Assembly (NCBI RefSeq): GCF_004168035.1
Contig: NZ_SDPU01000023.1
Location: forward strand, 124,001-188,000
Origin: Nocardioides iriomotensis
GTDB taxonomy: Bacteria; Actinomycetota; Actinomycetes; Propionibacteriales; Nocardioidaceae
Reading direction: 5' to 3'
DNA: 64,000 nucleotides
Under the pieces are notes generated by a model. That model was given only the letters and a program-made list of their open reading frames with translations, did not search any database and was not told the DNA's origin. Both the position numbers and the translations under genes were made by a program. Positions 1-64,000 of the stretch are shown in pieces (position 1 is the first letter of the stretch; the number at the start of each line of letters is the position of its first letter).

Positions 1-153
1 GGTCGCTGCCCAGATGGCCACGAACAGCAGGTTCACCATCAGGTAGGCGAGCAGGTGCGCCTTGAGGTCACGCTTGTCCTTGAGCCGCTTCACCGCTGCC
101 GCGCGGAGCTCCTCGTCGGACCGGTACGTGCCGAGCATCGTGTCGTCCTGCAT
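1..153 (-). CDS. 2TM domain-containing protein (N-terminal part, cut by window edge)
   Basis: Only the first 51 residues are inside the window. A short acidic N-terminus is followed by a Lys/Arg-rich stretch and the start of a hydrophobic helix (HLLAYLMVNLLFVAIW), which is how the small 2TM-domain membrane proteins of actinobacteria begin. The ATG at 153 has a strong ribosome site, GGAGGG, 6 nt upstream. The family has no assigned biochemical role. The gene has its own promoter with two DevR-type boxes (205-240), so it belongs to the stress island although nothing more of it can be seen. Confidence 0.7.
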   Translation of the reverse strand, partial: MQDDTMLGTYRSDEELRAAAVKRLKDKRDLKAHLLAYLMVNLLFVAIWAAT

Positions 154-175
154 GTCGATCCCTCCTTCCACCTCC

Positions 176-240
176 AGCGTCACGCGCGCGACGGTGCGGC
201 TGAAGGGTGTTTCGTCACCGGGTCCAGAGCCCTTGGTCCG
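176..240 (-). promoter_or_regulatory. DevR-type promoter of the 2TM gene
   Basis: Read on the minus strand: distal box CGGACCAAGGGCTC (227-240), proximal box GTGACGAAACACCC (205-218), 23 bp, then -10-like GACGCT (176-181). The boxes start 22 bp apart. The proximal box is diverged; the spacing supports it. Confidence 0.55.
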
Positions 241-262
241 TGCTCGTGCTCACGTCCGGGGC

Positions 263-1486
263 TCACCCGAACGCGAGCAGGACCGCCGCGATCGCCAGCG
301 CGGGCGGCAGGTGCCAGAGCAGGACGCTCCCGGCGAACGAGCGGCCGCCGGTGACCGCGGCCGCGGCGACCTTGCTGCCGGTGTTGGTGGCCAGGCCGAC
401 GGCGACGGCGGTGACCGCGAGGGACACGGTCACCGTGCCCTGGCGGGCCAGCGTCGAGACGGCCACGGCCGAGGCGTGCGTGTCGGCCAGGCTGCCGGCG
501 GCGGCCGCGATGAGCGCACCCGACGCGCCGTACCGCTGGTTGAGCCAGGTGGCGAGGAGCAGCACCAGGGAGATGACGGCGGCCAGGACAAGGGCGGGCA
601 CCAGCGCGAAGGGCCGCCCGGCCGCGGCCTGGTCGCCGATGCCCTTCTGGTGGCGGGACAGGATCACCGCCTCGAGCACGAGCACCACCATGCCCGCGGC
701 GAGCGGCAGGTAGAGCCGGGCCGCCACCGCGGGATCGGCGATTGTGACGAGCACCGCGATCTGGACGAGCGTGGCGGCGCTCGCCATCAGCGACCCGGCC
801 AGGGTGGCCCTGCGGAGCTCGTGCGCCTCGCGGTACCGCGCACCCATCGTCCCGATCGTGGCGGTGCCGGAGACGAACCCGCCGGCGAGGCCGGCCACCA
901 GCAGCCCGCGGCGGGCGCCGAACGCTCGCGTCGCCGCGTAGCCGGCCCAGCCGATGCCGGTGATCAGCACGACGAGCAGCCACACCCGGCGCGGCACCCA
1001 CACGTCGTACGGGCCGACCGCGGTGGTCGGGAGCAGTGGCAGCACGATGAAGGCGACGACGAAGAACTTCAGCGCGTCCGTGCTCTCCTGCTCGGTCACG
1101 GTGTGCCGCACGAAGCGGTGCATACGTTCCTTCGAGGCGAGCAGCACGGCGGTGGCGACCGCCGCGGCCACGGCCAGGCTGGCCTCGTAGCGGGTCAGGG
1201 CGCCGAGCGCCGTCGTGACCAGCAGCGCGAGCTCGCTGGTCAGACCCCGGTCCTCCTCGCGACCGCCGACGTACCCCGCCGCGACGACGACGACCACCCC
1301 ACCCAGCGCGAGCGCTGCGACGACGACGGGGACGAGGGTCGCAACATTCCCGAGCAATGCTGCCAGTGCGAACGTGCGGATGCCCGGGCTGCCGTGCTCG
1401 CGCTTCGCGCGCTCCCTCTCGGCGCCGACGAGCAGGCCGATCGCCAACGCGACGCCCGCGGACTGGAACAGCTCGAGGGTCGTCAT
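263..1486 (-). CDS. MgtC/SapB-DUF4010 family membrane protein
   Basis: A 407-residue polytopic inner-membrane protein. The N-terminal ~130 residues resemble the MgtC/SapB module (GLLVGAERERAKRE, GIRTFALAALLGN) and the rest matches the DUF4010 membrane region (GGFVSGTATIGTM, SLADTHASAVAVSTL). MgtC-type proteins are linked to Mg2+ starvation or membrane-potential control, but proteins of this two-part layout have no proven function. The ATG at 1486 lies 18 nt after the stop of the SHOCT gene and has only a weak ribosome site, which suggests translation coupled to the flavodoxin-SHOCT transcript. Full length for the family. Confidence 0.85.
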   Translation of the reverse strand: MTTLELFQSAGVALAIGLLVGAERERAKREHGSPGIRTFALAALLGNVATLVPVVVAALALGGVVVVVAAGYVGGREEDRGLTSELALLVTTALGALTRYEASLAVAAAVATAVLLASKERMHRFVRHTVTEQESTDALKFFVVAFIVLPLLPTTAVGPYDVWVPRRVWLLVVLITGIGWAGYAATRAFGARRGLLVAGLAGGFVSGTATIGTMGARYREAHELRRATLAGSLMASAATLVQIAVLVTIADPAVAARLYLPLAAGMVVLVLEAVILSRHQKGIGDQAAAGRPFALVPALVLAAVISLVLLLATWLNQRYGASGALIAAAAGSLADTHASAVAVSTLARQGTVTVSLAVTAVAVGLATNTGSKVAAAAVTGGRSFAGSVLLWHLPPALAIAAVLLAFG

Positions 1487-1504
1487 CGCCGGCGGGCCGG
1501 ACGC

Positions 1505-1777
1505 TCAGCCCGTGATGCCGGGGTGGCCGACCTGCTGCAGCGCCGCCGTCCTGCGCAGGTACTCGTCCTCGTCGATCTCACCCTCGGCGAACCGGCGGTC
1601 GAGCACCGCCTGCGCGTCGGGGGCAGCGCCCTCGCCGAGCCGGCCGGCGCGGCCGCCGCGTCCGGACAGCAGCAGGAACCCGGCCGTAGCGAGCAGCGCG
1701 CCGAGCAGCACGAGCGCCATCAGGACCGCGGTCATCGCTTCCCAGTGCAGACCGCTCTGGTAGCCGTCCCACATCAT
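1505..1777 (-). CDS. Small SHOCT-domain membrane protein
   Basis: A 90-residue protein with one transmembrane helix near residues 14-36 and a C-terminal SHOCT-type motif (AQAVLDRRFAEGEIDEDEYL, then RRTAAL). SHOCT motifs are short C-terminal oligomerisation modules of unknown detailed role, common in actinobacterial membrane proteins. The start chosen is the first of two adjacent ATGs (1775-1777), with AAGGAG 8 nt upstream; a longer reading frame upstream lacks a ribosome site and membrane-protein character. It lies 46 nt downstream of the flavodoxin gene and 18 nt upstream of the DUF4010 gene, so the three are probably co-transcribed. Confidence 0.75.
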   Translation of the reverse strand: MMWDGYQSGLHWEAMTAVLMALVLLGALLATAGFLLLSGRGGRAGRLGEGAAPDAQAVLDRRFAEGEIDEDEYLRRTAALQQVGHPGITG

Positions 1778-1823
1778 CGTCCTGCTCCTTCCCGCTTCGG
1801 CTCGTGCGCGCGGCGGGCGACGT

Positions 1824-2327
1824 TCACGACGCCGGTACGACGTGCGCGGCCAGGTCGGTCGCCCACGCGCGGGCACGGGTCAGCTCGCCCTCGGAGAGTG
1901 GCCCCTCCGTGCCCTCGACGTAGAAGCTCGCGCTGGCCAGGACCCGGCCGTGGTGGTGCTTCCGGAGCTCCTTGCCGGCACTCTTGGCGGCCGACCCCGG
2001 CAGGTGCCGTGCCTGCTTCGCGCGGGTGTCGAACGTGGCGACCGGGGCGCGCAGGTCCGCCGGCAGCTCCGCGAGCCACTCGCGGATCCCGCGGTCCTCG
2101 GCGCCGGAGGTCGCGCCCTGCTCGAGCGCGTCGTGCCGGGTCTTCGGACGGGTCATCGAGAGCGCGTGGGTGGGGCCTCCGACGACGAGCAGGTCGAGCT
2201 CGGCCAGGTCGGTGCCGGCCGCGTCGTGCACCTCGACCATCGGCACGCCCCCGAGACCTTCAGCCACGGCCTCGGCCACCTGCCGGGTGTTGCCCCACAT
2301 CGACTCGTACACGACCAGCGCCTTCAT
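1824..2327 (-). CDS. Flavodoxin family protein
   Basis: A 167-residue flavodoxin-like fold. The N-terminus MKALVVYESMWGNTRQVAEA holds the FMN phosphate loop (ESMWGNT), and later the flavin-contact segment VVGGPTHALSMTRP. A flavodoxin would carry one or two electrons on bound FMN between redox partners in the cytosol; the partner is not evident here, and some members instead respond to oxidants. The ATG at 2327 follows a modest GAGAGG ribosome site. It is first of a likely three-gene unit (flavodoxin, SHOCT, DUF4010) driven by a promoter with two DevR-type boxes. Its neighbour across the divergent promoter is a pyridoxamine-oxidase-fold protein. Confidence 0.85.
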   Translation of the reverse strand: MKALVVYESMWGNTRQVAEAVAEGLGGVPMVEVHDAAGTDLAELDLLVVGGPTHALSMTRPKTRHDALEQGATSGAEDRGIREWLAELPADLRAPVATFDTRAKQARHLPGSAAKSAGKELRKHHHGRVLASASFYVEGTEGPLSEGELTRARAWATDLAAHVVPAS

Positions 2328-2363
2328 GACGCACCTCTCTCCGTTGATTCGTTTCTCGACTCC

Positions 2364-2428
2364 AGGGTCGGAGCGCGGTCGCGGCAGTCCCAGGGTCGAA
2401 GGACCCAGCCGGGGGCGACCTTGGTCGG
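2364..2428 (-). promoter_or_regulatory. DevR-type promoter of the flavodoxin unit
   Basis: Minus strand: distal box CCGACCAAGGTCGC (2415-2428), proximal box GGGTCCTTCGACCC (2393-2406), exactly 23 bp, then GACCCT (2364-2369). Box starts are 22 bp apart. This and the divergent promoter at 2445-2509 place four boxes within 66 bp. Confidence 0.65.
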
Positions 2429-2444
2429 CGGTTGGAGGCCGGTC

Positions 2445-2509
2445 GCGACCAGGAACCGACACGGCCGGGACCAAGGGCCCTGCCCGCCCGCACCCGCCGC
2501 TCCTAGCGT
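2445..2509 (+). promoter_or_regulatory. DevR-type promoter of the PNPOx-fold gene
   Basis: Distal weak box GCGACCAGGAACCG (2445-2458), proximal box GGGACCAAGGGCCC (2467-2480), 23 bp, then TAGCGT (2504-2509). One of the clearest examples in the window. Predicted start of transcription is about 25-30 nt before the ATG at 2541. Confidence 0.7.
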
Positions 2510-2540
2510 GGAAGCACGACTCGACACACGGGAGGTCACC

Positions 2541-2951
2541 ATGCAGACCCTGGACGACGAGCACCCGGTGCTCGACCTCTCCGTCGAGGAGTGCTGGGCC
2601 CTGTTGCGGACCCAGGAGTTCGGACGCGTGGCCTACCGGCTCGTCGACGAGGTCCACATCGTGCCGATCAACTACCTCGTCGACCGCGGACGGCTGATCG
2701 TCCGGACCGGGTCGGGGAACAAGCTGCTGGCCGCGGCGCTCCAGTCCGACGCGGCCCTGGAGATCGACTGGGTCGACGACACCAACGCCTGGTCGGTCGT
2801 GGTGCGCGGGCGGTTCCACCGGCTGTCCGAGGACGAGCAGGCCGAGGTCGACGACAGCCGGCTGCACAGCTGGGTGCCCACGCTGAAGTACGAGATGCTC
2901 GCGCTGCTGCCCGCCGAGGTGACCGGCCGGCGCTTCCTGCTCCAGCGCTGA
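2541..2951 (+). CDS. Pyridoxamine 5'-phosphate oxidase-fold flavin-binding protein
   Basis: A 136-residue split-barrel protein. The N-terminal pattern LSVEECWALLRTQEFGRVAY followed by HIVPINYLVD and the C-terminal TGRRF is typical of the small PNPOx-like family that includes mycobacterial F420- or FMN-binding reductases. Enzyme activity cannot be read from sequence; true pyridoxamine phosphate oxidases are longer. The ATG at 2541 has GGAGGT 5 nt upstream. It is monocistronic, ends 20 nt before the convergent CBS gene, and shares its divergent control region with the flavodoxin gene. A paralogue follows the response regulator at 15,408, so the fold occurs twice in the island. Confidence 0.85.
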   Translation: MQTLDDEHPVLDLSVEECWALLRTQEFGRVAYRLVDEVHIVPINYLVDRGRLIVRTGSGNKLLAAALQSDAALEIDWVDDTNAWSVVVRGRFHRLSEDEQAEVDDSRLHSWVPTLKYEMLALLPAEVTGRRFLLQR

Positions 2952-2971
2952 GGCGCCGGCCGGCGGCGTGC

Positions 2972-3562
2972 TCAGCCGTTGACGCAGCGGACGGCGACCA
3001 CGCCGGCCACGGAACCGGCGAGCACCTCCGCGACGCGTCGCTCCGGCTCGCTCCGCGGCCCGGCGACCTCGACCACGCCGTTGTCGACGGTGGCCCACCA
3101 GTCCGTGCCGTCCGCGCGCAGGAGGGCGTTGACCTCCGTCTCGATCATGTCGTCGGCACGGGCGAGCGCGCGCAGCACGTCGCGTCGGCTGAGGACGCCC
3201 AGCAGCCGCCCGTGCTCCAGCACGGGCAGCGACTTGACGGTCGTCGACGTCATCAGGTCGACGGCCACGCTGAGGTCCTCGGCCGGTCCGACGACCACGG
3301 GCATCCGGGTCATCACCTCGCCGACCCGCCCGGCGCGCGGCGGGTCGACGGTCGGTGCCGTCTCCACGTGCACCCGTGGGTCGGGCAGGAGCATCTCTCG
3401 GATCAGGTCGGCCTCGCTGAGCACGCCGACCACGGTGCCGGAGCCGTCGACCACGGGGACGGCCGTGACGGCGTGGGCGTCCAGCACCCGCGCGGCCTCA
3501 CGGATCGTCGTGCCCTCGGTCACCGTGACGGCGGGACTCGTCATCACGTCTCGCACCAGCAT
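2972..3562 (-). CDS. CBS-pair and BON domain protein
   Basis: A 196-residue protein with two CBS motifs (MLVRDVMTSPAVTVTEG from residue 1 and VGEVMTRMPVVV near residue 82) and a C-terminal BON-like segment (about 140-196, WATVDNGVVEVAG). CBS pairs bind adenine nucleotides or similar ligands; BON domains are associated with membrane or phospholipid contact. CBS-pair proteins such as Hrp1 belong to the M. tuberculosis DosR regulon (established knowledge), which fits the box upstream. The ATG at 3562 has AAGGAG 9 nt upstream. The ligand is unknown. Confidence 0.87.
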   Translation of the reverse strand: MLVRDVMTSPAVTVTEGTTIREAARVLDAHAVTAVPVVDGSGTVVGVLSEADLIREMLLPDPRVHVETAPTVDPPRAGRVGEVMTRMPVVVGPAEDLSVAVDLMTSTTVKSLPVLEHGRLLGVLSRRDVLRALARADDMIETEVNALLRADGTDWWATVDNGVVEVAGPRSEPERRVAEVLAGSVAGVVAVRCVNG

Positions 3563-3593
3563 GGTCGCTCACTCCTTCGGTCGGGTCGGCTCC

Positions 3594-3636
3594 ATCCTGG
3601 GCAGGCGACGCTCAGCCTGACAGTGCCGATGGTCCC
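3594..3636 (-). promoter_or_regulatory. DevR-type promoter of the CBS-BON gene
   Basis: Minus strand: box GGGACCATCGGCAC (3623-3636), exactly 23 bp, then CAGGAT (3594-3599). The box lies inside the last codons of the upstream DUF4389 gene (stop at 3612). No convincing second box. Confidence 0.65.
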
Positions 3637-5132
3637 GTCGTCGTACGGCGGGTGGCGACGGCCAGCACCACGATCACGGCGCCGACGAGGATGAGGCCGG
3701 CGGTGGTCCACCACAGCGCCGCGGTCGCCCAGCCGAACACCGGGAGCGTGGCCCCGGCCCGGACCTGTGCATTGACACCGGAGGCGCCGTCGGCGTTCAT
3801 CACGACGACCGTCCAGTCGCCGTTGCTGAGCGGCCACGTCACGCTCTGCCGACCGGGGCCCTGCTGGGACGCGACCCAGAAGCCCTGGTCAGCCGGCAGC
3901 CCGTCGAGCTTGCCGGAGCCCTCCGCGCGGTAGCGGACCACTCCGCTGAGGTCGTCGACGACGACCCGGGAGGTGTCCCCGAACCAGGCGTTCACGTCGG
4001 AGGTCGGCGCCACGCCGACGAACAGGTCGTGGTCGCCCTGCGGGTCGGCGACGACCCGGCCGTCGCCGAACAGCGACTCCGGGGCCCAGCTCGGCGCGCC
4101 CTCGTCGACGCTCAGCTCCATGCGGTCCGAGCTGATCGCGTACGTCGACGTGTCGAGGGTCTTGGCGGGCGTCATGAGGAAGCCGTCCTGGTCGCGCGCG
4201 ACCTCGTTCGTGAGGGACATCGCGAGCGCGGCGGCGCCGGTCGCCAGCCCCGAGAAGAGCAGCAGGCAACCGACGACGAGCGCGATGACGCGACCGACAC
4301 CCCAGCCCGACGACGTCGGCGGCGTGGCCGGTGGTGTGGCCGGGCGTGCCTCCATCGGCGGCAGCGGTGGTGGTGGGGCGTCGCCCCGGGTGGGCTCCGA
4401 AGGGCCTGCCTGCGCGGGCACGTCCGGCCGCGGCGGGGTCAGCACGAGATGGCCGTCGGGGTCGTCGCCGCCCATGTCGAGACGGAACGGCGGGTAGCGG
4501 TCGGTCATGAGGCCGGCGTACGCGGCGACCCGCAGGACCCATCGGTTCAGGCCGAGCAGCAGGTCGAACACCGACCGCGGGTAGGTCCCGGTCACGAGCA
4601 GCACGATCGACGCGACGAGGACCAGCACGCCGATCAGACCGGTGCTCAGCACCGGATCGCCGTTACCGCCGTCCAGCTCGGACACCGTGTAGCTCGCGCC
4701 GCCGACGAAGAAGCCGATCACGATGTAGTGAGGGATGGCCAGCAGCCACCACTTGACGAGCACGAGACCGCGCGAGAGCCGTTCGGGGTAGTCCACCGTG
4801 AGGTGGGTCGGGTAGTCGGGCCGTTCTTCGAGGGAGAACGGCGGGTAGCGGTCGGTGCCGAGCGCGCCGTACGAGTAGTACGACACGCGCCAGCTCCAGC
4901 GCAGCACCCCGACGTTGAACTCGAAGATCGCGCGGGGGTAGCGGCCGGTGAAGAGGATCGCGAAGAACGCGAACAGGCTGCACACGGCGAAGGCGAGCCA
5001 GAGGAAGGCCAGCACGATGTAGTGAGGGATGAGCAGCAGCCACTTGACCAGCCAGCGCCAGCGGCTGAGGTCGGTCTCGAGGCGCGCGTCGAGGTGCACG
5101 GGGTACGCGGTGGGATACGCGGTGGTGGTCAT
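3612..5132 (-). CDS. Tandem DUF4389 membrane protein
   Basis: A 506-residue membrane protein with two DUF4389 repeats. The first (about 20-100) has RWRWLVKWLLLIPHYIV and GRYPRAIFEFNVGVLRW; the second (about 110-215) has LVLVKWWLLAIPHYIVIGFF and GTYPRSVFDLLLGLNRW. Each contributes paired helices. A Pro-rich linker near 235-285 precedes a single helix, an extracytoplasmic domain, and a last helix close to the C-terminus. No function is known for DUF4389. The ATG at 5132 has GGAG in AGGAGCTCC upstream. It follows the DUF1876 gene by 32 nt and is probably co-transcribed with it. Confidence 0.85.
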   Translation of the reverse strand: MTTTAYPTAYPVHLDARLETDLSRWRWLVKWLLLIPHYIVLAFLWLAFAVCSLFAFFAILFTGRYPRAIFEFNVGVLRWSWRVSYYSYGALGTDRYPPFSLEERPDYPTHLTVDYPERLSRGLVLVKWWLLAIPHYIVIGFFVGGASYTVSELDGGNGDPVLSTGLIGVLVLVASIVLLVTGTYPRSVFDLLLGLNRWVLRVAAYAGLMTDRYPPFRLDMGGDDPDGHLVLTPPRPDVPAQAGPSEPTRGDAPPPPLPPMEARPATPPATPPTSSGWGVGRVIALVVGCLLLFSGLATGAAALAMSLTNEVARDQDGFLMTPAKTLDTSTYAISSDRMELSVDEGAPSWAPESLFGDGRVVADPQGDHDLFVGVAPTSDVNAWFGDTSRVVVDDLSGVVRYRAEGSGKLDGLPADQGFWVASQQGPGRQSVTWPLSNGDWTVVVMNADGASGVNAQVRAGATLPVFGWATAALWWTTAGLILVGAVIVVLAVATRRTTTGPSALSG

Positions 5133-5164
5133 GGAGGAGCTCCTTTTCGTTGCCGAGTGCCCGG

Positions 5165-5443
5165 TCAGCCGCCGAGGCGCACCGGACCGTGCGTGACCTG
5201 GGCGATGTCGGCGATGGCCAGCTCGAGCAGCTCGTGGCCGAGGCTCGAGAGGGCGCGTGACGTGGCGAGCTCGGCGCCGATCTCGGGGACGTCGCCGTCC
5301 ACCGGGTTCAACCGGGCCTCGCCGACGGCGACGACCTCGGCCGCCTCGCCGGTCGTCAGGACCGCGCGGGCGCGGGTCCGGCCGTCGTCCTCGCTGATGT
5401 GGATCGCCACGTCCCATCGGCGTGTGATCGGCTGGTCGGTCAT
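5165..5443 (-). CDS. DUF1876 domain protein
   Basis: A 92-residue soluble protein. The order RRWDVAIHISEDDGRTRARA, a short Gly-rich turn, then a helix ending in LGHELLELAIADIAQVTH matches the small DUF1876 family, which has a dsRBD-like fold and no known biochemical role. Such genes recur beside dormancy genes in actinobacteria (family knowledge; weakly documented). The ATG at 5443 with GAGGAG upstream is chosen over an upstream ATG at 5536 that would add 31 atypical residues. First gene of a likely DUF1876-DUF4389 unit. Confidence 0.82.
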   Translation of the reverse strand: MTDQPITRRWDVAIHISEDDGRTRARAVLTTGEAAEVVAVGEARLNPVDGDVPEIGAELATSRALSSLGHELLELAIADIAQVTHGPVRLGG

Positions 5444-5489
5444 CGCGGGCTCCTCCCCGTGTCGCACGACCGGGTGCCGTGTCGCCTCG

Positions 5490-5556
5490 AGCGTCACCCG
5501 GGCAGCGGGGCGGCCGACACGGCCGAACGGCCGCACGGCGGGAGGACGTTGGTCCC
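5490..5556 (-). promoter_or_regulatory. DevR-type promoter of the DUF1876-DUF4389 unit
   Basis: Minus strand: strong distal box GGGACCAACGTCCT (5543-5556), diverged proximal box GGCCGTTCGGCCGT (5519-5532), 23 bp, then GACGCT (5490-5495). Boxes are 24 bp apart. The leader is about 40 nt. Confidence 0.5.
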
Positions 5557-5573
5557 TGCCGGGGATGGCTCCT

Positions 5574-6377
5574 TCAGGCCAGTGCGCCGCCGGCGTCGCC
5601 GTGGAAGAAGTCCTTCAGGTCGCTCGTCGGGGTCGCGCCCGACTCGATCAGCTGCCGGTACGCCCGCGGTTCGCGGACCTCCAGCTCCTGCAGGCACTGG
5701 TCCCGGACGGCGAGCAGCTCCAGCACGGAGCGCGGCGGCAGCTCCTGGGCCAGCAGCACGAAGGTCCGCCGCCACAGCAGGCACACCTCGTCCGTGGGCA
5801 GGTCGCGCAGCGGCGACGACGCGTGGTCGGTCCCGGCCGGGTCGGCAGAGTCAGCTGGGTCCGCGGTCCCGTTGCCGGTGTCCACGAGCATCGCCTCGTA
5901 GTCGGACATGTCGGCCGTGCCGGGCACGCGCGCGGGGGCGGCAACCGCCGTACCGGAGGAGGCGGGACTGCCGGCCTTGTCGCGACCGCCCACCTCGTCG
6001 AGGGCCGCGCGGCCCCGGGTGAGCAGGGCGGGCCAGCCGGGCCACAGCAGGCAGACCAGCGTCGTGGGCAGCAGGCCGACCGGACCGGCGACGCCGACCA
6101 GTGCGGCGCCCGCGATGACCAGGGCCGGGACGAACGCGCCGACGCGCAGTGCGAGCAGGTACGACGCGGGCCGTTCCGGTCCGGCGAACGTGACGATGCA
6201 GGCGCCGATCGAGATGATCCCGAACGCCAGCCCCATCACGACGGGCGCCCACCCCAGCTCGCGCACCGCCACGAAGCCTCCGGCGGCGAGGACCGCTCCG
6301 GTCAGGACGGCCCAGCCGCGTTCGTAGACGGCGCCGACACGGGGACGGTGCCACCAGGGCGTCGCTCGTCCAGTCAT
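5574..6377 (-). CDS. Unrecognised membrane protein with cytoplasmic C-terminal domain
   Basis: Not recognised. 267 residues: about four transmembrane helices within residues 20-120, an Ala/Asp-rich low-complexity linker (about 130-185), then a soluble alpha-helical tail (LPTDEVCLLWRRTFVLL, RSVLELLAVRDQCLQELE). The tail resembles scaffolding or protein-contact regions, not an enzyme, and no catalytic motif is visible. The ATG at 6377 is 6 nt after a GACGCT -10-like box and has no ribosome site, so the mRNA is probably leaderless. Its control region has three DevR-type boxes, the most in the window, which suggests strong induction. Confidence 0.75.
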   Translation of the reverse strand: MTGRATPWWHRPRVGAVYERGWAVLTGAVLAAGGFVAVRELGWAPVVMGLAFGIISIGACIVTFAGPERPASYLLALRVGAFVPALVIAGAALVGVAGPVGLLPTTLVCLLWPGWPALLTRGRAALDEVGGRDKAGSPASSGTAVAAPARVPGTADMSDYEAMLVDTGNGTADPADSADPAGTDHASSPLRDLPTDEVCLLWRRTFVLLAQELPPRSVLELLAVRDQCLQELEVREPRAYRQLIESGATPTSDLKDFFHGDAGGALA

Positions 6378-6383
6378 GTGCCC

Positions 6384-6465
6384 AGCGTCGGCCGACGCCC
6401 GGGCCCGTGGGCAGGGCGCAAGGGCGCGTCGGGACCGGGACCAAGGTCCCGACCTGGATGGTCCC
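6384..6465 (-). promoter_or_regulatory. Triple-box DevR-type promoter
   Basis: Minus strand: GGGACCATCCAGGT (6452-6465), the near-perfect palindrome GGGACCTTGGTCCC (6437-6450), weak proximal CGCCCTTGCGCCCT (6413-6426), 23 bp, GACGCT (6384-6389), then 6 nt to the ATG at 6377. Confidence 0.65.
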
Positions 6466-6482
6466 TCTCGGCTGACCTGTGC

Positions 6483-6905
6483 TCAGACCACGGTGAGCCG
6501 GGTCCGCGCGAGCCACGCCAGCGCCGGGTCGGCGTCGATCCGCGCCATCGCCTCGCGGCTGCACACGACCAGCCGGAGCCGGGCCTCGCCGAGCTCCTCG
6601 AGCTCGCCGGCGTGCTCGTCGCCGAACGGCCCGGACACCTGCACCTGCAGCTCCGGGCTGGAGGAGCGGGCCACCGTCAGCGCGTGGTCCATCTCCACCA
6701 TGCTGTGCGCGACGGTGGTGCCGGCGTCGGCCAGGAGGGCGAGGTGCAGCGGCAGGTCCTGGCCCTCCGCGGCGCGCGCCGCCAGCCGGACGACCCCCTC
6801 GTACGGCGCGTCCGCCACGAGCAGCGCGAGCACGATCTGCTCGGCCGTCCGTTGCCGGGGCAGGGCCAGCCCCGCCGCCTTCCGCCTCGTCCCGTGCGAC
6901 GCCAT
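6483..6905 (-). CDS. Unrecognised small protein
   Basis: Not recognised. 140 residues, soluble, with a basic N-terminus (MASHGTRRKAAG) and an alternating beta-alpha pattern (AEQIVLALLVADAPYEGVV, PLHLALLADAGTTVAHSM, LRLVVCSREAMARI). The layout is faintly like a degenerate universal stress or Rossmann-type fold, but no nucleotide-binding Gly motif is present. The ATG at 6905 has AGGAAGGGAG upstream; a start 15 codons earlier lies before that site. A single DevR-type box precedes it. A decayed palindromic repeat begins directly behind the promoter. Confidence 0.65.
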   Translation of the reverse strand: MASHGTRRKAAGLALPRQRTAEQIVLALLVADAPYEGVVRLAARAAEGQDLPLHLALLADAGTTVAHSMVEMDHALTVARSSSPELQVQVSGPFGDEHAGELEELGEARLRLVVCSREAMARIDADPALAWLARTRLTVV

Positions 6906-6930
6906 CCGCCTGCTCCCTTCCTCCTCGCCG

Positions 6931-6973
6931 AGCCTCGCACCGGGCCCCAACCCGAACCAGGGACCTCCGGCCC
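6931..6973 (-). promoter_or_regulatory. DevR-type promoter of the small unknown gene
   Basis: Minus strand: box GGGCCGGAGGTCCC (6960-6973), 23 bp, then GAGGCT (6931-6936). On the plus strand the same box reads GGGACCTCCGGCCC. Confidence 0.55.
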
Positions 6974-6983
6974 ACGACGCAGC

Positions 6984-7048
6984 TGTAACGCGGGGTTATG
7001 GACGCTCCACAAGGCGCATGCCGCTGGGGAAGCGTCCACATGCCTGGG
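6984..7048 (+). repeat. Decayed copy of a dispersed palindromic repeat
   Basis: The 30-nt left arm (6984-7013, beginning TGTAACGCGGGGTTATGGAC) is identical at 29 of 30 positions to the left arm of the intact element at 48,297. The loop is similar, but the right arm keeps only AGCGTCCA and scattered bases, so the hairpin cannot form fully. Confidence 0.75.
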
Positions 7049-7088
7049 GAAGTGCCGCCGGTACGGCGGTCGGCGCGGCCGGCCGGGA

Positions 7089-7272
7089 GGGGCAAGATGC
7101 GCCGACTCGGCGGGTCTGCGGGGGCAAGACGCGCCGACTCGCGCCCTGCCGGCGGGAGGTTCGAGCCGGGTCGGCGGTGTCGGGCGGGAGGTTCGAGCCG
7201 GGTCGGCGGTGTCGGGCGGGAGGTTCGGGCCGGGTCGGCGGTGTCGGGCGGGAGGTTCGAGCCGGGTCGGCG
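7089..7272 (+). repeat. 32-bp tandem repeat array
   Basis: Three full copies and one partial copy of a 32-bp unit beginning GGGAGGTTCGAGCCGGGTCG start at 7154, 7186, 7218 and 7250, with one base changed in the third. Just upstream, two related blocks starting GGGGCAAGAYGCGCCGACTC lie 32 bp apart (7089 and 7121). The stretch 6906-7354 holds no credible gene; besides this array and the decayed palindrome it contains only the promoter of the next gene. Confidence 0.85.
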
Positions 7273-7277
7273 AGGGA

Positions 7278-7321
7278 GGGACGAAGTCCCCTGGTCGGAC
7301 CCGGCACGACCGTTCGATGCT
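7278..7321 (+). promoter_or_regulatory. DevR-type promoter of the beta-CASP hydrolase
   Basis: Box GGGACGAAGTCCCC (7278-7291), 24 bp, then GATGCT (7316-7321). The palindrome GGGAC-GAA-GTCCC has a 3-bp centre instead of 4, so the fit is imperfect. Confidence 0.5.
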
Positions 7322-7354
7322 CGGGTCCACCCAGCAGCCCGGGGGAGGGCCACC

Positions 7355-8806
7355 ATGACGACGCCGACCCAGGTCCAGCCGACCACCCGACCCACCACGC
7401 GGCCGAGTCCAGACCGCGCGAAGCAGCCGACGCCGACGCTGACGTTCCTCGGCGCGGCGGGGACCGTGACGGGGAGCCGGTTCCTCGTCGGCCGCCCGGA
7501 GCCCCTGCTGCTGGTGGACGCCGGGCTGTACCAGGGTCCCAGCGACCTGCGGCGCCGCAACTGGGAGCCGCTGCCGCTCGACGCGTCCCGCCTCGCCGCG
7601 GTCGTGCTGACGCACGCGCACCTGGACCACTGCGGCTACCTGCCACGGCTGGTCCGCGACGGCTTCCGCGGCCCGGTGGTGTGCACGCCCCAGACCGCCG
7701 ACCTCGCCGAGATCGTGCTGCGCGACAGCGCGCACCTGCAGGAGGAGGACGCGGAGTACGCCAACCGGGCCGGCTGGTCGCGGCACGACCCGGCGCTGCC
7801 GCTCTACGACACCGCCGACGCCGAGGCATCCATCCGGCTCTTCTCCCCGGTCGACTACCGCTGGCCGGTGCCGCTCGGCGACGGGGTGGAGGTCACGCTG
7901 CACCCGGCCGGCCACATCCTCGGCTCCGCCGTCGTCGACCTGCACGTGGACGGCCGGCACGTCGCGTTCAGCGGGGACCTGGGCCGTCCCGGGCACCCGC
8001 TGCTGCGCCCGCCGGGCCCGCCCCCGACGGCCGGGACGCTGGTGCTCGAGTCGACGTACGGCGACCGCAGCCACCCGGCCGCCGGCCCCGCGCTGCTCGC
8101 CGGGGCGGTGCGCCGGACGATCGGGCGCGGCGGGTCGGTGCTGATCCCGGCGTTCGCGGTGGACCGCACCGAGCTGGTCCTCCTCGAGCTGGCCCGGCTC
8201 ACCGAGGAGGGCCGCATCCCGCGCGTGCCGGTGTACGTCGACAGCCCGATGGCGCTGCGCGCGCTGGACGTCTACCGCCGCTCGCTGAGGGAGGGCTCGA
8301 TCCAGTTCGACGAGGGAGCGGCGGCGCTGCTGACCCTCGACGACGTGCTCGACCTGCACCGGGTGAGCGACGTCGCCGGGTCGCAGGAGCTGAACAGTCC
8401 GACGTACCCGAGTATCGTCGTCTCCGCCTCCGGCATGGCCACCGGCGGTCGCGTCGTGCACCACCTCAAGCACCAGCTCGACGACTCGCGCAACTGCGTC
8501 GTGCTCGCGGGCTACCAGGCGGAGGGCACCCGCGGCCGGCAGCTCCTCGACGGTGCCGGGCACCTCAAGATGCACGGCCGCTACGTGCAGGTCCGGGCGG
8601 ACATCGTCCAGGTGCCGTACTTCTCGGTGCACGCGGACTCCGACGACCTCGTCGCGTGGGTCGCCTCCGCGGAGGAGCCGCCCCGGACGGTCTACGTCGT
8701 GCACGGCGAGGCCGACGCCTCGCGCGTCCTGGCCCGGCGGCTCGAGGACGAGCTCGGCATCTGCGCGGTCGTGCCGGGGCTGGGGGAGCGGGTCCGGCTC
8801 GACTGA
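7355..8806 (+). CDS. MBL-fold/beta-CASP metallo-hydrolase (RNA-processing type)
   Basis: A 483-residue protein with metallo-beta-lactamase fold, beta-CASP insertion and C-terminal RMMBL segment. Metal ligands are in THAHLDHCG (His87, His89, Asp91, His92), with further conserved GHILGSA, SGDLG, the beta-CASP motif IPAFAVDRTE, SGMATGGR and the C-terminal HADSDD. Proteins of this layout (CPSF73/YSH1-like, bacterial homologues) cut or trim RNA using two zinc ions in the cytosol. The ATG at 7355 has GGGGGAGG upstream. The first ~25 residues are Pro/Thr-rich and probably disordered. An RNA nuclease under a dormancy promoter would suit mRNA turnover; that role is inferred. Confidence 0.87.
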   Translation: MTTPTQVQPTTRPTTRPSPDRAKQPTPTLTFLGAAGTVTGSRFLVGRPEPLLLVDAGLYQGPSDLRRRNWEPLPLDASRLAAVVLTHAHLDHCGYLPRLVRDGFRGPVVCTPQTADLAEIVLRDSAHLQEEDAEYANRAGWSRHDPALPLYDTADAEASIRLFSPVDYRWPVPLGDGVEVTLHPAGHILGSAVVDLHVDGRHVAFSGDLGRPGHPLLRPPGPPPTAGTLVLESTYGDRSHPAAGPALLAGAVRRTIGRGGSVLIPAFAVDRTELVLLELARLTEEGRIPRVPVYVDSPMALRALDVYRRSLREGSIQFDEGAAALLTLDDVLDLHRVSDVAGSQELNSPTYPSIVVSASGMATGGRVVHHLKHQLDDSRNCVVLAGYQAEGTRGRQLLDGAGHLKMHGRYVQVRADIVQVPYFSVHADSDDLVAWVASAEEPPRTVYVVHGEADASRVLARRLEDELGICAVVPGLGERVRLD

Positions 8807-8817
8807 CGCAGCGGCAC

Positions 8818-8883
8818 GGGCCGAAGGTCCCGGCGCCGACCGGACCCTCTGCCCTGGCCGGTCCGGCGTGTCCGACCGACTCT
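8818..8883 (+). promoter_or_regulatory. DevR-type promoter of universal stress gene
   Basis: Distal box GGGCCGAAGGTCCC (8818-8831), proximal box CGGACCCTCTGCCC (8841-8854), 23 bp, then GACTCT (8878-8883). Boxes are 23 bp apart. Confidence 0.65.
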
Positions 8884-8915
8884 GGCACCGACCACCCACC
8901 GGAGGGAGCAGGACC

Positions 8916-9878
8916 ATGAACGGGAACACGCGAGCCGTCGTCGTCGCGGTCGACGGGACCGCCGGCAGCGCAGGAGCGCTGCGGTACGCCGCCGACGAGG
9001 CCGGGCGACGCGGAGCGCCGCTGCGGATCGTGCACGTGAGCCCGACGTACGTCCCACTCACCCCGATGCTTCCCTACGTTCCGGACGACCTGACGGCGGC
9101 CGGACGTGCCGTCCTCAGCGAGGCGGAGGCGGCGGTGTCGGAGTCGTCGGAGCCGGGCGCGCTGAGGGTCGAGACGGCCCTCCTGTCCGGCGGACGGGTG
9201 AGCGAGATCGTCACCGCCGGCGACGGCGCCGGGCTCCTGGTGCTCGGCCGCGAGACCCGCCACGGCCTCGACCGGTGGCTCCTGGGGGCGACCACCGCGG
9301 CGGTCGCCGCGCACGCCTCGGTCCCGGCGGTGGCCGTGCCGGCCGACTGGACGCCGACGACGACACGCGGCATGGTCGTCGTGGGCGTCAAGTCCTCCCA
9401 CGGCGCCGCGACGCTGCTGGAGCACGCGTTCGCGGCGGCGTCGGCCCGCGGCGCCACCCTGCGGGTCGTGCACGCCTGGTCGCTGCCGGACCCGTACGGC
9501 GACCGCATCGAGCAGCGCACGCACGCGGCCCAGTGGCTGACGGCCAGCCGGATGCAGATCGACCGGCTGCTCGACCCGCTGAGGGACCGGTACGCCGACG
9601 TCCCCGTCGAGGTGGTCGTGCTGCACGAGCAGCCGGCCCGGGCGCTGCTCGGCCAGGCGGACCACGCGGACCTCGTCGTGCTGCTCCGGTCGCCGAGCAC
9701 GCTCGTCCCGGTCCGGCACCTCGGGACGACCGCACGGGCGCTCCTCGCCCACGCGACCGCCCCCGTCGAGATCGTCCCGGCCGTCGGCGTTCAGCCCGCG
9801 ACCCGGAGCACGGCCGACCCCGTCGCGCGTCCGGTAGCCACGTCGACGAGTGCGCCGTCGAGCTCCTCGAACGGGTAG
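8916..9878 (+). CDS. Tandem universal stress protein
   Basis: A 320-residue protein with two UspA domains (about 1-145 and 150-290). Domain one starts AVVVAVDGTAGSAGALRYAA and ends LLGATTAAVAAHASVPAVAV; domain two starts GMVVVGVKSSHGAATLLEHA and ends LLAHATAPVEIVPAV. Double-domain Usp proteins are a hallmark of the M. tuberculosis DosR regulon. The usual ATP-loop G-2x-G-9x-G(S/T) is degenerate in both halves, so nucleotide binding is uncertain. The ATG at 8916 has GGAGGG 9 nt upstream. About 30 low-complexity residues at the C-terminus overlap the convergent dehydrogenase gene by 88 bp. Confidence 0.88.
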   Translation: MNGNTRAVVVAVDGTAGSAGALRYAADEAGRRGAPLRIVHVSPTYVPLTPMLPYVPDDLTAAGRAVLSEAEAAVSESSEPGALRVETALLSGGRVSEIVTAGDGAGLLVLGRETRHGLDRWLLGATTAAVAAHASVPAVAVPADWTPTTTRGMVVVGVKSSHGAATLLEHAFAAASARGATLRVVHAWSLPDPYGDRIEQRTHAAQWLTASRMQIDRLLDPLRDRYADVPVEVVVLHEQPARALLGQADHADLVVLLRSPSTLVPVRHLGTTARALLAHATAPVEIVPAVGVQPATRSTADPVARPVATSTSAPSSSSNG

Positions 9879-10795
9879 CCGACCACGTGGGCGGACACCC
9901 CCAGGCGGTGCGCCAGTCGCAGGAAGTCGGCGCCGTCGGCCCGGGTGTTGGCGGTCACCGAGCGGAGGTCCTTCTCCAGGAACAGGTGCCGGTCGTAGAC
10001 CAGTGAGGGCACGTCGCTGAGGTGGATCCCGGCGACCGCGACAGTGCCGCCGCGGCCGATCGCCTCGAGCGCGCTCGGCACGAGCTCACCGGCCGGCGCG
10101 AAGATGATCGCGGAGTCGAGCGGCACCGGCGGTCGCGCGTCGGCCGCCCCGGTCCAGACGGCCCCGAGCTCGCTCGCCAGCCGCCGGCCGCCCTCGTCCC
10201 GGGTGACGACGTACAGCTCCGCGCCCTGCGCCAGCGCGAGCTGGGCCGTCAGGTGCGCGCTCGAGCCGAAGCCGTAGAGACCGAGCCGTCCTCCGGGCGG
10301 GAGGGCGGCGCGGCGCAGGGCCCGGTAGCCGATGATCCCCGCGCACAGCAGCGGCGCCAGGGACTCGGCCGGGACGTCGGTGGGGAGCCGGTAGGTGAAC
10401 GCGGCCGGCGCGACCGCGTACTCCGCGAACCCGCCGTCGGCGTCCCACCCGGTGAACGACGGGGTGGGACAGAGGTTCTCCGCGCCGCGCCGGCACCAGC
10501 GGCAGGCACCGCAGGTGCGGCGCAGCCAGGCGATCCCGACCCGGTCGCCCGGCGCGAGGTCACCGACGTCCTCCCCGGCACGCACGACCTCGCCGACCGC
10601 CTGGTGGCCGGGCGTCACGCCGGGACGCCGCGGTGGCAGGTCGCCCTCCGCCAGGTGCAGGTCCGTCCGGCAGACGCCGCAGCAGACGACCCGCACGAGG
10701 ATCTCGTCGCGCGCGGGCTCCGGCACCGGCCGCTCCACCAGCCGCAGGGGACCGGAGGCGATCGGTCCCGGGGACTCGACGATCCAGGCCCGCAC
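9791..10795 (-). CDS. Zinc-dependent alcohol dehydrogenase (MDR family)
   Basis: A 334-residue medium-chain dehydrogenase. The catalytic zinc site is in CGVCRTDLHLAEGD and GHQAVGEV; the structural zinc cysteines are CGACRWCRRGAENLC. The cofactor domain has LGLYGFGSSAHLTAQLA, a Rossmann GxGxxxxxA pattern, so NAD(P)H. It interconverts an alcohol or aldehyde; the substrate is not predictable. Start 10,795 is 3 nt after the stop of the nitroreductase gene: third in a Usp-nitroreductase-dehydrogenase operon. The C-terminus overlaps the convergent Usp gene. Confidence 0.9.
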   Translation of the reverse strand: MRAWIVESPGPIASGPLRLVERPVPEPARDEILVRVVCCGVCRTDLHLAEGDLPPRRPGVTPGHQAVGEVVRAGEDVGDLAPGDRVGIAWLRRTCGACRWCRRGAENLCPTPSFTGWDADGGFAEYAVAPAAFTYRLPTDVPAESLAPLLCAGIIGYRALRRAALPPGGRLGLYGFGSSAHLTAQLALAQGAELYVVTRDEGGRRLASELGAVWTGAADARPPVPLDSAIIFAPAGELVPSALEAIGRGGTVAVAGIHLSDVPSLVYDRHLFLEKDLRSVTANTRADGADFLRLAHRLGVSAHVVGYPFEELDGALVDVATGRATGSAVLRVAG

Positions 10796-10798
10796 GGG

Positions 10799-11842
10799 TC
10801 AGGCGCCCGGGACGTCCGCGTCGACCAGCAGGTCGCTCAGCGGCCGGCGGGGCGAGGGCGGCAGGGGAGTGGCGTCCAGGGCTGGCCAGCCCACGCGCAC
10901 CAGCAGCTGGGGTACGGCGAGCCGCCCGAGCACGTCCTCGTGCACAGCCGCCCGGGTCCGCTCCACCTCGAACACCTGGCTGAGCGGCAGCAGCGCCATC
11001 CCGTCCTGGGTGGCGCGCAGCCACACCGCGCTGAGCGACTCGCCGCAGCGGAGCCAGGCGAGCGTGTCGTCGGACCAGCTGCAGATCAGGAGCAGCCCGC
11101 CCACGGTCGTGTCGGGCTCGCGGCGCGGGTCCGCGAGCGTGCCGCCCTCGAACCGCCGGGAGAGGCGGTCCGCCGGCTCCATGGCCGAGGCCGCGGTCGG
11201 CACGTGGTCGGACGGGACGCCGTCGGCGGAGCCGTCGCGCCACTGTGCCGTCTCCACCCGCGCCGCCTCGTCCAGGCTCTGCAGGCGGTCGGCCTCGTAG
11301 GCGAGCCGGAGCAGGTCCCGCCGTACGGCGAGGCTGTTGACCGGGAAGACCTGGGCGCCCCAGAGGGTCCCCTCCGCCGCGAGCCGGTTGACGCGACCCT
11401 CCGGGACCGGCCAGGACGTGAACCGGCGCCGGTCGGTGCGGCGCTGCCAGATGGTCTGGGCGTCGACCGTTCCCAGGTCCGCCGTCGGACCCGGGGCCAG
11501 CCGGACCGTCGCCACGTGCCACGGGTTCTCCGGGTCGGGGACCCGTCGGACCCGGGGCAGCCACCCGTGGCTCGCGGCGGCCACCTGGAGGTGGTGCAGC
11601 GCGGCGCCGCAGCTGATCACCAGGTTGCGACCCTCGGGGTCCTGGACGGGCAGCCGCCGGTTCGGGTCGCCGAACAGGTCGACCGTGGTCCCGCGCACGC
11701 GCCACAGCCAGGGCTGCGTGTTGTGCACGCTCGGTGCCCGGCCGGCCAGGGTCAGGATGTCCTCGACCGGCGGCCGACTCTCTGCTCGTGCTCCCTCGGA
11801 GACCGTCCGGTCACCCGACCGCGGCCGCGCCGGGGCGGTCAT
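10799..11842 (-). CDS. Acg-type nitroreductase-fold protein
   Basis: A 347-residue protein with a divergent nitroreductase fold: RAPSVHNTQPWLWRV near residue 33, RRTDRRRFTSWPVPEG mid-protein, and SLSAVWLRATQDGMALLPLS towards the end. This matches the Acg/Rv2032 group, a DosR-regulon family that binds FMN but lacks the expected nitroreductase activity and may store FMN (literature view). The stop of the upstream Usp gene overlaps this ATG by 4 nt, so translation is coupled. The 4-bp and 3-bp junctions show an operon of three genes. Confidence 0.88.
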   Translation of the reverse strand: MTAPARPRSGDRTVSEGARAESRPPVEDILTLAGRAPSVHNTQPWLWRVRGTTVDLFGDPNRRLPVQDPEGRNLVISCGAALHHLQVAAASHGWLPRVRRVPDPENPWHVATVRLAPGPTADLGTVDAQTIWQRRTDRRRFTSWPVPEGRVNRLAAEGTLWGAQVFPVNSLAVRRDLLRLAYEADRLQSLDEAARVETAQWRDGSADGVPSDHVPTAASAMEPADRLSRRFEGGTLADPRREPDTTVGGLLLICSWSDDTLAWLRCGESLSAVWLRATQDGMALLPLSQVFEVERTRAAVHEDVLGRLAVPQLLVRVGWPALDATPLPPSPRRPLSDLLVDADVPGA

Positions 11843-12741
11843 GACGACTCACGCTCCCGGTGCACGGGCACGATCTCGACCGGGCAGGCCGACTCGCGCA
11901 GGACCGCGCGGGCGACCGACCCGAGGTGGTGACCCGGGACGCGGTGGTGGGCGTGGCCGACGAGCAGCAGGTCGCAGTCGTGCGAGACCGCGGTCAGCAC
12001 CTCGGCGGGGCGGCCCCGGGTGACGCGCGCGTCGACGCCGACGTCCGGCGCCTTGTCGCGCCACAGTGCCGCAAGTCCCTCGAGCGCCTGGGTCGTCTCG
12101 GCGCGCCACGTGTCCATGTGCTCGGGGTCCAGCAGGGACAGCTCGTAGGCGGTCGGCACGTCCCAGGCATGCAGCAGCGTCAGGTCGGCGTGCGTCCGGG
12201 TGGCGAGGTCGACGGCGTGGGCCATCAGGTCGTCGGCGCCGTCGAGGTCCTCGATCCCGACGACGACGCGAGACCGGACCCCGTTGCCGGCCGGGGCGGG
12301 GCCGGACCAGCCGTCCGGGACGGACACGACCGGCACCGCGGCGCGCGCGGCCACCGCGGAGGTCACGGACCCGGCGAGCACCTGGCCGACCCGGGTGCGC
12401 CGGCGGTGCTGCAGTACGACGCCGGCATGGGAGCCGGCGAGGTCGGTGAGCACGGAGACGATGCCGCCGACGGGCACGTCGACGTCGACCTCGAAGCGCC
12501 CCTCGGCCGCGTCGAGTGCGCGCTCCTGCGCCGCCCTCACGATCTGGCGGCCGGCGAGCTCTGCGGCCTCGAAGCTCAGCAGGAGCGACTCGGGCCCGGC
12601 GAGCCCGTGGGTGCCGTGCGCGACGTGGACGAGCCGCAGGTCCTGTCCGGACCGGGCGGCGCGGTCGACGGCCCAGGCGAGCGCGGCGGAGGAGTCGTCG
12701 TCGCCGATGGCGACGAGCAGGGTGGTTCGCAAGTCGGTCAT
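11839..12741 (-). CDS. Tandem universal stress protein
   Basis: A 300-residue double UspA protein. Domain one (about 1-145) begins TLLVAIGDDDSSAALAWAVD and ends VLAGSVTSAVAARAAVPVVS; domain two (about 150-295) begins RVVVGIEDLDGADDLMAHAV and ends HHLGSVARAVLRESACPVEI. Only domain two keeps a near-normal G-x-G-GS nucleotide loop. First gene of the operon leading to the Acg-type protein and an alcohol dehydrogenase. It is divergent from the sensor kinase gene, with two DevR-type boxes in the 125-bp gap. Confidence 0.88.
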   Translation of the reverse strand: MTDLRTTLLVAIGDDDSSAALAWAVDRAARSGQDLRLVHVAHGTHGLAGPESLLLSFEAAELAGRQIVRAAQERALDAAEGRFEVDVDVPVGGIVSVLTDLAGSHAGVVLQHRRRTRVGQVLAGSVTSAVAARAAVPVVSVPDGWSGPAPAGNGVRSRVVVGIEDLDGADDLMAHAVDLATRTHADLTLLHAWDVPTAYELSLLDPEHMDTWRAETTQALEGLAALWRDKAPDVGVDARVTRGRPAEVLTAVSHDCDLLLVGHAHHRVPGHHLGSVARAVLRESACPVEIVPVHRERESS

Positions 12742-12763
12742 CGGTGCCCCTTTCGTCCGCTCC

Positions 12764-14657
<1,894 letters not shown>

Positions 14658-14671
14658 GTCCCGGTCGCGGC

Positions 14672-14714
14672 GTGACTTTCGGCCCGTGTCCTCGCGCCGT
14701 CACCGACCTACGTT
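14672..14714 (+). promoter_or_regulatory. DevR-type promoter of devR itself
   Basis: Box GTGACTTTCGGCCC (14672-14685), 23 bp, TACGTT (14709-14714), then 6 nt to the ATG at 14721. Implies positive autoregulation and a leaderless transcript. Confidence 0.65.
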
Positions 14715-14720
14715 GGCGCC

Positions 14721-15374
14721 ATGAGCGACCCCGACAAGGCTCCCGTCCGCGTGTACCTGCTCGACGACCACGAGGTGGTCCGCCGCGGCCTGAAGGAGCT
14801 GCTCGAGAGCGAGGGCGACATCGTCGTGGTCGGAGAGTCGGCCTCGGCCGCTGAGGCGACCCGCCGGATCCCCGCGCTGCGCCCGGACGTCGCGATCCTC
14901 GACGGCCGGCTGCCGGACGGGTCGGGCATCGACGTCTGCCGCGACGTCCGGTCGGTGGACCCGAGCATCGCTGCGCTGATCCTGACGTCGTACGACGACG
15001 ACGAGGCGCTGTTCGCGGCGATCATGGCGGGCGCGTCCGGCTACGTGCTCAAGCAGGTGCGCGGCAACGACCTCGTGGAGACCGTACGACGCGTCGCCGG
15101 CGGACAGTCGATGCTGGACCCGGCGGTCACCCGCCAGGTGCTCGAGCGGCTGCGCCGGGGGCCCGACGTCGACCCGGCGATCGCGCCGCTGACCCCGCAG
15201 GAGACCCGGCTGCTGGAGCTGATCGGGCAGGGCATGACCAACCGGCAGATCGCCGAGGCCATGCACCTGGCCGAGAAGACGGTCAAGAACTACGTCTCGG
15301 CCGTGCTCGCCAAGCTCGGTCTCGAGCGCCGCACGCAGGCGGCCGTGTTCGCCGCCAAGCACCTGCACGTCTGA
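14721..15374 (+). CDS. devR: DevR/DosR-like NarL-family response regulator
   Basis: 217 residues: receiver domain (phospho-acceptor Asp61 in AILDGRLPDGSGIDV, Lys in GYVLKQVRG) and C-terminal LuxR-type helix-turn-helix. The recognition helix AEKTVKNYVSAVLAKLG is almost that of M. tuberculosis DosR; Lys186, Lys189 and Asn190 equal the DosR DNA-contact residues 179, 182 and 183 after allowing for seven extra N-terminal residues. Phosphorylated by the kinase upstream, it should activate genes through GGGAC-type palindromes, of which the window holds more than 20. In M. tuberculosis the order is devR-devS; here it is reversed with a separate promoter. Confidence 0.93.
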   Translation: MSDPDKAPVRVYLLDDHEVVRRGLKELLESEGDIVVVGESASAAEATRRIPALRPDVAILDGRLPDGSGIDVCRDVRSVDPSIAALILTSYDDDEALFAAIMAGASGYVLKQVRGNDLVETVRRVAGGQSMLDPAVTRQVLERLRRGPDVDPAIAPLTPQETRLLELIGQGMTNRQIAEAMHLAEKTVKNYVSAVLAKLGLERRTQAAVFAAKHLHV

Positions 15375-15407
15375 CCTGGCTGACAGAACCATCGGAACGG
15401 AGAAGTG

Positions 15408-15848
15408 ATGACGCACGACGTCGTACGGATGGAGCCCCTCACCGTCAGCGAGTGCTGGGACCGGCTGAGGGAGCACCGCGTGGGCCGGGTCGGCTTCGAC
15501 CGGGGGCGTGGCCCGCGGATCCACCCGGTCAGCTACGCGGTGCGCGGCGGTGACCTGTTCGTCACGACGTCGCGCGACTCGGAGCTCGGCATGTTCGCCG
15601 CGCTGTTCGCCGACGGCGGGACCGTGTCGTTCGAGCTGGACGAGATCGCCGACGGGGCCGTCGAGCAGTGGAGCGTCCTCGTGGGCGCCCGCGTCGGCGG
15701 GTCGGAGCCGGCGCCCGGCACCCCGCCGGTCCCCGCGGCCGGTGCGCCGCGCGACGCGGTGCCACCGCCGGACGGTCACGACGAGCTGGTGCTGCGCCTG
15801 GTGCCCGTCGAGGTCACCGGCCGTCGGCGCGTCCTCGAACGCCGCTGA
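15408..15848 (+). CDS. Pyridoxamine 5'-phosphate oxidase-fold protein
   Basis: 146 residues with the pattern LTVSECWDRLREHRVGRVGF, then RIHPVSYAV and a C-terminal VEVTGRRRVLERR, as in the paralogue at 2541. A Pro/Ala-rich insertion (about 105-125) before the last strands sets it apart. It probably binds a flavin or deazaflavin, but the reaction is unknown. It starts 33 nt after the regulator gene without its own box, so co-transcription with devR is likely. The ATG at 15408 is preferred; an in-frame GTG directly precedes it. GGAGAA lies upstream. Confidence 0.83.
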   Translation: MTHDVVRMEPLTVSECWDRLREHRVGRVGFDRGRGPRIHPVSYAVRGGDLFVTTSRDSELGMFAALFADGGTVSFELDEIADGAVEQWSVLVGARVGGSEPAPGTPPVPAAGAPRDAVPPPDGHDELVLRLVPVEVTGRRRVLERR

Positions 15849-15920
15849 GGCGGGCCGTCCGGCATGGTCACGGCTGCAGAGGGGTCACGAGATCGGTCTC
15901 CGCGAAGTACCTTGACGGAC

Positions 15921-16889
15921 ATGACGGCTGAGAGGGAGTCGGCGGTCGCCGCCGAACCAGCGGGCCCGGGTCGGCCCGGCCACGCCGAGGAGCTCGACGA
16001 GATCGCCGAGATCATCGACGCCCTGCGCAAGGAGGGCGCCGAGTTCGACGACACGCTGGCCGCGGACGGGCTGCCGCCGTGGCGTCAGGGCTACCCGTAC
16101 GACACCAAGATGCGCCGGGCGAAGTACGAGCGGACCAAACGCCTGCTCCAGATCGAGCTGCTCAAGCTGCAGGCCCACGTCAAGGACAGCGGCCGCAAGG
16201 TGGTCTGCCTCTTCGAGGGCCGCGACGCCGCGGGCAAGGGCGGCGCCATCAAGCGGTTCACCGAGCACCTCAACCCGCGGGGTGCGCGCGTGGTCGCGCT
16301 GAGCGTCCCCACCGAGCGGGAGCAGAGCCAGTGGTACTTCCAGCGCTACGTCGAGCACCTGCCCAGTGCCGGCGAGATCGTGCTGTTCGACCGGTCCTGG
16401 TACAACCGCGCCGGGGTCGAGCGGGTGATGGGCTACTGCTCCCCGGCGGAGTACCTCGACTTCATGCGCGAGGTCCCGGACTTCGAGCGGATGCTGGTGC
16501 GCTCGGGCACCCACCTGTTCAAGCTCTGGTTCTCGGTCACCCGTGCCGAGCAGCTGGCCCGGTTCGACGCCCGGTCGCACGACCCCGTGAAGCAGTGGAA
16601 GCTGTCGCCGACCGACCTCGCCAGCCTCGACAAGTGGGACGAGTACACCCACGCGAAGGAGGCGATGTTCTTCTACACCGACACCGCTGACGCCCCGTGG
16701 ACGGTGGTGAAGTCCAACGACAAGAAGCGCGCGCGGATCGAGGCGATGCGCGTCCTGCTCAGCGCGTTCGACTACCCCGAGAAGGACCACGACCTGGTCG
16801 GCGAGCCGGACCCCCTGCTGGTCGGCCGGGCATCGACGCTCCGCGACGAGGCACCGGTGAACCACCTCTTCCCGCGGCTCGAGGCCTGA
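15921..16889 (+). CDS. ppk2: Polyphosphate kinase 2 (PPK2 family)
   Basis: 322 residues with one PPK2 domain: Walker A GRDAAGKGG (100-108), KRFTEHLNPRGARVVAL, Walker B-type LFDRSWYNRAGVE (Asp157), and the lid region with WKLSPTDLASLDKWDEY. PPK2 enzymes move phosphate between polyphosphate and nucleotides, usually making GTP or ATP from the diphosphate, and so couple stored polyphosphate to nucleotide supply. The ATG at 15921 is chosen because TACCTT ends 7 nt upstream (leaderless) and the added upstream residues are atypical. No DevR-type box was found, in contrast to its neighbours. Confidence 0.9.
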   Translation: MTAERESAVAAEPAGPGRPGHAEELDEIAEIIDALRKEGAEFDDTLAADGLPPWRQGYPYDTKMRRAKYERTKRLLQIELLKLQAHVKDSGRKVVCLFEGRDAAGKGGAIKRFTEHLNPRGARVVALSVPTEREQSQWYFQRYVEHLPSAGEIVLFDRSWYNRAGVERVMGYCSPAEYLDFMREVPDFERMLVRSGTHLFKLWFSVTRAEQLARFDARSHDPVKQWKLSPTDLASLDKWDEYTHAKEAMFFYTDTADAPWTVVKSNDKKRARIEAMRVLLSAFDYPEKDHDLVGEPDPLLVGRASTLRDEAPVNHLFPRLEA

Positions 16890-16911
16890 GCACCAACGGG
16901 GGCCCGACGAG

Positions 16912-17214
16912 ATGATGAACGCCGTGTACGTCCTGCCGCGCACCCCCTCCGGGCGACGCGCGCTGTGGCTGCTGCTGCCCGTGGTCCTCTACCCGTTCTA
17001 CTGGTCCGTCCTCACGCTCGTCCCCGACTCGTGGCGGGTCGTCACCTTCGCGGTGGTCGTCGCGCTCGCCGTGCTCGCCGTGGTGGCCCTGGCGACCACC
17101 GGCGTTGCCGTCGTCCGGGACCACGAGCGGTCGCTGCTCCTGCTCGTCGTGGCGGCGCTCACGTCGTCGCTCGTCCTGGCCCTCGGGATCGGCGAGGCCC
17201 TGGGCGGTCACTGA
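16912..17214 (+). CDS. Small three-helix membrane protein, unknown
   Basis: Not recognised. 100 residues with about three transmembrane helices (WLLLPVVLYPFYWSVL, VVTFAVVVALAVLAVVALAT, SLLLLVVAALTSSLVLALGI) separated by short charged turns. It starts 22 nt after ppk2 with two adjacent ATGs (16912, 16915), so co-transcription with ppk2 is probable. Its last 56 bp overlap the convergent P-type ATPase gene. Composition and codon use are like its neighbours. Confidence 0.65.
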   Translation: MMNAVYVLPRTPSGRRALWLLLPVVLYPFYWSVLTLVPDSWRVVTFAVVVALAVLAVVALATTGVAVVRDHERSLLLLVVAALTSSLVLALGIGEALGGH

Positions 17215-19807
17215 CGCCGGCTGACGCCTCGACGGTACGGCGGTGCCGCAGCCGCTTGTGGGTCGCGTCGGCGACCAGCAGGGCGAGGGCGGTCGCGGCG
17301 GCGCCGGCCCAGCCGAGGGTCAAGGGCCAGGTGCCGCCGAGCACGTCGGCGAGTGCTGGTACGCCGAGGAACGTGACGAGCAGGACCGCCTCGGCACCGA
17401 CCGCCCAGAGCACCGCCGGGTTCCCGGTCACCCGCAGCCGCCACGGCGGGAGGGTGTCGCTGCGGCACGCGAAGGCGTTGGCCATCTGGGCCAGCGCGAT
17501 CGCCGCGAAGGTCGAGCCCGACGCGACCCCGAGCAACGCGGGCGACGGAATCGTGCCCCAGGTCCATCCCCCGGTGAGCAGCACGGGGACGAAGACGCCC
17601 AGCGAGGCGACTGCCTCGACGGGGCCGAGCACACCGAAGCTGCGCCACAGCAGGGACCGGTCCACGACCGAGCGGCTGGTGAGGGGGCCCTGCATCACCC
17701 GGCGCCCCGGAGGCTCCGTCCCGAGCGCCAGTGCGGGCAGCATGTCGGTGCCGATGTCGAGGGCGAGCACCTGGAGCACCGTGATGGCCAGGGGCACCTG
17801 GCCCGCGGTCATCGCCCAGACCACGAACGGAGCGAGCTCCGCGACGTTGTCGGTCAGGTGGTAGGTGAGGAAGCGCCGGACGTTGGCGAAGGTCGCTCGG
17901 CCGAGCTCCACGGCGTGCACGATCGTGGCGAAGTGGTCGTCGAGCAGGACGAGGTCGGCGGCCTCCCGCGCCACGTCGCTGCCCGAGGCCCCCATCGCCA
18001 CCCCGACGTCCGCCTCGCGCAGGGCGGGCACGTCGTTGACCCCGTCGCCGGTCATGGCCACCACGTGGCCGCGGCCGCGGAGGGCGCGGGCGATCCGCAG
18101 CTTGTCCGCGGGCGTCACCCGGGCCACGACGGCGCCGTCGGCACTGTCGAGCAGGGAGCCCAGCGACGCGTCGTCCTCCGGGAGACCGCGCCCGTCGACG
18201 ACCAGGCCACCGGGCTGCAGCAGGCCCACCTCGCGCGCGATCGCCTCTGCCGTGCGCGGGTGGTCGCCGGTCAGCATCGCGACCCGGATGCCCGCCGCGC
18301 GGCACCGGGCCAGGGCGACGCCGACGTCGGGGCGCGGCGGGTCCTCCAGGCCGAGCAGGGCGACCAGGTCCAGCCCGGTCTCGGCGGCTGGCGTGAGGCT
18401 GCCTCCTGGCCAGGTGCGTCGAGCCACGGCCAGCACCCGCAGCCCGCGGCCGGTCATCTCCGACAACGGACCTGACGCAGCCTCGGGCCGCCCGACGCAC
18501 CGGGCGAGGACCTGCTCGGGAGCGCCGAGCACGACGAGGGCGTCCTCGACCACGACGGAGGTCAGCATGCGGTCCCGGCTGAACGGCGCGCCTGCGAGCA
18601 CGCGCGGAGGCTCGTCGCCGCCGAGCCGGAGCAGCAGGGCGTGCACCGCCGCGTCCATCGGGTCGCCGTCGGCCACCCAGCGGTCCGCGTGCAGCCGTGC
18701 CCGCCCGTGCACGCACGCCGCCGCCCAGCGAGCCACCGCGGGCAACCGACCGAGGGCGTCCGGGTCGCCGCTGACCCGGGCCTCGGGCGTGTAGCCCTCA
18801 CCCTCGACACGGACCCACCCCGACGGTTGCCAGACCGACACGACCGCCATCCGGTTCTGCGTGATCGTGCCGGTCTTGTCGGTGCACACGTAGGTCGTCG
18901 CCCCGAGGGTCTCGACGGCGTCGAGGCGCCTGACCAGGGCGTGCCGTCCGGCCATCTGCTGGGCGCCGTGGGCCAACGACAGCGTCACGGTCGGCAGCAG
19001 ACCTTCCGGCACGAGTGCGACGGCGACCCCGACGCCGAACAGGAACGCCGCGGTGGCGTCGAGGCCGAGCAGCAGCGCCCCGGCGCCGAGCAGCACGCCG
19101 GTGCCCACGGCCGTCAGGGCCACGAACCGCACCACCCGCCGCAGCGCGACGGACAACGGGCTCGACGGCCGGTGCGCCGACGCGGCGAGCTCGCTGATCC
19201 GGGCGAGGGTGGTCGCCGTGCCGGTGGCCGTGACCTCCGCCTCCGCGGCACCCTGCACGACGAAGGTCCCCGCGAGCAGGTCCTCGCCGGCCTCGTGCGG
19301 CACGGCGACGCTCTCGCCCGTCACCAGGGACTCGTCGACCGTCAGGGCGTCGGTACGTCGCACGACGGCATCGGCGCACACCCGGTCGCCCTCCTCGAGG
19401 AGCAGCACGTCGCCCGTCACCACGTCGGCGGCCGGGACGACCAGGGCCGTGCCGTCCCGCCTTACCCGGGTGCCGGAGGGCAGCAGCTCGCGCAACCGCT
19501 CGGCGGACCGGTCGGCGCGGTACTCCTGCCAGAAGGCGAAGGCGGCGTTGAGCACCACCACGACAGCGATCGCCAGGGTCAGCGCTGGCATCCCGGCCAG
19601 CAGGGCCAGGAGCGCGGCGACGACGAGCAGCACGGCGAGCAGGTGCGTGAACTGCTTGAGCAGGGCCCGCCACGCGGGGACCGCGTCCACCCGCGGCACG
19701 AGGTTCGGTCCGCCGGCCGCGAGCCGCCGGCGCGCCTCGGCCGAGCTCAGGCCCGCAGGCACCGGGCTCGCCTCGGCCGCTGCCGGGACGGTGGTCGGCT
19801 CGGGCAT
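17159..19807 (-). CDS. Cation-translocating P-type ATPase
   Basis: 882 residues with full P-type architecture: actuator motif TGES (163-166), phosphorylation motif DKTGT (Asp310) in VCTDKTGTITQN, hinge TGDGVNDVPALREADVG and ten or so helices. The M4 motif VPEGLLPTVTLSL resembles the PEGLL of P2 Na/K- or H-type pumps more than the PEG(L)P of calcium pumps, so the ion is uncertain. It would pump a cation at the plasma membrane. The ATG at 19807 lies 6 nt after CACGCT and lacks a ribosome site (leaderless); earlier in-frame starts run through the promoter boxes. C-terminal tail overlaps the convergent small gene. Confidence 0.9.
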   Translation of the reverse strand: MPEPTTVPAAAEASPVPAGLSSAEARRRLAAGGPNLVPRVDAVPAWRALLKQFTHLLAVLLVVAALLALLAGMPALTLAIAVVVVLNAAFAFWQEYRADRSAERLRELLPSGTRVRRDGTALVVPAADVVTGDVLLLEEGDRVCADAVVRRTDALTVDESLVTGESVAVPHEAGEDLLAGTFVVQGAAEAEVTATGTATTLARISELAASAHRPSSPLSVALRRVVRFVALTAVGTGVLLGAGALLLGLDATAAFLFGVGVAVALVPEGLLPTVTLSLAHGAQQMAGRHALVRRLDAVETLGATTYVCTDKTGTITQNRMAVVSVWQPSGWVRVEGEGYTPEARVSGDPDALGRLPAVARWAAACVHGRARLHADRWVADGDPMDAAVHALLLRLGGDEPPRVLAGAPFSRDRMLTSVVVEDALVVLGAPEQVLARCVGRPEAASGPLSEMTGRGLRVLAVARRTWPGGSLTPAAETGLDLVALLGLEDPPRPDVGVALARCRAAGIRVAMLTGDHPRTAEAIAREVGLLQPGGLVVDGRGLPEDDASLGSLLDSADGAVVARVTPADKLRIARALRGRGHVVAMTGDGVNDVPALREADVGVAMGASGSDVAREAADLVLLDDHFATIVHAVELGRATFANVRRFLTYHLTDNVAELAPFVVWAMTAGQVPLAITVLQVLALDIGTDMLPALALGTEPPGRRVMQGPLTSRSVVDRSLLWRSFGVLGPVEAVASLGVFVPVLLTGGWTWGTIPSPALLGVASGSTFAAIALAQMANAFACRSDTLPPWRLRVTGNPAVLWAVGAEAVLLVTFLGVPALADVLGGTWPLTLGWAGAAATALALLVADATHKRLRHRRTVEASAGVSDRPGPRRSRGPGRATT

Positions 19808-19813
19808 GGGGCC

Positions 19814-19856
19814 AGCGTGCGCGAGCGGGGCGTGAGCCGAGCAGGGCCCAACGTCC
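19814..19856 (-). promoter_or_regulatory. DevR-type promoter of the P-type ATPase
   Basis: Minus strand: box GGACGTTGGGCCCT (19843-19856), 23 bp, then CACGCT (19814-19819), then 6 nt to the ATG. Confidence 0.6.
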
Positions 19857-19885
19857 TCAGGTCCCCGCGTCGACGGTGGCCGCCC

Positions 19886-19928
19886 GGGACCTTCGCCCCT
19901 GACCCGGGCGGTGCCCGCGGGCGACCCT
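19886..19928 (+). promoter_or_regulatory. DevR-type promoter of unknown gene at 19,956
   Basis: Box GGGACCTTCGCCCC (19886-19899), exactly 23 bp, then GACCCT (19923-19928). Divergent to the ATPase promoter, 30 bp from its box. Confidence 0.65.
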
Positions 19929-19955
19929 GTCCTCGCAGGCGGAGGGAGGACGGAC

Positions 19956-20330
19956 GTGACCACGCAGGGCGCACCGCGGCTGGAGGTCCACCTCGAGGAG
20001 CTCGGCCGACGGTCCTGGGTCGCGGCGCTCATGAGCACGCTCACCGGCTCGTTCGGCACCGCCCAGTACCGGTTCGTGGCCCGCCCGCCCGACGACGCGC
20101 CGGACGACGCGACCATCGTCCTCGGAGCCACGTTCCCGGTCCTGCGCGCACAGGACCTCGATGACCTGGTCGAGCCGCACGCCTGGCTGGACCTGGCCCG
20201 CGCCCGCCTCGACGAGCTGGAGGCGCGGCTACGAGTCGAGGGGTGGTCGCCGGCGGGCACGACCGGGCGGCACTGGTGGTCCCGCACCTACGTCCGTACG
20301 GGTGGGCTACCAATGTCGGTGGCTCGGTAG
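19956..20330 (+). CDS. Unrecognised small protein
   Basis: Not recognised. 124 residues, soluble, mixed alpha/beta (PRLEVHLEELGRRSWVAALM, QYRFVARPPDD, ATIVLGATFPVL) with a helical acidic/arginine-rich second half (LDLARARLDELEARLRVEG) and a Trp-rich end (HWWSRTYVR). No membrane helix or metal motif. Start is GTG 19956, with GGAGGGAGG 5-8 nt upstream. It is convergent with the GyrI-like gene. Its promoter carries a textbook box-23-GACCCT arrangement, so it is a predicted regulon member of unknown role. Confidence 0.7.
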   Translation: MTTQGAPRLEVHLEELGRRSWVAALMSTLTGSFGTAQYRFVARPPDDAPDDATIVLGATFPVLRAQDLDDLVEPHAWLDLARARLDELEARLRVEGWSPAGTTGRHWWSRTYVRTGGLPMSVAR

Positions 20331-20379
20331 TGGCCCAGGAGCCACGTCACGACGACCGATATCGGTATCGAGCCGACGC

Positions 20380-20856
20380 TCAGGGGGCGGTCGCGTGCGG
20401 CCGGACGGGATGGCAGGCGACGAGCACCTCGGTGCGGGGAGCCGGGACGTCGGGGGTGTCGAGGTAGCGCTCCCACCAGCCGTCCTCGCAGGCGAAGCCG
20501 TTCTCGAGCGCGTAGTCACGGACCGCCGCGTAGGCCGCGACCAGCCCGTCGTACGGCCCGGTGTGGGTGACCAGGGCGAAACGGCCGCCCGGCAGGGTCG
20601 CGGCGTGCACGCGGCCCTCGGGGCTGACGACCCCCGCGACCGGGAACCCGACGGTCACCCGCCAGCCGTCGGCGCCGGGCAGGTAGCCGGCCACCGGCGG
20701 ACCCGTGAGGGCGATGCCCTGGCGCGAGGCTGCTCCGGACGCCTCGTCGAAGGCGGGGCCGATCAGGTCCGCGATCCGCTCGGGGGCGGGGACGTCCAGG
20801 TCGACGGCCGCGAGGGGCTGGACCTGCAGGTCTGCGAAGGAGACGTCGTACCTCAT
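20380..20856 (-). CDS. GyrI-like small-molecule-binding domain protein
   Basis: 158 residues matching the GyrI-like/AraC effector-binding fold: a start of mixed strands, [13 protein letters not shown], the signature [20 protein letters not shown], then [15 protein letters not shown] near the end. Such stand-alone domains bind diverse hydrophobic ligands or act as cyclopropanoid hydrolases; the ligand is not known. No DNA-binding domain is attached. The ATG at 20856 is 6 nt after GATCGT, with no ribosome site, so the transcript appears leaderless. Confidence 0.85.
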
Positions 20857-20862
20857 GCGGCC

Positions 20863-20905
20863 ACGATCGGACGACGGCGACGGTCGCGGGAGAGCCGAAG
20901 GTCAC
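20863..20905 (-). promoter_or_regulatory. DevR-type promoter of the GyrI-like gene
   Basis: Minus strand: box GTGACCTTCGGCTC (20892-20905), exactly 23 bp, GATCGT (20863-20868), then 6 nt to the ATG. Confidence 0.6.
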
Positions 20906-20948
20906 CTGTCCCGGCCCGGACCCCGGGGACGTCCGGCGCGACCGACGA

Positions 20949-20991
20949 GTGACCAAGGGCCCTGCCCTGGCCTCTCCGCGCGAACCAGGGT
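20949..20991 (+). promoter_or_regulatory. DevR-type promoter of the DUF1918-ATPase unit
   Basis: Box GTGACCAAGGGCCC (20949-20962), exactly 23 bp, then CAGGGT (20986-20991). Divergent to the GyrI-like promoter, 43 bp away. Confidence 0.65.
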
Positions 20992-21029
20992 GGAACCGAC
21001 CTGACCACCAGCGCAGGAGGAGCGCGAAC

Positions 21030-21263
21030 ATGCTGCACGCACACAAGGGCGATCGCCTGGTCATCCGCAGTCGGCACATCGGGGAACCGGAGCGGGACGC
21101 CGAGGTCCTCGAGGTCGAGCACGACGACGGTTCGCCGCCATACCGCGTCCGGTGGTCCGACACCGGCCACGAGGCGCTGTTCTTCCCCGGGCCGGACGCG
21201 TACGTCGACCACGCCGGCCCGGCGTACCCGCCGGAGTACGACCAGGACCGGACGCGCCGCTGA
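21030..21263 (+). CDS. DUF1918 domain protein
   Basis: 77 residues, a small beta-rich protein: [53 protein letters not shown]. This is the DUF1918 family of short SH3-like proteins from actinobacteria with no assigned function. The ATG at 21030 has AGGAGGAG 7-10 nt upstream. It stands 12 nt before the P-type ATPase gene and probably shares its transcript, with the box at 20949 as the control point. Confidence 0.85.
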
Positions 21264-21275
21264 GGCCGGACGGCC

Positions 21276-23762
21276 GTGAGCCCGCCGACGGTGACGACGC
21301 CCGGGCTGACCGAGGAGGAGGCGACCCGGAGGCTCGACGAGCTCGGTCCCAACGCCGTGCCGCAAGCCCCGCCGCCGGGCGTGCTGAAGCGTGTCCTCGT
21401 CCAGCTGCGGGACCCGATGATCCTGCTGCTCTGCGGCGCCCTCACCGTCGTGGTCCTGATCGGCGACCGGTCGGACTCCCTGATCATCGCGGCCGTCGTC
21501 GTGCTGAACACCACGATCGGGGTGGTGCAGGAGCTCCGGGCCGAGCACGCCATCGCCGCGCTCCACCGGCTGGCCGCCCCGCGGGCCCGGGTCGTGCGCG
21601 ACGGGCAGGTGCGCGAGGTGGACGCCGCCGCCCTGGTGGTCGGCGACGTGGTGCGCCTGGACGCCGGCGACGTGGTGCCCGCGGACCTCGTGCTGCGCGA
21701 GGCCGTCGCGGTGGAGGTGGACGAGGCCGCGATGACCGGCGAGTCCGTACCGGTGACCCGTCGGCTGGGCGAGGAGGTCCTCGCCGGCACGGTCGTCACG
21801 CGGGGGCGCGCGGTGGGGGAGGTCGCGCGGACCGGCGCCGACAGCGGCCTGGGACGGATCGCGGCGCTCATCGCCGGCACCGAGAAGCGCCCGACGCCGC
21901 TGCAACGGCGGCTGAACCGGCTCTCCCGCGAGCTCGTGGTGGGCACGACCGTGCTCTGCGTGGCCGTCGCGGTGCTCAGCCTGGTGCGCGGCGGCGGGCT
22001 CGTCGAGAGCGTGATCCTCGCGGTCAGCCTCGCGGTGGCGGCCATCCCGGAGTCGCTCCCCGCGGTGGTGTCGGTGGCGCTCGCGCTCGGCGCACACCGG
22101 ATGGCGCGGCACTCCGCCCTGGTGCGCTGGCTGCCGGCGGTGGAGACGCTCGGGTCGGTGACCGTGCTCGCCTCCGACAAGACCGGCACGCTCACCGAGG
22201 GCCGGATGACGGCCCAGGTGCTCTGGGCCGAGGGCACGACGCGGCGGCTGGACGGTCCGCCGGAGGACGCCGACCCCCGATGGCAGCGACTCCTGCGCGA
22301 CCTCGTCCTGTGCAACGACGCCGTGCTGCCCGCGGAGGGCACCGGTCCTCCGGTGGGCGACCCGCTCGAGGTCGCCCTGCTGGTGGCGGCGTCGCAGGAC
22401 GGGGTCACCGGCGCCGACCTGCGCCGCCGCTGGACGCGCGTCGCGGAGACCCCGTTCTCCAGCGAGCGGCAGTGGATGTCCACCACCGACCAGGACGGCG
22501 CGGGTGCCCGGCTCGAGGTCGTCAAGGGCGCACCCGAGGCGGTCTGGCGGCTGCTGGCGGAGGGGGCTCCGGGGCTGCCGGAGGTGGTCGCGTACGACGG
22601 TCGGGCGGCGGCCGAGCGGCTGGCGGCGAACGGCTTCCGGGTGCTCGCGGTCGCGGACCGCGACGACCCACGATCGCCGTACGCGCTCGCGGGGCTGGTC
22701 GGCGTCGCGGACCCGCCGCGGCCGGGCGCGCGCGAGGTCGTCACCGCCTGCGCCGACGCCGGCATCCGGGTCATCCTCGTGACCGGCGACCACCCGGCGA
22801 CGGCCCGCGCGGTCGCGGGCGCGGTCGGCATCGCGACCGCCGACGACGGCGTCGTCGACGGCGCCGCGGTGGAGCGGGGCGAGCACGTCGACCGGGTGGC
22901 GGAGATCGGGGTCTACGCCCGGACCCGGCCCGAGCAGAAGGTCGACATCGTTGCGGCGTGGCAGGCCCGCGGGGACGTCGTCGCGATGACCGGCGACGGC
23001 GTCAACGACGCTCCGGCCCTGCGACGTGCCGACATCGGCGTGGCGATGGGGGACCGCGGCACCGAGGTGGCGCGGCAGGCCGCCGACCTGGTCCTGGCCG
23101 ACGACGAGCTCCGCACCGTGGTGCGGGCGGTGGCGGAGGGCCGCCGGATCTACGCGAACATCCGGGCGTTCCTGCGCTACGGGCTGTCCGGGGGGCTGGC
23201 CGAGGTCCTCGTCATCCTCGTCGCCCCGTTCCTGGGGCTCCCGCTCCCGCTCACGCCCGCCCAGATTCTCTGGATCAACATGCTCACCCACGGGGTCCCG
23301 GGCGTCGCGTTCGGCGGGGAGCCGCTGGACCCGGTCCTCATGCGGCGACCCTCACCCTCGCCGGAGCGCTCGGTCCTCGGGTTGGGGCTCGCCCGGCAGG
23401 TCGGGTGGACCGCCCTGCTGATCGCCGTCGTCAGCCTGGGTCCGGGGCTCGCCGTCGCCGGGGCCGGCACGGCCTCGGTGCAGACGGCCGTGTTCTTCAC
23501 CTTGGGGTGCGCCCAGCTCGCCCTGGCCCTCGCGCTGCGCGCGCCCCGCGACGGCGCCGACCTCGCGCACCGGGGTCTCGAGGCGGCCGTGCTGGCGTCG
23601 CTCGCCGGCCAGGTGCTCGCCGTGACGTGGGGACCGCTGCGGACCGTGCTCGGCACCGACGCGCTCCCGTGGTCGACGCAGGCGACGCTGCTGGCCGTCG
23701 CGGTGGTGCCCGCCGCGGTCACGGTCGTCGTCCGCCAGGTGGCCGCCCGGCGCCGGGACTGA
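21276..23762 (+). CDS. Cation-translocating P-type ATPase (P2A-like)
   Basis: 828 residues: N-terminal cation-ATPase segment ([19 protein letters not shown]), actuator TGES (154-157), phosphorylation site DKTGT (Asp301) in [28 protein letters not shown] hinge, and C-terminal helices with [17 protein letters not shown]. The M4 motif [16 protein letters not shown] is near the calcium-pump type but has Ser where PEG has Gly. Calcium or another divalent cation is the best guess. Start GTG 21276 has only a weak GAGG upstream and likely depends on coupling to DUF1918. It differs clearly from the other ATPase at 17159, so the two are not recent duplicates. Confidence 0.9.
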
Positions 23763-23963
23763 GGTCCCAGGACTGGTGACGTCGTACCCTGCCGCGGCTC
23801 GTGCCGCCACGGTGGAATGGCAGTGGCGGCGGGGACCGCCGGCAAGAAGGAGGGCCGTCACGACGGGAGACCGTCGATCAGGCCTCGACCGCACGCCGTG
23901 TCAGACGGCTGGCGCCCCGCCGCCTCTGCTGCCGTGCCCGGCCGTTCGGGTGGCCGGGCGCCA

Positions 23964-24028
23964 GGGACCTTGGTCCCTCGACCGGTCGACCTTGCGCCCT
24001 GCGCGGCCCCGACGGGGGTTCCTAGCGT
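23964..24028 (+). promoter_or_regulatory. DevR-type promoter of the E1/lipoyl operon
   Basis: Distal box GGGACCTTGGTCCC (23964-23977), proximal box TCGACCTTGCGCCC (23986-23999), 23 bp, then TAGCGT (24023-24028). The distal box equals, on the opposite strand, the one at 6437-6450. The remaining gap from 23,763 shows no credible gene. Confidence 0.7.
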
Positions 24029-24054
24029 GGGTGCTCTCGACCCCAGGAGGGCCC

Positions 24055-25077
24055 ATGACCACCAGCACCCCTGCGCCGACGCCCGCGGCGGCCGCCTCCG
24101 CGCCCGACGACCCGACGCGTCTCGCCCTGTACGAGACCATGCAGCTGTGCCGCACCTTCGAGGAAGCGGTGCTGCGGGAGTACCACGCCGACAAAGGTCC
24201 CGGCTTCGACATCGGCCGCGGTCTGATCCCGGGCGAGATGCACCTGGCCGCCGGGCAGGAGCCCGTCGCCGCCGGTGTCTGCGCGCACCTCACCGCCGAG
24301 GACGCGGTGACGGCGACGCACCGGCCGCACCACCTCGCGATCGCGCACGGCGTGGACATGCGCCGGATGGCCGCCGAGATCTTCGGTCGGGCGACGGGCC
24401 TCGGCCACGGCCGGGGCGGCCACATGCACCTGTTCGACCCGGCCACCCACTTCTCCTGCTCGGGCATCATCGCCGAGGGGCTCCCGCCGGCGCTCGGCCA
24501 GGCGTTCGCGTTCCAGCGCCGCGGCACCGACCGTGTCGCCGTCGCGGTCACCGGCGAGGGTGCGGCCAACCAGGGCGCCTTCCACGAGTCGCTCAACCTG
24601 GCCGCGCTGTGGCAGCTGCCCGTGATCTTCGTGGTGGAGGACAACGACTGGGCGATCTCGGTCCACCGCCAGGCATCGACGGCCGTCCCGTCCAACGCCG
24701 ACCGCGCGGCGGCGTACGGCATGCCCGGCACCCGGATCGAGGACAACGACGTCGAGGCCGTCTGGGCGGCGGCCGGTGAGGCCGTGGCGCGCGCCCGTGG
24801 TGGCGGTGGCCCCTCGCTGATCGAGGTGCACACGGTCCGGATGTGGGGCCACTTCGAGGGTGACGCGCAGGGCTACCGCGACGACCTCGGTGAGGCCGCG
24901 GCCCGCGACCCCCTGCACCGCTACCGGACGCGGCTGCTCGAGCGCGGCGTGCTCGACGACGTCCGGGTCCGCCACGTGACCGAGGAGTGCGAAGGCCTCG
25001 TGGCCGAGGCGATCGCCTACGCCAAGGACAGCCCGCTGCCCGAGCCCGTCACCGCCACCAGCTTCGTCTTCGCCTGA
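24055..25077 (+). CDS. Thiamine-diphosphate dehydrogenase E1 component, alpha subunit
   Basis: 340 residues of the pyruvate/acetoin/branched-chain E1 alpha type: TMQLCRTFEEAVLREYHADK, GRGGHMHLFDP, and the thiamine-diphosphate/Mg motif GEGAANQG (167-174) followed by NLAALWQLPVIFVVEDNDWA. With the beta subunit it decarboxylates a 2-oxo acid (or cleaves acetoin) and hands the acyl group to a lipoyl domain. GMHL-type active-site loop looks complete. The ATG at 24055 has CAGGAGGG upstream. It is the first gene of a three-gene operon with 9-nt and 4-nt-overlap junctions. Pyruvate versus acetoin cannot be decided. Confidence 0.9.
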   Translation: MTTSTPAPTPAAAASAPDDPTRLALYETMQLCRTFEEAVLREYHADKGPGFDIGRGLIPGEMHLAAGQEPVAAGVCAHLTAEDAVTATHRPHHLAIAHGVDMRRMAAEIFGRATGLGHGRGGHMHLFDPATHFSCSGIIAEGLPPALGQAFAFQRRGTDRVAVAVTGEGAANQGAFHESLNLAALWQLPVIFVVEDNDWAISVHRQASTAVPSNADRAAAYGMPGTRIEDNDVEAVWAAAGEAVARARGGGGPSLIEVHTVRMWGHFEGDAQGYRDDLGEAAARDPLHRYRTRLLERGVLDDVRVRHVTEECEGLVAEAIAYAKDSPLPEPVTATSFVFA

Positions 25078-25086
25078 GGAGCGACC

Positions 25087-26130
25087 ATGACCATCACCGA
25101 ACCCGCCCTGCCCGTCGGGACGCCGACCCACCGCACTACGACCGCGAAGGCGATGGTCGAGGCCATCGCCCTGGAGATGGAGCGCGACCCCGGTGTCGTC
25201 TACCTCGGCGAGGACGTCGGGAAGTACGGCGGCATCTTCTCCTCGACCGCGGGGCTGCTCGACCGCTTCGGGCCCGCTCGCGTCATCGACACCCCGATCT
25301 CCGAGACCGCCTTCATCGGGCTGGGCATCGGGGCGGCGGTCGAAGGGATGCGGCCCGTCGTCGAGCTGATGTTCGCCGACTTCATGGGCGTCTGCCTCGA
25401 CCAGATCTACAACCACATGGCCAAGATCCACTTCGAGTCCGGCGGCAACGTGCGCGTGCCGATGGTGCTCACCATGGCCGCCGGCGGCGGGTACTCCGAC
25501 GGCGCCCAGCACTCGCAGTGCCTGTGGGGCACGTTCGCGCACCTGCCCGGGATGAAGGTCGTCGTCCCCAGCAGCCCCGCGGACGCGAAGGGCCTGATGG
25601 CCGCGGCGATCCGCGACGACAACCCGGTCGTCTACGTCTTCCACAAGGGCGTCATGGGCCTGCCGTGGATGACCCGCAGCGAGCGGACGCTCGACGAGGT
25701 CCCCGACGGCGAGCACGTGGTGCCGATCGGGAAGGCGAACGTGGTGCGGTCCGGCTCCGACGTCACCGTCGTGACGGTGTCGCTGTCGGTGCACCACGCC
25801 GTCGACGTGGCCGAGCGGCTGGCCGAGGACGGGATCGAGGCGGAGGTGCTCGACCTTCGCTCGCTGGTGCCCCTGGACCGGGACGCGATCATCGCGTCGG
25901 TCTCCAAGACGCACCGGCTCGTGGTCGTCGACGAGGACTACCTGTCGTTCGGGCTGTCGGGTGAGGTCGTCGCCACGGTGGCCGAGCACGACCCGCGGCT
26001 GCTCGCCGTACCGCCGCAGCGCGTCGCCGTCCCCGACGTACCGATCCCGTACGCGCGTCCGCTGGAGCAGGCGGTCCTCCCCGGACCGGCCCGGATCGAG
26101 GCCGCGATCCGGACGGTGATGCGCGGGTGA
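25087..26130 (+). CDS. Thiamine-diphosphate dehydrogenase E1 component, beta subunit
   Basis: 347 residues with the transketolase central and C-terminal domains: VYLGEDVGKYGG, DTPISETAFIGLGIGAA, ELMFADFMGVCLDQIYNHMA, and the C-terminal VVVDEDYLSFGLSGEV. It forms an alpha2-beta2 heterotetramer with the preceding subunit and closes the thiamine-diphosphate site. The ATG at 25087 follows GAGGAGCG. Its stop overlaps the start of the lipoyl gene by 4 bp. Full length, no missing motif noted. Confidence 0.9.
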   Translation: MTITEPALPVGTPTHRTTTAKAMVEAIALEMERDPGVVYLGEDVGKYGGIFSSTAGLLDRFGPARVIDTPISETAFIGLGIGAAVEGMRPVVELMFADFMGVCLDQIYNHMAKIHFESGGNVRVPMVLTMAAGGGYSDGAQHSQCLWGTFAHLPGMKVVVPSSPADAKGLMAAAIRDDNPVVYVFHKGVMGLPWMTRSERTLDEVPDGEHVVPIGKANVVRSGSDVTVVTVSLSVHHAVDVAERLAEDGIEAEVLDLRSLVPLDRDAIIASVSKTHRLVVVDEDYLSFGLSGEVVATVAEHDPRLLAVPPQRVAVPDVPIPYARPLEQAVLPGPARIEAAIRTVMRG

Positions 26131-26363
26131 GCGCCGACGTCCGCTTCCCGTTGATGTCGCACGACGCGCCGGACGCCCAGGGAGTCGTCGCCCGCTGGTA
26201 CGTCCGGGAGGGCGAGGACGTGCTCGTCGACCAGGTCGTGGCCGAGGTGCAGCTCGACAAGGTCGACGTCGAGGTGCTGGCGCCCGCCGCCGGACGGATC
26301 CACCTGACGGTGCCGGAGGGTGCGGAGGTGGGGCAGGGCGCCACGATCGCCACGGTGGCGTGA
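26127..26363 (+). CDS. Free-standing lipoyl (biotinyl-type) domain protein
   Basis: 78 residues containing one lipoyl domain only. The lipoylation turn is LDKVDVEVLAPAAG with Lys45; flanking strands are VVARWYVREGEDVLVDQVV and GRIHLTVPEGAEVGQGA. Normally this domain is the N-terminus of an E2 acyltransferase of 400 or more residues; here it ends directly after the domain, and neither an E2 catalytic domain nor an E3 follows. It may serve as a mobile carrier between this E1 and an E2 core coded elsewhere, or as a stand-alone acceptor. GTG start at 26127 overlaps the previous stop. Confidence 0.85.
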   Translation: MSADVRFPLMSHDAPDAQGVVARWYVREGEDVLVDQVVAEVQLDKVDVEVLAPAAGRIHLTVPEGAEVGQGATIATVA

Positions 26364-26364
26364 G

Positions 26365-26431
26365 GGGCCTAAAGTCAGCCGGAAGTCATGGTCCTTCGGC
26401 CCTGCCCGGGCGTCGCGACCGGGAGCAGCGT
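26365..26431 (+). promoter_or_regulatory. DevR-type promoter of universal stress gene
   Basis: Distal box GGGCCTAAAGTCAG (26365-26378), close to the classical GGGACTWWAGTCCC; proximal box TGGTCCTTCGGCCC (26389-26402); 23 bp; CAGCGT (26426-26431); 6 nt to the ATG at 26438. Confidence 0.65.
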
Positions 26432-26437
26432 CGAGGC

Positions 26438-27280
26438 ATGACGACGACAGAGGTCGCGGGGACGGTGGCGATCGGGTACGACGGCCGGCCGCAGGGTGAC
26501 GTGGCGCTGGCCTGGGCCGTGCGCTACGCGGGCAGGAGCGGGCGGCCGGTGACGGTCGTGCACGCGGGCGGACTGCCGGTCGGGTACGCCGGGACGGCGG
26601 ACGGCGCGGCACTGACCGCGAACCGCCAGGACCTGCACGTGGCGGGCCGCCGGGTGCTGGACGCCGGGTGCGCACGGGCGCGCGAGCTCGACGCGACCGT
26701 GGAGGTGCGCGAGCACCTGGTCGTCGAGGAGCCCCGCGTCGTGCTCGCCGACGTCGCCGCCGCGGGCGCGCACCTGCTCGTGCTCGGCACCCGCGGGCAC
26801 GGTCGGCTGGTGTCCTACCTGCTCGGCTCGGTGAGCGAGGGGACCTCGGCAGTCGCGACCTGTCCGGTCGTCGTCGCCCGCGAGCCCGAGGTGCCGGACC
26901 GGCACAGCCTGTACTTCGACAAGGTCGTGGTCGGCGTCGACGGGGCCGACACCTCGGAGGCCGCGCTGAGCGAGGCGTTCGAGATGGCCTCGCTGGAGGG
27001 CCGCTCGCTGATGGTGCTGCACGCGCGTGACGACCGGGGACGGTGGCACGACCTGCCACCGGGCTTCGCCGAGAAGTACCCCGACGTACCGGTGTCCGTG
27101 CACGAGATCGAGGCCGATCCGCGCTGGGTGCTCGTCGACGCCTCACGGCACGCGCACCTCGTCGCGGTCGGGTCCCGCGGGCTCGGGGACACCGAGGCGC
27201 TCGTCCGGGGCTCGGTCAGCCGCTACCTCATCGAGCACGCCCACGGTCCCGTGATGGTGGCCCACCCGGGCCCGCGCTGA
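26438..27280 (+). CDS. Tandem universal stress protein with intact nucleotide loops
   Basis: 280 residues, two UspA domains. Domain one (about 8-150) has VAIGYDGRPQGDVALAWAV and the ATP loop GTRGHGRLVSYLLGSVS; domain two (about 155-280) has VVVGVDGADTSEAALSEAF and GSRGLGDTEALVRGSVS. Both loops fit G-2x-G-9x-G(S/T), so ATP binding is likely, unlike the Usp proteins at 8916 and 11839. The ATG at 26438 follows CAGCGT by 6 nt with no ribosome site (leaderless); a longer in-frame start covers the promoter. Convergent with the GAF gene, 12 nt apart. Confidence 0.9.
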   Translation: MTTTEVAGTVAIGYDGRPQGDVALAWAVRYAGRSGRPVTVVHAGGLPVGYAGTADGAALTANRQDLHVAGRRVLDAGCARARELDATVEVREHLVVEEPRVVLADVAAAGAHLLVLGTRGHGRLVSYLLGSVSEGTSAVATCPVVVAREPEVPDRHSLYFDKVVVGVDGADTSEAALSEAFEMASLEGRSLMVLHARDDRGRWHDLPPGFAEKYPDVPVSVHEIEADPRWVLVDASRHAHLVAVGSRGLGDTEALVRGSVSRYLIEHAHGPVMVAHPGPR

Positions 27281-27292
27281 GGCCGCCGGCGG

Positions 27293-27859
27293 TCAGGGCT
27301 CGACCGGCGCCGTCGACTCGAGCCGCTCGCGCAGGACGGCGACCAGCGGCGCGATGCGCGCCGCGCACGCGACCACCAGCTGCTCGTCGGCGTCGTCGAA
27401 CGGCCGGTCGGTGACGAACCGGACGAGCGACACGCCCCCGAGGACCTCGTCGCCGTGCAGCAACGGGACGCCGAGGACGGCACGCACCGGGAACCGGGAC
27501 AGGAAGTCGGCCTGCCGCTCGGACGCCTCCGCGACCGGCCGCCCCTCGGGCACCAGCCAGCGTCGTGGCCGGCGCTCCGCGATGACCGGGCGCCACAGTC
27601 CCACGTCCGCCGGCTGGTCCGTGCGTCGCATGACGGCGACCAGCTCGTCGGCGATGCCGGCGTCGGGGTGGTGAGCCGTCAGGGCCCGCAGGGTGAGCCC
27701 GTCGCTCGACAGCATCCGCACGGTGACGGCGTCGGACGTCGCGGTGGCGACGTACTCGGTGACGGCCTGGAGGACGCCGGTGAGCGCCTCGACGACCGCC
27801 CGGTCCACCCGGGACAGCAGCCAGTCCCGTCGGGTGGTGTCTCCGGCCGCGAGGTCCAT
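27293..27859 (-). CDS. GAF domain protein
   Basis: 188 residues that form one GAF domain: LLSRVDRAVVEALTGVLQAV, the core ending VRAVLGVPLLHGDEVLGGVS and FDDADEQLVVACAARIAPLV. No histidine-kinase or cyclase domain is attached, so it may sense a small molecule for a partner protein; the ligand is unknown. Upstream on the minus strand are GACTCT (27864-27869), only 4 nt before the ATG, and a possible box GGGACCTGGCGCCC (27888-27901) at non-standard distance (18 bp). Regulation by DevR is therefore possible but unproven here. Confidence 0.8.
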   Translation of the reverse strand: MDLAAGDTTRRDWLLSRVDRAVVEALTGVLQAVTEYVATATSDAVTVRMLSSDGLTLRALTAHHPDAGIADELVAVMRRTDQPADVGLWRPVIAERRPRRWLVPEGRPVAEASERQADFLSRFPVRAVLGVPLLHGDEVLGGVSLVRFVTDRPFDDADEQLVVACAARIAPLVAVLRERLESTAPVEP

Positions 27860-27971
27860 GCCGAGAGTCTGCGCCGAGCGCAGGGGCGGGCGCCAGGTCC
27901 CGTCCGGCGCCTCCGGCTCGCGGGCGGCGCTGAGCGCCTGAGCGCGCCTGAGCGCGCCCAGGCGCTCCGGC

Positions 27972-29018
27972 TCAGGTGGCGTCGCCGAACAGCACGACCT
28001 TCAACGAGCCCGACTCGTCGGGCCGGGAGAACGCGTCGTACGCGTCCTGCATCTCGTGCAGGCCGAAGCGGTGCGTGCACAGCCCCTCCACCGAGATCTT
28101 GCCCTCGCTGAGGAGGCGCATGAGCAGGGGAGTGGTGCGGGTGTCCACGAGCCCGGTGGTGATGGTGACGTCGCGGATCCAGAGCCGCTCGAGGTGCAAG
28201 GTCGCCGGAGCACCGTGGACGCCGACGTTCGCCACGTGCCCGCCGGGACGCACCAGCTCGGTGCAGAGCTCGAACGTCGACGGGATGCCGACCGCCTCGA
28301 TCGCGACGTCGGCACCGCGGCCGCCGGTGAGCGCCTCGACGGCCGCGGGCACGTCCTCCTCGGGAGACAGCGCACGGTCCGCACCCGCGGCCAGCGCCTG
28401 CTCCCGGCGGCTCGCCGCGGGATCGACCACGACGATCCTCGACGGGCTGTAGAGCCGGGCCGTCGTGATCGCGGCGAGACCGATCGGACCGGCACCGACG
28501 ATGACGACCGTGTCACCGGGCGAGACCGCCCCGGCGAGGACCCCGACCTCGTACGCCGTCGGCAGGATGTCCGCCAGCATGGCGGCGTCCTCACTGCTCA
28601 CGTTCTCGGGTACGGCGTGCAGCGAGTGGTCCGCGAATGGCACGCGCACCATCTCCGCCTGGGTGCCGTCGATCAGGTGGCCCAGCACCCAGCCGCCGCC
28701 GCCCAGGCACTGCCCCTGCCGGCCCTCGCGGCAGGGGGCGCAGCGCCCGCAGGACGAGATGCACGAGACGAGGACGCGCTGCCCGGGCTCGACGGTGCGC
28801 ACGTTGCTGCCGACGTCGAGGACCGTGCCCACGGCCTCGTGCCCCAGGACGCGGCCGTGCTCGACCTCGGGCACGTCGCCGCGGAGGATGTGCAGGTCCG
28901 TCCCGCAGATCGTCACGGCGTCGACCCTGACGATGGCGTCCTCTGGGTCCTTGACCGCCGGGTCGGGCACGTCCCGCCACGACCGCGACTCCGGTCCGCC
29001 GTACACCAGTGCCTTCAT
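27972..29018 (-). CDS. Zinc-dependent alcohol dehydrogenase (MDR family)
   Basis: 348 residues. Catalytic zinc: CGTDLHILRGDVPEV and GHEAVGTV; structural zinc: CGRCAPCREGRQGQC; cofactor loop VVIVGAGPIGLAAITTARLY (GxGxxG) with Asp after strand two (VVVDPAAS), pointing to NAD. It resembles the Zn alcohol dehydrogenases that favour simple alcohols or polyols; the substrate is unknown. The ATG at 29018 has CGAGAGGA upstream. It is divergent from the glycosyltransferase gene and shares its pair of boxes. Confidence 0.9.
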   Translation of the reverse strand: MKALVYGGPESRSWRDVPDPAVKDPEDAIVRVDAVTICGTDLHILRGDVPEVEHGRVLGHEAVGTVLDVGSNVRTVEPGQRVLVSCISSCGRCAPCREGRQGQCLGGGGWVLGHLIDGTQAEMVRVPFADHSLHAVPENVSSEDAAMLADILPTAYEVGVLAGAVSPGDTVVIVGAGPIGLAAITTARLYSPSRIVVVDPAASRREQALAAGADRALSPEEDVPAAVEALTGGRGADVAIEAVGIPSTFELCTELVRPGGHVANVGVHGAPATLHLERLWIRDVTITTGLVDTRTTPLLMRLLSEGKISVEGLCTHRFGLHEMQDAYDAFSRPDESGSLKVVLFGDAT

Positions 29019-29069
29019 GGCGGGTCCTCTCGCTCGTGCACCTCGGCCGTCCGAGCGTGCTCGTCTCTC

Positions 29070-29164
29070 ATGACACCGCCACGACGCCGCGGGCGTGAGG
29101 GCCCTTCTTCCGTGGACGCGGGTGACTTACGGCCCACGTCCGGTCGAGCCTGGCCTGGTGAGAC
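29070..29164. promoter_or_regulatory. Bidirectional DevR-type box pair between ADH and glycosyltransferase
   Basis: Two boxes 24 bp apart: 29098-29111 (minus GGAAGAAGGGCCCT) and 29122-29135 (plus GTGACTTACGGCCC). Towards the dehydrogenase, TGTCAT (29070-29075) lies 22 bp off; towards the glycosyltransferase, TGAGAC (29159-29164) is 23 bp off. The -10 fits are poor on both sides. Confidence 0.45.
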
Positions 29165-29191
29165 GCACCCGCCGCGAAGAGAATGCGACAC

Positions 29192-30640
29192 ATGGAGGAG
29201 GTGCATGTCCGGCCCGTTGGCCTGGGGCCGCTCGAGACGATGCTTCCGACCCCACGGGTCGAGCGGTTCCTCGCGGCGGCGAAGCGGGCACGCGCGGTCT
29301 TCGGCGACCGGACCGTGTGGCACGTGAACGCCACCGCCCACGGGGGTGGGGTCGCCGAGCTGCTGCAGACCCTGCTCGCCTACGCCAACGGGGCCGGGGT
29401 CGAGAACCGCTGGCTGGTGCTCGACGCGGAGCCACGCTTCTTCGCGCTCACCAAGCGGCTGCACAACATGCTGCACGGCGAACCGGGCGACGGCGGTCCG
29501 CTCGGCGACGACGAGCACGCCCTCTACGAAGACGTCCTGCGCACCAACCTGGCAGACCTCGCCGGACGGGTCTCCGCCCGCGACATCGTCGTGCTCCACG
29601 ACCCGCAGACCGCCGGGCTCGCCGCCGGCCTGCGCGCGACCGGTGCCCTCGTGGTGTGGCGGTGCCACGTGGGACGGGACCACCCGAACGCGGTCAGCGA
29701 GGCGGCCTGGGCCTTCTTGCGCGGGTACGTCGAGCAGGCGCACGCCTTCGTGTTCACGCGGAACGCGTACGTCCCGGACTGGGCGCGCACCGGACTCGTC
29801 GCCATCATCCCTCCGTCCATCGACCCGCTCTCGGTCAAGAACATGCCGCTGTCTCCCGGACAGGTCCACGCGGTCCTGGCGCAGGTGGGCCTGGTCTCCG
29901 GCGGCGACCCGGACGGGGGGATCTCCTTCGTCCGCCGGGACGGCACGACCGGCGCACTGCGGCCGCACTGGCGGACGGGCGGGCTCCTCGTCGACGACGG
30001 TCCACCTCCGCCGTCCGCCCCGCTCGTGGTGCAGGTGAGCCGCTGGGACCGGCTGAAGGACATGGCCGGCGTGATGGAGGGCTTCGCACGCGCGGTCGAC
30101 GACGACGGCCTGGACGGTGTGGAGCTGATGCTCGCGGGCCCCGAGGTCTCGGGAGTCGCCGACGACCCCGAGGGTGCCGAGGTGCTCGGCGAGTGCCGGG
30201 AGGCGTGGCGGAGGCTGCCGCCGGTGGTCCGGCGCCGGGTCCACCTGGTCACGGTGCCGATGGACGACCCGGACGAGAACGCCCTCGTCGTCAACGCTCT
30301 GCAACGCCACGCGGCCGTGGTGGTGCAGAAGAGCCTGGTGGAGGGGTTCGGGTTGACGGTCACCGAGGCCATGTGGAAGGCACGGCCCGTCGTGGCCAGC
30401 AGGCTGGGCGGGATCCAGGACCAGATCACCGACGGCCGCGACGGTCTGCTCCTGCAGGACCCGCAGGACCTCGACGACTTCGCGACGGTGCTGCGCCGCC
30501 CGCTCGCGGATGCCGGGCTGGCTGCCCGGCTCGGGGCCGCGGCGCACGCCCGGGTGCTGGGGGAGTACCTCGGGGACCGTCACCTCGAGCAGTACGTCGA
30601 TCTCCTGGCGGCGCTGGCGTCCGGCGCCGACGCCCCGTGA
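29192..30640 (+). CDS. GT4 glycosyltransferase, trehalose-synthase (TreT)-like
   Basis: 482 residues with GT-B fold. N-terminal domain: WHVNATAHGGGVAELLQTL, VVWRCHVGRDHPN, FVFTRNAYVPDW; C-terminal domain: VVQVSRWDRLKDM, and the GT4 motif EGFGLTVTE with Glu384 and Glu392 (EX7E). Similar retaining enzymes make trehalose from NDP-glucose and glucose; that product would suit a stress island, but the acceptor is inferred. An in-frame ATG 3 codons upstream (29183) is an alternative start; GAAGAG precedes both. Divergent from the ADH gene with shared boxes. Confidence 0.83.
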   Translation: MEEVHVRPVGLGPLETMLPTPRVERFLAAAKRARAVFGDRTVWHVNATAHGGGVAELLQTLLAYANGAGVENRWLVLDAEPRFFALTKRLHNMLHGEPGDGGPLGDDEHALYEDVLRTNLADLAGRVSARDIVVLHDPQTAGLAAGLRATGALVVWRCHVGRDHPNAVSEAAWAFLRGYVEQAHAFVFTRNAYVPDWARTGLVAIIPPSIDPLSVKNMPLSPGQVHAVLAQVGLVSGGDPDGGISFVRRDGTTGALRPHWRTGGLLVDDGPPPPSAPLVVQVSRWDRLKDMAGVMEGFARAVDDDGLDGVELMLAGPEVSGVADDPEGAEVLGECREAWRRLPPVVRRRVHLVTVPMDDPDENALVVNALQRHAAVVVQKSLVEGFGLTVTEAMWKARPVVASRLGGIQDQITDGRDGLLLQDPQDLDDFATVLRRPLADAGLAARLGAAAHARVLGEYLGDRHLEQYVDLLAALASGADAP

Positions 30641-30641
30641 C

Positions 30642-30707
30642 GGGACGAACGTCCCCGCTCGACGTGGACGTTCGGCACTGAGCCCGCTCGTGCCAGACCG
30701 ACACCCT
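30642..30707 (+). promoter_or_regulatory. DevR-type promoter of small gene at 30,740
   Basis: Distal box GGGACGAACGTCCC (30642-30655, perfect arms), proximal box TGGACGTTCGGCAC (30665-30678), 23 bp, then CACCCT (30702-30707). Boxes are 23 bp apart. Confidence 0.7.
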
Positions 30708-30739
30708 GGGCACGGGAGCCGAGCCGACAGGAGCACGCC

Positions 30740-30976
30740 ATGGCACAGGAACGACGGGACCGGACGAGAGGCCCGGTGTCGGTCGAGCACGAGCTGGCCC
30801 GGCTCGGCCGCGACGAGGTGCACCACCGGCAGGGAGAGCCGCCCGTGACGTGCCGCCACTGTGGTGAGCCCCTGGTCTGGGTGCCGGACGTGGGCTGGGT
30901 CGTCGACGAGCCGGCCGGCAGCTACGACCTGTGCGAGGGCGATCCCCTCGGCCTCCACGACCCGGGACCGGCCTGA
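30740..30976 (+). CDS. Small unrecognised protein with CxxC pair
   Basis: Not recognised. 78 residues: basic, charged N-terminus (MAQERRDRTRGP), then CRHCGEPLVWVPDVGWV and a single later Cys in YDLCEGDP. The CxxC plus Cys/His layout hints at a small zinc ribbon or a redox site. The ATG at 30740 has CAGGAG 8 nt upstream. It is monocistronic, convergent with the arginine deiminase gene 16 nt away, and has one of the best DevR-type promoters in the window. Confidence 0.7.
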   Translation: MAQERRDRTRGPVSVEHELARLGRDEVHHRQGEPPVTCRHCGEPLVWVPDVGWVVDEPAGSYDLCEGDPLGLHDPGPA

Positions 30977-30992
30977 CGCCGGGCCGGCTCCG

Positions 30993-32294
30993 TCACTCCA
31001 GGGGGTCGCGCAGGATCGGGCAGGTCATGCAGCGCCCGCCGCCCCGGCCGCGACCGAGCTCGCTGGCGTCGATCGTGATCACCTCGATGCCCGCCTTGCG
31101 GAGCAGGGTGTTGGTGTGGGTGTTCCGGTCGTAGCCGATGACCACGCCGGGCTCCAGAGCCACCACGTTGTTGCCGTCGTCCCACTGCTCGCGGCGGGCT
31201 CCGAACCCGTCGCCGCCGGTGGGGACCACGTGCAGCTCGACGCCGAGGGCGTCGCCCACGACGTCCACGAACGGCCGCCGCTCGACGGTGACGTTCATCC
31301 CGACCGGGCTCGCGTCGTCGCGACGGATGGTGAGGGTCCGGATCCGGTCGACCACGGGCGTGAAGGCGGTGACGACGTCGCGGTCGCAGAACGTGAACAC
31401 GGTGTCCAGGTGCATGGCCGACCGCGCCCGGGGGAGGCCCGCGACCACGACCCGCTCCGCGGCGTCGGCCTTGAACAGGCGACTGGCGAGCTGGGTGATC
31501 GCCTGCTGCGAGGAGCGTTCGCCCATACCGACCACGAGAGTGCCGTGGCCGACGGGCATGACGTCCCCGCCCTCGAGGGTCGCCGCCCCGTAGTCGAGCG
31601 GCTGCTGGTCGGGGTCGCCGAACCAGATCTCGAGGTCGTCGTGCGGGAACGCCGGGTGGAACCGGTAGACCGCGGCCGTGAGCAGGGTCTCCTGGCGGCG
31701 TGCCGGCCAGTACATCGGGTTGAGGGTGACCCCGCCGAACACCCACGAGGAGTTGTCCCGGGTGAACTGGGTGTTGGGCAGCGGTGCGAGCAGGAACGGG
31801 TGCTCCTCCTGCCCCCGCAGCGCGGCGAGGAACGTCCCACCGGCCTCGGCCGGAACCTCGGCGAAGGTGAGCCCGCCGATCAGGTGCTCGGCCAGCTGCG
31901 CCGGAGTGAGATCGTCCAGCCAGTGGCGGACCGGTTCCACGAGTCCGGCGCCGACCTGGTGCGCGGTGATCCTCCGGTCGAGGAGCCAGGCCCGCGCGGC
32001 CGGCTGGGCGACCACCTCGGTCAGCAGGTCCGACAGCTCCAGGACCTCGACGCCGCGCTCGCGCATCTTGTCGACGAAGTCGAAGTGGTCGCGCCTGGCC
32101 TGGCTGACCCAGATCACGTCGTCGAACAGCAGGTCGTCGCAGTTGTCGGGCGTCAGCCGCAGGTGAGCCAGCCCGGGGGAGCACACCAGGACGCGACGGA
32201 GCCGCCCGGCCTCGGACCAGACGCCCACCCGCGGGGCGGTGGTCGACGCGGGGGCGACCGGCGTCCCCGCCGTACGGACCTCGGCGGTGCTCAT
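30993..32294 (-). CDS. arcA: Arginine deiminase
   Basis: 433 residues of the guanidino-group-modifying family: [59 protein letters not shown] and the C-terminal nucleophile in [10 protein letters not shown] (Cys422). It hydrolyses arginine to citrulline and ammonia in the cytosol, first step of the arginine deiminase route that yields ATP without oxygen. The start at 32294 overlaps the antiporter stop by 4 bp; longer in-frame readings run through that gene. The other enzymes of the route, ornithine carbamoyltransferase and carbamate kinase, are not in this window. Confidence 0.93.
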
Positions 32295-33772
32295 ACCGTC
32301 ACGAACCCTTGGACGAGGCCGACGACCGCCGTGACCGCCAGGCCCACGACGACGAGGACCGGCCCGAGCTCGCGCCGGGTGAACGGCTGCTGACCGGTCT
32401 CGCGACGCGCCCAGACGAACAGAGCGGTGCCGACGAGGTAGAACAGCCCGGCCACCAGGACGTACTGCCAGCCGCCGGCGTAGACGAGCCAGACGGCGTA
32501 GGCGAGGGCCAGCCCACCGATGGCGATGTCGCGCCCGCGACCGGTGCCGTCGTCGTAGGTCTCGCCGGTCACGGCGAGCTTCACCTGGTAGGCGGCCGAC
32601 CACAGGTAGGGGAGCAGGATCAGCGAGGTGGCCAGGTAGACGAGGTCGGTGTAGGTGTTCTCGTTGACCAGCGTCCACAGCAGCAGCACCTGGATGCAGA
32701 GGTTCGTCAGCCACAACGCGTTCGCCGGTGCGCCGCGACCGTTCTCCCGACCGAGCGCCCGGGGCAGGACCCGGTCCAGGGCCGGCAGCCGCAGGATCTC
32801 CACCGCGAGCAGGACCCAGGCGAGGAGCGCGCCCAGCAGCGAGACGATCAGGCCGGCGGAGATGAACCCGGCGCCCCAGCTGCCGACCTCGTGCTCGAGC
32901 AGCCCGGCCATCGAGGGGTCGCTCAGAGCGGCGACGTCGGCCTGGGCGAGGAGCCCGTACGACAGCAGGTTGACGGCGAGCAGGAGGGCGAGCACGGCGA
33001 GGAACCCCACGACGGTCGCGCGGCCGACGTCGCGGCGACGACGCGCGCGCTGGGAGTAGACCGCGGCGCCCTCGATGCCGATGAACACCCAGACGGTCAC
33101 CAGCATCATGTTCCTGACCTGGTCCCACGTGCCGCCCAGGTCGCTCCCGGTGCCCCAGAAGTCCGCGGTGAACAGGCCTGCCTCGAACCCGACCGCGGCG
33201 ATCGCGATGAAGGTGACGATGGGGACGACCTTGGCGATGGTCACGACGACGTTCGCGAACGCCGCGTTGCGGACCCCGCTGAGGGTCAGGCCGTGGACGA
33301 CCCACAGCAGGACCGAGGCGCCGATGATCGCCGGCGCGGTGGTGCCGCCCTCGAAGCCGCCGAACCAGTAGCCGAGCGTGGCCATCAGCAGCACCAGGTA
33401 CGCGACGTTCCCGACCCACGCACTGACCCAGTACCCCCACGCGGAGGTGAAGCCGATGTACTCACCGAAACCGGCGCGGGCGTACCCGTAGACACCGCCG
33501 TCGACGTCCGGCTTGCGCCGCGCGAGGGTCTGGAAGACGAAGGCGAGCATGAGCATGCCGACCCCGGTGACCAGCCAGCCGATCAGCAAGGGCCCGGGGG
33601 CGGCGCTCCCCGCCATCTGCGAGGGCAGCGCGAAGATGCCGCTCCCGATCATCGAGCCGACCACGATGGCGATGAGTGCCGGAAGGGCGAGGCCGGTCGG
33701 CGGGGCGTCGGTACGGTCCTGGCGGGATCGGCGTGCCGTGCCGCGTCCGGGTCGGACGGCGTGCTGGGTCAT
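32291..33772 (-). CDS. arcD: APA-family amino-acid antiporter, arginine/ornithine type
   Basis: 493 residues with about 12 to 13 transmembrane helices and the APC signature near the N-terminus ([20 protein letters not shown]), plus [17 protein letters not shown] and [13 protein letters not shown]. Members coupled to arginine deiminase import arginine and export ornithine. The pairing with arcA, with a 4-bp overlap, supports this. The ATG at 33772 follows GAGGAGG; 31 upstream in-frame residues before it look like promoter DNA. Two DevR-type boxes precede it. Confidence 0.88.
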
Positions 33773-33799
33773 GACGGCCTCCTCAGGTCTGGTCACCTC

Positions 33800-33895
33800 A
33801 CCCTGGGACGGCGAGCTCGCCCCGGAGCAGGGCCGCTTGGCCGCGCCGTGCGGGACCTTCGGCACTGAGCGGGCCCGCGCGCCCCCTCGGATGCT
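33800..33895. promoter_or_regulatory. Bidirectional DevR-type box pair between arcDA and ABC exporter
   Basis: Two boxes 22 bp apart at 33829-33842 and 33851-33864. Minus: GGCCAAGCGGCCCT then 23 bp to CAGGGT (33800-33805) for arcD-arcA. Plus: GGGACCTTCGGCAC (33852-33865) then 24 bp to GATGCT (33890-33895) for the ABC genes. Each box is proximal for one gene and distal for the other. Confidence 0.65.
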
Positions 33896-33925
33896 GGGCC
33901 TGGAGAGCCGTGGAAGGAGCGCACG

Positions 33926-34687
33926 TTGACCGAGTCGCTGCAGTCACAGGTGCCCGTCGACGCCGATGTCTCGCCGGTGGTGTCCGCCCAGGGTCTGGTC
34001 AAGAGCTTCCGGCACGTGCGCGCTCTCGACGGCCTGGACCTGACCGTCCTGCCCGGGGAGGTGCACGGTTTCCTGGGTCCCAACGGGGCCGGCAAGACCA
34101 CGACCCTGCGGACCCTGCTCGGGCTCCTCCGTGCCGACGCCGGCGAGGTGCGCCTGTTCGGCGAGGACCCGTGGCGGGATCCCGTGGGGCTCCACCGGCG
34201 GCTCGCCTACGTGCCCGGCGACGTCAGCCTGTGGCCCAACCTCTCCGGCGGGGAGACCGTCGACCTGCTGCTGCGGATGCGCGGCCTCGACCCGGCCGCC
34301 GGCCGCAAGGACGAGCTGGTGGAGCGCTTCCGGCTGGACCTGACCACCCGGGCCCGGGCGTACTCGCGCGGCAACCGGCAGAAGGTCGCCCTGGTGGCTG
34401 CGCTGGCCGCGGACACCGACCTCCTGGTCCTCGACGAGCCGACCAGCGGCCTCGACCCGCTGATGGAGGAGGTCTTCCGCGAGTGCCTGGCCGAGCACCG
34501 GGCCCGCGGCGCCACCGTGCTGCTGTCCAGCCACATCCTCAGCGAGGTCGAACGTCTCGCCGACCGCGTCACGATCATCCGGGACGGCCGGACCGTCGAG
34601 TCGGGGACCCTCGCGAACCTCCGGCTGACCCGGCACGCGACGCCGGACGCGTCGCTGGAGGACTTGTTCCTGGCGGCGTACCGGTGA
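33926..34687 (+). CDS. ABC transporter ATP-binding protein
   Basis: 253 residues: Walker [11 protein letters not shown]-loop region [20 protein letters not shown], signature [16 protein letters not shown] (a variant of LSGGQ, typical of ABC-2 exporters), Walker [15 protein letters not shown], and the H-loop in [11 protein letters not shown]. It powers the membrane protein coded next. Start TTG 33926 has GGAAGGAG 7 nt upstream, better than any nearby ATG. The stop overlaps the next start by 4 bp. Divergent from arcD with a shared box pair. Confidence 0.9.
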
Positions 34688-36243
34688 CCGCGGCGACGGG
34701 CAGCGTGCTGCTGCTGCGGCAGCACCTCCGGCGCGACCGGATCATCGTGCCCGTCTGGATGGGCGCCCTGGTCCTGATGGCGTTCGCCTCCGCCAGCGCG
34801 ACGGAGACCCTGTTCGGCACCGTGCAGGACCGGGTGCGGATCGCGGCCCTGGTCAACGACCAGGCGGGGCTCGTGGCGCTGTACGGACCGATCCTCGACC
34901 CGCGCAGCGTCGGCGAGCTGGCGATGTCGAAGCTCACGGTGCTGTACGCGCTGTTCAGCTGCGTCTTGTACGTCGTCGTCGTGCGTCGGCACACGCGGGT
35001 CGAGGAGGAGTCCGGTCGGGCCGAGCTCGTCGCCGGCACGAGCACGGGTCGCAGCGCCCCGCTCGTCGCCGCCGTCGCCGAGGGTGCCGGTGTCGCGGTC
35101 GTCCTGGGGATGCTCGTCGCCGCGGCGGACGCGCTGGGTGGCCTGCCGGTCGCCGGGTCGCTGTGGTTCGGTCTCGCCTGGGCCGGCACGGGACTGGTGG
35201 CCACGGGAACGGCGGCGGTGGCGTGCCAGCTGTCGCCCAGCGCCCGCACCTGCGGGGCGATCGCCGCGGCCCTGCTGACGGGGGCGTTCGTCGTCCGCGC
35301 GCTGGGAGACGCCGTGGACCGCCTGCACTGGCTCTCCTGGTTCTCACCGCTGGGCTGGAACACTCAGCTCCGGGCCTGGTCGGACCCGCGCTGGTGGGTG
35401 CCGCTCCTGCACGTCGGCGTCGCCGCGGCCCTGGTGCTGGCCGCGCAGGGCATGCGGGCACACCGGGACCTCGGGTCCGGGCTGGTCGAGGCCCGACCGG
35501 GCCGTCCGGGCAGCACGATGGCGAGCCCGTGGAGCCTGGCCGTCCGGCTGCACCGCACCTCCCTGGTCCTGTGGACCGTGGGCGCCGCGACCATGAGCCT
35601 GCTGTTCGGAGCGATGGCCCCCGGGTTCGACGACCTGCTGAGCACCGGCGCCGGCCGCGAGCTGGTCGACCGGCTGGGCGGGGCGTTCATCGCGGCGCTG
35701 CTGCCGATCGCCGCGATGGCCGTGACCGCGTTCCCGATCTCCGTCGTCACGCGCGTGACGCGCGACGAGGCCGAGGGCCGCGCGGAGCTCGCGCTCACGT
35801 CCGGCGCGTCGCGCGCCCAGTGGTTCGCCGCGCCCGCCGTGCTCGGTGCCCTCGCGGCGACCTGGCTGCTGGCGGTCTGCGGCGTCTCGCTCTGGGCGGG
35901 GTACCGCGCGGCCGGTGGCGGCGCGACCACGCCGGCGCTCGCCGCGGCGCTCGGCTGGGCGCCGGCGGTCTGGGTGGTCGTGGGCGTCGCCCTCGTCGGC
36001 CTGGCCGCACGCGCGGGCTGGGTGGGGTGGGCCGCCCTCGTCGGCTTCGTGACGCTGACCCTGGTCGGTGAGCTCCTCGAGCTGCCCGACTGGCTGGTCC
36101 GGCTCTCGCCGTACTCCGCCCTCCCGGCGTACCCCGTCGTCGCCTGGGACTGGACGCCGTTCGCCGTCCTGGTCCTGGTCGCGGCGGCGCTGACCGCCGG
36201 TGCGGGCCGGTGGTTCGGCCACCGCGACGTGTCCGTCGGCTGA
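34684..36243 (+). CDS. ABC-2 type exporter permease
   Basis: 519 residues with about 12 helices in two similar halves, each starting with an amphipathic segment ([20 protein letters not shown] and [18 protein letters not shown]). It resembles the long actinobacterial permeases annotated as exporters of polyketide antibiotics or drugs, where one polypeptide carries both half-transporters. The GTG at 34684 overlaps the ATPase stop by 4 bp. The cargo is unknown; no biosynthetic genes are nearby. It ends 4 nt before the convergent C40 peptidase gene. Confidence 0.85.
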
Positions 36244-36247
36244 CCGG

Positions 36248-36841
36248 CTACCGGACCCGACCGTAGGAGACCGCCGAGGTCCAGATCCGCTCCTTGCGGA
36301 CCCGGGTGCCGGAGTACGGCGAGTGCAGGACCTGGTGGTGCCCCGCGTAGAACCCGACGTGGTAGACGCTTCCGCCGCTCTGGAAGAAGACCAGGTCGCC
36401 GGGGCGGGCGGCCCGCGCCGGGATGGGCCGGGTGGCGCCGCGCTGGGCGGACGAGGTACGCGGGATCGGTACGCCGGCGCGGCGGAAGGCGTACGACGTC
36501 AGGCCCGAGCAGTCGAAGGCGTTCGGCCCGGCGGCGCCGTAGCGGTACGGGTCGCCCTTCTGGGCGGCGGCGACGCGGAAGGCGCGGATCGCGGCGCCTC
36601 CGGCGTGCTTGGCGCGGTGGTGACGCTTCGCACGGTGCTGCTTGTGGTGGTGCTTGTGGTAGTGCTTGCGGTGGTGCGAGTCGGTGCCGGCCCGGGAGTC
36701 GCTGTGGCTCGCCCGGGTGGAGGCGGGCTCGTCGGCGATGGACGGCGCGGCGCTCAGACCGGTGACGGCCACGGCGACGGCCGTGGCGATGGTGAGCAGG
36801 ACGGATCGGACGGCCCGCGGGCGGGCAGGGGTGATGGGCAT
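36248..36841 (-). CDS. Secreted NlpC/P60 (C40) cell-wall peptidase
   Basis: 197 residues: signal peptide (about 1-36, RSVLLTIATAVAVAVTGLSA), a His/Lys-rich linker (about 55-80, with KHYHKHHHKQH), then an NlpC/P60 domain. Catalytic Cys111 is in AFDCSGLTSYAF and His161 in VYHVGFYAGHH. It would cleave D-Glu-(meso)DAP-type bonds in peptidoglycan outside the membrane. The His-rich linker might bind metal or anionic wall polymers. The ATG at 36841 is the obvious start; ribosome site is weak and no DevR-type box was found. Confidence 0.88.
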   Translation of the reverse strand: MPITPARPRAVRSVLLTIATAVAVAVTGLSAAPSIADEPASTRASHSDSRAGTDSHHRKHYHKHHHKQHRAKRHHRAKHAGGAAIRAFRVAAAQKGDPYRYGAAGPNAFDCSGLTSYAFRRAGVPIPRTSSAQRGATRPIPARAARPGDLVFFQSGGSVYHVGFYAGHHQVLHSPYSGTRVRKERIWTSAVSYGRVR

Positions 36842-37198
36842 GAGTGATGTTTCCGGCGCACGCCTACGAGAGATGACCTGTCGGATTCGAGGCGCCGTGC
36901 CTCGGCCGACCGGACCGTGCCGGTCCGGTCGTGCTTCACCCCGAGCCGCCGGCCACCGTGAGGAGGTGCTGACGACGTGCTGCCGGGTCTCCCGCGCTCG
37001 TCACCACCACGAGGATCTCGTGGAACATCCGGCGACGTGACGAGCTTCGGCGCGGTCCGGACGGGCGCCAACCTGAACGGTGGACGCCTCGTGCTCCTAG
37101 GGTGTGGACAGCCGGCCGGGATCCCAAACGCCGTCTGGACCACGTGAACGGGGACTTGCGCGTCTCGTCCTGGTGCCGCCACGACGTCGTGCACGAGC

Positions 37199-37233
37199 GA
37201 ACCCCACCTCCGAGAGACTCGGGAGTGGGGTTC
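37199..37233. terminator. Strong hairpin, possible terminator
   Basis: GAACCCCACCTCCGAG (37199-37214), loop AGA, CTCGGGAGTGGGGTTC (37218-37233): 15 of 16 positions pair. No T-tract follows on either strand, so it may be a rho-independent-like stop or another RNA structure. It sits in the gene-poor stretch 36842-37645, where I see no intact gene. Confidence 0.5.
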
Positions 37234-37294
37234 TCGATGGTGTCGTCCGGGTCAACCGTCGCGCCCGATTCCGGACGCGGGTGGAGTCCCAAGC

Positions 37295-37445
37295 GTGACG
37301 AGCGACCCGCCCGGGGAACAACAGCATCGACGACGACTATCGGGACGCTCTGATCGAGGCATCCGTCACGGAAGGCCTCGCCGGGGCGAGACCGTGCGCG
37401 ATGGCGGACCCCGACCTGGACAGGTGGCTGGCTGCCCACCTGTGA
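37295..37445 (+). pseudogene. Frameshifted small gene remnant
   Basis: GTG at 37295 opens VTSDPPG, and one frame over the sequence continues NNSIDDDYRDALIEASVTEG and ends LDRWLAAHL before TGA (37443-37445). The second part has normal protein composition but no start codon of its own in frame, so a one-base shift near 37313-37325 would restore about 50 residues. The protein is not recognised. A sequencing error would look the same. Confidence 0.35.
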
Positions 37446-37581
37446 ACCCGGACGGGCCCCTTCAGCGCCGCCGGAGATCTGATGCGGACACCTCGTCACG
37501 ATCCCGCGCCCTCCGCTCGCGCGATCCGGCAGTCAGACGACAAGGCGGGAACACCTCGAGGGCCGAGGGGCATGTCATCCG

Positions 37582-37624
37582 GTGACCTTGCGCCCTGCCG
37601 AGCGGCCCCGCGCTGCGGTGGACT
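37582..37624 (+). promoter_or_regulatory. DevR-type box upstream of the CPBP operon
   Basis: Box GTGACCTTGCGCCC (37582-37595), 23 bp, then TGGACT (37619-37624), a poor -10. The rightmost box found in the window. Confidence 0.45.
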
Positions 37625-37645
37625 GGGTCCTGAAGGTGATGCGCG

Positions 37646-38494
37646 ATGATGCCCGGCCCGACCACCGACTCCTCCGAACGCGCGCGGACGAACGTCCTTG
37701 CGGCCCGCACGGGACGCTGGCTCACGGCCCATCCGGTGCTCGGGTACGTCCTCCTCGCCTACCTGTTGTCGTGGCCGGTGTGGGTCCTCGCCCACGCGAC
37801 GGGGTCGTTCGCGCTGGTGGTGCTCGGCGGGTTCGGCCCGGCCGGAGCCGCAGCCGTGACTCTCCGCCTGACGGGGCGACCGCTGCGCCCTTGGCTCCGT
37901 GGACTCCTGGCGTGGCGGGTTCGACCGCGCTTCTACGCCTACGCGCTCCTGCTCCCTGCGGCCGTCTACGGAGTCGTGAACCTCACCATGCAGGCGCTCG
38001 GAGCGGACGTGAACTGGTCGCTCCTGCCCGCCCGGGTTCCCGGCTATCTGGTCAACCTGGTGCTCACCGCCGCGTTGCTCGGCGGGCTGGAGGAACCCGG
38101 GTGGCGCGGATACGCGCTGCCCCGTCTGCAGGAGCGGCACACGCCGTTCGTGGCCACGACGCTCCTCGGACTCGCCTGGGGTGTGTGGCACGTCCCCCTC
38201 TACGGGCCGGCCGGCTTCGTCGTACCCCTGGTGCTGGCGTTCTTCTACACCTGGCTCTTCAACCGCACGGGCAGCGTCTTGATGTGCGTCCTCCTGCACG
38301 GCAGCTTCACCGCAGCCCAGGACGGCCTGCTGCTGACCCCTGACTCGATGACCGTCGATGCGGTCATCCTCGGCACCTACCTCCTGGCCGCCGGCGCCGT
38401 GCTGGTGCTCACCAGGGGCCGCCTCGGCGCTCCTGTGCCGCAGGCCGAGGCGCCGCCCACGATCGATCCCATCACCGGGACGAGGACGCCCTGA
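37646..38494 (+). CDS. CPBP-family intramembrane endopeptidase
   Basis: 282 residues, about seven to eight helices. The CAAX/Abi (CPBP) motifs are present: EEPGWRG with Glu149/Glu150, GLAWGVWHVPLYG, and HGSFTAAQDG. Such proteases act inside the membrane; in bacteria they serve in bacteriocin immunity or cleavage of small membrane proteins, mostly uncharacterised. Two adjacent ATGs (37646, 37649) are possible starts; the ribosome site GAAGG is modest. It is first of a three-gene unit with two unknown membrane proteins. Confidence 0.85.
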   Translation: MMPGPTTDSSERARTNVLAARTGRWLTAHPVLGYVLLAYLLSWPVWVLAHATGSFALVVLGGFGPAGAAAVTLRLTGRPLRPWLRGLLAWRVRPRFYAYALLLPAAVYGVVNLTMQALGADVNWSLLPARVPGYLVNLVLTAALLGGLEEPGWRGYALPRLQERHTPFVATTLLGLAWGVWHVPLYGPAGFVVPLVLAFFYTWLFNRTGSVLMCVLLHGSFTAAQDGLLLTPDSMTVDAVILGTYLLAAGAVLVLTRGRLGAPVPQAEAPPTIDPITGTRTP

Positions 38495-38506
38495 GAGGAG
38501 CGCGTC

Positions 38507-39073
38507 ATGGAGAAGATCATGTGGCTCGTGCTGGGTGGTGTCGCCTTCGTTGCGGCGCTGCGCGCCGGCGACAGCCAGCGCGCCAGGCTGGTCGGTCGCT
38601 GGGCAGTGGGTGTCCTCTTCATCGCGTTCGGCGCGGCCGTGAACGCGATCTACGTGACGGTGGGCACGGACGCGTACGCCTCCTTCGCCGACGCGTCGCC
38701 GTTCGCGTTCGTCCGGGACACCTGGGAGTCGCTGGTGGTGCCCCACCAGGGGTTCTTCATCACGGTGCTGATCGTCGCGGAGGCGACGGCGGGCTTGCTC
38801 GTCCTGGCCGGGGGACGGATGACCCAGCTCGGCCTGGTGTCCTTGATGGCGTTCCACGTCGGACAGCTCGCGTTCGGCGGGGTGCTGTGGGTGTGGGCCC
38901 CGTTCATGCTGGTCACGCTCGGCCTGCTCCTGCGCGCCGAACGCTGTGCCGCGGAAGCAGAGCTCGCGCGCCCGCGTCCCGAGCAGGGGTTGCCCGGGCC
39001 GACCGAGCTGGTGGCCGACGACGGACCGCTGCCGCTCCCGGGAAGGACCGGTCATGTCGATCGACACGCGTGA
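38507..39073 (+). CDS. Unrecognised membrane protein
   Basis: Not recognised. 188 residues with four to five helices (MWLVLGGVAFVAALRAG, GRWAVGVLFIAFGAAVNAIY, GFFITVLIVAEATAGLLVLA, FGGVLWVWAPFMLVTLGLLL) and a Pro-rich cytoplasmic tail of about 40 residues. The pattern is like small DoxX or integral-membrane families but no diagnostic motif is visible. The ATG at 38507 has GAGAGGAG upstream, 12 nt after the CPBP gene. Its end overlaps the next gene by 20 bp, so the three are co-translated. Confidence 0.7.
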   Translation: MEKIMWLVLGGVAFVAALRAGDSQRARLVGRWAVGVLFIAFGAAVNAIYVTVGTDAYASFADASPFAFVRDTWESLVVPHQGFFITVLIVAEATAGLLVLAGGRMTQLGLVSLMAFHVGQLAFGGVLWVWAPFMLVTLGLLLRAERCAAEAELARPRPEQGLPGPTELVADDGPLPLPGRTGHVDRHA

Positions 39074-40034
39074 CCCGCGTCCGCGTACCAACCCGGGGCG
39101 TGCCGCTCGAGGCCTGAGCCCGCTCATACAGGTGCTGGCGTGGTCGCTGGCGGTGCTCGTGCTTGTTGCCTCGCTGATGGGCGTTCTTGTCGACGGCGTC
39201 TACGCCGGCGCCGAGTCCACGTCGGCCATGCTGCGCGCGTACGACCTGGTGAGCCTGGCGCTTGTGGTCCCGGCCCTCGCGCTGGCAACGGTCGGAGCAC
39301 GGCGCGGTTCGATGCGCTCCCGGTTGAACGTCGCCGGGCTGGCTGCCTACGTCGTCTACACCTACGCCTACTACCTGTTCGGCACCGGGTTCAACGACCT
39401 CTTCCTTCTCCACACAGCAGTCTTCGGCGCGGCGTTCTGGCTGCTCGTGCTCACGCTGACCGGAGTGGACGGCGCGGCGTTGGCGGGTCGCTCCGGATCA
39501 CAGAAACACCGGCGCGCGGCCGCGGCCATCCTCGCGCTGCTCGCCGCGGCCCTCGGTGGCATGTGGGTCTACTGGGCGGTGGACAACGCCGTGACCAACG
39601 TGGTGCCGGTCGGCAGCCAGCTGGTCGAGACCGGCCTCGTCGTCCACCTGGGCATGGCGTTGGACCTGGCGCTGCTGGTGCCGTTGTACGCTGCCGCCGC
39701 GGTCCTGCTGTGGAGGCGCCTGGCGTGGGGCTACATCCTCGCCTGCCTGGCGCTGCTGCCCGGCATCCTGCACCAGGTCAGCTACCTGGTGGCCATGCCG
39801 ATCCAGGTCGCCGAGGACGTGCCCGGTGCGGTCGGGACCGACGGGGCAGAGCCGATCATCGTGCTGCTCTACCTGGCTGCGACGGCCCTCCTCCTGGGCG
39901 GCACGCGGGACGCGACCGTTGAGGACGAGAAGAGGACGCGACTCGCGGGCGAGACTTCCGGTCCACGCGGAGCCTCCGGGGCGTCCGGTGCATCCGGCGG
40001 TGCGGGATGGTGGCGGCGGGGACGCCGGCCCTGA
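39054..40034 (+). CDS. Unrecognised membrane protein
   Basis: Not recognised. 326 residues with about eight helices, for example LIQVLAWSLAVLVLVASLMG, DLVSLALVVPALALATVGA, LHTAVFGAAFWLLVLTLTG and WGYILACLALLPGILHQVSY. The C-terminal 40 residues are Gly/Ser/Arg-rich (GASGASGASGGAGW). No catalytic motif. The ATG at 39054 has GGAAGG 7 nt upstream and lies inside the previous gene. Last gene of the CPBP unit and last protein gene of the island before the tRNA. Confidence 0.7.
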   Translation: MSIDTRDPRPRTNPGRAARGLSPLIQVLAWSLAVLVLVASLMGVLVDGVYAGAESTSAMLRAYDLVSLALVVPALALATVGARRGSMRSRLNVAGLAAYVVYTYAYYLFGTGFNDLFLLHTAVFGAAFWLLVLTLTGVDGAALAGRSGSQKHRRAAAAILALLAAALGGMWVYWAVDNAVTNVVPVGSQLVETGLVVHLGMALDLALLVPLYAAAAVLLWRRLAWGYILACLALLPGILHQVSYLVAMPIQVAEDVPGAVGTDGAEPIIVLLYLAATALLLGGTRDATVEDEKRTRLAGETSGPRGASGASGASGGAGWWRRGRRP

Positions 40035-40097
40035 CCGTCTGGTCCCGCTCCCCGACGGGGATCCCGCCCGCCGGGGCGTGGGACGAGTCCCACGATG

Positions 40098-40185
40098 TGG
40101 TGTCCGAGGGGGGACTTGAACCCCCACCCTCTATACGAGGACTAGCACCTCAAGCTAGCGCGTCTGCCTATTCCGCCACCCGGAC
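40098..40185 (-). tRNA. tRNA-Leu (anticodon GAG)
   Basis: Minus strand, 88 nt with encoded CCA. Acceptor GTCCGGG pairs with CTCGGAC; anticodon arm CTAGC-TTGAGGT-GCTAG gives anticodon GAG, reading CTC; a long variable arm and the T arm GGGGGTTCAAGTCCCCC follow, as expected for a class II leucine tRNA. Confidence 0.95.
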
Positions 40186-40309
40186 AAAGGTGATGTTTCG
40201 CGCCCTGCGACGTGCCGGGCACGGCGTCGAGCGCGGCGGTAACTGTAGCAAAGGAAGCCCCGGAACCTCGCATCGGGCGCCCCTGTCGGGCAAGTGCCAG
40301 GATGGGGAG

Positions 40310-41653
40310 ATGAGCACCCACGACGGCACGGACACCGGTACGGACGCACGCGGGTACGACCCGGCCGCAGAGGTCGTCGACATCTGCCGCGACCTGATCC
40401 GGATCGACACCACCAACTTCGGTGACGGATCCGGGCCGGGGGAGCGCAAGGCGGCCGAGCACGTCGCGGCGCTCCTCGAAGAGGTCGGGATCGAGGCCGA
40501 GCTGTTCGAGGGCAAGCCGGGGCGCACCAACGTCATCGCCCGCTGGGGCGGTACGGCGAACGGGCGGCAGGACCCGCTGCTCCTGCACGGCCACCTCGAC
40601 GTCGTACCGGCGGAGGCCGACGACTGGCAGGTGCACCCGTTCAGCGGCGAGATCCAGGACGGCTACCTGTGGGGCCGGGGCGCGGTGGACATGAAGGACT
40701 TCGACGCCATGCTGCTCAGCCTGGTGCGCGCCCGCGCCCGGGCCGGCCGCGAGCCCGACCGCCCGACGGTGCTCTGCTTCACCGCCGACGAGGAGGCCGG
40801 CGGCCACGACGGCGCCGAGCAGGTCGTCCTGCAGCGTCCCGACCTGCTCGAGGGGTGCCGCGAAGCGATCGGCGAGGTCGGCGGGTTCAGCACCACCATC
40901 CGTGGCCGGCGGTTCTACCTCGTGGAGGCGGCCGAGAAGGGCATGGCCTGGATGAGGCTCACCGCGACCGGCAACGCCGGCCACGGCTCGATGCGGCACC
41001 CGGACAACGCGGTGACCCGCCTGGCCCAGGCCGTCGGCCGGATCGGCACCCACGAGTGGCCGGTGCGGCTGACCCCGTCGATGCAGGTGCTGCTCGCGGC
41101 GGTCGGCGACGTGGCCGGCACCGAGGCGACGCCGGAGAACGCCGAGGTGCTCGTCGAGGAGTTCGGCTCGGCCGCGCGGATGCTCGGCGCGGTGATCCGC
41201 AACACGACCAACCCGACGATGCTCGGCGCCGGCTACAAGGTGAACGTCGTGCCCGGCGAGGCGACCGCCCACGTCGACGGCCGCTTCCTGCCCGGCCACG
41301 AGGACGAGTTCTTCGCCACCCTGCAGGAGCTCGTCGGCGACGGGATCGACATCGACTTCGTCAGCAAGCAGTCCGGCCTGGAGACGACGTTCGACGGCGA
41401 CCTGGTCGATGCGATGACCGCGTCGATCCTCGCCGAGGACCCCGGCGCCACGGTCGCGCCGTACCTCATGTCCGGCGGCACCGACGCCAAGCACTGGGAC
41501 AAGCTCGGGATCCGCTGCTTCGGGTTCAGCCCGCTGCGGCTGCCGGCCGACCTCGACTTCACCGCGCTGTTCCACGGCGTCGACGAGCGGGTGCCGACCG
41601 ACGCGCTGGAGTTCGGCGCGCGGGTGCTCGACCGGTTCCTCGACCAGGTCTGA
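40310..41653 (+). CDS. M20/M25/M40 family metallopeptidase
   Basis: 447 residues. Zinc-site motifs: LLLHGHLDVVPAE, WGRGAVDMKDFDAM, FTADEEAGGHDGA and a C-terminal histidine in SGGTDAKHWDKLG; the dimerisation domain lies between about 200 and 320 (TGNAGHGSMRHPDNAV). It cleaves an amide, as amino- or carboxypeptidase or deacylase; the substrate is unknown. The ATG at 40310 lies 6 nt after CAGGAT, with GGGGAG overlapping, so it is either leaderless or uses that weak ribosome site. Next to DUF5703, a common arrangement in actinobacteria as far as I recall. Confidence 0.9.
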   Translation: MSTHDGTDTGTDARGYDPAAEVVDICRDLIRIDTTNFGDGSGPGERKAAEHVAALLEEVGIEAELFEGKPGRTNVIARWGGTANGRQDPLLLHGHLDVVPAEADDWQVHPFSGEIQDGYLWGRGAVDMKDFDAMLLSLVRARARAGREPDRPTVLCFTADEEAGGHDGAEQVVLQRPDLLEGCREAIGEVGGFSTTIRGRRFYLVEAAEKGMAWMRLTATGNAGHGSMRHPDNAVTRLAQAVGRIGTHEWPVRLTPSMQVLLAAVGDVAGTEATPENAEVLVEEFGSAARMLGAVIRNTTNPTMLGAGYKVNVVPGEATAHVDGRFLPGHEDEFFATLQELVGDGIDIDFVSKQSGLETTFDGDLVDAMTASILAEDPGATVAPYLMSGGTDAKHWDKLGIRCFGFSPLRLPADLDFTALFHGVDERVPTDALEFGARVLDRFLDQV

Positions 41654-41673
41654 GCCGGGTCCGAGCCGGGGGG

Positions 41674-41925
41674 TCAGACCAGCGTCGTCCGGCGCTGGCG
41701 GATGATCTTGCGCTTCAGCACGACCCGGCGGGTGCCGTCGTGGCCGATGCGCACCCGGTCGAGGACCCAGCCGCCGTGCTCGGCGCGCTCGACCAGCAGC
41801 CTGGTGACGAAGCTGCGCGAGAAGTCGCGGGGGATGGTCAGCCGCTCGAACTCGTACTCCACACCGGGACCGGTGGCCCGCCGCTGGGCGGTGGTGTGGA
41901 GCGCCGAGTGGGACATGCCCTTCAT
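41674..41925 (-). CDS. DUF5703 family protein
   Basis: 83 residues, basic: VEYEFERLTIPRDFSRSFVT, LLVERAEHGGWVLDRVRIGH, RRVVLKRKIIRQRR. This matches the short DUF5703 proteins of actinobacteria; no function is known. Two starts are possible: ATG 41925 or ATG 41916, the latter 7 nt after CACGAT and after AAGG. It is convergent with the M20 peptidase gene (20 nt). Confidence 0.8.
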   Translation of the reverse strand: MKGMSHSALHTTAQRRATGPGVEYEFERLTIPRDFSRSFVTRLLVERAEHGGWVLDRVRIGHDGTRRVVLKRKIIRQRRTTLV

Positions 41926-41964
41926 CGTGGCACGTCGGCCCCAGCCCTGTCCGCGAATCGCCCG

Positions 41965-42912
41965 TCAGTCGGACGACACGTCGTCGAGGGCTGCCACGAG
42001 CTCGTCGGGCAGCGTGCACTGCTCGGCGGTCAGCGACCCCTTCAGCTGGGCGGCCGTGCGGGCGCCGACGATCGGCGCGACCACCCCGGGGCGGTCGCGC
42101 ACCCACGCCAGGGCGACCTCGAGCGGGGTCCACTCCAGGCCGTCGGCGGCGCGGGCGACGGCCTCGACGATGCGCTTGCTGCGGTCGCCGAGGTAGCCGG
42201 CGACGAACCCCTGGAAGTGCGGGGAGGCGGCGCGGGAGTCGGCGGGGGTGCCGGTCCGGTACTTCCCGGTCAGCACGCCCCGGCCCAGCGGCGACCAGGG
42301 CAGCAGGCCCAGCCCCATCGCCCGAGCCGCGGGCAGCACGTCCTGCTCGGCCCGGCGGTTGAGCAGGGAGTACTCCACCTGGTGCGAGGCCAGCTGCGCC
42401 CGCCCGGGCACCGCCCGCTGCCAGGTCGCGGCCTGCGCGCTCTGCCAGCCGGTGTAGTTGGAGATGCCGACGTACGCCGCCCGTCCCGTCGAGACCGCGT
42501 AGTCCAGCGCCGACAGCGTCTCCTCCAGCGGGGTGTCGTCGGACCAGGCGTGCACCTGCCACAGGTCGATGTGGTCGACCCCGAGCCGGCGCAGCGACGC
42601 GTCGAGCGTGGCGACCAGGGCCCGGCGTGAGGTGTCGGTGCGGCGCTCGCCGCGGGCGCGGCCGATGCCGGCCTTGGTGGCGATCACCACGTCGTCGCGT
42701 CGCACGACGTCACCGACGAGCGCGCCGATCAGCTCCTCCGCGGCGCCGTCGCCGTACCCGGCAGCCGTGTCCAGCAGGTTGCCGCCGGCGTCGACGAACG
42801 CCACGAGCTGGTCGCGGGCCTCGTGCTCGTCGGTGTCGCGCCCCCACGTGAGCGTGCCGAGGCCCATCCGGGAGACCTGGAGGCCGGTGTTGCCCAGGAA
42901 GCGCTGCTGCAT
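41965..42912 (-). CDS. Aldo/keto reductase
   Basis: 315 residues, TIM barrel of the AKR superfamily: MGLGTLTWGRDTDEHEARDQ, DTAAGYGDGAAEELIG (Asp and Tyr of the tetrad), VIATKAGIG (Lys), IDLWQVHAW (His) and the NADPH-binding GARTAAQLKGSL near the end. It reduces aldehydes or ketones with NADPH; the substrate is unknown. The ATG at 42912 follows TAGAGT by 7 nt with no ribosome site, suggesting a leaderless transcript. Confidence 0.92.
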   Translation of the reverse strand: MQQRFLGNTGLQVSRMGLGTLTWGRDTDEHEARDQLVAFVDAGGNLLDTAAGYGDGAAEELIGALVGDVVRRDDVVIATKAGIGRARGERRTDTSRRALVATLDASLRRLGVDHIDLWQVHAWSDDTPLEETLSALDYAVSTGRAAYVGISNYTGWQSAQAATWQRAVPGRAQLASHQVEYSLLNRRAEQDVLPAARAMGLGLLPWSPLGRGVLTGKYRTGTPADSRAASPHFQGFVAGYLGDRSKRIVEAVARAADGLEWTPLEVALAWVRDRPGVVAPIVGARTAAQLKGSLTAEQCTLPDELVAALDDVSSD

Positions 42913-43004
42913 GGGCAGAACTCTATTTGGCGTCCGCCGCGCCCGGCCGCCGCCTCGCCGGGGGTGCCACGGGTCGGCACGCGGCGGGATCTAGGGTGTG
43001 GGCC

Positions 43005-43829
43005 GTGGCCGACTTCCTCAAAGCCGTCTTCCTCGGTCTGCTCCAGGGCCTCACGGAGTTCCTGCCGATCTCCAGCTCCGCCCACCTGCGGATCTTCCCG
43101 GAGCTGTTCGGCTGGGGCGACCCCGGCGCCGCGTTCACCGCCGTGATCCAGATCGGCACCGAGATCGCGGTGCTCCTGTACTTCCGCAAGGACATCTGGC
43201 GGATCGGCTCGTCCTGGGTGCGGTCGCTGTACAAGCCGGAGCTGCGCGGCGAGCTCGACAGCCGGATGGGCTGGTTCATCATCATCGGCTCGCTGCCGAT
43301 CGTGGTCCTCGGCGTGATCCTCAAGGACTACATCGAGACGCACTTCCGCAACCTGTGGGTGATCGGCACCACCCTGATCGTGCTCGGCATCATCCTCGGC
43401 ATCGCCGACCGCGTCGGCCGCACCGACCGCACCATCGAGCGGATGACGCTCAGGCACTCGGTCCTCATGGGCCTCGCCCAGGCCGCAGCGCTGGTGCCGG
43501 GCGTCTCGCGCTCGGGCGCGACGATCAGCATGGGCCGGTTCCTCGGCTACGACCGGGAGGCGGCCACCCGGTTCGCGTTCCTGCTGGCTATCCCCGCCGT
43601 CGTCGGCGCCGGGCTCTTCGAGCTCCCGGAGATCCCGCACGGGGACAACGCCTACGGCCCCTGGCCGACGCTGGTGGCGACGATCGTGTCCTTCGTGGTC
43701 GGGTACGCCGCCATCGCGTGGCTGCTCCGCTACGTCAGCACGCGGTCGTACCTGCCGTTCGTCATCTACCGGATCCTGCTCGGCGGCGGCACTCTGCTGC
43801 TGCTGTCCGCCGGCGTCCTGGCCGCCTGA
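43005..43829 (+). CDS. uppP: Undecaprenyl-diphosphatase UppP (BacA type)
   Basis: 274 residues, multi-pass membrane protein with both UppP signatures: GLLQGLTEFLPISSSAHLRI near the N-terminus and LVPGVSRSGATISMGRFLGY in the middle. It removes a phosphate from undecaprenyl diphosphate to recycle the lipid carrier for cell-wall synthesis and confers bacitracin tolerance. Start GTG 43005 is 7 nt after TAGGGT, again the leaderless spacing; upstream in-frame codons are not protein-like. Confidence 0.95.
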   Translation: MADFLKAVFLGLLQGLTEFLPISSSAHLRIFPELFGWGDPGAAFTAVIQIGTEIAVLLYFRKDIWRIGSSWVRSLYKPELRGELDSRMGWFIIIGSLPIVVLGVILKDYIETHFRNLWVIGTTLIVLGIILGIADRVGRTDRTIERMTLRHSVLMGLAQAAALVPGVSRSGATISMGRFLGYDREAATRFAFLLAIPAVVGAGLFELPEIPHGDNAYGPWPTLVATIVSFVVGYAAIAWLLRYVSTRSYLPFVIYRILLGGGTLLLLSAGVLAA

Positions 43830-43841
43830 CCGCCGCGCGCG

Positions 43842-44822
43842 CTAGAGCCAGCCGGACTTCTTGAACATCCGGTACAGCACGACCGACGCGACGATCATCA
43901 GCGCCAGCGCGTAGCCGTAGCCGAACCGCCAGTGCAGCTCGGGCATGTGCACGAAGTTCATGCCGTAGATGCCGGCGACCAGCGTGCCGACCGCGGCGAT
44001 CGCGACCCAGGCGGAGATCTTCCGCATGTCCTCGTTCTGCTCGACGCTGATCCGGGCGAGGTGCGCGTCGAACGCCGTCGACAGCAGCGAGTCGAGCGTC
44101 TCCACCGACTCCGACACCCGCACCAGGTGGTCGGCCACGTCCCGGAAGAACGGCGCGGCCTCCTGGCTCACCGCCGGGACCGAGCCGGTTGCGAAGCGCT
44201 TCATCGGCTCCCTGAGCGGGTTGACGGCCCGCCGTACCTCCGCGAGCTCGCGCTTGAGGATGTAGATCCGTCGGGAGTCCTGGGTGCGCTGCGGCGAGAA
44301 CACCGAGGCCTCGACCTCGTCGACGTCGATCTCGAGCTGGGTGGCGACCTCCTCGTAGGTGTCGACGACATGGTCGACGATCGCGTAGACGACCGCCGAC
44401 GGACCGTGCCCCAGCACCCCCTCGCGCGCCTCCAGTTGGAGCCGGGTGGTGTCCAGCGCGGTGCCCTCGCCGTGCCGGACGCTGATCACGAAGTCGCGGC
44501 CGACGAACACGTTGATCTCGCCGGTCTCGACGGCGTCCTCCTCGTCGACGTACCAGAGCGTCTTGAGGACCAGGAAGATGCCGTCGTCGTAGCGCTCGAG
44601 CTTGGGCCGCTGGTGCGCGTGCAGCGCGTCCTCGACGGCGAGCGGGTGCAGCGAGAAGGCCGCGGCCACCTGCTCGAGCTCGTCGCCGGACGGTTCGTGC
44701 ATGCCCACCCAGACGAAGTCGTGCGGCCCCGTCGTCGCGGCCCGCACCTCGTGCAGGTCCGCCTTGTCGCAGGACAGGGGGATGCGGACACCGTCGCGGT
44801 AGAGCGCGCTGTCGACGATCAT
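43842..44822 (-). CDS. corA: CorA-family magnesium/divalent cation transporter
   Basis: 326 residues: a large cytoplasmic domain (about 1-260) with the CorA pattern FVWVGMHEPSGDELEQVAA and ERYDDGIFLVLKTL, then two C-terminal helices with the pore motif YGMNF followed by VHMPELHWRFGYGYAL. It forms pentamers that let Mg2+ or Co2+ enter. The ATG at 44822 comes 7 nt after TAGGGT; the much longer in-frame reading upstream is antisense to the next genes. Convergent with uppP (12 nt). Confidence 0.92.
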   Translation of the reverse strand: MIVDSALYRDGVRIPLSCDKADLHEVRAATTGPHDFVWVGMHEPSGDELEQVAAAFSLHPLAVEDALHAHQRPKLERYDDGIFLVLKTLWYVDEEDAVETGEINVFVGRDFVISVRHGEGTALDTTRLQLEAREGVLGHGPSAVVYAIVDHVVDTYEEVATQLEIDVDEVEASVFSPQRTQDSRRIYILKRELAEVRRAVNPLREPMKRFATGSVPAVSQEAAPFFRDVADHLVRVSESVETLDSLLSTAFDAHLARISVEQNEDMRKISAWVAIAAVGTLVAGIYGMNFVHMPELHWRFGYGYALALMIVASVVLYRMFKKSGWL

Positions 44823-44855
44823 GCTCCCGACCCTAGGCCCAGTAGCCTCGTCGCC

Positions 44856-45605
44856 ATGGCAACTGTGATCCTGGCGCGACACGGCCGCACCACCGCCAAC
44901 ACCGGCGGCGTGCTGGCCGGGCGGAGCGCCGGGGTGCACCTCGACGACCTCGGCGCCGAGCAGGCCCGCGCGGCCGGGGAGCGGCTCGCGGTGCTGACGG
45001 TCGCCGCCGTGGTGACCAGCCCGCTCGAGCGCACCCGTGAGACGGCCAAGGCGATCGCGGCCGCGCAGCAGCCGGCGCTGAGGCCGGTCGCCGAGAAGGG
45101 CCTGCTCGAGTGCGACTACGGCGCGTGGACCGGTCGCGAGCTCAAGACGCTGGCCAAGGAGGAGCTCTGGCGGACGGTGCAGGCGCACCCGAGCGCCGCG
45201 GTCTTCCCCGAGGGCGAGTCGATGGCCGGCATGGCGGCCCGCGCCGTCTCCGCCGTACGACGCTGGGACGCGAAGGTCACCGAGGAGCACGGCCCCGACG
45301 CCGTGTGGGTCGCGGTCAGCCACGCCGACGTCATCAAGGCGATCCTGGCCGACGCGCTCGGCATGCACCTCGACGGGTTCCAGCGGCTCGTCGTGGACCC
45401 GGCGTCGCTGTCGGTGGTGCGCTACACGCCCCTGCGGCCGTTCGTCGTCGCCATGAACTCCACCGAGGGCGACCTGTCGCACCTGAAGCCTCCGGCAAGG
45501 AAGGCGCGCCGGCGCAAGGTCAGCAGCGACGCGGCCGTCGGCGGCGGGGCGGGCGCCGGCTCGGTGCCCGGGCGGGGCGCCGGGGCCACTGGGCGGCGGG
45601 CATAG
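44856..45605 (+). CDS. Histidine phosphatase family protein (MSMEG_4193 type)
   Basis: 249 residues. Phosphoglycerate-mutase-like core: LARHGRTTANTGG (catalytic RHG), SPLERTRETAKAI, second histidine in WVAVSHADVIKAIL. The last ~45 residues are Ala/Gly/Arg-rich and probably disordered. In actinobacteria this gene is regularly followed by DUF3090 and a SCO1664-type gene, as here (10-nt gaps), but the substrate is unknown. Start ATG 44856 is 7 nt after TAGCCT. Confidence 0.9.
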   Translation: MATVILARHGRTTANTGGVLAGRSAGVHLDDLGAEQARAAGERLAVLTVAAVVTSPLERTRETAKAIAAAQQPALRPVAEKGLLECDYGAWTGRELKTLAKEELWRTVQAHPSAAVFPEGESMAGMAARAVSAVRRWDAKVTEEHGPDAVWVAVSHADVIKAILADALGMHLDGFQRLVVDPASLSVVRYTPLRPFVVAMNSTEGDLSHLKPPARKARRRKVSSDAAVGGGAGAGSVPGRGAGATGRRA

Positions 45606-45615
45606 GCTCGGCGCC

Positions 45616-46197
45616 ATGGCATCGGTGATCCACAGCTTCGACCCGCCGGAGCGGTTCGTGGCCGGCACGGTCGGCCCGCCCGGCCAGCGCACCTTCTTCC
45701 TGCAGGCGCGCACCGGTGCCCGCGTCACGAGCGTGGCGCTGGAGAAGCAGCAGGTGCAGGTGCTGGCCGAGCGCATCGACGAGCTGCTCGACGAGCTGAT
45801 CCGCGCCGACGAGGGCAGCGCCACCATCCCGGCCGTCTCGCCGGTCGCGCTGGAGGACAACGCCCCGCTGGAGCAGCCGATCGACGAGGAGTTCCGCGCG
45901 GGCACGATGACGCTGTCCTGGGACTCCGACGACGAGCGGATCGTGGTCGAGGTGTTCCCGTTCACCGAGGAGTCGGTGGTCGAGCCCGGCACGCCCGAGG
46001 AGGAGATCGAGGAGCCGGAGCCCGACGAGATCCTCGTCGTGCGGATGCCCGCGGGGATGGCCCGCGCGTTCTGCAAGCGCGCGCAGGCCGTCGTCGGCGC
46101 CGGCCGGCCGTCCTGCCCGTTCTGCGGCGGGCCCGTCGACCCGGCGGGGCACCTGTGCCCGCGCGCCAACGGCTTCCGTCGTACGACGCCCGACTGA
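45616..46197 (+). CDS. DUF3090 family protein
   Basis: 193 residues: SVIHSFDPPERFVAGTVGPP, TFFLQARTGARVTSVALEKQ, an acidic middle, and a C-terminal zinc ribbon CPFCGG with a second Cys in GHLCPRANG. Function unknown. It is the middle gene of the conserved phosphatase-DUF3090-SCO1664 group. ATG 45616 is preceded by TAGGCT (7 nt), so it may also have its own leaderless promoter. Confidence 0.92.
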   Translation: MASVIHSFDPPERFVAGTVGPPGQRTFFLQARTGARVTSVALEKQQVQVLAERIDELLDELIRADEGSATIPAVSPVALEDNAPLEQPIDEEFRAGTMTLSWDSDDERIVVEVFPFTEESVVEPGTPEEEIEEPEPDEILVVRMPAGMARAFCKRAQAVVGAGRPSCPFCGGPVDPAGHLCPRANGFRRTTPD

Positions 46198-46207
46198 CCC
46201 AGCCCGC

Positions 46208-47011
46208 ATGGACACCTCACCGGACACCGGCACCGTCGCCCTGCTCGACGGCGAGGTCGCGATCGAGGGCCGGATCATGCCGGCGTCGAACGCCACCTTC
46301 TTCGGCCGGGTGATGGCCTCGACCGGACCGGTGCCGTGCGTCTACAAGCCGGTGTCGGGGGAGCGGCCGCTGTGGGACTTCCCCGACGGGACGCTGGCCC
46401 GCCGCGAGGTGGCGGCGTACGCCGTCTCCGAGGCGCTGGGCTGGGACGTCGTCCCGCCCACGGTGCTGCGCGACGGTCCGGCCGGTGTCGGGATGGTCCA
46501 GGCGTGGTGCGAGACCGATGGCTCGCAGGACGCGGTCGACCTGGTCCCGGCCGGCACCTGCCCCGAGGGCTTCCTGCACGTGCTGGACGCCTTCGACCAG
46601 CGCGACCGGCCGATCTCGCTGGTGCACGAGGACTCCGCCGCGCTACGGCGGATGGCGGTCTTCGACGTGCTGGTCAACAACGCCGACCGCAAGGGCGGCC
46701 ACGTGCTCGCGATGCCCGACGGCCACCGCTACGGCGTCGACCACGGTGTGAGCTTCCACGTCGACGACAAGCTCCGCACCGTGCTGTGGGGCTGGGCCGA
46801 GCAGCCGCTGCGCGACGAGGACGCCGACGGCGTGCGCCGCGTGCTCGACGCCGCAGGGACCGCGGGCAGCCCGCTGCGCACCCGGCTGGTCGACCTGCTC
46901 GCCGGCCACGAGGTCGACGCCTTCATCGGGCGCTGCGAGTGGCTGCTGGCATTCGGCCGGATGCCGCTGCCGTCGGGGGACTGGCCCGCGATCCCCTGGC
47001 CGGCGTTCTGA
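46208..47011 (+). CDS. SCO1664 family protein (kinase-like fold)
   Basis: 267 residues: ATFFGRVMASTGPVPCVYKP, RPLWDFPDGTLARREVAAYA, then the kinase-like catalytic segment VFDVLVNNADRKGGHVL and YGVDHGVSFH. The DxxxxNxDR and DHG motifs recall HipA/PI4-kinase-like folds, so ATP-dependent phosphorylation of an unknown target is plausible but unproven. It begins 10 nt after DUF3090 and 48 nt before mshC. Confidence 0.88.
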   Translation: MDTSPDTGTVALLDGEVAIEGRIMPASNATFFGRVMASTGPVPCVYKPVSGERPLWDFPDGTLARREVAAYAVSEALGWDVVPPTVLRDGPAGVGMVQAWCETDGSQDAVDLVPAGTCPEGFLHVLDAFDQRDRPISLVHEDSAALRRMAVFDVLVNNADRKGGHVLAMPDGHRYGVDHGVSFHVDDKLRTVLWGWAEQPLRDEDADGVRRVLDAAGTAGSPLRTRLVDLLAGHEVDAFIGRCEWLLAFGRMPLPSGDWPAIPWPAF

Positions 47012-47059
47012 CCGGACGGGCTCCGGAGTCGGGCGAAGGCGTTGGTTACGCTTCCCGAC

Positions 47060-48295
47060 ATGCGTGCGTGGAGCAGTCCGGACCTGCCTGACCCCGCCGG
47101 CCTCCCGCCGGCGCCGTCCGTCCGGATCCACGACACCGCCACCGGTGCGCTCGCCACGACCGACCCCGCCGGCGGCACCGCGCGCATGTACGTCTGCGGC
47201 ATCACGCCGTACGACGCCACGCACCTCGGGCACGCCGCGACGTACGTCGCCTTCGACCTGCTCAACCGCGCTTGGCGCGCCGCGGGCCTCGACGTCCGCT
47301 ACGTCCAGAACGTCACCGACGTCGACGACCCGCTGCTGGAGCGGGCCGACGCGACCGGCGTCGACTGGGTCGAGCTGGCCGAGCGCGAGACGGAGCTGTT
47401 CCGCGCCGACATGGCTGCGCTCCGGGTGCTGCCGCCGGCGGAGTACGTCGGGGCGGTGGAGTCGATCCCGCTCGTCGTCGAGCTGGTTCAGCAGCTGCGC
47501 GACCGTGGCTTCGTCTACGACGTCGACGGCGACCTCTACTTCGCCGTGCACTCCGACCCGCGGTTCGGCCAGGTCTCGGGGCTCGACGAGGAGCGCATGG
47601 TCGCGCTGTTTGGCGAGCGCGGCGGCGACCCGGACCGTCCCGGCAAGAAGCACCCGCTCGACTGCCTGCTGTGGCAGGCCGAGCGCCCCGGCGAGCCCGC
47701 ATGGGACACCGACCTCGGCCGCGGCCGGCCCGGCTGGCACGTCGAGTGCAGCGCGATCGCGCTGACCAACCTCGGCGAGGCGTTCGACGTGCAGGGCGGG
47801 GGCAGCGACCTGATCTTCCCGCACCACGAGATGAGCGCGTCCGAGGCGCAGGCGGCGTTCACCGGCCTCACCTTCGCGCAGGCCTACGCCCACGTCGGGA
47901 TGGTCGGCTACGACGGCGAGAAGATGTCGAAGTCCAAGGGCAACCTGGTCCTCGTCTCCAAGCTCCGTGAGGCCGGCGTCGACCCGATGGCCATCCGCCT
48001 CGCGCTGCTGCGGCACCACTACCGCGGCGACTGGGAGTGGACCGACGCCGACCTGTCGTCGGCCGAGGACCTGCTCGCCACGCTGCGGGAGGCGGTGGCC
48101 GCCGGAGCCGGTGCCCCGACCGCCCCGGTCGTCGAGAAGGTGCACGCCGCCCTGGCGTCCGACCTCGACGCGCCCACGGCCGTCACCGCCCTGCGGGACT
48201 GGGCCTGGGCGACCCGTGAGGGAGACCGTTCCGAGGACGGCGCCGGCGACGTCGTACGGCGTCTTGCCGACGCCTCGCTGGGTCTCCTGCTCTAG
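47060..48295 (+). CDS. mshC: Cysteine--1-D-myo-inosityl 2-amino-2-deoxy-alpha-D-glucopyranoside ligase
   Basis: 411 residues, a cysteinyl-tRNA-synthetase paralogue without an anticodon-binding tail. Zinc ligand Cys in [17 protein letters not shown], further ligands in [10 protein letters not shown] and [12 protein letters not shown], and [12 protein letters not shown]. MshC joins cysteine to GlcN-Ins with ATP, the third step of mycothiol synthesis, the main thiol of actinobacteria. ATG 47060 is 7 nt after TACGCT (leaderless). It ends just before the large inverted repeat. Confidence 0.95.
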
Positions 48296-48296
48296 C

Positions 48297-48366
48297 TGTA
48301 ACGCGGGGTTATGGACGCTTCACAAGGCATATGCCGCTTGTGGAGCGTCCATAACCCCGCGTTACA
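48297..48366. repeat. 70-bp palindromic repeat between convergent genes
   Basis: Left arm 48297-48326 (TGTAACGCGGGGTTATGGAC then GCTTCACAAG) and right arm 48337-48366 are complementary over 30 bp with a single G-T pair, around a 10-nt loop. It lies between the stops of mshC and the PAC2 gene and could end transcription from both sides. A decayed copy is at 6984. Confidence 0.9.
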
Positions 48367-48388
48367 AGTGGTGTGCTGAAGCGGGCGG

Positions 48389-49240
48389 TCAGTCGTTGCC
48401 GGAGTCGCGCCGCTTGAGGTAGCGCTCGAACTCCCGCGCGATCGCCTCGCCGCTCGCCTCGGGCAGCTCCGCGGTGTCGCGGGTCTCCTCGAGCGCGCGG
48501 ACGTAGTCGCCGATCTCCTCGTCCTCCTCGGCGAGCTCGTCGACCCCGCGCTCCCACGCGCGGGACTCCTCGGGGAGGTCGCCGAGCGGGATGCTGATCT
48601 CCAGCAGGTCCTCGAGCTGCCCGACGAGGGCGAGCGTCGCCTTGGGGCATGGCGGCTGCGCGACGTAGTGGGGCACGGCGGCCCAGTAGGACACCGCCGG
48701 GATGTCGAGCTGCGTGCACGCGTCCTGGAAGACCCCGACGATGCCGGTCGGGCCCTCGTAGTTGGACTGCTCGAGCTTGAGCTTGTCGATCAGCTCGGGC
48801 TCGGTCGCCGTACCCGTCACGGGGATCGGGCGGGTGTGCGGCGTGTCGGCGAGCAGCGCGCCGAGCGTCACGACGATCTCGGCGCCGAGCTCGTCGGCAG
48901 CGGCCAGCAGTTCGGCGCAGAACTGCCGCCAGCGCATGTTGGGCTCGATGCCGCGCAGCAGGATCACGTCGCGCAGGGCTCCGGGAGGCGAGGCGACGGC
49001 CAGCTGGGTCGACGGCCAGGTGATCCGGCGGTGCCCCTCCTCGTTGGTGCCGACGACCGGACGGTTCATCTGGAAGTCGTAGAACTCCTCGGGGTCGATC
49101 GCGGCGACCACCCGGGCGTTCCAGACGCGCATGAGGTGGTCGATCACCGACGAGGCGGCGTCCGCGGCGTCGTTCCAGCCCTCGAACGCGGCGACGAGGA
49201 TGGGGGAGCGGAGCTCCGGCACCTCTTCGATCTCGATCAC
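48389..49240 (-). CDS. PAC2 family protein (proteasome assembly chaperone-like)
   Basis: 283 residues: LRSPILVAAFEGWNDAADAA, TLGALLADTPHTRPIPVTG, GIVGVFQDACTQLDIPAVSY, and a charged, acidic C-terminus ending FERYLKRRDSGND. This is the actinobacterial PAC2 family, named for similarity to a eukaryotic proteasome assembly chaperone; its bacterial role is unclear. The window also holds the proteasomal ATPase, 12 kb away. Start GTG 49240 is 6 nt after TACGCT. A very long in-frame reading upstream is antisense to metH. Confidence 0.92.
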   Translation of the reverse strand: MIEIEEVPELRSPILVAAFEGWNDAADAASSVIDHLMRVWNARVVAAIDPEEFYDFQMNRPVVGTNEEGHRRITWPSTQLAVASPPGALRDVILLRGIEPNMRWRQFCAELLAAADELGAEIVVTLGALLADTPHTRPIPVTGTATEPELIDKLKLEQSNYEGPTGIVGVFQDACTQLDIPAVSYWAAVPHYVAQPPCPKATLALVGQLEDLLEISIPLGDLPEESRAWERGVDELAEEDEEIGDYVRALEETRDTAELPEASGEAIAREFERYLKRRDSGND

Positions 49241-49405
49241 CCGATCAGCGTAGACCGGGTCACACCGCGGGCGGGGGAGGTCCGGCGACCTTCCCCGACC
49301 TGACAGAATGTGAGACGGCGATATCAGCCTGCGGTATGTCCACCGGCGCTCCGCACGCGCGCGCCTAGGCTGACTGACCGTCTTGTCCCTGTCTCGAGGA
49401 GTCCC

Positions 49406-53131
<3,726 letters not shown>

Positions 53132-53138
53132 CCCGCCC

Positions 53139-53831
53139 GTGAACGCACCCACCCCGCTGCCGGACGCCGTGCTGTGGGACATGGACGGAACCCTGGTCGA
53201 CACCGAGCCCTACTGGGTCGAGTCCGAGCACGAGGTCGTCGAGAAGTACGGCGGCACCTGGAGCCACGAGCTCGCGATGCAGGTCGTCGGGTTCGACCTG
53301 CTCGACTCCGGCCGGTTCATCCGTGAGCAATCCGGCATCGACGTCGAGCCGTCGGTCATCGTCGAGGAGCTGCTCGACCTCGTCGTACGGCGGGTCGAGG
53401 AGGAGGTCCCCTTCCGGCCCGGTGCCCTGGAGCTGCTGGCGGACCTGCGCGCCCACGGCGTGCGGTGCGCGCTCGTCACGATGTCCTACCGGCGCTTCGT
53501 CGCCCCGATCCTGGCCGGCCTGCCCGACGACACCTTCGAGGTGGTCGTCACCGGCGACGCCGTCTCGCAGGGCAAGCCGCACCCGGAGCCGTACCTCAAG
53601 GCCGCAGCCATCCTGGGCGTCGAGCCGTCGCGGACACTCGCGATCGAGGACTCCAACACCGGCACCCGCTCGGCCGAGTCGGCCGGCTGCACCGTGCTGG
53701 TCGTGCCCAACCACGTCCCGGTGCTCGAGGGGGAGCGGCGGGTGTTCGTCGACTCGCTCGCGGACCTGTCCGCGCGCACCCTGCCCGCCCTGGTCGGCGT
53801 CGACGGGCTGTCGGGGGCCCGGAGGTCGTAG
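53139..53831 (+). CDS. HAD-superfamily hydrolase (beta-phosphoglucomutase-like)
   Basis: 230 residues. Motif I AVLWDMDGTLVDTEPYWVES, motif II VTMSYR, motif III SQGKPHPEPYLKAA, motif IV AIEDSNTGTRSAESAG; the cap domain lies between residues 20 and 90. It cleaves or isomerises a sugar phosphate or similar. The GTG start is 8 nt after the metH stop, with GGAGGA 15 nt upstream inside metH, so it is probably co-transcribed with it. Confidence 0.9.
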   Translation: MNAPTPLPDAVLWDMDGTLVDTEPYWVESEHEVVEKYGGTWSHELAMQVVGFDLLDSGRFIREQSGIDVEPSVIVEELLDLVVRRVEEEVPFRPGALELLADLRAHGVRCALVTMSYRRFVAPILAGLPDDTFEVVVTGDAVSQGKPHPEPYLKAAAILGVEPSRTLAIEDSNTGTRSAESAGCTVLVVPNHVPVLEGERRVFVDSLADLSARTLPALVGVDGLSGARRS

Positions 53832-53910
53832 GACCACCGTCCAATGGCGGGCGCCCGCGCGGCCGGGCGACGCTGGTGCTCCCACCAGGACGAGGACACC
53901 GGAGGACCCC

Positions 53911-54312
53911 ATGTCGCACACCCGCTCCACGCTTCGCATCGCCGCCACCGCGCTCACCGCGGCCGTCACCGTGCCGCTGCTGGTCGCCGGGCCGGCCCTG
54001 GCCAACGACGACGACGTGATCCGTCGTGGCGGCTGCAGCGGCGGCACCGACTGGAAGGTCAAGGCCAGCCCCGAGGACGGCCGGATCGAGGTCGAGGGCG
54101 AGATCGACAGCAACAACAACGGCCAGACCTGGCGCTGGCGGCTCAGGCACAACGGCAGCCTGTCCGCCAAGGGCACCGCGACGACGGGCGGCCGCAGCGG
54201 GTCGTTCGAGGTGCGCCGGGTGCTCGTCGACCTGAGCGGGCCCGACACTTTCGTGTTCCGTGCGCGCAACGTCGGCAGCGGCGAGGTCTGCCGCGGCACG
54301 GTCACCTTCTGA
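53911..54312 (+). CDS. Secreted small beta-rich protein, unknown
   Basis: Not recognised. 133 residues with a clear signal peptide (1-32: STLRIAATALTAAVTVPLLV, cut near ALA-ND). The mature part has two cysteines (GGCSGGTDW and GEVCRGTVTF) likely to form one disulfide, and a beta-sandwich-like pattern (GQTWRWRLRHNGSLSAKGTA). The ATG at 53911 has GGAGGACC upstream. It stands alone before the two-component genes. Confidence 0.75.
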   Translation: MSHTRSTLRIAATALTAAVTVPLLVAGPALANDDDVIRRGGCSGGTDWKVKASPEDGRIEVEGEIDSNNNGQTWRWRLRHNGSLSAKGTATTGGRSGSFEVRRVLVDLSGPDTFVFRARNVGSGEVCRGTVTF

Positions 54313-54400
54313 GCCGGAACACCGGTCGCGGCGCGGCCGGGCCGCGATACTGGCTGCTGCCCGGCCACCCGACGGGCTCGAGAGGGGAGGGCAGCAGCCG

Positions 54401-55678
54401 GTGCGGCTCCTGAGGTCACCCCTCGCGCAGTTCCTGCTCGCGGGCGCCGTGGTGGTCGTGGTGGTGTTCGTGGCCACCGGCCGGCTGAGCGGGTCCGCGG
54501 CGTCGGAGGAGGCGATCGACGACGCCATCGCGACCACGCGACTGCTCGCCCGCTCGGTGGCCGAGCCGGAGCTTCCGCGCGGCCTCGTCGACGGCGACGC
54601 CGCCGCGATCGACCGCTTCGACCGGGCCGTCCTCCGCAGGCTGCTCGTCGACGACGTGCAGCGGATCAAGATCTGGGACGAGGGCGGCACGGTCGTGTAC
54701 TCCGACGCCACCCGGCTCATCGGCCAGAAGTTCGAGCTGGACGAGGACGAGTGGGCGGTGCTCACCGGCGGGGGCGACGACGCCGAGGAGTCCGACCTGA
54801 CCAAGCCCGAGAACCGGTTCGAGCAGGGCCACGGTGGCCTGCTCGAGGTCTACACCCGGATCGAGTCGCCGGAGGGGAAGCCGCTGCTGTTCGAGGTCTA
54901 CTACTCCGCCGCCGACATCGAGGCCCGGCGGGCGGCCGTGTTCGCGGCGTTCCGGCCCATCACGCTCGGCGGGATCGCCGCGCTCGTGCTCGCCGCCGTA
55001 CCGCTGCTCTGGGTTCTGACCCGACGCCTCGACCGGGGCGCCCGCGAACGGGAACGCCTGCTCCGCGCCGCCGTCGACGCCTCCGACGCCGAACGGCGCC
55101 GGATCGCGCGCGACCTGCACGACTCCGTGGTGCAGGACCTCGCCGGTACGGCGTTCTCGCTGTCCGCCGCGGCCAAGGCCGGGGGAGCCCCGCCGGAGGA
55201 GCTCGCCCGGCTCGGCGGCTCCGTCCGCGGCTCGCTGCGCGGGCTGCGGTCGCTGCTCGTCGAGATCCACCCGCCCGAGCTCACCACGTCCGGGCTGCAC
55301 GCCGCGCTGGAGGACCTCGTCGCCGGCGGTGACGCCCGCGACGTCACCGGCGAGGTCGAGACCGGCGACCTGTCCGGGCTCGACGACCGGGGTGCCGCCC
55401 TGGTCTGGCGGGTCGCGCAGGAGGCCGTGCGCAACGCCCTCCGGCACGCCGACGCCACCCACGTCCGGGTGCGCGTCGACCGGGAGGGCGCCGCCACGGT
55501 GCTGGAGGTGGTCGACGACGGCCGCGGCTTCGACCCCGCGGCGGTCGCGCGAGCGGACGCCGACGGCAGCCACTTCGGCCTCCGCGGCCTCGAGAGCCTG
55601 GTCCGCGACGCCGGCGGCCGGGTCGAGGTTCGCTCCCGGCCGGGTGCCGGCACCACCGTCCGGATGGAGCTGGCATGA
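54401..55678 (+). CDS. NarL-type sensor histidine kinase with extracytoplasmic domain
   Basis: 425 residues: helix one (about 8-27), an extracytoplasmic sensor domain (28-185, with VQRIKIWDEGGTVVYSD and HGGLLEVYTRIESPEGKPLL), helix two, HisKA_3 with phospho-His in [20 protein letters not shown], and HATPase with QEAVRNALRHADAT and DDGRGF. The signal is unknown. The GTG start at 54401 has GAGGGGAGG upstream. Its stop overlaps the regulator start by 4 bp. Confidence 0.88.
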   Translation: MRLLRSPLAQFLLAGAVVVVVVFVATGRLSGSAASEEAIDDAIATTRLLARSVAEPELPRGLVDGDAAAIDRFDRAVLRRLLVDDVQRIKIWDEGGTVVYSDATRLIGQKFELDEDEWAVLTGGGDDAEESDLTKPENRFEQGHGGLLEVYTRIESPEGKPLLFEVYYSAADIEARRAAVFAAFRPITLGGIAALVLAAVPLLWVLTRRLDRGARERERLLRAAVDASDAERRRIARDLHDSVVQDLAGTAFSLSAAAKAGGAPPEELARLGGSVRGSLRGLRSLLVEIHPPELTTSGLHAALEDLVAGGDARDVTGEVETGDLSGLDDRGAALVWRVAQEAVRNALRHADATHVRVRVDREGAATVLEVVDDGRGFDPAAVARADADGSHFGLRGLESLVRDAGGRVEVRSRPGAGTTVRMELA

Positions 55679-56334
55679 GCGGTCGTTCGTCCCCGTCCGG
55701 GCACCCCATCCGGGTCGTGCTGGTCGACGACCACGCCGTCGTGCGCACCGGCCTCGCGCAGCTGCTCTCCGGCACCGACGGCATCGAGGTGGTCGGCACC
55801 GCCGGCGACGGCGCGGAGGCTCTCGAGGTCGTCCGGGAGACCGGTCCCGACGTGGTGCTGATGGACCTGCAGATGCCGGGCACCGACGGGGTCGCCGCGA
55901 CCCGCGCGCTCCGGGCCGAGGGGCTGCCGGCCCAGGTCCTGGTGCTGACGTCGTACTCCGACGGCGACCGGATCATCGCCGCCCTCGACGCCGGCGCGGT
56001 CGGGTACCTCCTCAAGGACGCCGAACCCGACGAGGTCCTCGCCGGCATCCGCGCCGTCGCCCGCGGCGAGTCTCCGCTGCACCCCCGCGCCGCCCGCGCC
56101 CTGCTGAGCGCCCGCCGGCCGACCCCCGCCGAGGCCGAGGACGCGTCCGTCCTCACCGTGCGCGAGGTCGAGGTGCTGCGTCTGGTGCGGCAGGGGCTCG
56201 CCAACAAGCAGATCGCCCGACGCCTGGGCATCACCGAGCGCACGGTCAAGGCGCACCTGACGTCGGTCTTCCAGCGCCTCGGCGTGGCCGACCGGACCCA
56301 GGCGGCGCTGTGGGCGGAGCGGCACGGGCTGTAG
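55675..56334 (+). CDS. NarL/LuxR-family response regulator
   Basis: 219 residues: receiver domain with phospho-acceptor Asp in DVVLMDLQMPGTDGVAATRA and Lys in GYLLKDAEPDEVLAG, then LuxR HTH LTVREVEVLRLVRQGLANKQ and ITERTVKAHLTSVFQRLGV. The recognition helix (ERTVKAHLTS) differs from that of the DevR-like protein in the island (EKTVKNYVSA), so its target sites should differ. It is translationally coupled to the preceding kinase. Confidence 0.9.
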   Translation: MSGRSSPSGHPIRVVLVDDHAVVRTGLAQLLSGTDGIEVVGTAGDGAEALEVVRETGPDVVLMDLQMPGTDGVAATRALRAEGLPAQVLVLTSYSDGDRIIAALDAGAVGYLLKDAEPDEVLAGIRAVARGESPLHPRAARALLSARRPTPAEAEDASVLTVREVEVLRLVRQGLANKQIARRLGITERTVKAHLTSVFQRLGVADRTQAALWAERHGL

Positions 56335-56421
56335 GGCGCATGGGCGGTAAGGCGTCTTTACCCGTTTTGCTCCGCAGACCCCGTCCCAGCCGTCACACTC
56401 GTCACGTCTGGGAGGAGGCGA

Positions 56422-57702
56422 GTGGTGCGCGTGCTCAAGAACCCGGTGGCGCAGTTCCTCGCCGCCGGGATCGTCATCGTGACGGCGGTCGTGTTCGTCT
56501 CTGACGCGCTCAGTCACCGGGCTGCCGAGCGGGAGGCCATCGCCGACGCGCGCGCCACGACCGAGCTGATGGCCAAGGCCATCGCCGAACCGCTCGTCCC
56601 GCCTGGCCTGGCCTATGGCAGCCACAGCTCCGCACGATGGTTCGGCGCCCAGATTGGCGACCGCCTGAAGGTCGACAACGTCGAGCGGGTCAAGATCTGG
56701 AACTCCTCGGGCAAGATCGTCTGGTCCGACCAGGCCGAGCTGATCGGAGACGAGTTCACGCTGAGCGAGAGCGCCCGCGAGGTGCTGGCCAGCGGCCGTT
56801 CGGAGGGCGAGCTCTCCGACCTGCGGCGACCGGAGAACCACTACGAGGTCGAGGACAACGGACTGCTGGAGGTCTACACGAGGATCGACGCCCTCGGTGA
56901 GCCACTGCTCTTCGAGGTCTACTACTCCGAGCAGGACCTCGAACGGACCACCGCGGTCGTCCTCGACGCCTTCCGGCCGATCACCGTCGGTGGCGCGCTG
57001 GCCGTCGGGCTGCTGACCATCCCGCTGCTGATCGGCCTCAACCGCCGGCTCGGCCGCGCGTCCGATGCCCGCGAGAGGCTGCTCCGGGCCGCCGTCGACG
57101 CGTCGGAGGAGGAGCGCCGCCGGATCGCCCGCGACCTGCACGACGGCGTCGGCCACCGGATCCGCGAGGCCGCCGACGCGGTCGCCGCCGAGGCGGTCGA
57201 CCTGACCACGCCGCCGCGGACGGCCCGCAGGCTGCAGGACGTCGACGACCGGCTGCGCGCGACCGCGGAGTCGGTGCGCTCGCTCGTGCTCGACATCTAC
57301 CCGCCGGACCTCGACGCGTCCCGGCTCGGCGACGCCCTCGACGACCTGGTCGCCCCGGCCGCGGACGCCGGGCTGGTGGTCAAGGTCGAGGTCGACGACC
57401 TCGGCACGACCTCCGACGACGCCGTGGCGCTGGTCTGGCGGGTGGCCCGCGAGGGCGTGCGCAACGCCCTCCGGCACGCCCGCAGCACGTCACTCGCCGT
57501 CAGCGTGCACCGTTCGCGCTCGGCCCTGGAGCTGCGCGTGGTGGACGACGGGGTGGGCTTCGTGCCGGGAGCGTTCCGGCAGGCGGACCGGTTCGGGCTG
57601 CGCGGCCTGGAGGACCTCGCCGCCGAGGCGGGCGGCAGCCTCTCGGTGTCGTCCGGCCCGGGTCGCGGGACCGTGCTGACCCTCCAGGTGCCCACCGCCT
57701 GA
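56422..57702 (+). CDS. Paralogous NarL-type sensor histidine kinase
   Basis: 426 residues with the same plan as the kinase at 54401: helix, extracytoplasmic domain (shared VERVKIWNSSGKIVWSD and NGLLEVYTRIDALGEPLLFE), helix, HisKA_3 with [20 protein letters not shown], and HATPase (REGVRNALRHARS, DDGVGF). In place of the usual Gln after the phospho-His the sequence has GVGHR, a variant that may alter kinase/phosphatase balance. It has its own promoter gap of 87 bp and ribosome site GGAGGAGG before GTG 56422. It probably signals to the regulator between the two kinases. Confidence 0.85.
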   Translation: MVRVLKNPVAQFLAAGIVIVTAVVFVSDALSHRAAEREAIADARATTELMAKAIAEPLVPPGLAYGSHSSARWFGAQIGDRLKVDNVERVKIWNSSGKIVWSDQAELIGDEFTLSESAREVLASGRSEGELSDLRRPENHYEVEDNGLLEVYTRIDALGEPLLFEVYYSEQDLERTTAVVLDAFRPITVGGALAVGLLTIPLLIGLNRRLGRASDARERLLRAAVDASEEERRRIARDLHDGVGHRIREAADAVAAEAVDLTTPPRTARRLQDVDDRLRATAESVRSLVLDIYPPDLDASRLGDALDDLVAPAADAGLVVKVEVDDLGTTSDDAVALVWRVAREGVRNALRHARSTSLAVSVHRSRSALELRVVDDGVGFVPGAFRQADRFGLRGLEDLAAEAGGSLSVSSGPGRGTVLTLQVPTA

Positions 57703-57741
57703 CGCGCTGCGTCGTGACGGCGGAGGGCACCGTGGCCACGT

Positions 57742-58668
57742 CTAGTCCAGGTCCTCGGCGGTGAGGCCGTCGCCGGCCTCCTCGAGCACCGCGCTCGGCT
57801 CCGGCGGCAGCGGCGGGGGCGTGCCGCCCCAGGCCGGGCAGATCGCCTGGTGGGAGCAGTAACCGCACATCGCGCTGCGGTTGGGCCGCCAGTCGCCGGT
57901 CTCGCGCGCCAGCGCGATGGCGGCCCAGATCGCCTCCACCTTGCGCTCGGTGGCGAGCAGGTCCTGCTCGTCGGGGGAGTAGCGGAGCACCTCGCCGTTG
58001 CCGAGGTAGATCAGCTGCAGCATCGACGGGATCACCCCGCGGGTGCGCCACACGACGAGGGCGTAGAACTTCATCTGGAACAGCGCACGCGCCTCGTAGC
58101 CCTCGTGCGGCGAGCGGCCGGTCTTGTAGTCGACGACCCGGATCCGCCCGTCCGGCGCGACGTCGAGCCGGTCGATGAAGCCCCGCAGGAGCAGCTTGGA
58201 GTCGAGCAGGCTCTCGACGTACAGCTCCCGCTCGGCCGGCTCGAGGTTGGTCGGGTCCTCGAGGGTGAAGTAGGCGTCGAGCGACGTCCGGCAGGACGCC
58301 AGCCAGGCGCCGACGTCGGGCCCCTCTGCCCCGAACATCTCGGCGATGTCGGGCTCGACCTCCAGGACCTTCTCCCACGAGGGCTGGACCAGGTCGGCGG
58401 CGCGCGCGGGCGTGCGCTCCGCCGCGGGCAGGTCGAAGAGGTCCTCGAGCACCTTGTGCACCACGGTGCCCCGCACCGCGTCGGGGCTCGGCCGCTCCGG
58501 CAGCCGGTCGATGGTGCGGAACCGGTAGAGCAGGGGACAGGTCACGAAGTCGCCCGCCCGGCTCGGCGACAGCGAGCCGAGCACGTCGACACCGTCGACG
58601 ACGGTGCGCTCGGGGCGCTCGGGGCGCTCCGTGTGCTCGGCGTCGCGCGGCTCGACCTCGGTCTCCAT
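57742..58668 (-). CDS. RecB-like PD-(D/E)XK nuclease with Cys cluster
   Basis: 308 residues: LSPSRAGDFVTCPLLYRFRT, GTVVHKVLEDLFDL, the nuclease motif IRVVDYKTGRSP (Asp and Lys of the active site) and CGYCSHQAICPAW. The C-terminal cysteines with the Cys in VTCPL suggest an iron-sulfur cluster as in AddB/Cas4-like nucleases. It would cut or trim DNA in repair. Start ATG 58668 lies 7 nt after TAGGGT; an ATG 8 codons upstream (58692) overlaps that box. Confidence 0.88.
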   Translation of the reverse strand: METEVEPRDAEHTERPERPERTVVDGVDVLGSLSPSRAGDFVTCPLLYRFRTIDRLPERPSPDAVRGTVVHKVLEDLFDLPAAERTPARAADLVQPSWEKVLEVEPDIAEMFGAEGPDVGAWLASCRTSLDAYFTLEDPTNLEPAERELYVESLLDSKLLLRGFIDRLDVAPDGRIRVVDYKTGRSPHEGYEARALFQMKFYALVVWRTRGVIPSMLQLIYLGNGEVLRYSPDEQDLLATERKVEAIWAAIALARETGDWRPNRSAMCGYCSHQAICPAWGGTPPPLPPEPSAVLEEAGDGLTAEDLD

Positions 58669-58730
58669 GGCGCCGACCCTAGGCGACGGCACGGACAGTT
58701 CCGGGCGGTGCGTCGCGATAGTTTGGGGCC

Positions 58731-59864
58731 GTGACGGAGAGCCAGCAACGTTCCCGCCCGCCCGGGACCCTGAAGATCGGCGAGATCGGTGGCGTCGACG
58801 TGCTGGTGCGGTCGTCCTGGCTGGTGGTGGCCGCGCTGATCGCGTTCATGCTCGCCCCGGCGATCGAGGCGGTCGAGCCCGGCATCGGCAACGGCAAGTA
58901 CGTCGCGGGGGTCGCGTTCGCGGTGCTGCTGTACCTGTCCGTGCTGCTCCACGAGATGTCGCACGCGCTGATGGCCAAGCGCTTCGGGCTGCCGGTCCGG
59001 TCGATCACCCTGCACTTCCTCGGCGGCGTCACCGAGATCGAGGGGGAGCCCGACACCCCGGCCCGCGAGTTCGTCGTGTCAGTGGTCGGCCCGATCACCT
59101 CCATCGGCGTCGGCGTGGTGTTCCTCCTGCTGCACCCGGTCGTCCCAGACGGCCTGCTGCGGCTCGCCGTCGACGCGCTCGCCGGCGCCAACCTGGTGGT
59201 CGGCGTGCTCAACCTCGTGCCGGGGCTCCCGCTCGACGGTGGCCGCGTCCTGCGCGCCGCCGTCTGGGGCATCACCGGCAACCCGCACCGCGGCACGATC
59301 GTCGCGGGCTGGTGCGGCCGCGTCGCCGCCGTGCTCGTGTTCCTGTTCCCGCTGGTCCAGCAGCCCGTCACCGGCCGGCCGGCGATCCCCACCGACTACA
59401 TCCTGGCGTTCGTCATCGCGTTCTTCCTGTGGAGCGGCGCCACCCAGGCGATCCTCTCGGCGCAGGTACGCCGCCGCCTGCCCGCGCTGCGCGCCCGCCA
59501 GCTCGCCCGCCGGGCGCTCGCCGTACCCCACGACCTGCCGCTGTCCGAGGCGGTGCGCCAGGCGCAGGAGGCGCAGGCCGGCAGCCTCGTCGTGCTCGAC
59601 GTCGACGGCCACGTGTCGGGCATCGTCAACGAGGCCGCCGTGCTCGCGACGCCCGAGGACCGACGCCCCTGGGTGGCGGTCAGCACGGTCGCACGCACGG
59701 TCGAGCCCGGGCTGCAGCTCGACGCCGACATTGCCGGCGAGCCGCTGATACGGGCGATGCAGCGCACCCCCGCGTCGGAGTACCTCCTGCGCGAGCGCGA
59801 CGGCGCGATCTTCGGCGTGCTGGTCACCGACGACGTCGACCGCGCGTTCGCCGCGACCACCTGA
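58731..59864 (+). CDS. Site-2 protease family protein (M50) with CBS-like tail
   Basis: 377 residues: five to six helices, zinc motif HEMSH (His74, Glu75, His78), second motif NLVPGLPLDGGRVLRAAVWG, and a C-terminal CBS-like region (about 260-375, PLSEAVRQAQEAQAGSLVVL). This is the Rv2625c/SpoIVFB-like class of membrane proteases, which release membrane-bound proteins by cutting inside the bilayer; the CBS part may sense nucleotides. Start GTG 58731 is 6 nt after TAGTTT. Divergent from the nuclease gene. Confidence 0.9.
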   Translation: MTESQQRSRPPGTLKIGEIGGVDVLVRSSWLVVAALIAFMLAPAIEAVEPGIGNGKYVAGVAFAVLLYLSVLLHEMSHALMAKRFGLPVRSITLHFLGGVTEIEGEPDTPAREFVVSVVGPITSIGVGVVFLLLHPVVPDGLLRLAVDALAGANLVVGVLNLVPGLPLDGGRVLRAAVWGITGNPHRGTIVAGWCGRVAAVLVFLFPLVQQPVTGRPAIPTDYILAFVIAFFLWSGATQAILSAQVRRRLPALRARQLARRALAVPHDLPLSEAVRQAQEAQAGSLVVLDVDGHVSGIVNEAAVLATPEDRRPWVAVSTVARTVEPGLQLDADIAGEPLIRAMQRTPASEYLLRERDGAIFGVLVTDDVDRAFAATT

Positions 59865-59898
59865 GGCCGGCCGGCCGAGCCCTTTGTAGGGTCGGCGC

Positions 59899-60849
59899 GT
59901 GCCCCCTCTCGACGACACCGACGCGCCCGCCTGGTCCGGCGTCCACCGCGGCCCGCTGCGGGCGGGCGAGTGGGTCCGCCTCACCGACCAGAAGGGCCGC
60001 CGGCACAACATCTGCCTCGAGCCGGGCAAGCGCTTCTTCTCCAACAAGGGCCACCTCGACCACGACGAGCTGATCGGCCGCGAGGAGGGGTTCAGCGTCA
60101 CGTCCTCGGCGGGCGGGGAGTACCTCGTGTTCCGGCCGCTGCTCAGCGAGTTCGTCGTCTCGATGCCGCGCGGCGCGGCGGTGGTCTACCCCAAGGACGC
60201 CGCGCAGATCGTGGCGATGGCCGACGTGTTCCCCGGCGCCCGGGTGGTCGAGGCCGGGGTCGGCTCCGGCGCGCTGACCTGCTCCCTGCTCCGCGCCGTC
60301 GGACCCCAGGGGTCCGTGTCGTCGTACGAGCGCCGGCAGGAGTTCGCCGACGTGGCCGGCCGCAACGTCACCCAGTTCTTCGGAGGCGACCACCCCGCCT
60401 GGCGGCTGACCGTCGGCGACCTGGTCGAGGCGATGAGCGAGGAGGACGGCACCGTCGACCGCGTCGTCCTCGACATGCTCGCCCCCTGGGAGTGCGTCGA
60501 CCGCGTCGGCCGCGCGCTCGCCCCGGGCGGCATCCTCTGCGCGTACGTCGCGACCACCACCCAGCTCGGCCGCACCGTCGAGACGGTCCGCGCGCACGGC
60601 GGCTTCACCGAGCCGCAGCCGTGGGAGACGCTCGTCCGCGACTGGCACGTCGAGGGGCTCGCCGTGCGTCCCGGGCACAAGATGATCGGCCACACCGGCT
60701 TCCTGGTGACCGCCCGGCGGATGGCGGCGGGCGAGACCGCGCCGGTGAAGAAGCGGCGCCCGGCCCCGGGTGCCTACGGGGTGGACTACACCGGTCCCCG
60801 TCCCGCGGGGCTCCCGCCCACGATCGCCGACGAGCCGTACGACGACTGA
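59899..60849 (+). CDS. trmI: tRNA (adenine-58-N1)-methyltransferase TrmI
   Basis: 316 residues. N-terminal TrmI/TRM61 domain (GEWVRLTDQKGRRHNICLEP), then a Rossmann methyltransferase with the S-adenosylmethionine loop EAGVGSGALT (118-127) and VDRVVLDMLAPWE. It methylates A58 in the T loop of tRNA and is conserved just upstream of the proteasome ATPase in actinobacteria. Start GTG 59899 is 6 nt after TAGGGT. Confidence 0.93.
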   Translation: MPPLDDTDAPAWSGVHRGPLRAGEWVRLTDQKGRRHNICLEPGKRFFSNKGHLDHDELIGREEGFSVTSSAGGEYLVFRPLLSEFVVSMPRGAAVVYPKDAAQIVAMADVFPGARVVEAGVGSGALTCSLLRAVGPQGSVSSYERRQEFADVAGRNVTQFFGGDHPAWRLTVGDLVEAMSEEDGTVDRVVLDMLAPWECVDRVGRALAPGGILCAYVATTTQLGRTVETVRAHGGFTEPQPWETLVRDWHVEGLAVRPGHKMIGHTGFLVTARRMAAGETAPVKKRRPAPGAYGVDYTGPRPAGLPPTIADEPYDD

Positions 60850-60982
60850 AACAAGTTGGTCACGAGGTGCTTGGAACCGCAACGAAAAGGTAACCGACAC
60901 AACCACCCAAGCGCCTTCAAAAGCTTCGGCCCCCGAGTAGGGTCGAAAGCGTCACGAAACCTAACTTTGCGGAGGTGAGGTC

Positions 60983-62734
60983 GTGGCCGGATCGGAGAGC
61001 TCGGACCGCGGGCGTCGCACGCCCGAGGAGCTGGAGACACAGGTCGGGTACCTCGAGGCCGAGGTCGGAGACCTGCGTCGCCGCCTGGCGGACAGCCCGG
61101 TCCACTCCCGCGCGCTGGAGCAGCGCCTCGCCGAGACGCAGCGCTCGCTGGCCGGTGTCACCGCCCAGAACGAGCGCCTCGCCCAGACGCTGCGCGAGGC
61201 CCGTGACCAGATCATGACGCTCAAGGAGGAGGTCGACCGGCTCGCCCAGCCGCCGGCCGGTTTCGGCACCTTCCTGAGCCGCAACGAGGACGACTCGATC
61301 GACGTGTTCACCGGCGGCCGCAAGCTGCGGGTCAACGTCAGCCCGTCGGTCGACCTCGACGAGCTCCAGCGTGGCCAGGAGGTCATGCTCAACGAGGCCC
61401 TCAACGTCGTCGCCGCCCTGCGCTTCGAGCAGGTCGGTGAGGTGGTGATGCTCAAGGAGGTCCTCGCCGACGGCGAGCGCGTCCTGGTCATCGCCAACGC
61501 CGACGAGGAGCGCGTCGTACGCCTCGCGGAGCCGCTGCTGCGCGAGCAGCTGCGCGCCGGCGACTCGCTGCTGCTCGACACCCGCTCCGGCTACGCCTAC
61601 GAGCGGGTCCCGAAGTCCGAGGTCGAGGAGCTCGTCCTCGAAGAGGTCCCGGACATCGACTACGCCAGCATCGGCGGGCTGAAGGGCCAGATCGACCAGA
61701 TCCAGGACGCCGTCGAGCTGCCGTACCTCTACCCCGAGCTGTTCAAGGAGCACGAGCTCAAGCCGCCCAAGGGCGTGCTGCTCTACGGCCCGCCCGGCTG
61801 CGGCAAGACGCTGATCGCGAAGGCCGTCGCCAACAGCCTCGCCAAGAAGGTCGCCGCCCGGACCGGCCAGGAGGGGAAGTCCTACTTCCTCAACATCAAG
61901 GGCCCCGAGCTGCTCAACAAGTACGTCGGCGAGACCGAGCGGCACATCCGGCTGGTGTTCCAGCGGGCCCGTGAGAAGGCCTCGCAGGGCACGCCGGTGA
62001 TCGTGTTCTTCGACGAGATGGACTCGCTGTTCCGCACCCGCGGCTCCGGCGTCTCCTCCGACGTCGAGAACACCATCGTCCCGCAGCTGCTCAGCGAGAT
62101 CGACGGTGTCGAGACGCTCGAGAACGTCCTGGTCATCGGCGCCTCCAACCGCGAGGACATGATCGACCCCGCGATCCTGCGGCCCGGCCGGCTCGACGTG
62201 AAGATCAAGATCGAGCGTCCCGACGCGGAGTCCGCGCGCGACATCTTCTCGAAGTACCTCACCAAGACGCTGCCGCTGCACGCCGAGGACCTCGCGGAGT
62301 TCGGTGGCGACACCGAGGCGTGCGTCAACGGGATGATCCAGCGCACCGTCGAGCGCATGTACACCGAGAGCGAGGAGAACCGCTTCCTCGAGGTCACCTA
62401 CGCCAACGGTGACAAGGAGATCCTGTACTTCAAGGACTTCAACTCCGGCGCGATGATCCAGAACATCGTCGACCGGGCCAAGAAGATGGCGATCAAGGAC
62501 CTCCTGGACAACGACCAGAAGGGCATCCGGGTCACCCACCTGCTGCAGGCCTGCGTCGACGAGTTCAAGGAGAACGAAGACCTGCCCAACACCACCAACC
62601 CCGACGACTGGGCGCGGATCTCCGGCAAGAAGGGTGAGCGGATCGTGTTCATCCGCACGCTCATCACCGGCAAGCAGGGCACCGAGCCGGGCCGCTCGAT
62701 CGACACGGTCTCCAACACCGGTCAGTACCTCTAG
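60983..62734 (+). CDS. arc: Proteasome-associated AAA ATPase (Arc/Mpa)
   Basis: 583 residues: N-terminal coiled coil (about 12-90), double OB domain (about 95-235), AAA module with Walker A GPPGCGKT (269-276) and Walker B VFFDEMD (Asp344), and a C-terminus ending GQYL, the QYL tail that opens the 20S proteasome gate. It unfolds Pup-tagged proteins. dop, pup and prcBA normally follow but are not in the window. Start GTG 60983 has GGAGGTGAGG upstream. The AT-richer 133-bp gap before it contains TAGGGT (60938-60943). Confidence 0.97.
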
Positions 62735-62763
62735 GCAGCCCCGCCCCGGCATAGGGTTCCGGG

Positions 62764-63141
62764 GTGGAGCACAGGGACGACAAGCTGGAGCGCCAGGAGA
62801 TCGAGGCGTTCCTGGAGACTCGCCGCGAGCTCGGGCCGAGCTACGAGCGCGAGGTGGTGGACGCGTTCGCCGAGCGGATCGAGCGCGCCGTCGAGACGCG
62901 CGTGGGGTCCACCGGGTGGGACCTCAAGCAGCAGCGCGACGACGAGCGTGGCGACCGGCAGCGCCAGCTCGCGCTCGGCATCGTCTCCCTCGGCGTCAGC
63001 ATCCCGATCACGATCCCGCTCGCGCTGACCGACAACATCGGCGCCCTCGCGATCTCGTGGCTGGGCATCGTGGGCGTCAACGCCGCACACGCCAGCGTCG
63101 TCAACGCCCGCCGTCGCCGGGACGACCGACGGGGTCGGTGA
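62764..63141 (+). CDS. Unrecognised two-helix membrane protein
   Basis: 125 residues: a charged helical first half (KLERQEIEAFLETRRELGPS, EREVVDAFAERIERAVETRV), two hydrophobic helices (LALGIVSLGVSIPITIPLAL and ALAISWLGIVGVNAA) and a basic tail. Short proteins of this plan are frequent in actinobacteria without known function. Start GTG 62764 is 6 nt after TAGGGT. The last 41 bp overlap the convergent deacylase gene. Confidence 0.78.
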   Translation: MEHRDDKLERQEIEAFLETRRELGPSYEREVVDAFAERIERAVETRVGSTGWDLKQQRDDERGDRQRQLALGIVSLGVSIPITIPLALTDNIGALAISWLGIVGVNAAHASVVNARRRRDDRRGR

Positions 63142-63604
63142 CGTCCGCGACCGTCGCGTCCAGCAGGCGTACGACGTCGTCGGCGCGCACGGTCAGCGCC
63201 ACGCCGTGCGCGCCTCCGCCGAGCGACACGTCCCCGGTCATCGTCGCGTCGGCGACGACCGGCCAGGCGCTGCTGCTGCCCAGCGGCGTGATCGTGCCGC
63301 GCTCGTAGCCGGTGACGTCCCGGGCCACCTCGGCGCTGGGCATCGACAGCCGGTTGACGCCGAGCAGCGCGCGCAGCTTGGGCCAGGAGATCTCGCGGTC
63401 GCCCGGCACCAGCACGAACCGGTAGTCGTCGTCGGTGACCCGCACCACCAGCGTCTTCACGACGGCGGCGGGGGAGACGCCCCGGGCCGCGGCGGCCTCC
63501 TCCAGCGAGCGCACCGGGCCGTGCCGGGTCGTGCTGTGGTCCAGGCCGAGCGCGTCGGCGGCCTCCTCGGCGCGGGTGCGGCCGGTGCCGCCGTCGTCGG
63601 TCAT
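63101..63604 (-). CDS. YbaK/EbsC family aminoacyl-tRNA deacylase
   Basis: 167 residues with the YbaK/ProX fold: SLEEAAAARGVSPAAVVKTL (conserved Lys), RFVLVPGDREISWPKLRALL, YERGTITPLGSSSAWPVVAD and GGGAHGVALTVRADDVVRLL. Members free tRNA-Pro of wrongly attached Cys or Ala; the exact specificity is unclear. The ATG at 63604 follows TAGCGT by 6 nt (leaderless). Confidence 0.88.
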   Translation of the reverse strand: MTDDGGTGRTRAEEAADALGLDHSTTRHGPVRSLEEAAAARGVSPAAVVKTLVVRVTDDDYRFVLVPGDREISWPKLRALLGVNRLSMPSAEVARDVTGYERGTITPLGSSSAWPVVADATMTGDVSLGGGAHGVALTVRADDVVRLLDATVADVTDPVGRPGDGGR

Positions 63605-63700
63605 GCCACGACGCTACCCAGTGGCGCGGACCGGCCGGGGTTGGCCGCTGCACGTCACGGGTACGACGCACCGACATCCGAATCCGTGGAAGGTGGACCC

Positions 63701-63784
63701 GTGAAGACCATCGTCATCCTGATCGTGGTGGTGCTCGTCGTGCTGTTCCTGCTCGGGAAGTTCCGCCCCGGCAAGAAGCTCTGA
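63701..63784 (+). CDS. 27-residue single-helix membrane peptide
   Basis: Small gene: GTG start with GGAAGGTGG 5-8 nt upstream, then a helix (IVILIVVVLVVLFLLGKF) and a basic end (RPGKKL). Ribosome site, composition and positive-inside tail support it, although it is very short. Function unknown. Confidence 0.55.
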   Translation: MKTIVILIVVVLVVLFLLGKFRPGKKL

Positions 63785-63907
63785 CACCGGACCGGGACGC
63801 CGCAGCCGGTCTCGCAGCGTCCCGGATGCCGGTGATCCGGTTGGGAAGTGTCGGTGGTCACTCCTACCGTGGTCGTTGACCGAGTCAACTCATTCTCAGG
63901 GGGAGCC

Positions 63908-64000
63908 ATGACCGGCTTGCTGATCGTCCTCGTCCTCGTCCTCGCCGTCGGAGCCGTCATCGGCCTCGTGCTGGCGCTGCGCACGGGCGGGGACAAACCG
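63908..64000 (+). CDS. Small membrane protein, N-terminal part (cut by window edge)
   Basis: ATG 63908 with GGGGGA upstream opens an uninterrupted frame to the window end: MTGLLIVLVLVLAVGAVIGL, then VLALRTGGDKP. It looks like a single-helix membrane protein or a signal anchor. TACCGT near 63867 may be its -10. The rest is outside the window. Confidence 0.45.
   Translation, partial: MTGLLIVLVLVLAVGAVIGLVLALRTGGDKP

Follow-up and report, generated by a model that had tools for sequence, protein, structure and literature searches.

A putative divergent DosR-type promoter between arcD-arcA and a multidrug-type ABC exporter in a Nocardioidaceae genome

The window is the whole stretch of DNA that was analysed, 64,000 nucleotides from a member of Nocardioidaceae. 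Within the window, the arginine genes arcD and arcA are transcribed divergently from the two genes of an ABC exporter. The intergenic region between arcD and the exporter is 153 bp long and holds two DosR/DevR-type boxes that are 22 bp apart. The genes and sites under discussion are listed below.

12840..14657, plus strand: DosS/DosT-like GAF-GAF histidine kinase gene (best PDB matches are GAF domains of the DevS/DosT kind)
14721..15374, plus strand: DosR/DevR-like response regulator gene, 217 aa (best PDB match 3c3w, DevR of Mycobacterium tuberculosis, 229.7 bits; next match VraR, 145.2)
30993..32294, minus strand: arcA, arginine deiminase (TIGR01078, 496.2 bits against a cut-off of 489.1)
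32291..33772, minus strand: arcD, arginine-ornithine antiporter of 493 aa (TIGR03810, 641.5 bits against a cut-off of 591)
33800..33805, minus strand: CAGGGT, candidate -10 of arcD-arcA, 24 nt from the weak box core
33830..33843, minus strand: weak (secondary) DosR-type box CGGCCAAGCGGCCC, arcD-proximal (16-mer form 33829-33844)
33852..33865, plus strand: strong (primary) DosR-type box GGGACCTTCGGCAC, exporter-proximal (14.8 bits; one of 22 genome-wide pattern sites)
33890..33895, plus strand: GATGCT, candidate -10 of the exporter, 24 nt from the strong box core
33926..34687, plus strand: exporter ATPase gene, 253 aa, TTG start with AAGGAG upstream (best PDB match Rv1218c, 6.7e-91)
34684..36243, plus strand: exporter permease gene, 519 aa (Rv1217c, 8.7e-76, the sole PDB sequence at E 0.1 or better)

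Both arcD and arcA scored above their NCBIfam cut-offs, as expected from the identities given to them in an earlier sequence-only reading of this DNA. The arcA gene was scanned as 30993-32240, without its first residues. The start at 32294 was taken from the open reading frame listing, and with this start the ATG of arcA overlaps the stop codon of arcD. Arginine fermentation had also been proposed; the operon consists of arcD and arcA only, and the pathway is incomplete here. The arcB and arcC of locus L030, used as queries against the window at E 1e-10, gave no match, and arcC is found elsewhere in the genome (C13:337584) with arcB beside it (L161). Four arginine deiminase paralogues are encoded in the genome (G000; C16, C21, C13, and C26). 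Besides the focal gene there is one accompanied by an arcD paralogue, another accompanied by arcB and arcC, and a fourth at 40%. Five upstream stretches from the other arc loci of the same genome were scanned, and no box of at least 10 bits was found in them.

The permease and ATPase genes of the exporter are adjacent, and their best PDB matches are the 8k1m-8k1p chains (8k1m and 8k1n). This makes the exporter homologous to the multidrug efflux pump Rv1217c-Rv1218c. The best NCBIfam match of the ATPase is drrA, which falls below the cut-off (172.4 of 312.45 bits). The exporter had been described as an export system of unknown cargo; its type is recognisable after all, and the part of the description that concerns the cargo stands.

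The kinase gene is located directly upstream of the regulator gene, and both genes are 18-21 kb from the boxes. The PDB matches of the kinase are 2vzw (4.8e-52; listed as a probable histidine kinase, which we take to be DosT), DevS 2y8h (1.7e-42), and DosT 3zxq (9.6e-23). The neighbouring genes encode universal stress proteins, PPK2, P-type ATPases, a nitroreductase-family protein, a CBS protein, a TreT-like glycosyltransferase, and a dehydrogenase E1 pair. Judged by its homologies, the gene set around the regulator is a DosR-type island, and the likely ligand of the boxes is the regulator encoded at 14721..15374. The DosR/DevR type of the regulator is supported by a homologue and a DosS-like kinase encoded within the same window. 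Four sequence features expected of a DosR regulon promoter were found, namely the regulator, the GAF kinase, at least one upstream consensus box, and a fixed distance between the proximal box and a -10 candidate.

Two other sets of related genes were observed. Another DosR paralogue, which shares 72% identity with the island DosR, is encoded at G000:C13:73059-73691, near universal stress protein matches at C13:71537-72286. A second NarL-type two-component set occupies 54260-57702 of the window (plus strand), where two histidine kinases flank one response regulator (55675-56334).

The two boxes had been placed at 33829 and 33851, 22 bp apart, and both are present, with 14-mer cores at 33830-33843 and 33852-33865. 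The single box pair of the sequence-only reading is therefore real, but its boxes are unequal in strength, a point that was absent from that reading. The strong box scores 14.8 bits against a matrix made from 12-13 window boxes that were picked by eye, at least three of them inside genes, and from which the strong box itself was excluded. Seven sites of at least 14.8 bits, the focal one included, are found at positions 1-40000 of the window, none at 40001-64000, and none among 51,372 positions taken from three other genomic regions. The corresponding numbers for sites of at least 13 bits are 13 (focal site included), none, and none. Boxes above 11 bits in the window span 2467 to 33852. The pattern GKGACNWWSGKCMC has 28 occurrences genome-wide, which correspond to 22 distinct sites, and the reversed control has 4. 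Ten of the 22 distinct sites, the focal one included, lie within 31.4 kb of the window (C16:126467 to 157865), and the remaining 12 lie outside the island. The pattern that discriminates (28 occurrences versus 4) has A/T at its centre. The pattern GKGACNNNNGGNCC is barely more frequent genome-wide than its control (196 versus 180), and the loose pattern GGGACNNNNGGNCC, with one mismatch allowed, shows no excess in the window (77 found versus 89.7 expected).

The weak box scores 1.6 bits with the island matrix, and 0.94% of 75,359 off-island positions score as high. It agrees with the published OsdR consensus AGGGCCGATCGGCCCT at 12 of 16 positions, an agreement found in a fraction of 9.3e-5 of the 75,351 off-island positions, and the strong box agrees with the same consensus at 11 of 16. 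At the homologous position, alignment of the upstream DNA of loci L014, L015, and L094 gives boxes of 7.6, 9.3, and 7.3 bits. The low matrix score had raised the possibility that the weak box is spurious; this was dropped after the orthologue alignments and the match to the OsdR consensus. The repeat search gave one GC-rich palindrome adjoining the boxes. The Rfam scan gave no match at the box site and only one tRNA (40101-40185).

The hexamers CAGGGT and GATGCT are present where they had been reported, but the distances of 23 and 24 claimed for them are both 24 nt when counted from the box cores. The claim of correct spacing holds, as this distance is at most 1 nt off that of other island promoters and of arcD orthologues. 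The motif nAnnnT is found at exactly 23 nt in 6 and at 24 nt in none of the 19 other island box-directions, which were partly hand-chosen. The genome-wide count covers all 22 sites in both directions (44); nAnnnT occurs six times at 23 nt and at most three times at any other of 37 spacings, and the single match at 24 nt is the focal exporter direction. By chance, nAnnnT at 23 or 24 nt is expected in about 3.4% of cases. It is unlikely that both focal matches are due to chance, which is not decisive by itself. The arcD -10 candidate is convincing because of the orthologue data given below, in which 13 of 18 upstreams have nAnnnT at 23-24 nt. No promoter passes the sigma-70 consensus scan, and the sigma-70 and terminator scans were uninformative for this site.

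A second box pair, 23 bp apart, was observed at 30642-30678, with CACCCT 23 nt downstream of its second box. It precedes an open reading frame of 78 aa (30740-30976, plus strand) that has a CxxC motif and lies tail-to-tail with arcA. The NCBIfam search with this open reading frame gave no match.

Usable upstream DNA was obtained for 107 ArcD homologues, of which 43 have at least 66% identity and 64 are more distant. The summed two-box score of the 43 orthologues exceeds that of shuffles most at spacings of 21 and 22 bp (7.2 and 6.8 bits), and the excess at other spacings is 1.3 to 4.2 bits. The excess in the 64 distant homologues is at most 0.4 at any spacing. The 43 orthologues were reduced to 40 distinct upstreams by removing 3 duplicates, and their start codons were placed by homology. 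A pair of at least 9 bits is present in 18 of the 40 (L013 and L094 were counted by a pair other than the presumed arcD pair) versus 3.45% of 2,000 off-island windows. The motif nAnnnT is found at 23 or 24 nt in 13 of these 18 upstreams, and 11 of the 13 hexamers are TAGCGT, all from Mycobacterium or Mycolicibacterium records. The binomial figure for 13 of 18 (1.5e-15) is not a probability, since these sequences share ancestry and most of the hits (11 of 13) come from mycobacteria. The pair is spaced by 22 bp in both Nocardioides RYN210 (L014) and N. islandensis (L015), where the hexamers at 24 nt are AAGAGT and AAGCCT, respectively. The other 22 of the 40 distinct upstreams have no pair of at least 9 bits with this matrix. 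Two of these 22 upstreams (L101 and L102) come from genomes G044 and G130, which encode a DosR homologue at 71-72%, yet their best pairs score only -1.0 and 4.0 bits. Also among the 22 are loci L097-L099, in which a strong box lacks a good partner, and this single box is the one with a nearby -10.

The neighbourhood of arcD was surveyed in 45 loci with near-copies kept, 5 of which have less than 1.2 kb upstream. The exporter is divergent to arcD in none of the 40 other loci with at least 1.2 kb upstream, and adjacency of arcD and exporter was rejected as a conserved trait on this count. The arcA gene follows arcD on the same strand in 37 of the 45 loci, as at the focal locus. An arginine deiminase gene is divergent to arcD in 6 of the 40 loci, four of them distinct (L013 and L095 are near-copies, as are L015 and L096; the others are L014 and L094), and the encoded deiminase has about 40% identity to the focal ArcA. 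The divergent genes of N. terrigena (L013 2566-5749, minus strand) are arcA, then arcB, then an arcC-type kinase gene; a further box was observed there nearer the arcA side. On the arcD side the box pair is thus old, with a facing partner that changes.

Exporter orthologues were searched in 294 family and 393 class genomes, which are overlapping sets. The orthologue set was drawn from the matches listed, at most 30 loci per search; the focal locus and loci without the ATPase or with fewer than 150 bases upstream were excluded. The closest orthologue found is L123 (from G054; 64% for the permease and 80% for the ATPase). It has GGGACCAAGGGCCC 45 bases before the homology-derived start, with AAGACT 23 nt after the box. 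This locus adjoins an aldehyde dehydrogenase gene, and no arcD is found on its 8.1-kb contig. Among the matches listed, 31 orthologues have at least 45% identity; 5 of them have a pair of at least 9 bits, L123 has its single strong box, and 25 have no box by the cut-offs used. Orthologues below 45% among the matches listed have a pair in 2 of 31. The pair of L146 has TAGGCT at 24 nt. Four of the six boxed orthologues (L128, L129, L151, and L162) have TAGCCT exactly 40 nt downstream, which is a different geometry; in these four the boxes are 23 bp apart and TAGCCT sits close before a GTG. The genomes from which L123, L128, L129, L151, and L146 come (G054, G202, G186, G272, and G101, in that order) each encode a DosR homologue at 75-77%.

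The motif and its reversed control were also counted in 14 relatives. Six genomes with a DosR homologue at 72-80% (G054, G147, G199, G248, G261, and G288) have 30-49 motifs versus 1-6 in the control. The counts are 10 versus 4 in G094 and 3 versus 7 in G118, where the best DosR homologues are at 40% and 36%. Small excesses were found in G005 (14 versus 6) and G004 (6 versus 2) despite a DosR homologue at 83%; both assemblies are incomplete. The motif counts of G007, G008, G017, and G020 are 16 versus 7, 7 versus 3, 13 versus 7, and 3 versus 4. Motif abundance follows regulator presence in the first eight of these genomes.

The divergent DevR promoter of tgs1-Rv3131 in M. tuberculosis was reportedly described by Chauhan and Tyagi in 2009. 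We consider it probable, from the sequence comparisons and by analogy with that promoter, that the focal region is a divergent DosR promoter of the same kind with new gene content, and that it would switch both sides. This two-way reading is favoured because of the DosR and DosS homologues in the window, the specificity of the strong box, the pairs of arcD orthologues, the genome-wide peak of nAnnnT at 23 nt, the motif counts that follow the regulator, and loci L123 and L146. It is weakened by the 22 of 40 upstreams without a pair, the poor score of the weak box, the adjacency in 0 of 40 loci, the few boxed exporter orthologues, the small motif excess in G005 and G004, the sigma-70 scan without a match, and the focal distances that are both 24 nt where the six other island matches are at 23 nt. 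Our confidence in it was lowered slightly because of G044 and G130 and because both halves are needed. The arcD half appears well supported by the homologous upstreams and the exporter half moderately so, and the joint switch would be specific to the focal lineage as far as sampled. The compact bidirectional switch of the sequence-only reading survives in its box pair, regulator type, gene identities, and -10 distance; its transcription starts and the co-induction of the exporter are what we infer.

Other explanations would account for parts of the same evidence. The pair may serve arcD only, in which case the exporter landed alongside with another promoter and GATGCT at 24 nt is a chance match. 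The adjacency in 0 of 40 other arcD loci with enough flank, the 3.4% of cases in which nAnnnT is expected by chance at 23 or 24 nt, and the 25 of 31 exporter orthologues without a box by the cut-offs, among the matches listed, are compatible with this. However, the exporter-proximal box is the strong one, a perfect box, followed by a -10 candidate at 23 nt, belongs to the closest exporter orthologue found, and the AAGGAG site would fit in a short 5' leader; we regard exclusive service to arcD as unlikely. We give still less credence to the view that only the right box is functional, that the left one is a GC-rich chance occurrence, and that arcD is activated from 46 nt or not at all. The 1.6 bits of the left box and the single-box upstreams of L097-L099 speak for this view. 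The left box nevertheless matches the OsdR consensus at 12 of 16 positions, the homologous boxes of relatives score higher, the -10 is placed from the left box, and the lone box in L097-L099 is the -10-proximal one.

The boxes might also be bound by another NarL-family regulator, which would be compatible with the other readings. Half-sites may be common to related regulators, and two further candidates are encoded, the second DosR paralogue (72%, G000:C13:73059) and the window regulator at 55675-56334. The concentration of pattern sites (10 of 22) in the island where the gene for the closest DosR homologue lies argues against another regulator; this clustering is not exclusive, as 12 of the 22 sites are outside the island, and we hold such a regulator to be improbable. 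One further reading, speculative but conceivable, combines an asymmetric timer made from the unequal pair with the lineage-specific rewiring of an ancestral divergon. The exporter would fire from the strong box at low DosR~P, and arginine use would need full cooperative occupancy. An ancestral arcA-arcB-arcC operon facing arcD, as in N. terrigena, would have given way to arcA behind arcD, and a drug-type exporter, likely a DosR target elsewhere, would have taken the place facing arcD.

The two-way reading can be put as a sequence of steps. Judged by homology, the DosR-like regulator would be phosphorylated by the DosS/DosT-like kinase when oxygen is low or the respiratory chain is reduced. DosR~P would occupy the strong right box and then recruit a second dimer to the weak left box, which is two helical turns away. 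Each box would adjoin a polymerase at the -10 on its side, 24 nt off, the strong box on the exporter side and the weak box on the arcD side. The products of arcD-arcA would bring arginine in and ornithine out and make citrulline and ammonia, and induction would extend simultaneously to the exporter, which is of the Rv1217c-Rv1218c multidrug type. By analogy, the exporter side would be the readier one and the arcD side the more cooperative one. The sequence features, their rarity, and the conservation of the arcD half were observed directly, and DosR binding, induction, and the exporter half of the switch are inferred.

A promoter layout that is conserved in Nocardioides-like and Mycolicibacterium genomes would tie the use of arginine deiminase to the DosR hypoxia programme. 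The exporter data suggest that an Rv1217c-type efflux pump may be a DosR target in some actinobacteria. The recurrent distance of 23-24 nt between box and -10 can serve as a rule by which DosR promoters of GC-rich actinobacteria may be predicted. The promoter kind is already known, and no description of this gene content was found in the open literature searched.

Anaerobic arginine metabolism by arcA in M. tuberculosis was reportedly described by Surken in 2008. According to a review table, Rv1217c is among the genes upregulated in a model of hypoxia with lipids, and arcA among those upregulated in a different dormancy model (PMC8044303, in part). In M. abscessus, drrA, a daunorubicin-resistance-type efflux subunit, is among the hypoxia-induced, putative DosR-dependent genes, and in the available part of that report it belongs to a large cluster with an mce operon and is not beside arc genes (PMC10034137). 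A drrA family is also the best NCBIfam match, below the cut-off, of the focal exporter ATPase, and the nearest precedent is drrA among those putative DosR-dependent genes (PMC10034137, in part). None of the cited reports on arcA, Rv1217c, and drrA shows DosR control of arcD-arcA or of the focal exporter. No statement that links arginine deiminase or an Rv1217c-type pump to DosR was found in the main-text passages of the open literature searched.

OsdR of Streptomyces coelicolor is a DevR orthologue with a palindromic GGGCC-type box that is close to the focal weak box, and its regulon, as the focal region, has divergent targets, with an EmrB/QacA-type transporter among the predicted ones (PMC5069765, in part). 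The words arginine, deiminase, and ABC are absent from the main text of that paper (PMC5069765). The narK2-Rv1738 region is similar to the focal region in its divergent transcription from shared DevR sites and differs from it in having four DevR sites where the focal region has two (PMC7018068, in part). The focal region differs from tgs1-Rv3131 in its genes, arcD-arcA and an ABC exporter, and in its Nocardioidaceae host. At tgs1-Rv3131, DevR binds the primary site and is cooperatively recruited to the adjacent secondary site, an unbound secondary site goes with the lack of aerobic Rv3131 expression, and the TSP-proximal site overlaps the -35 (PMC3029386, in part). The two divergent genes of tgs1-Rv3131 share a high-affinity site and an adjacent site that is cryptic, of low affinity, and bound cooperatively (PMC3029386, in part). 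The focal region resembles it in having divergent genes and a strong box, and the focal weak box, poor with the island matrix but good with the OsdR consensus, is the candidate counterpart of the cryptic site.
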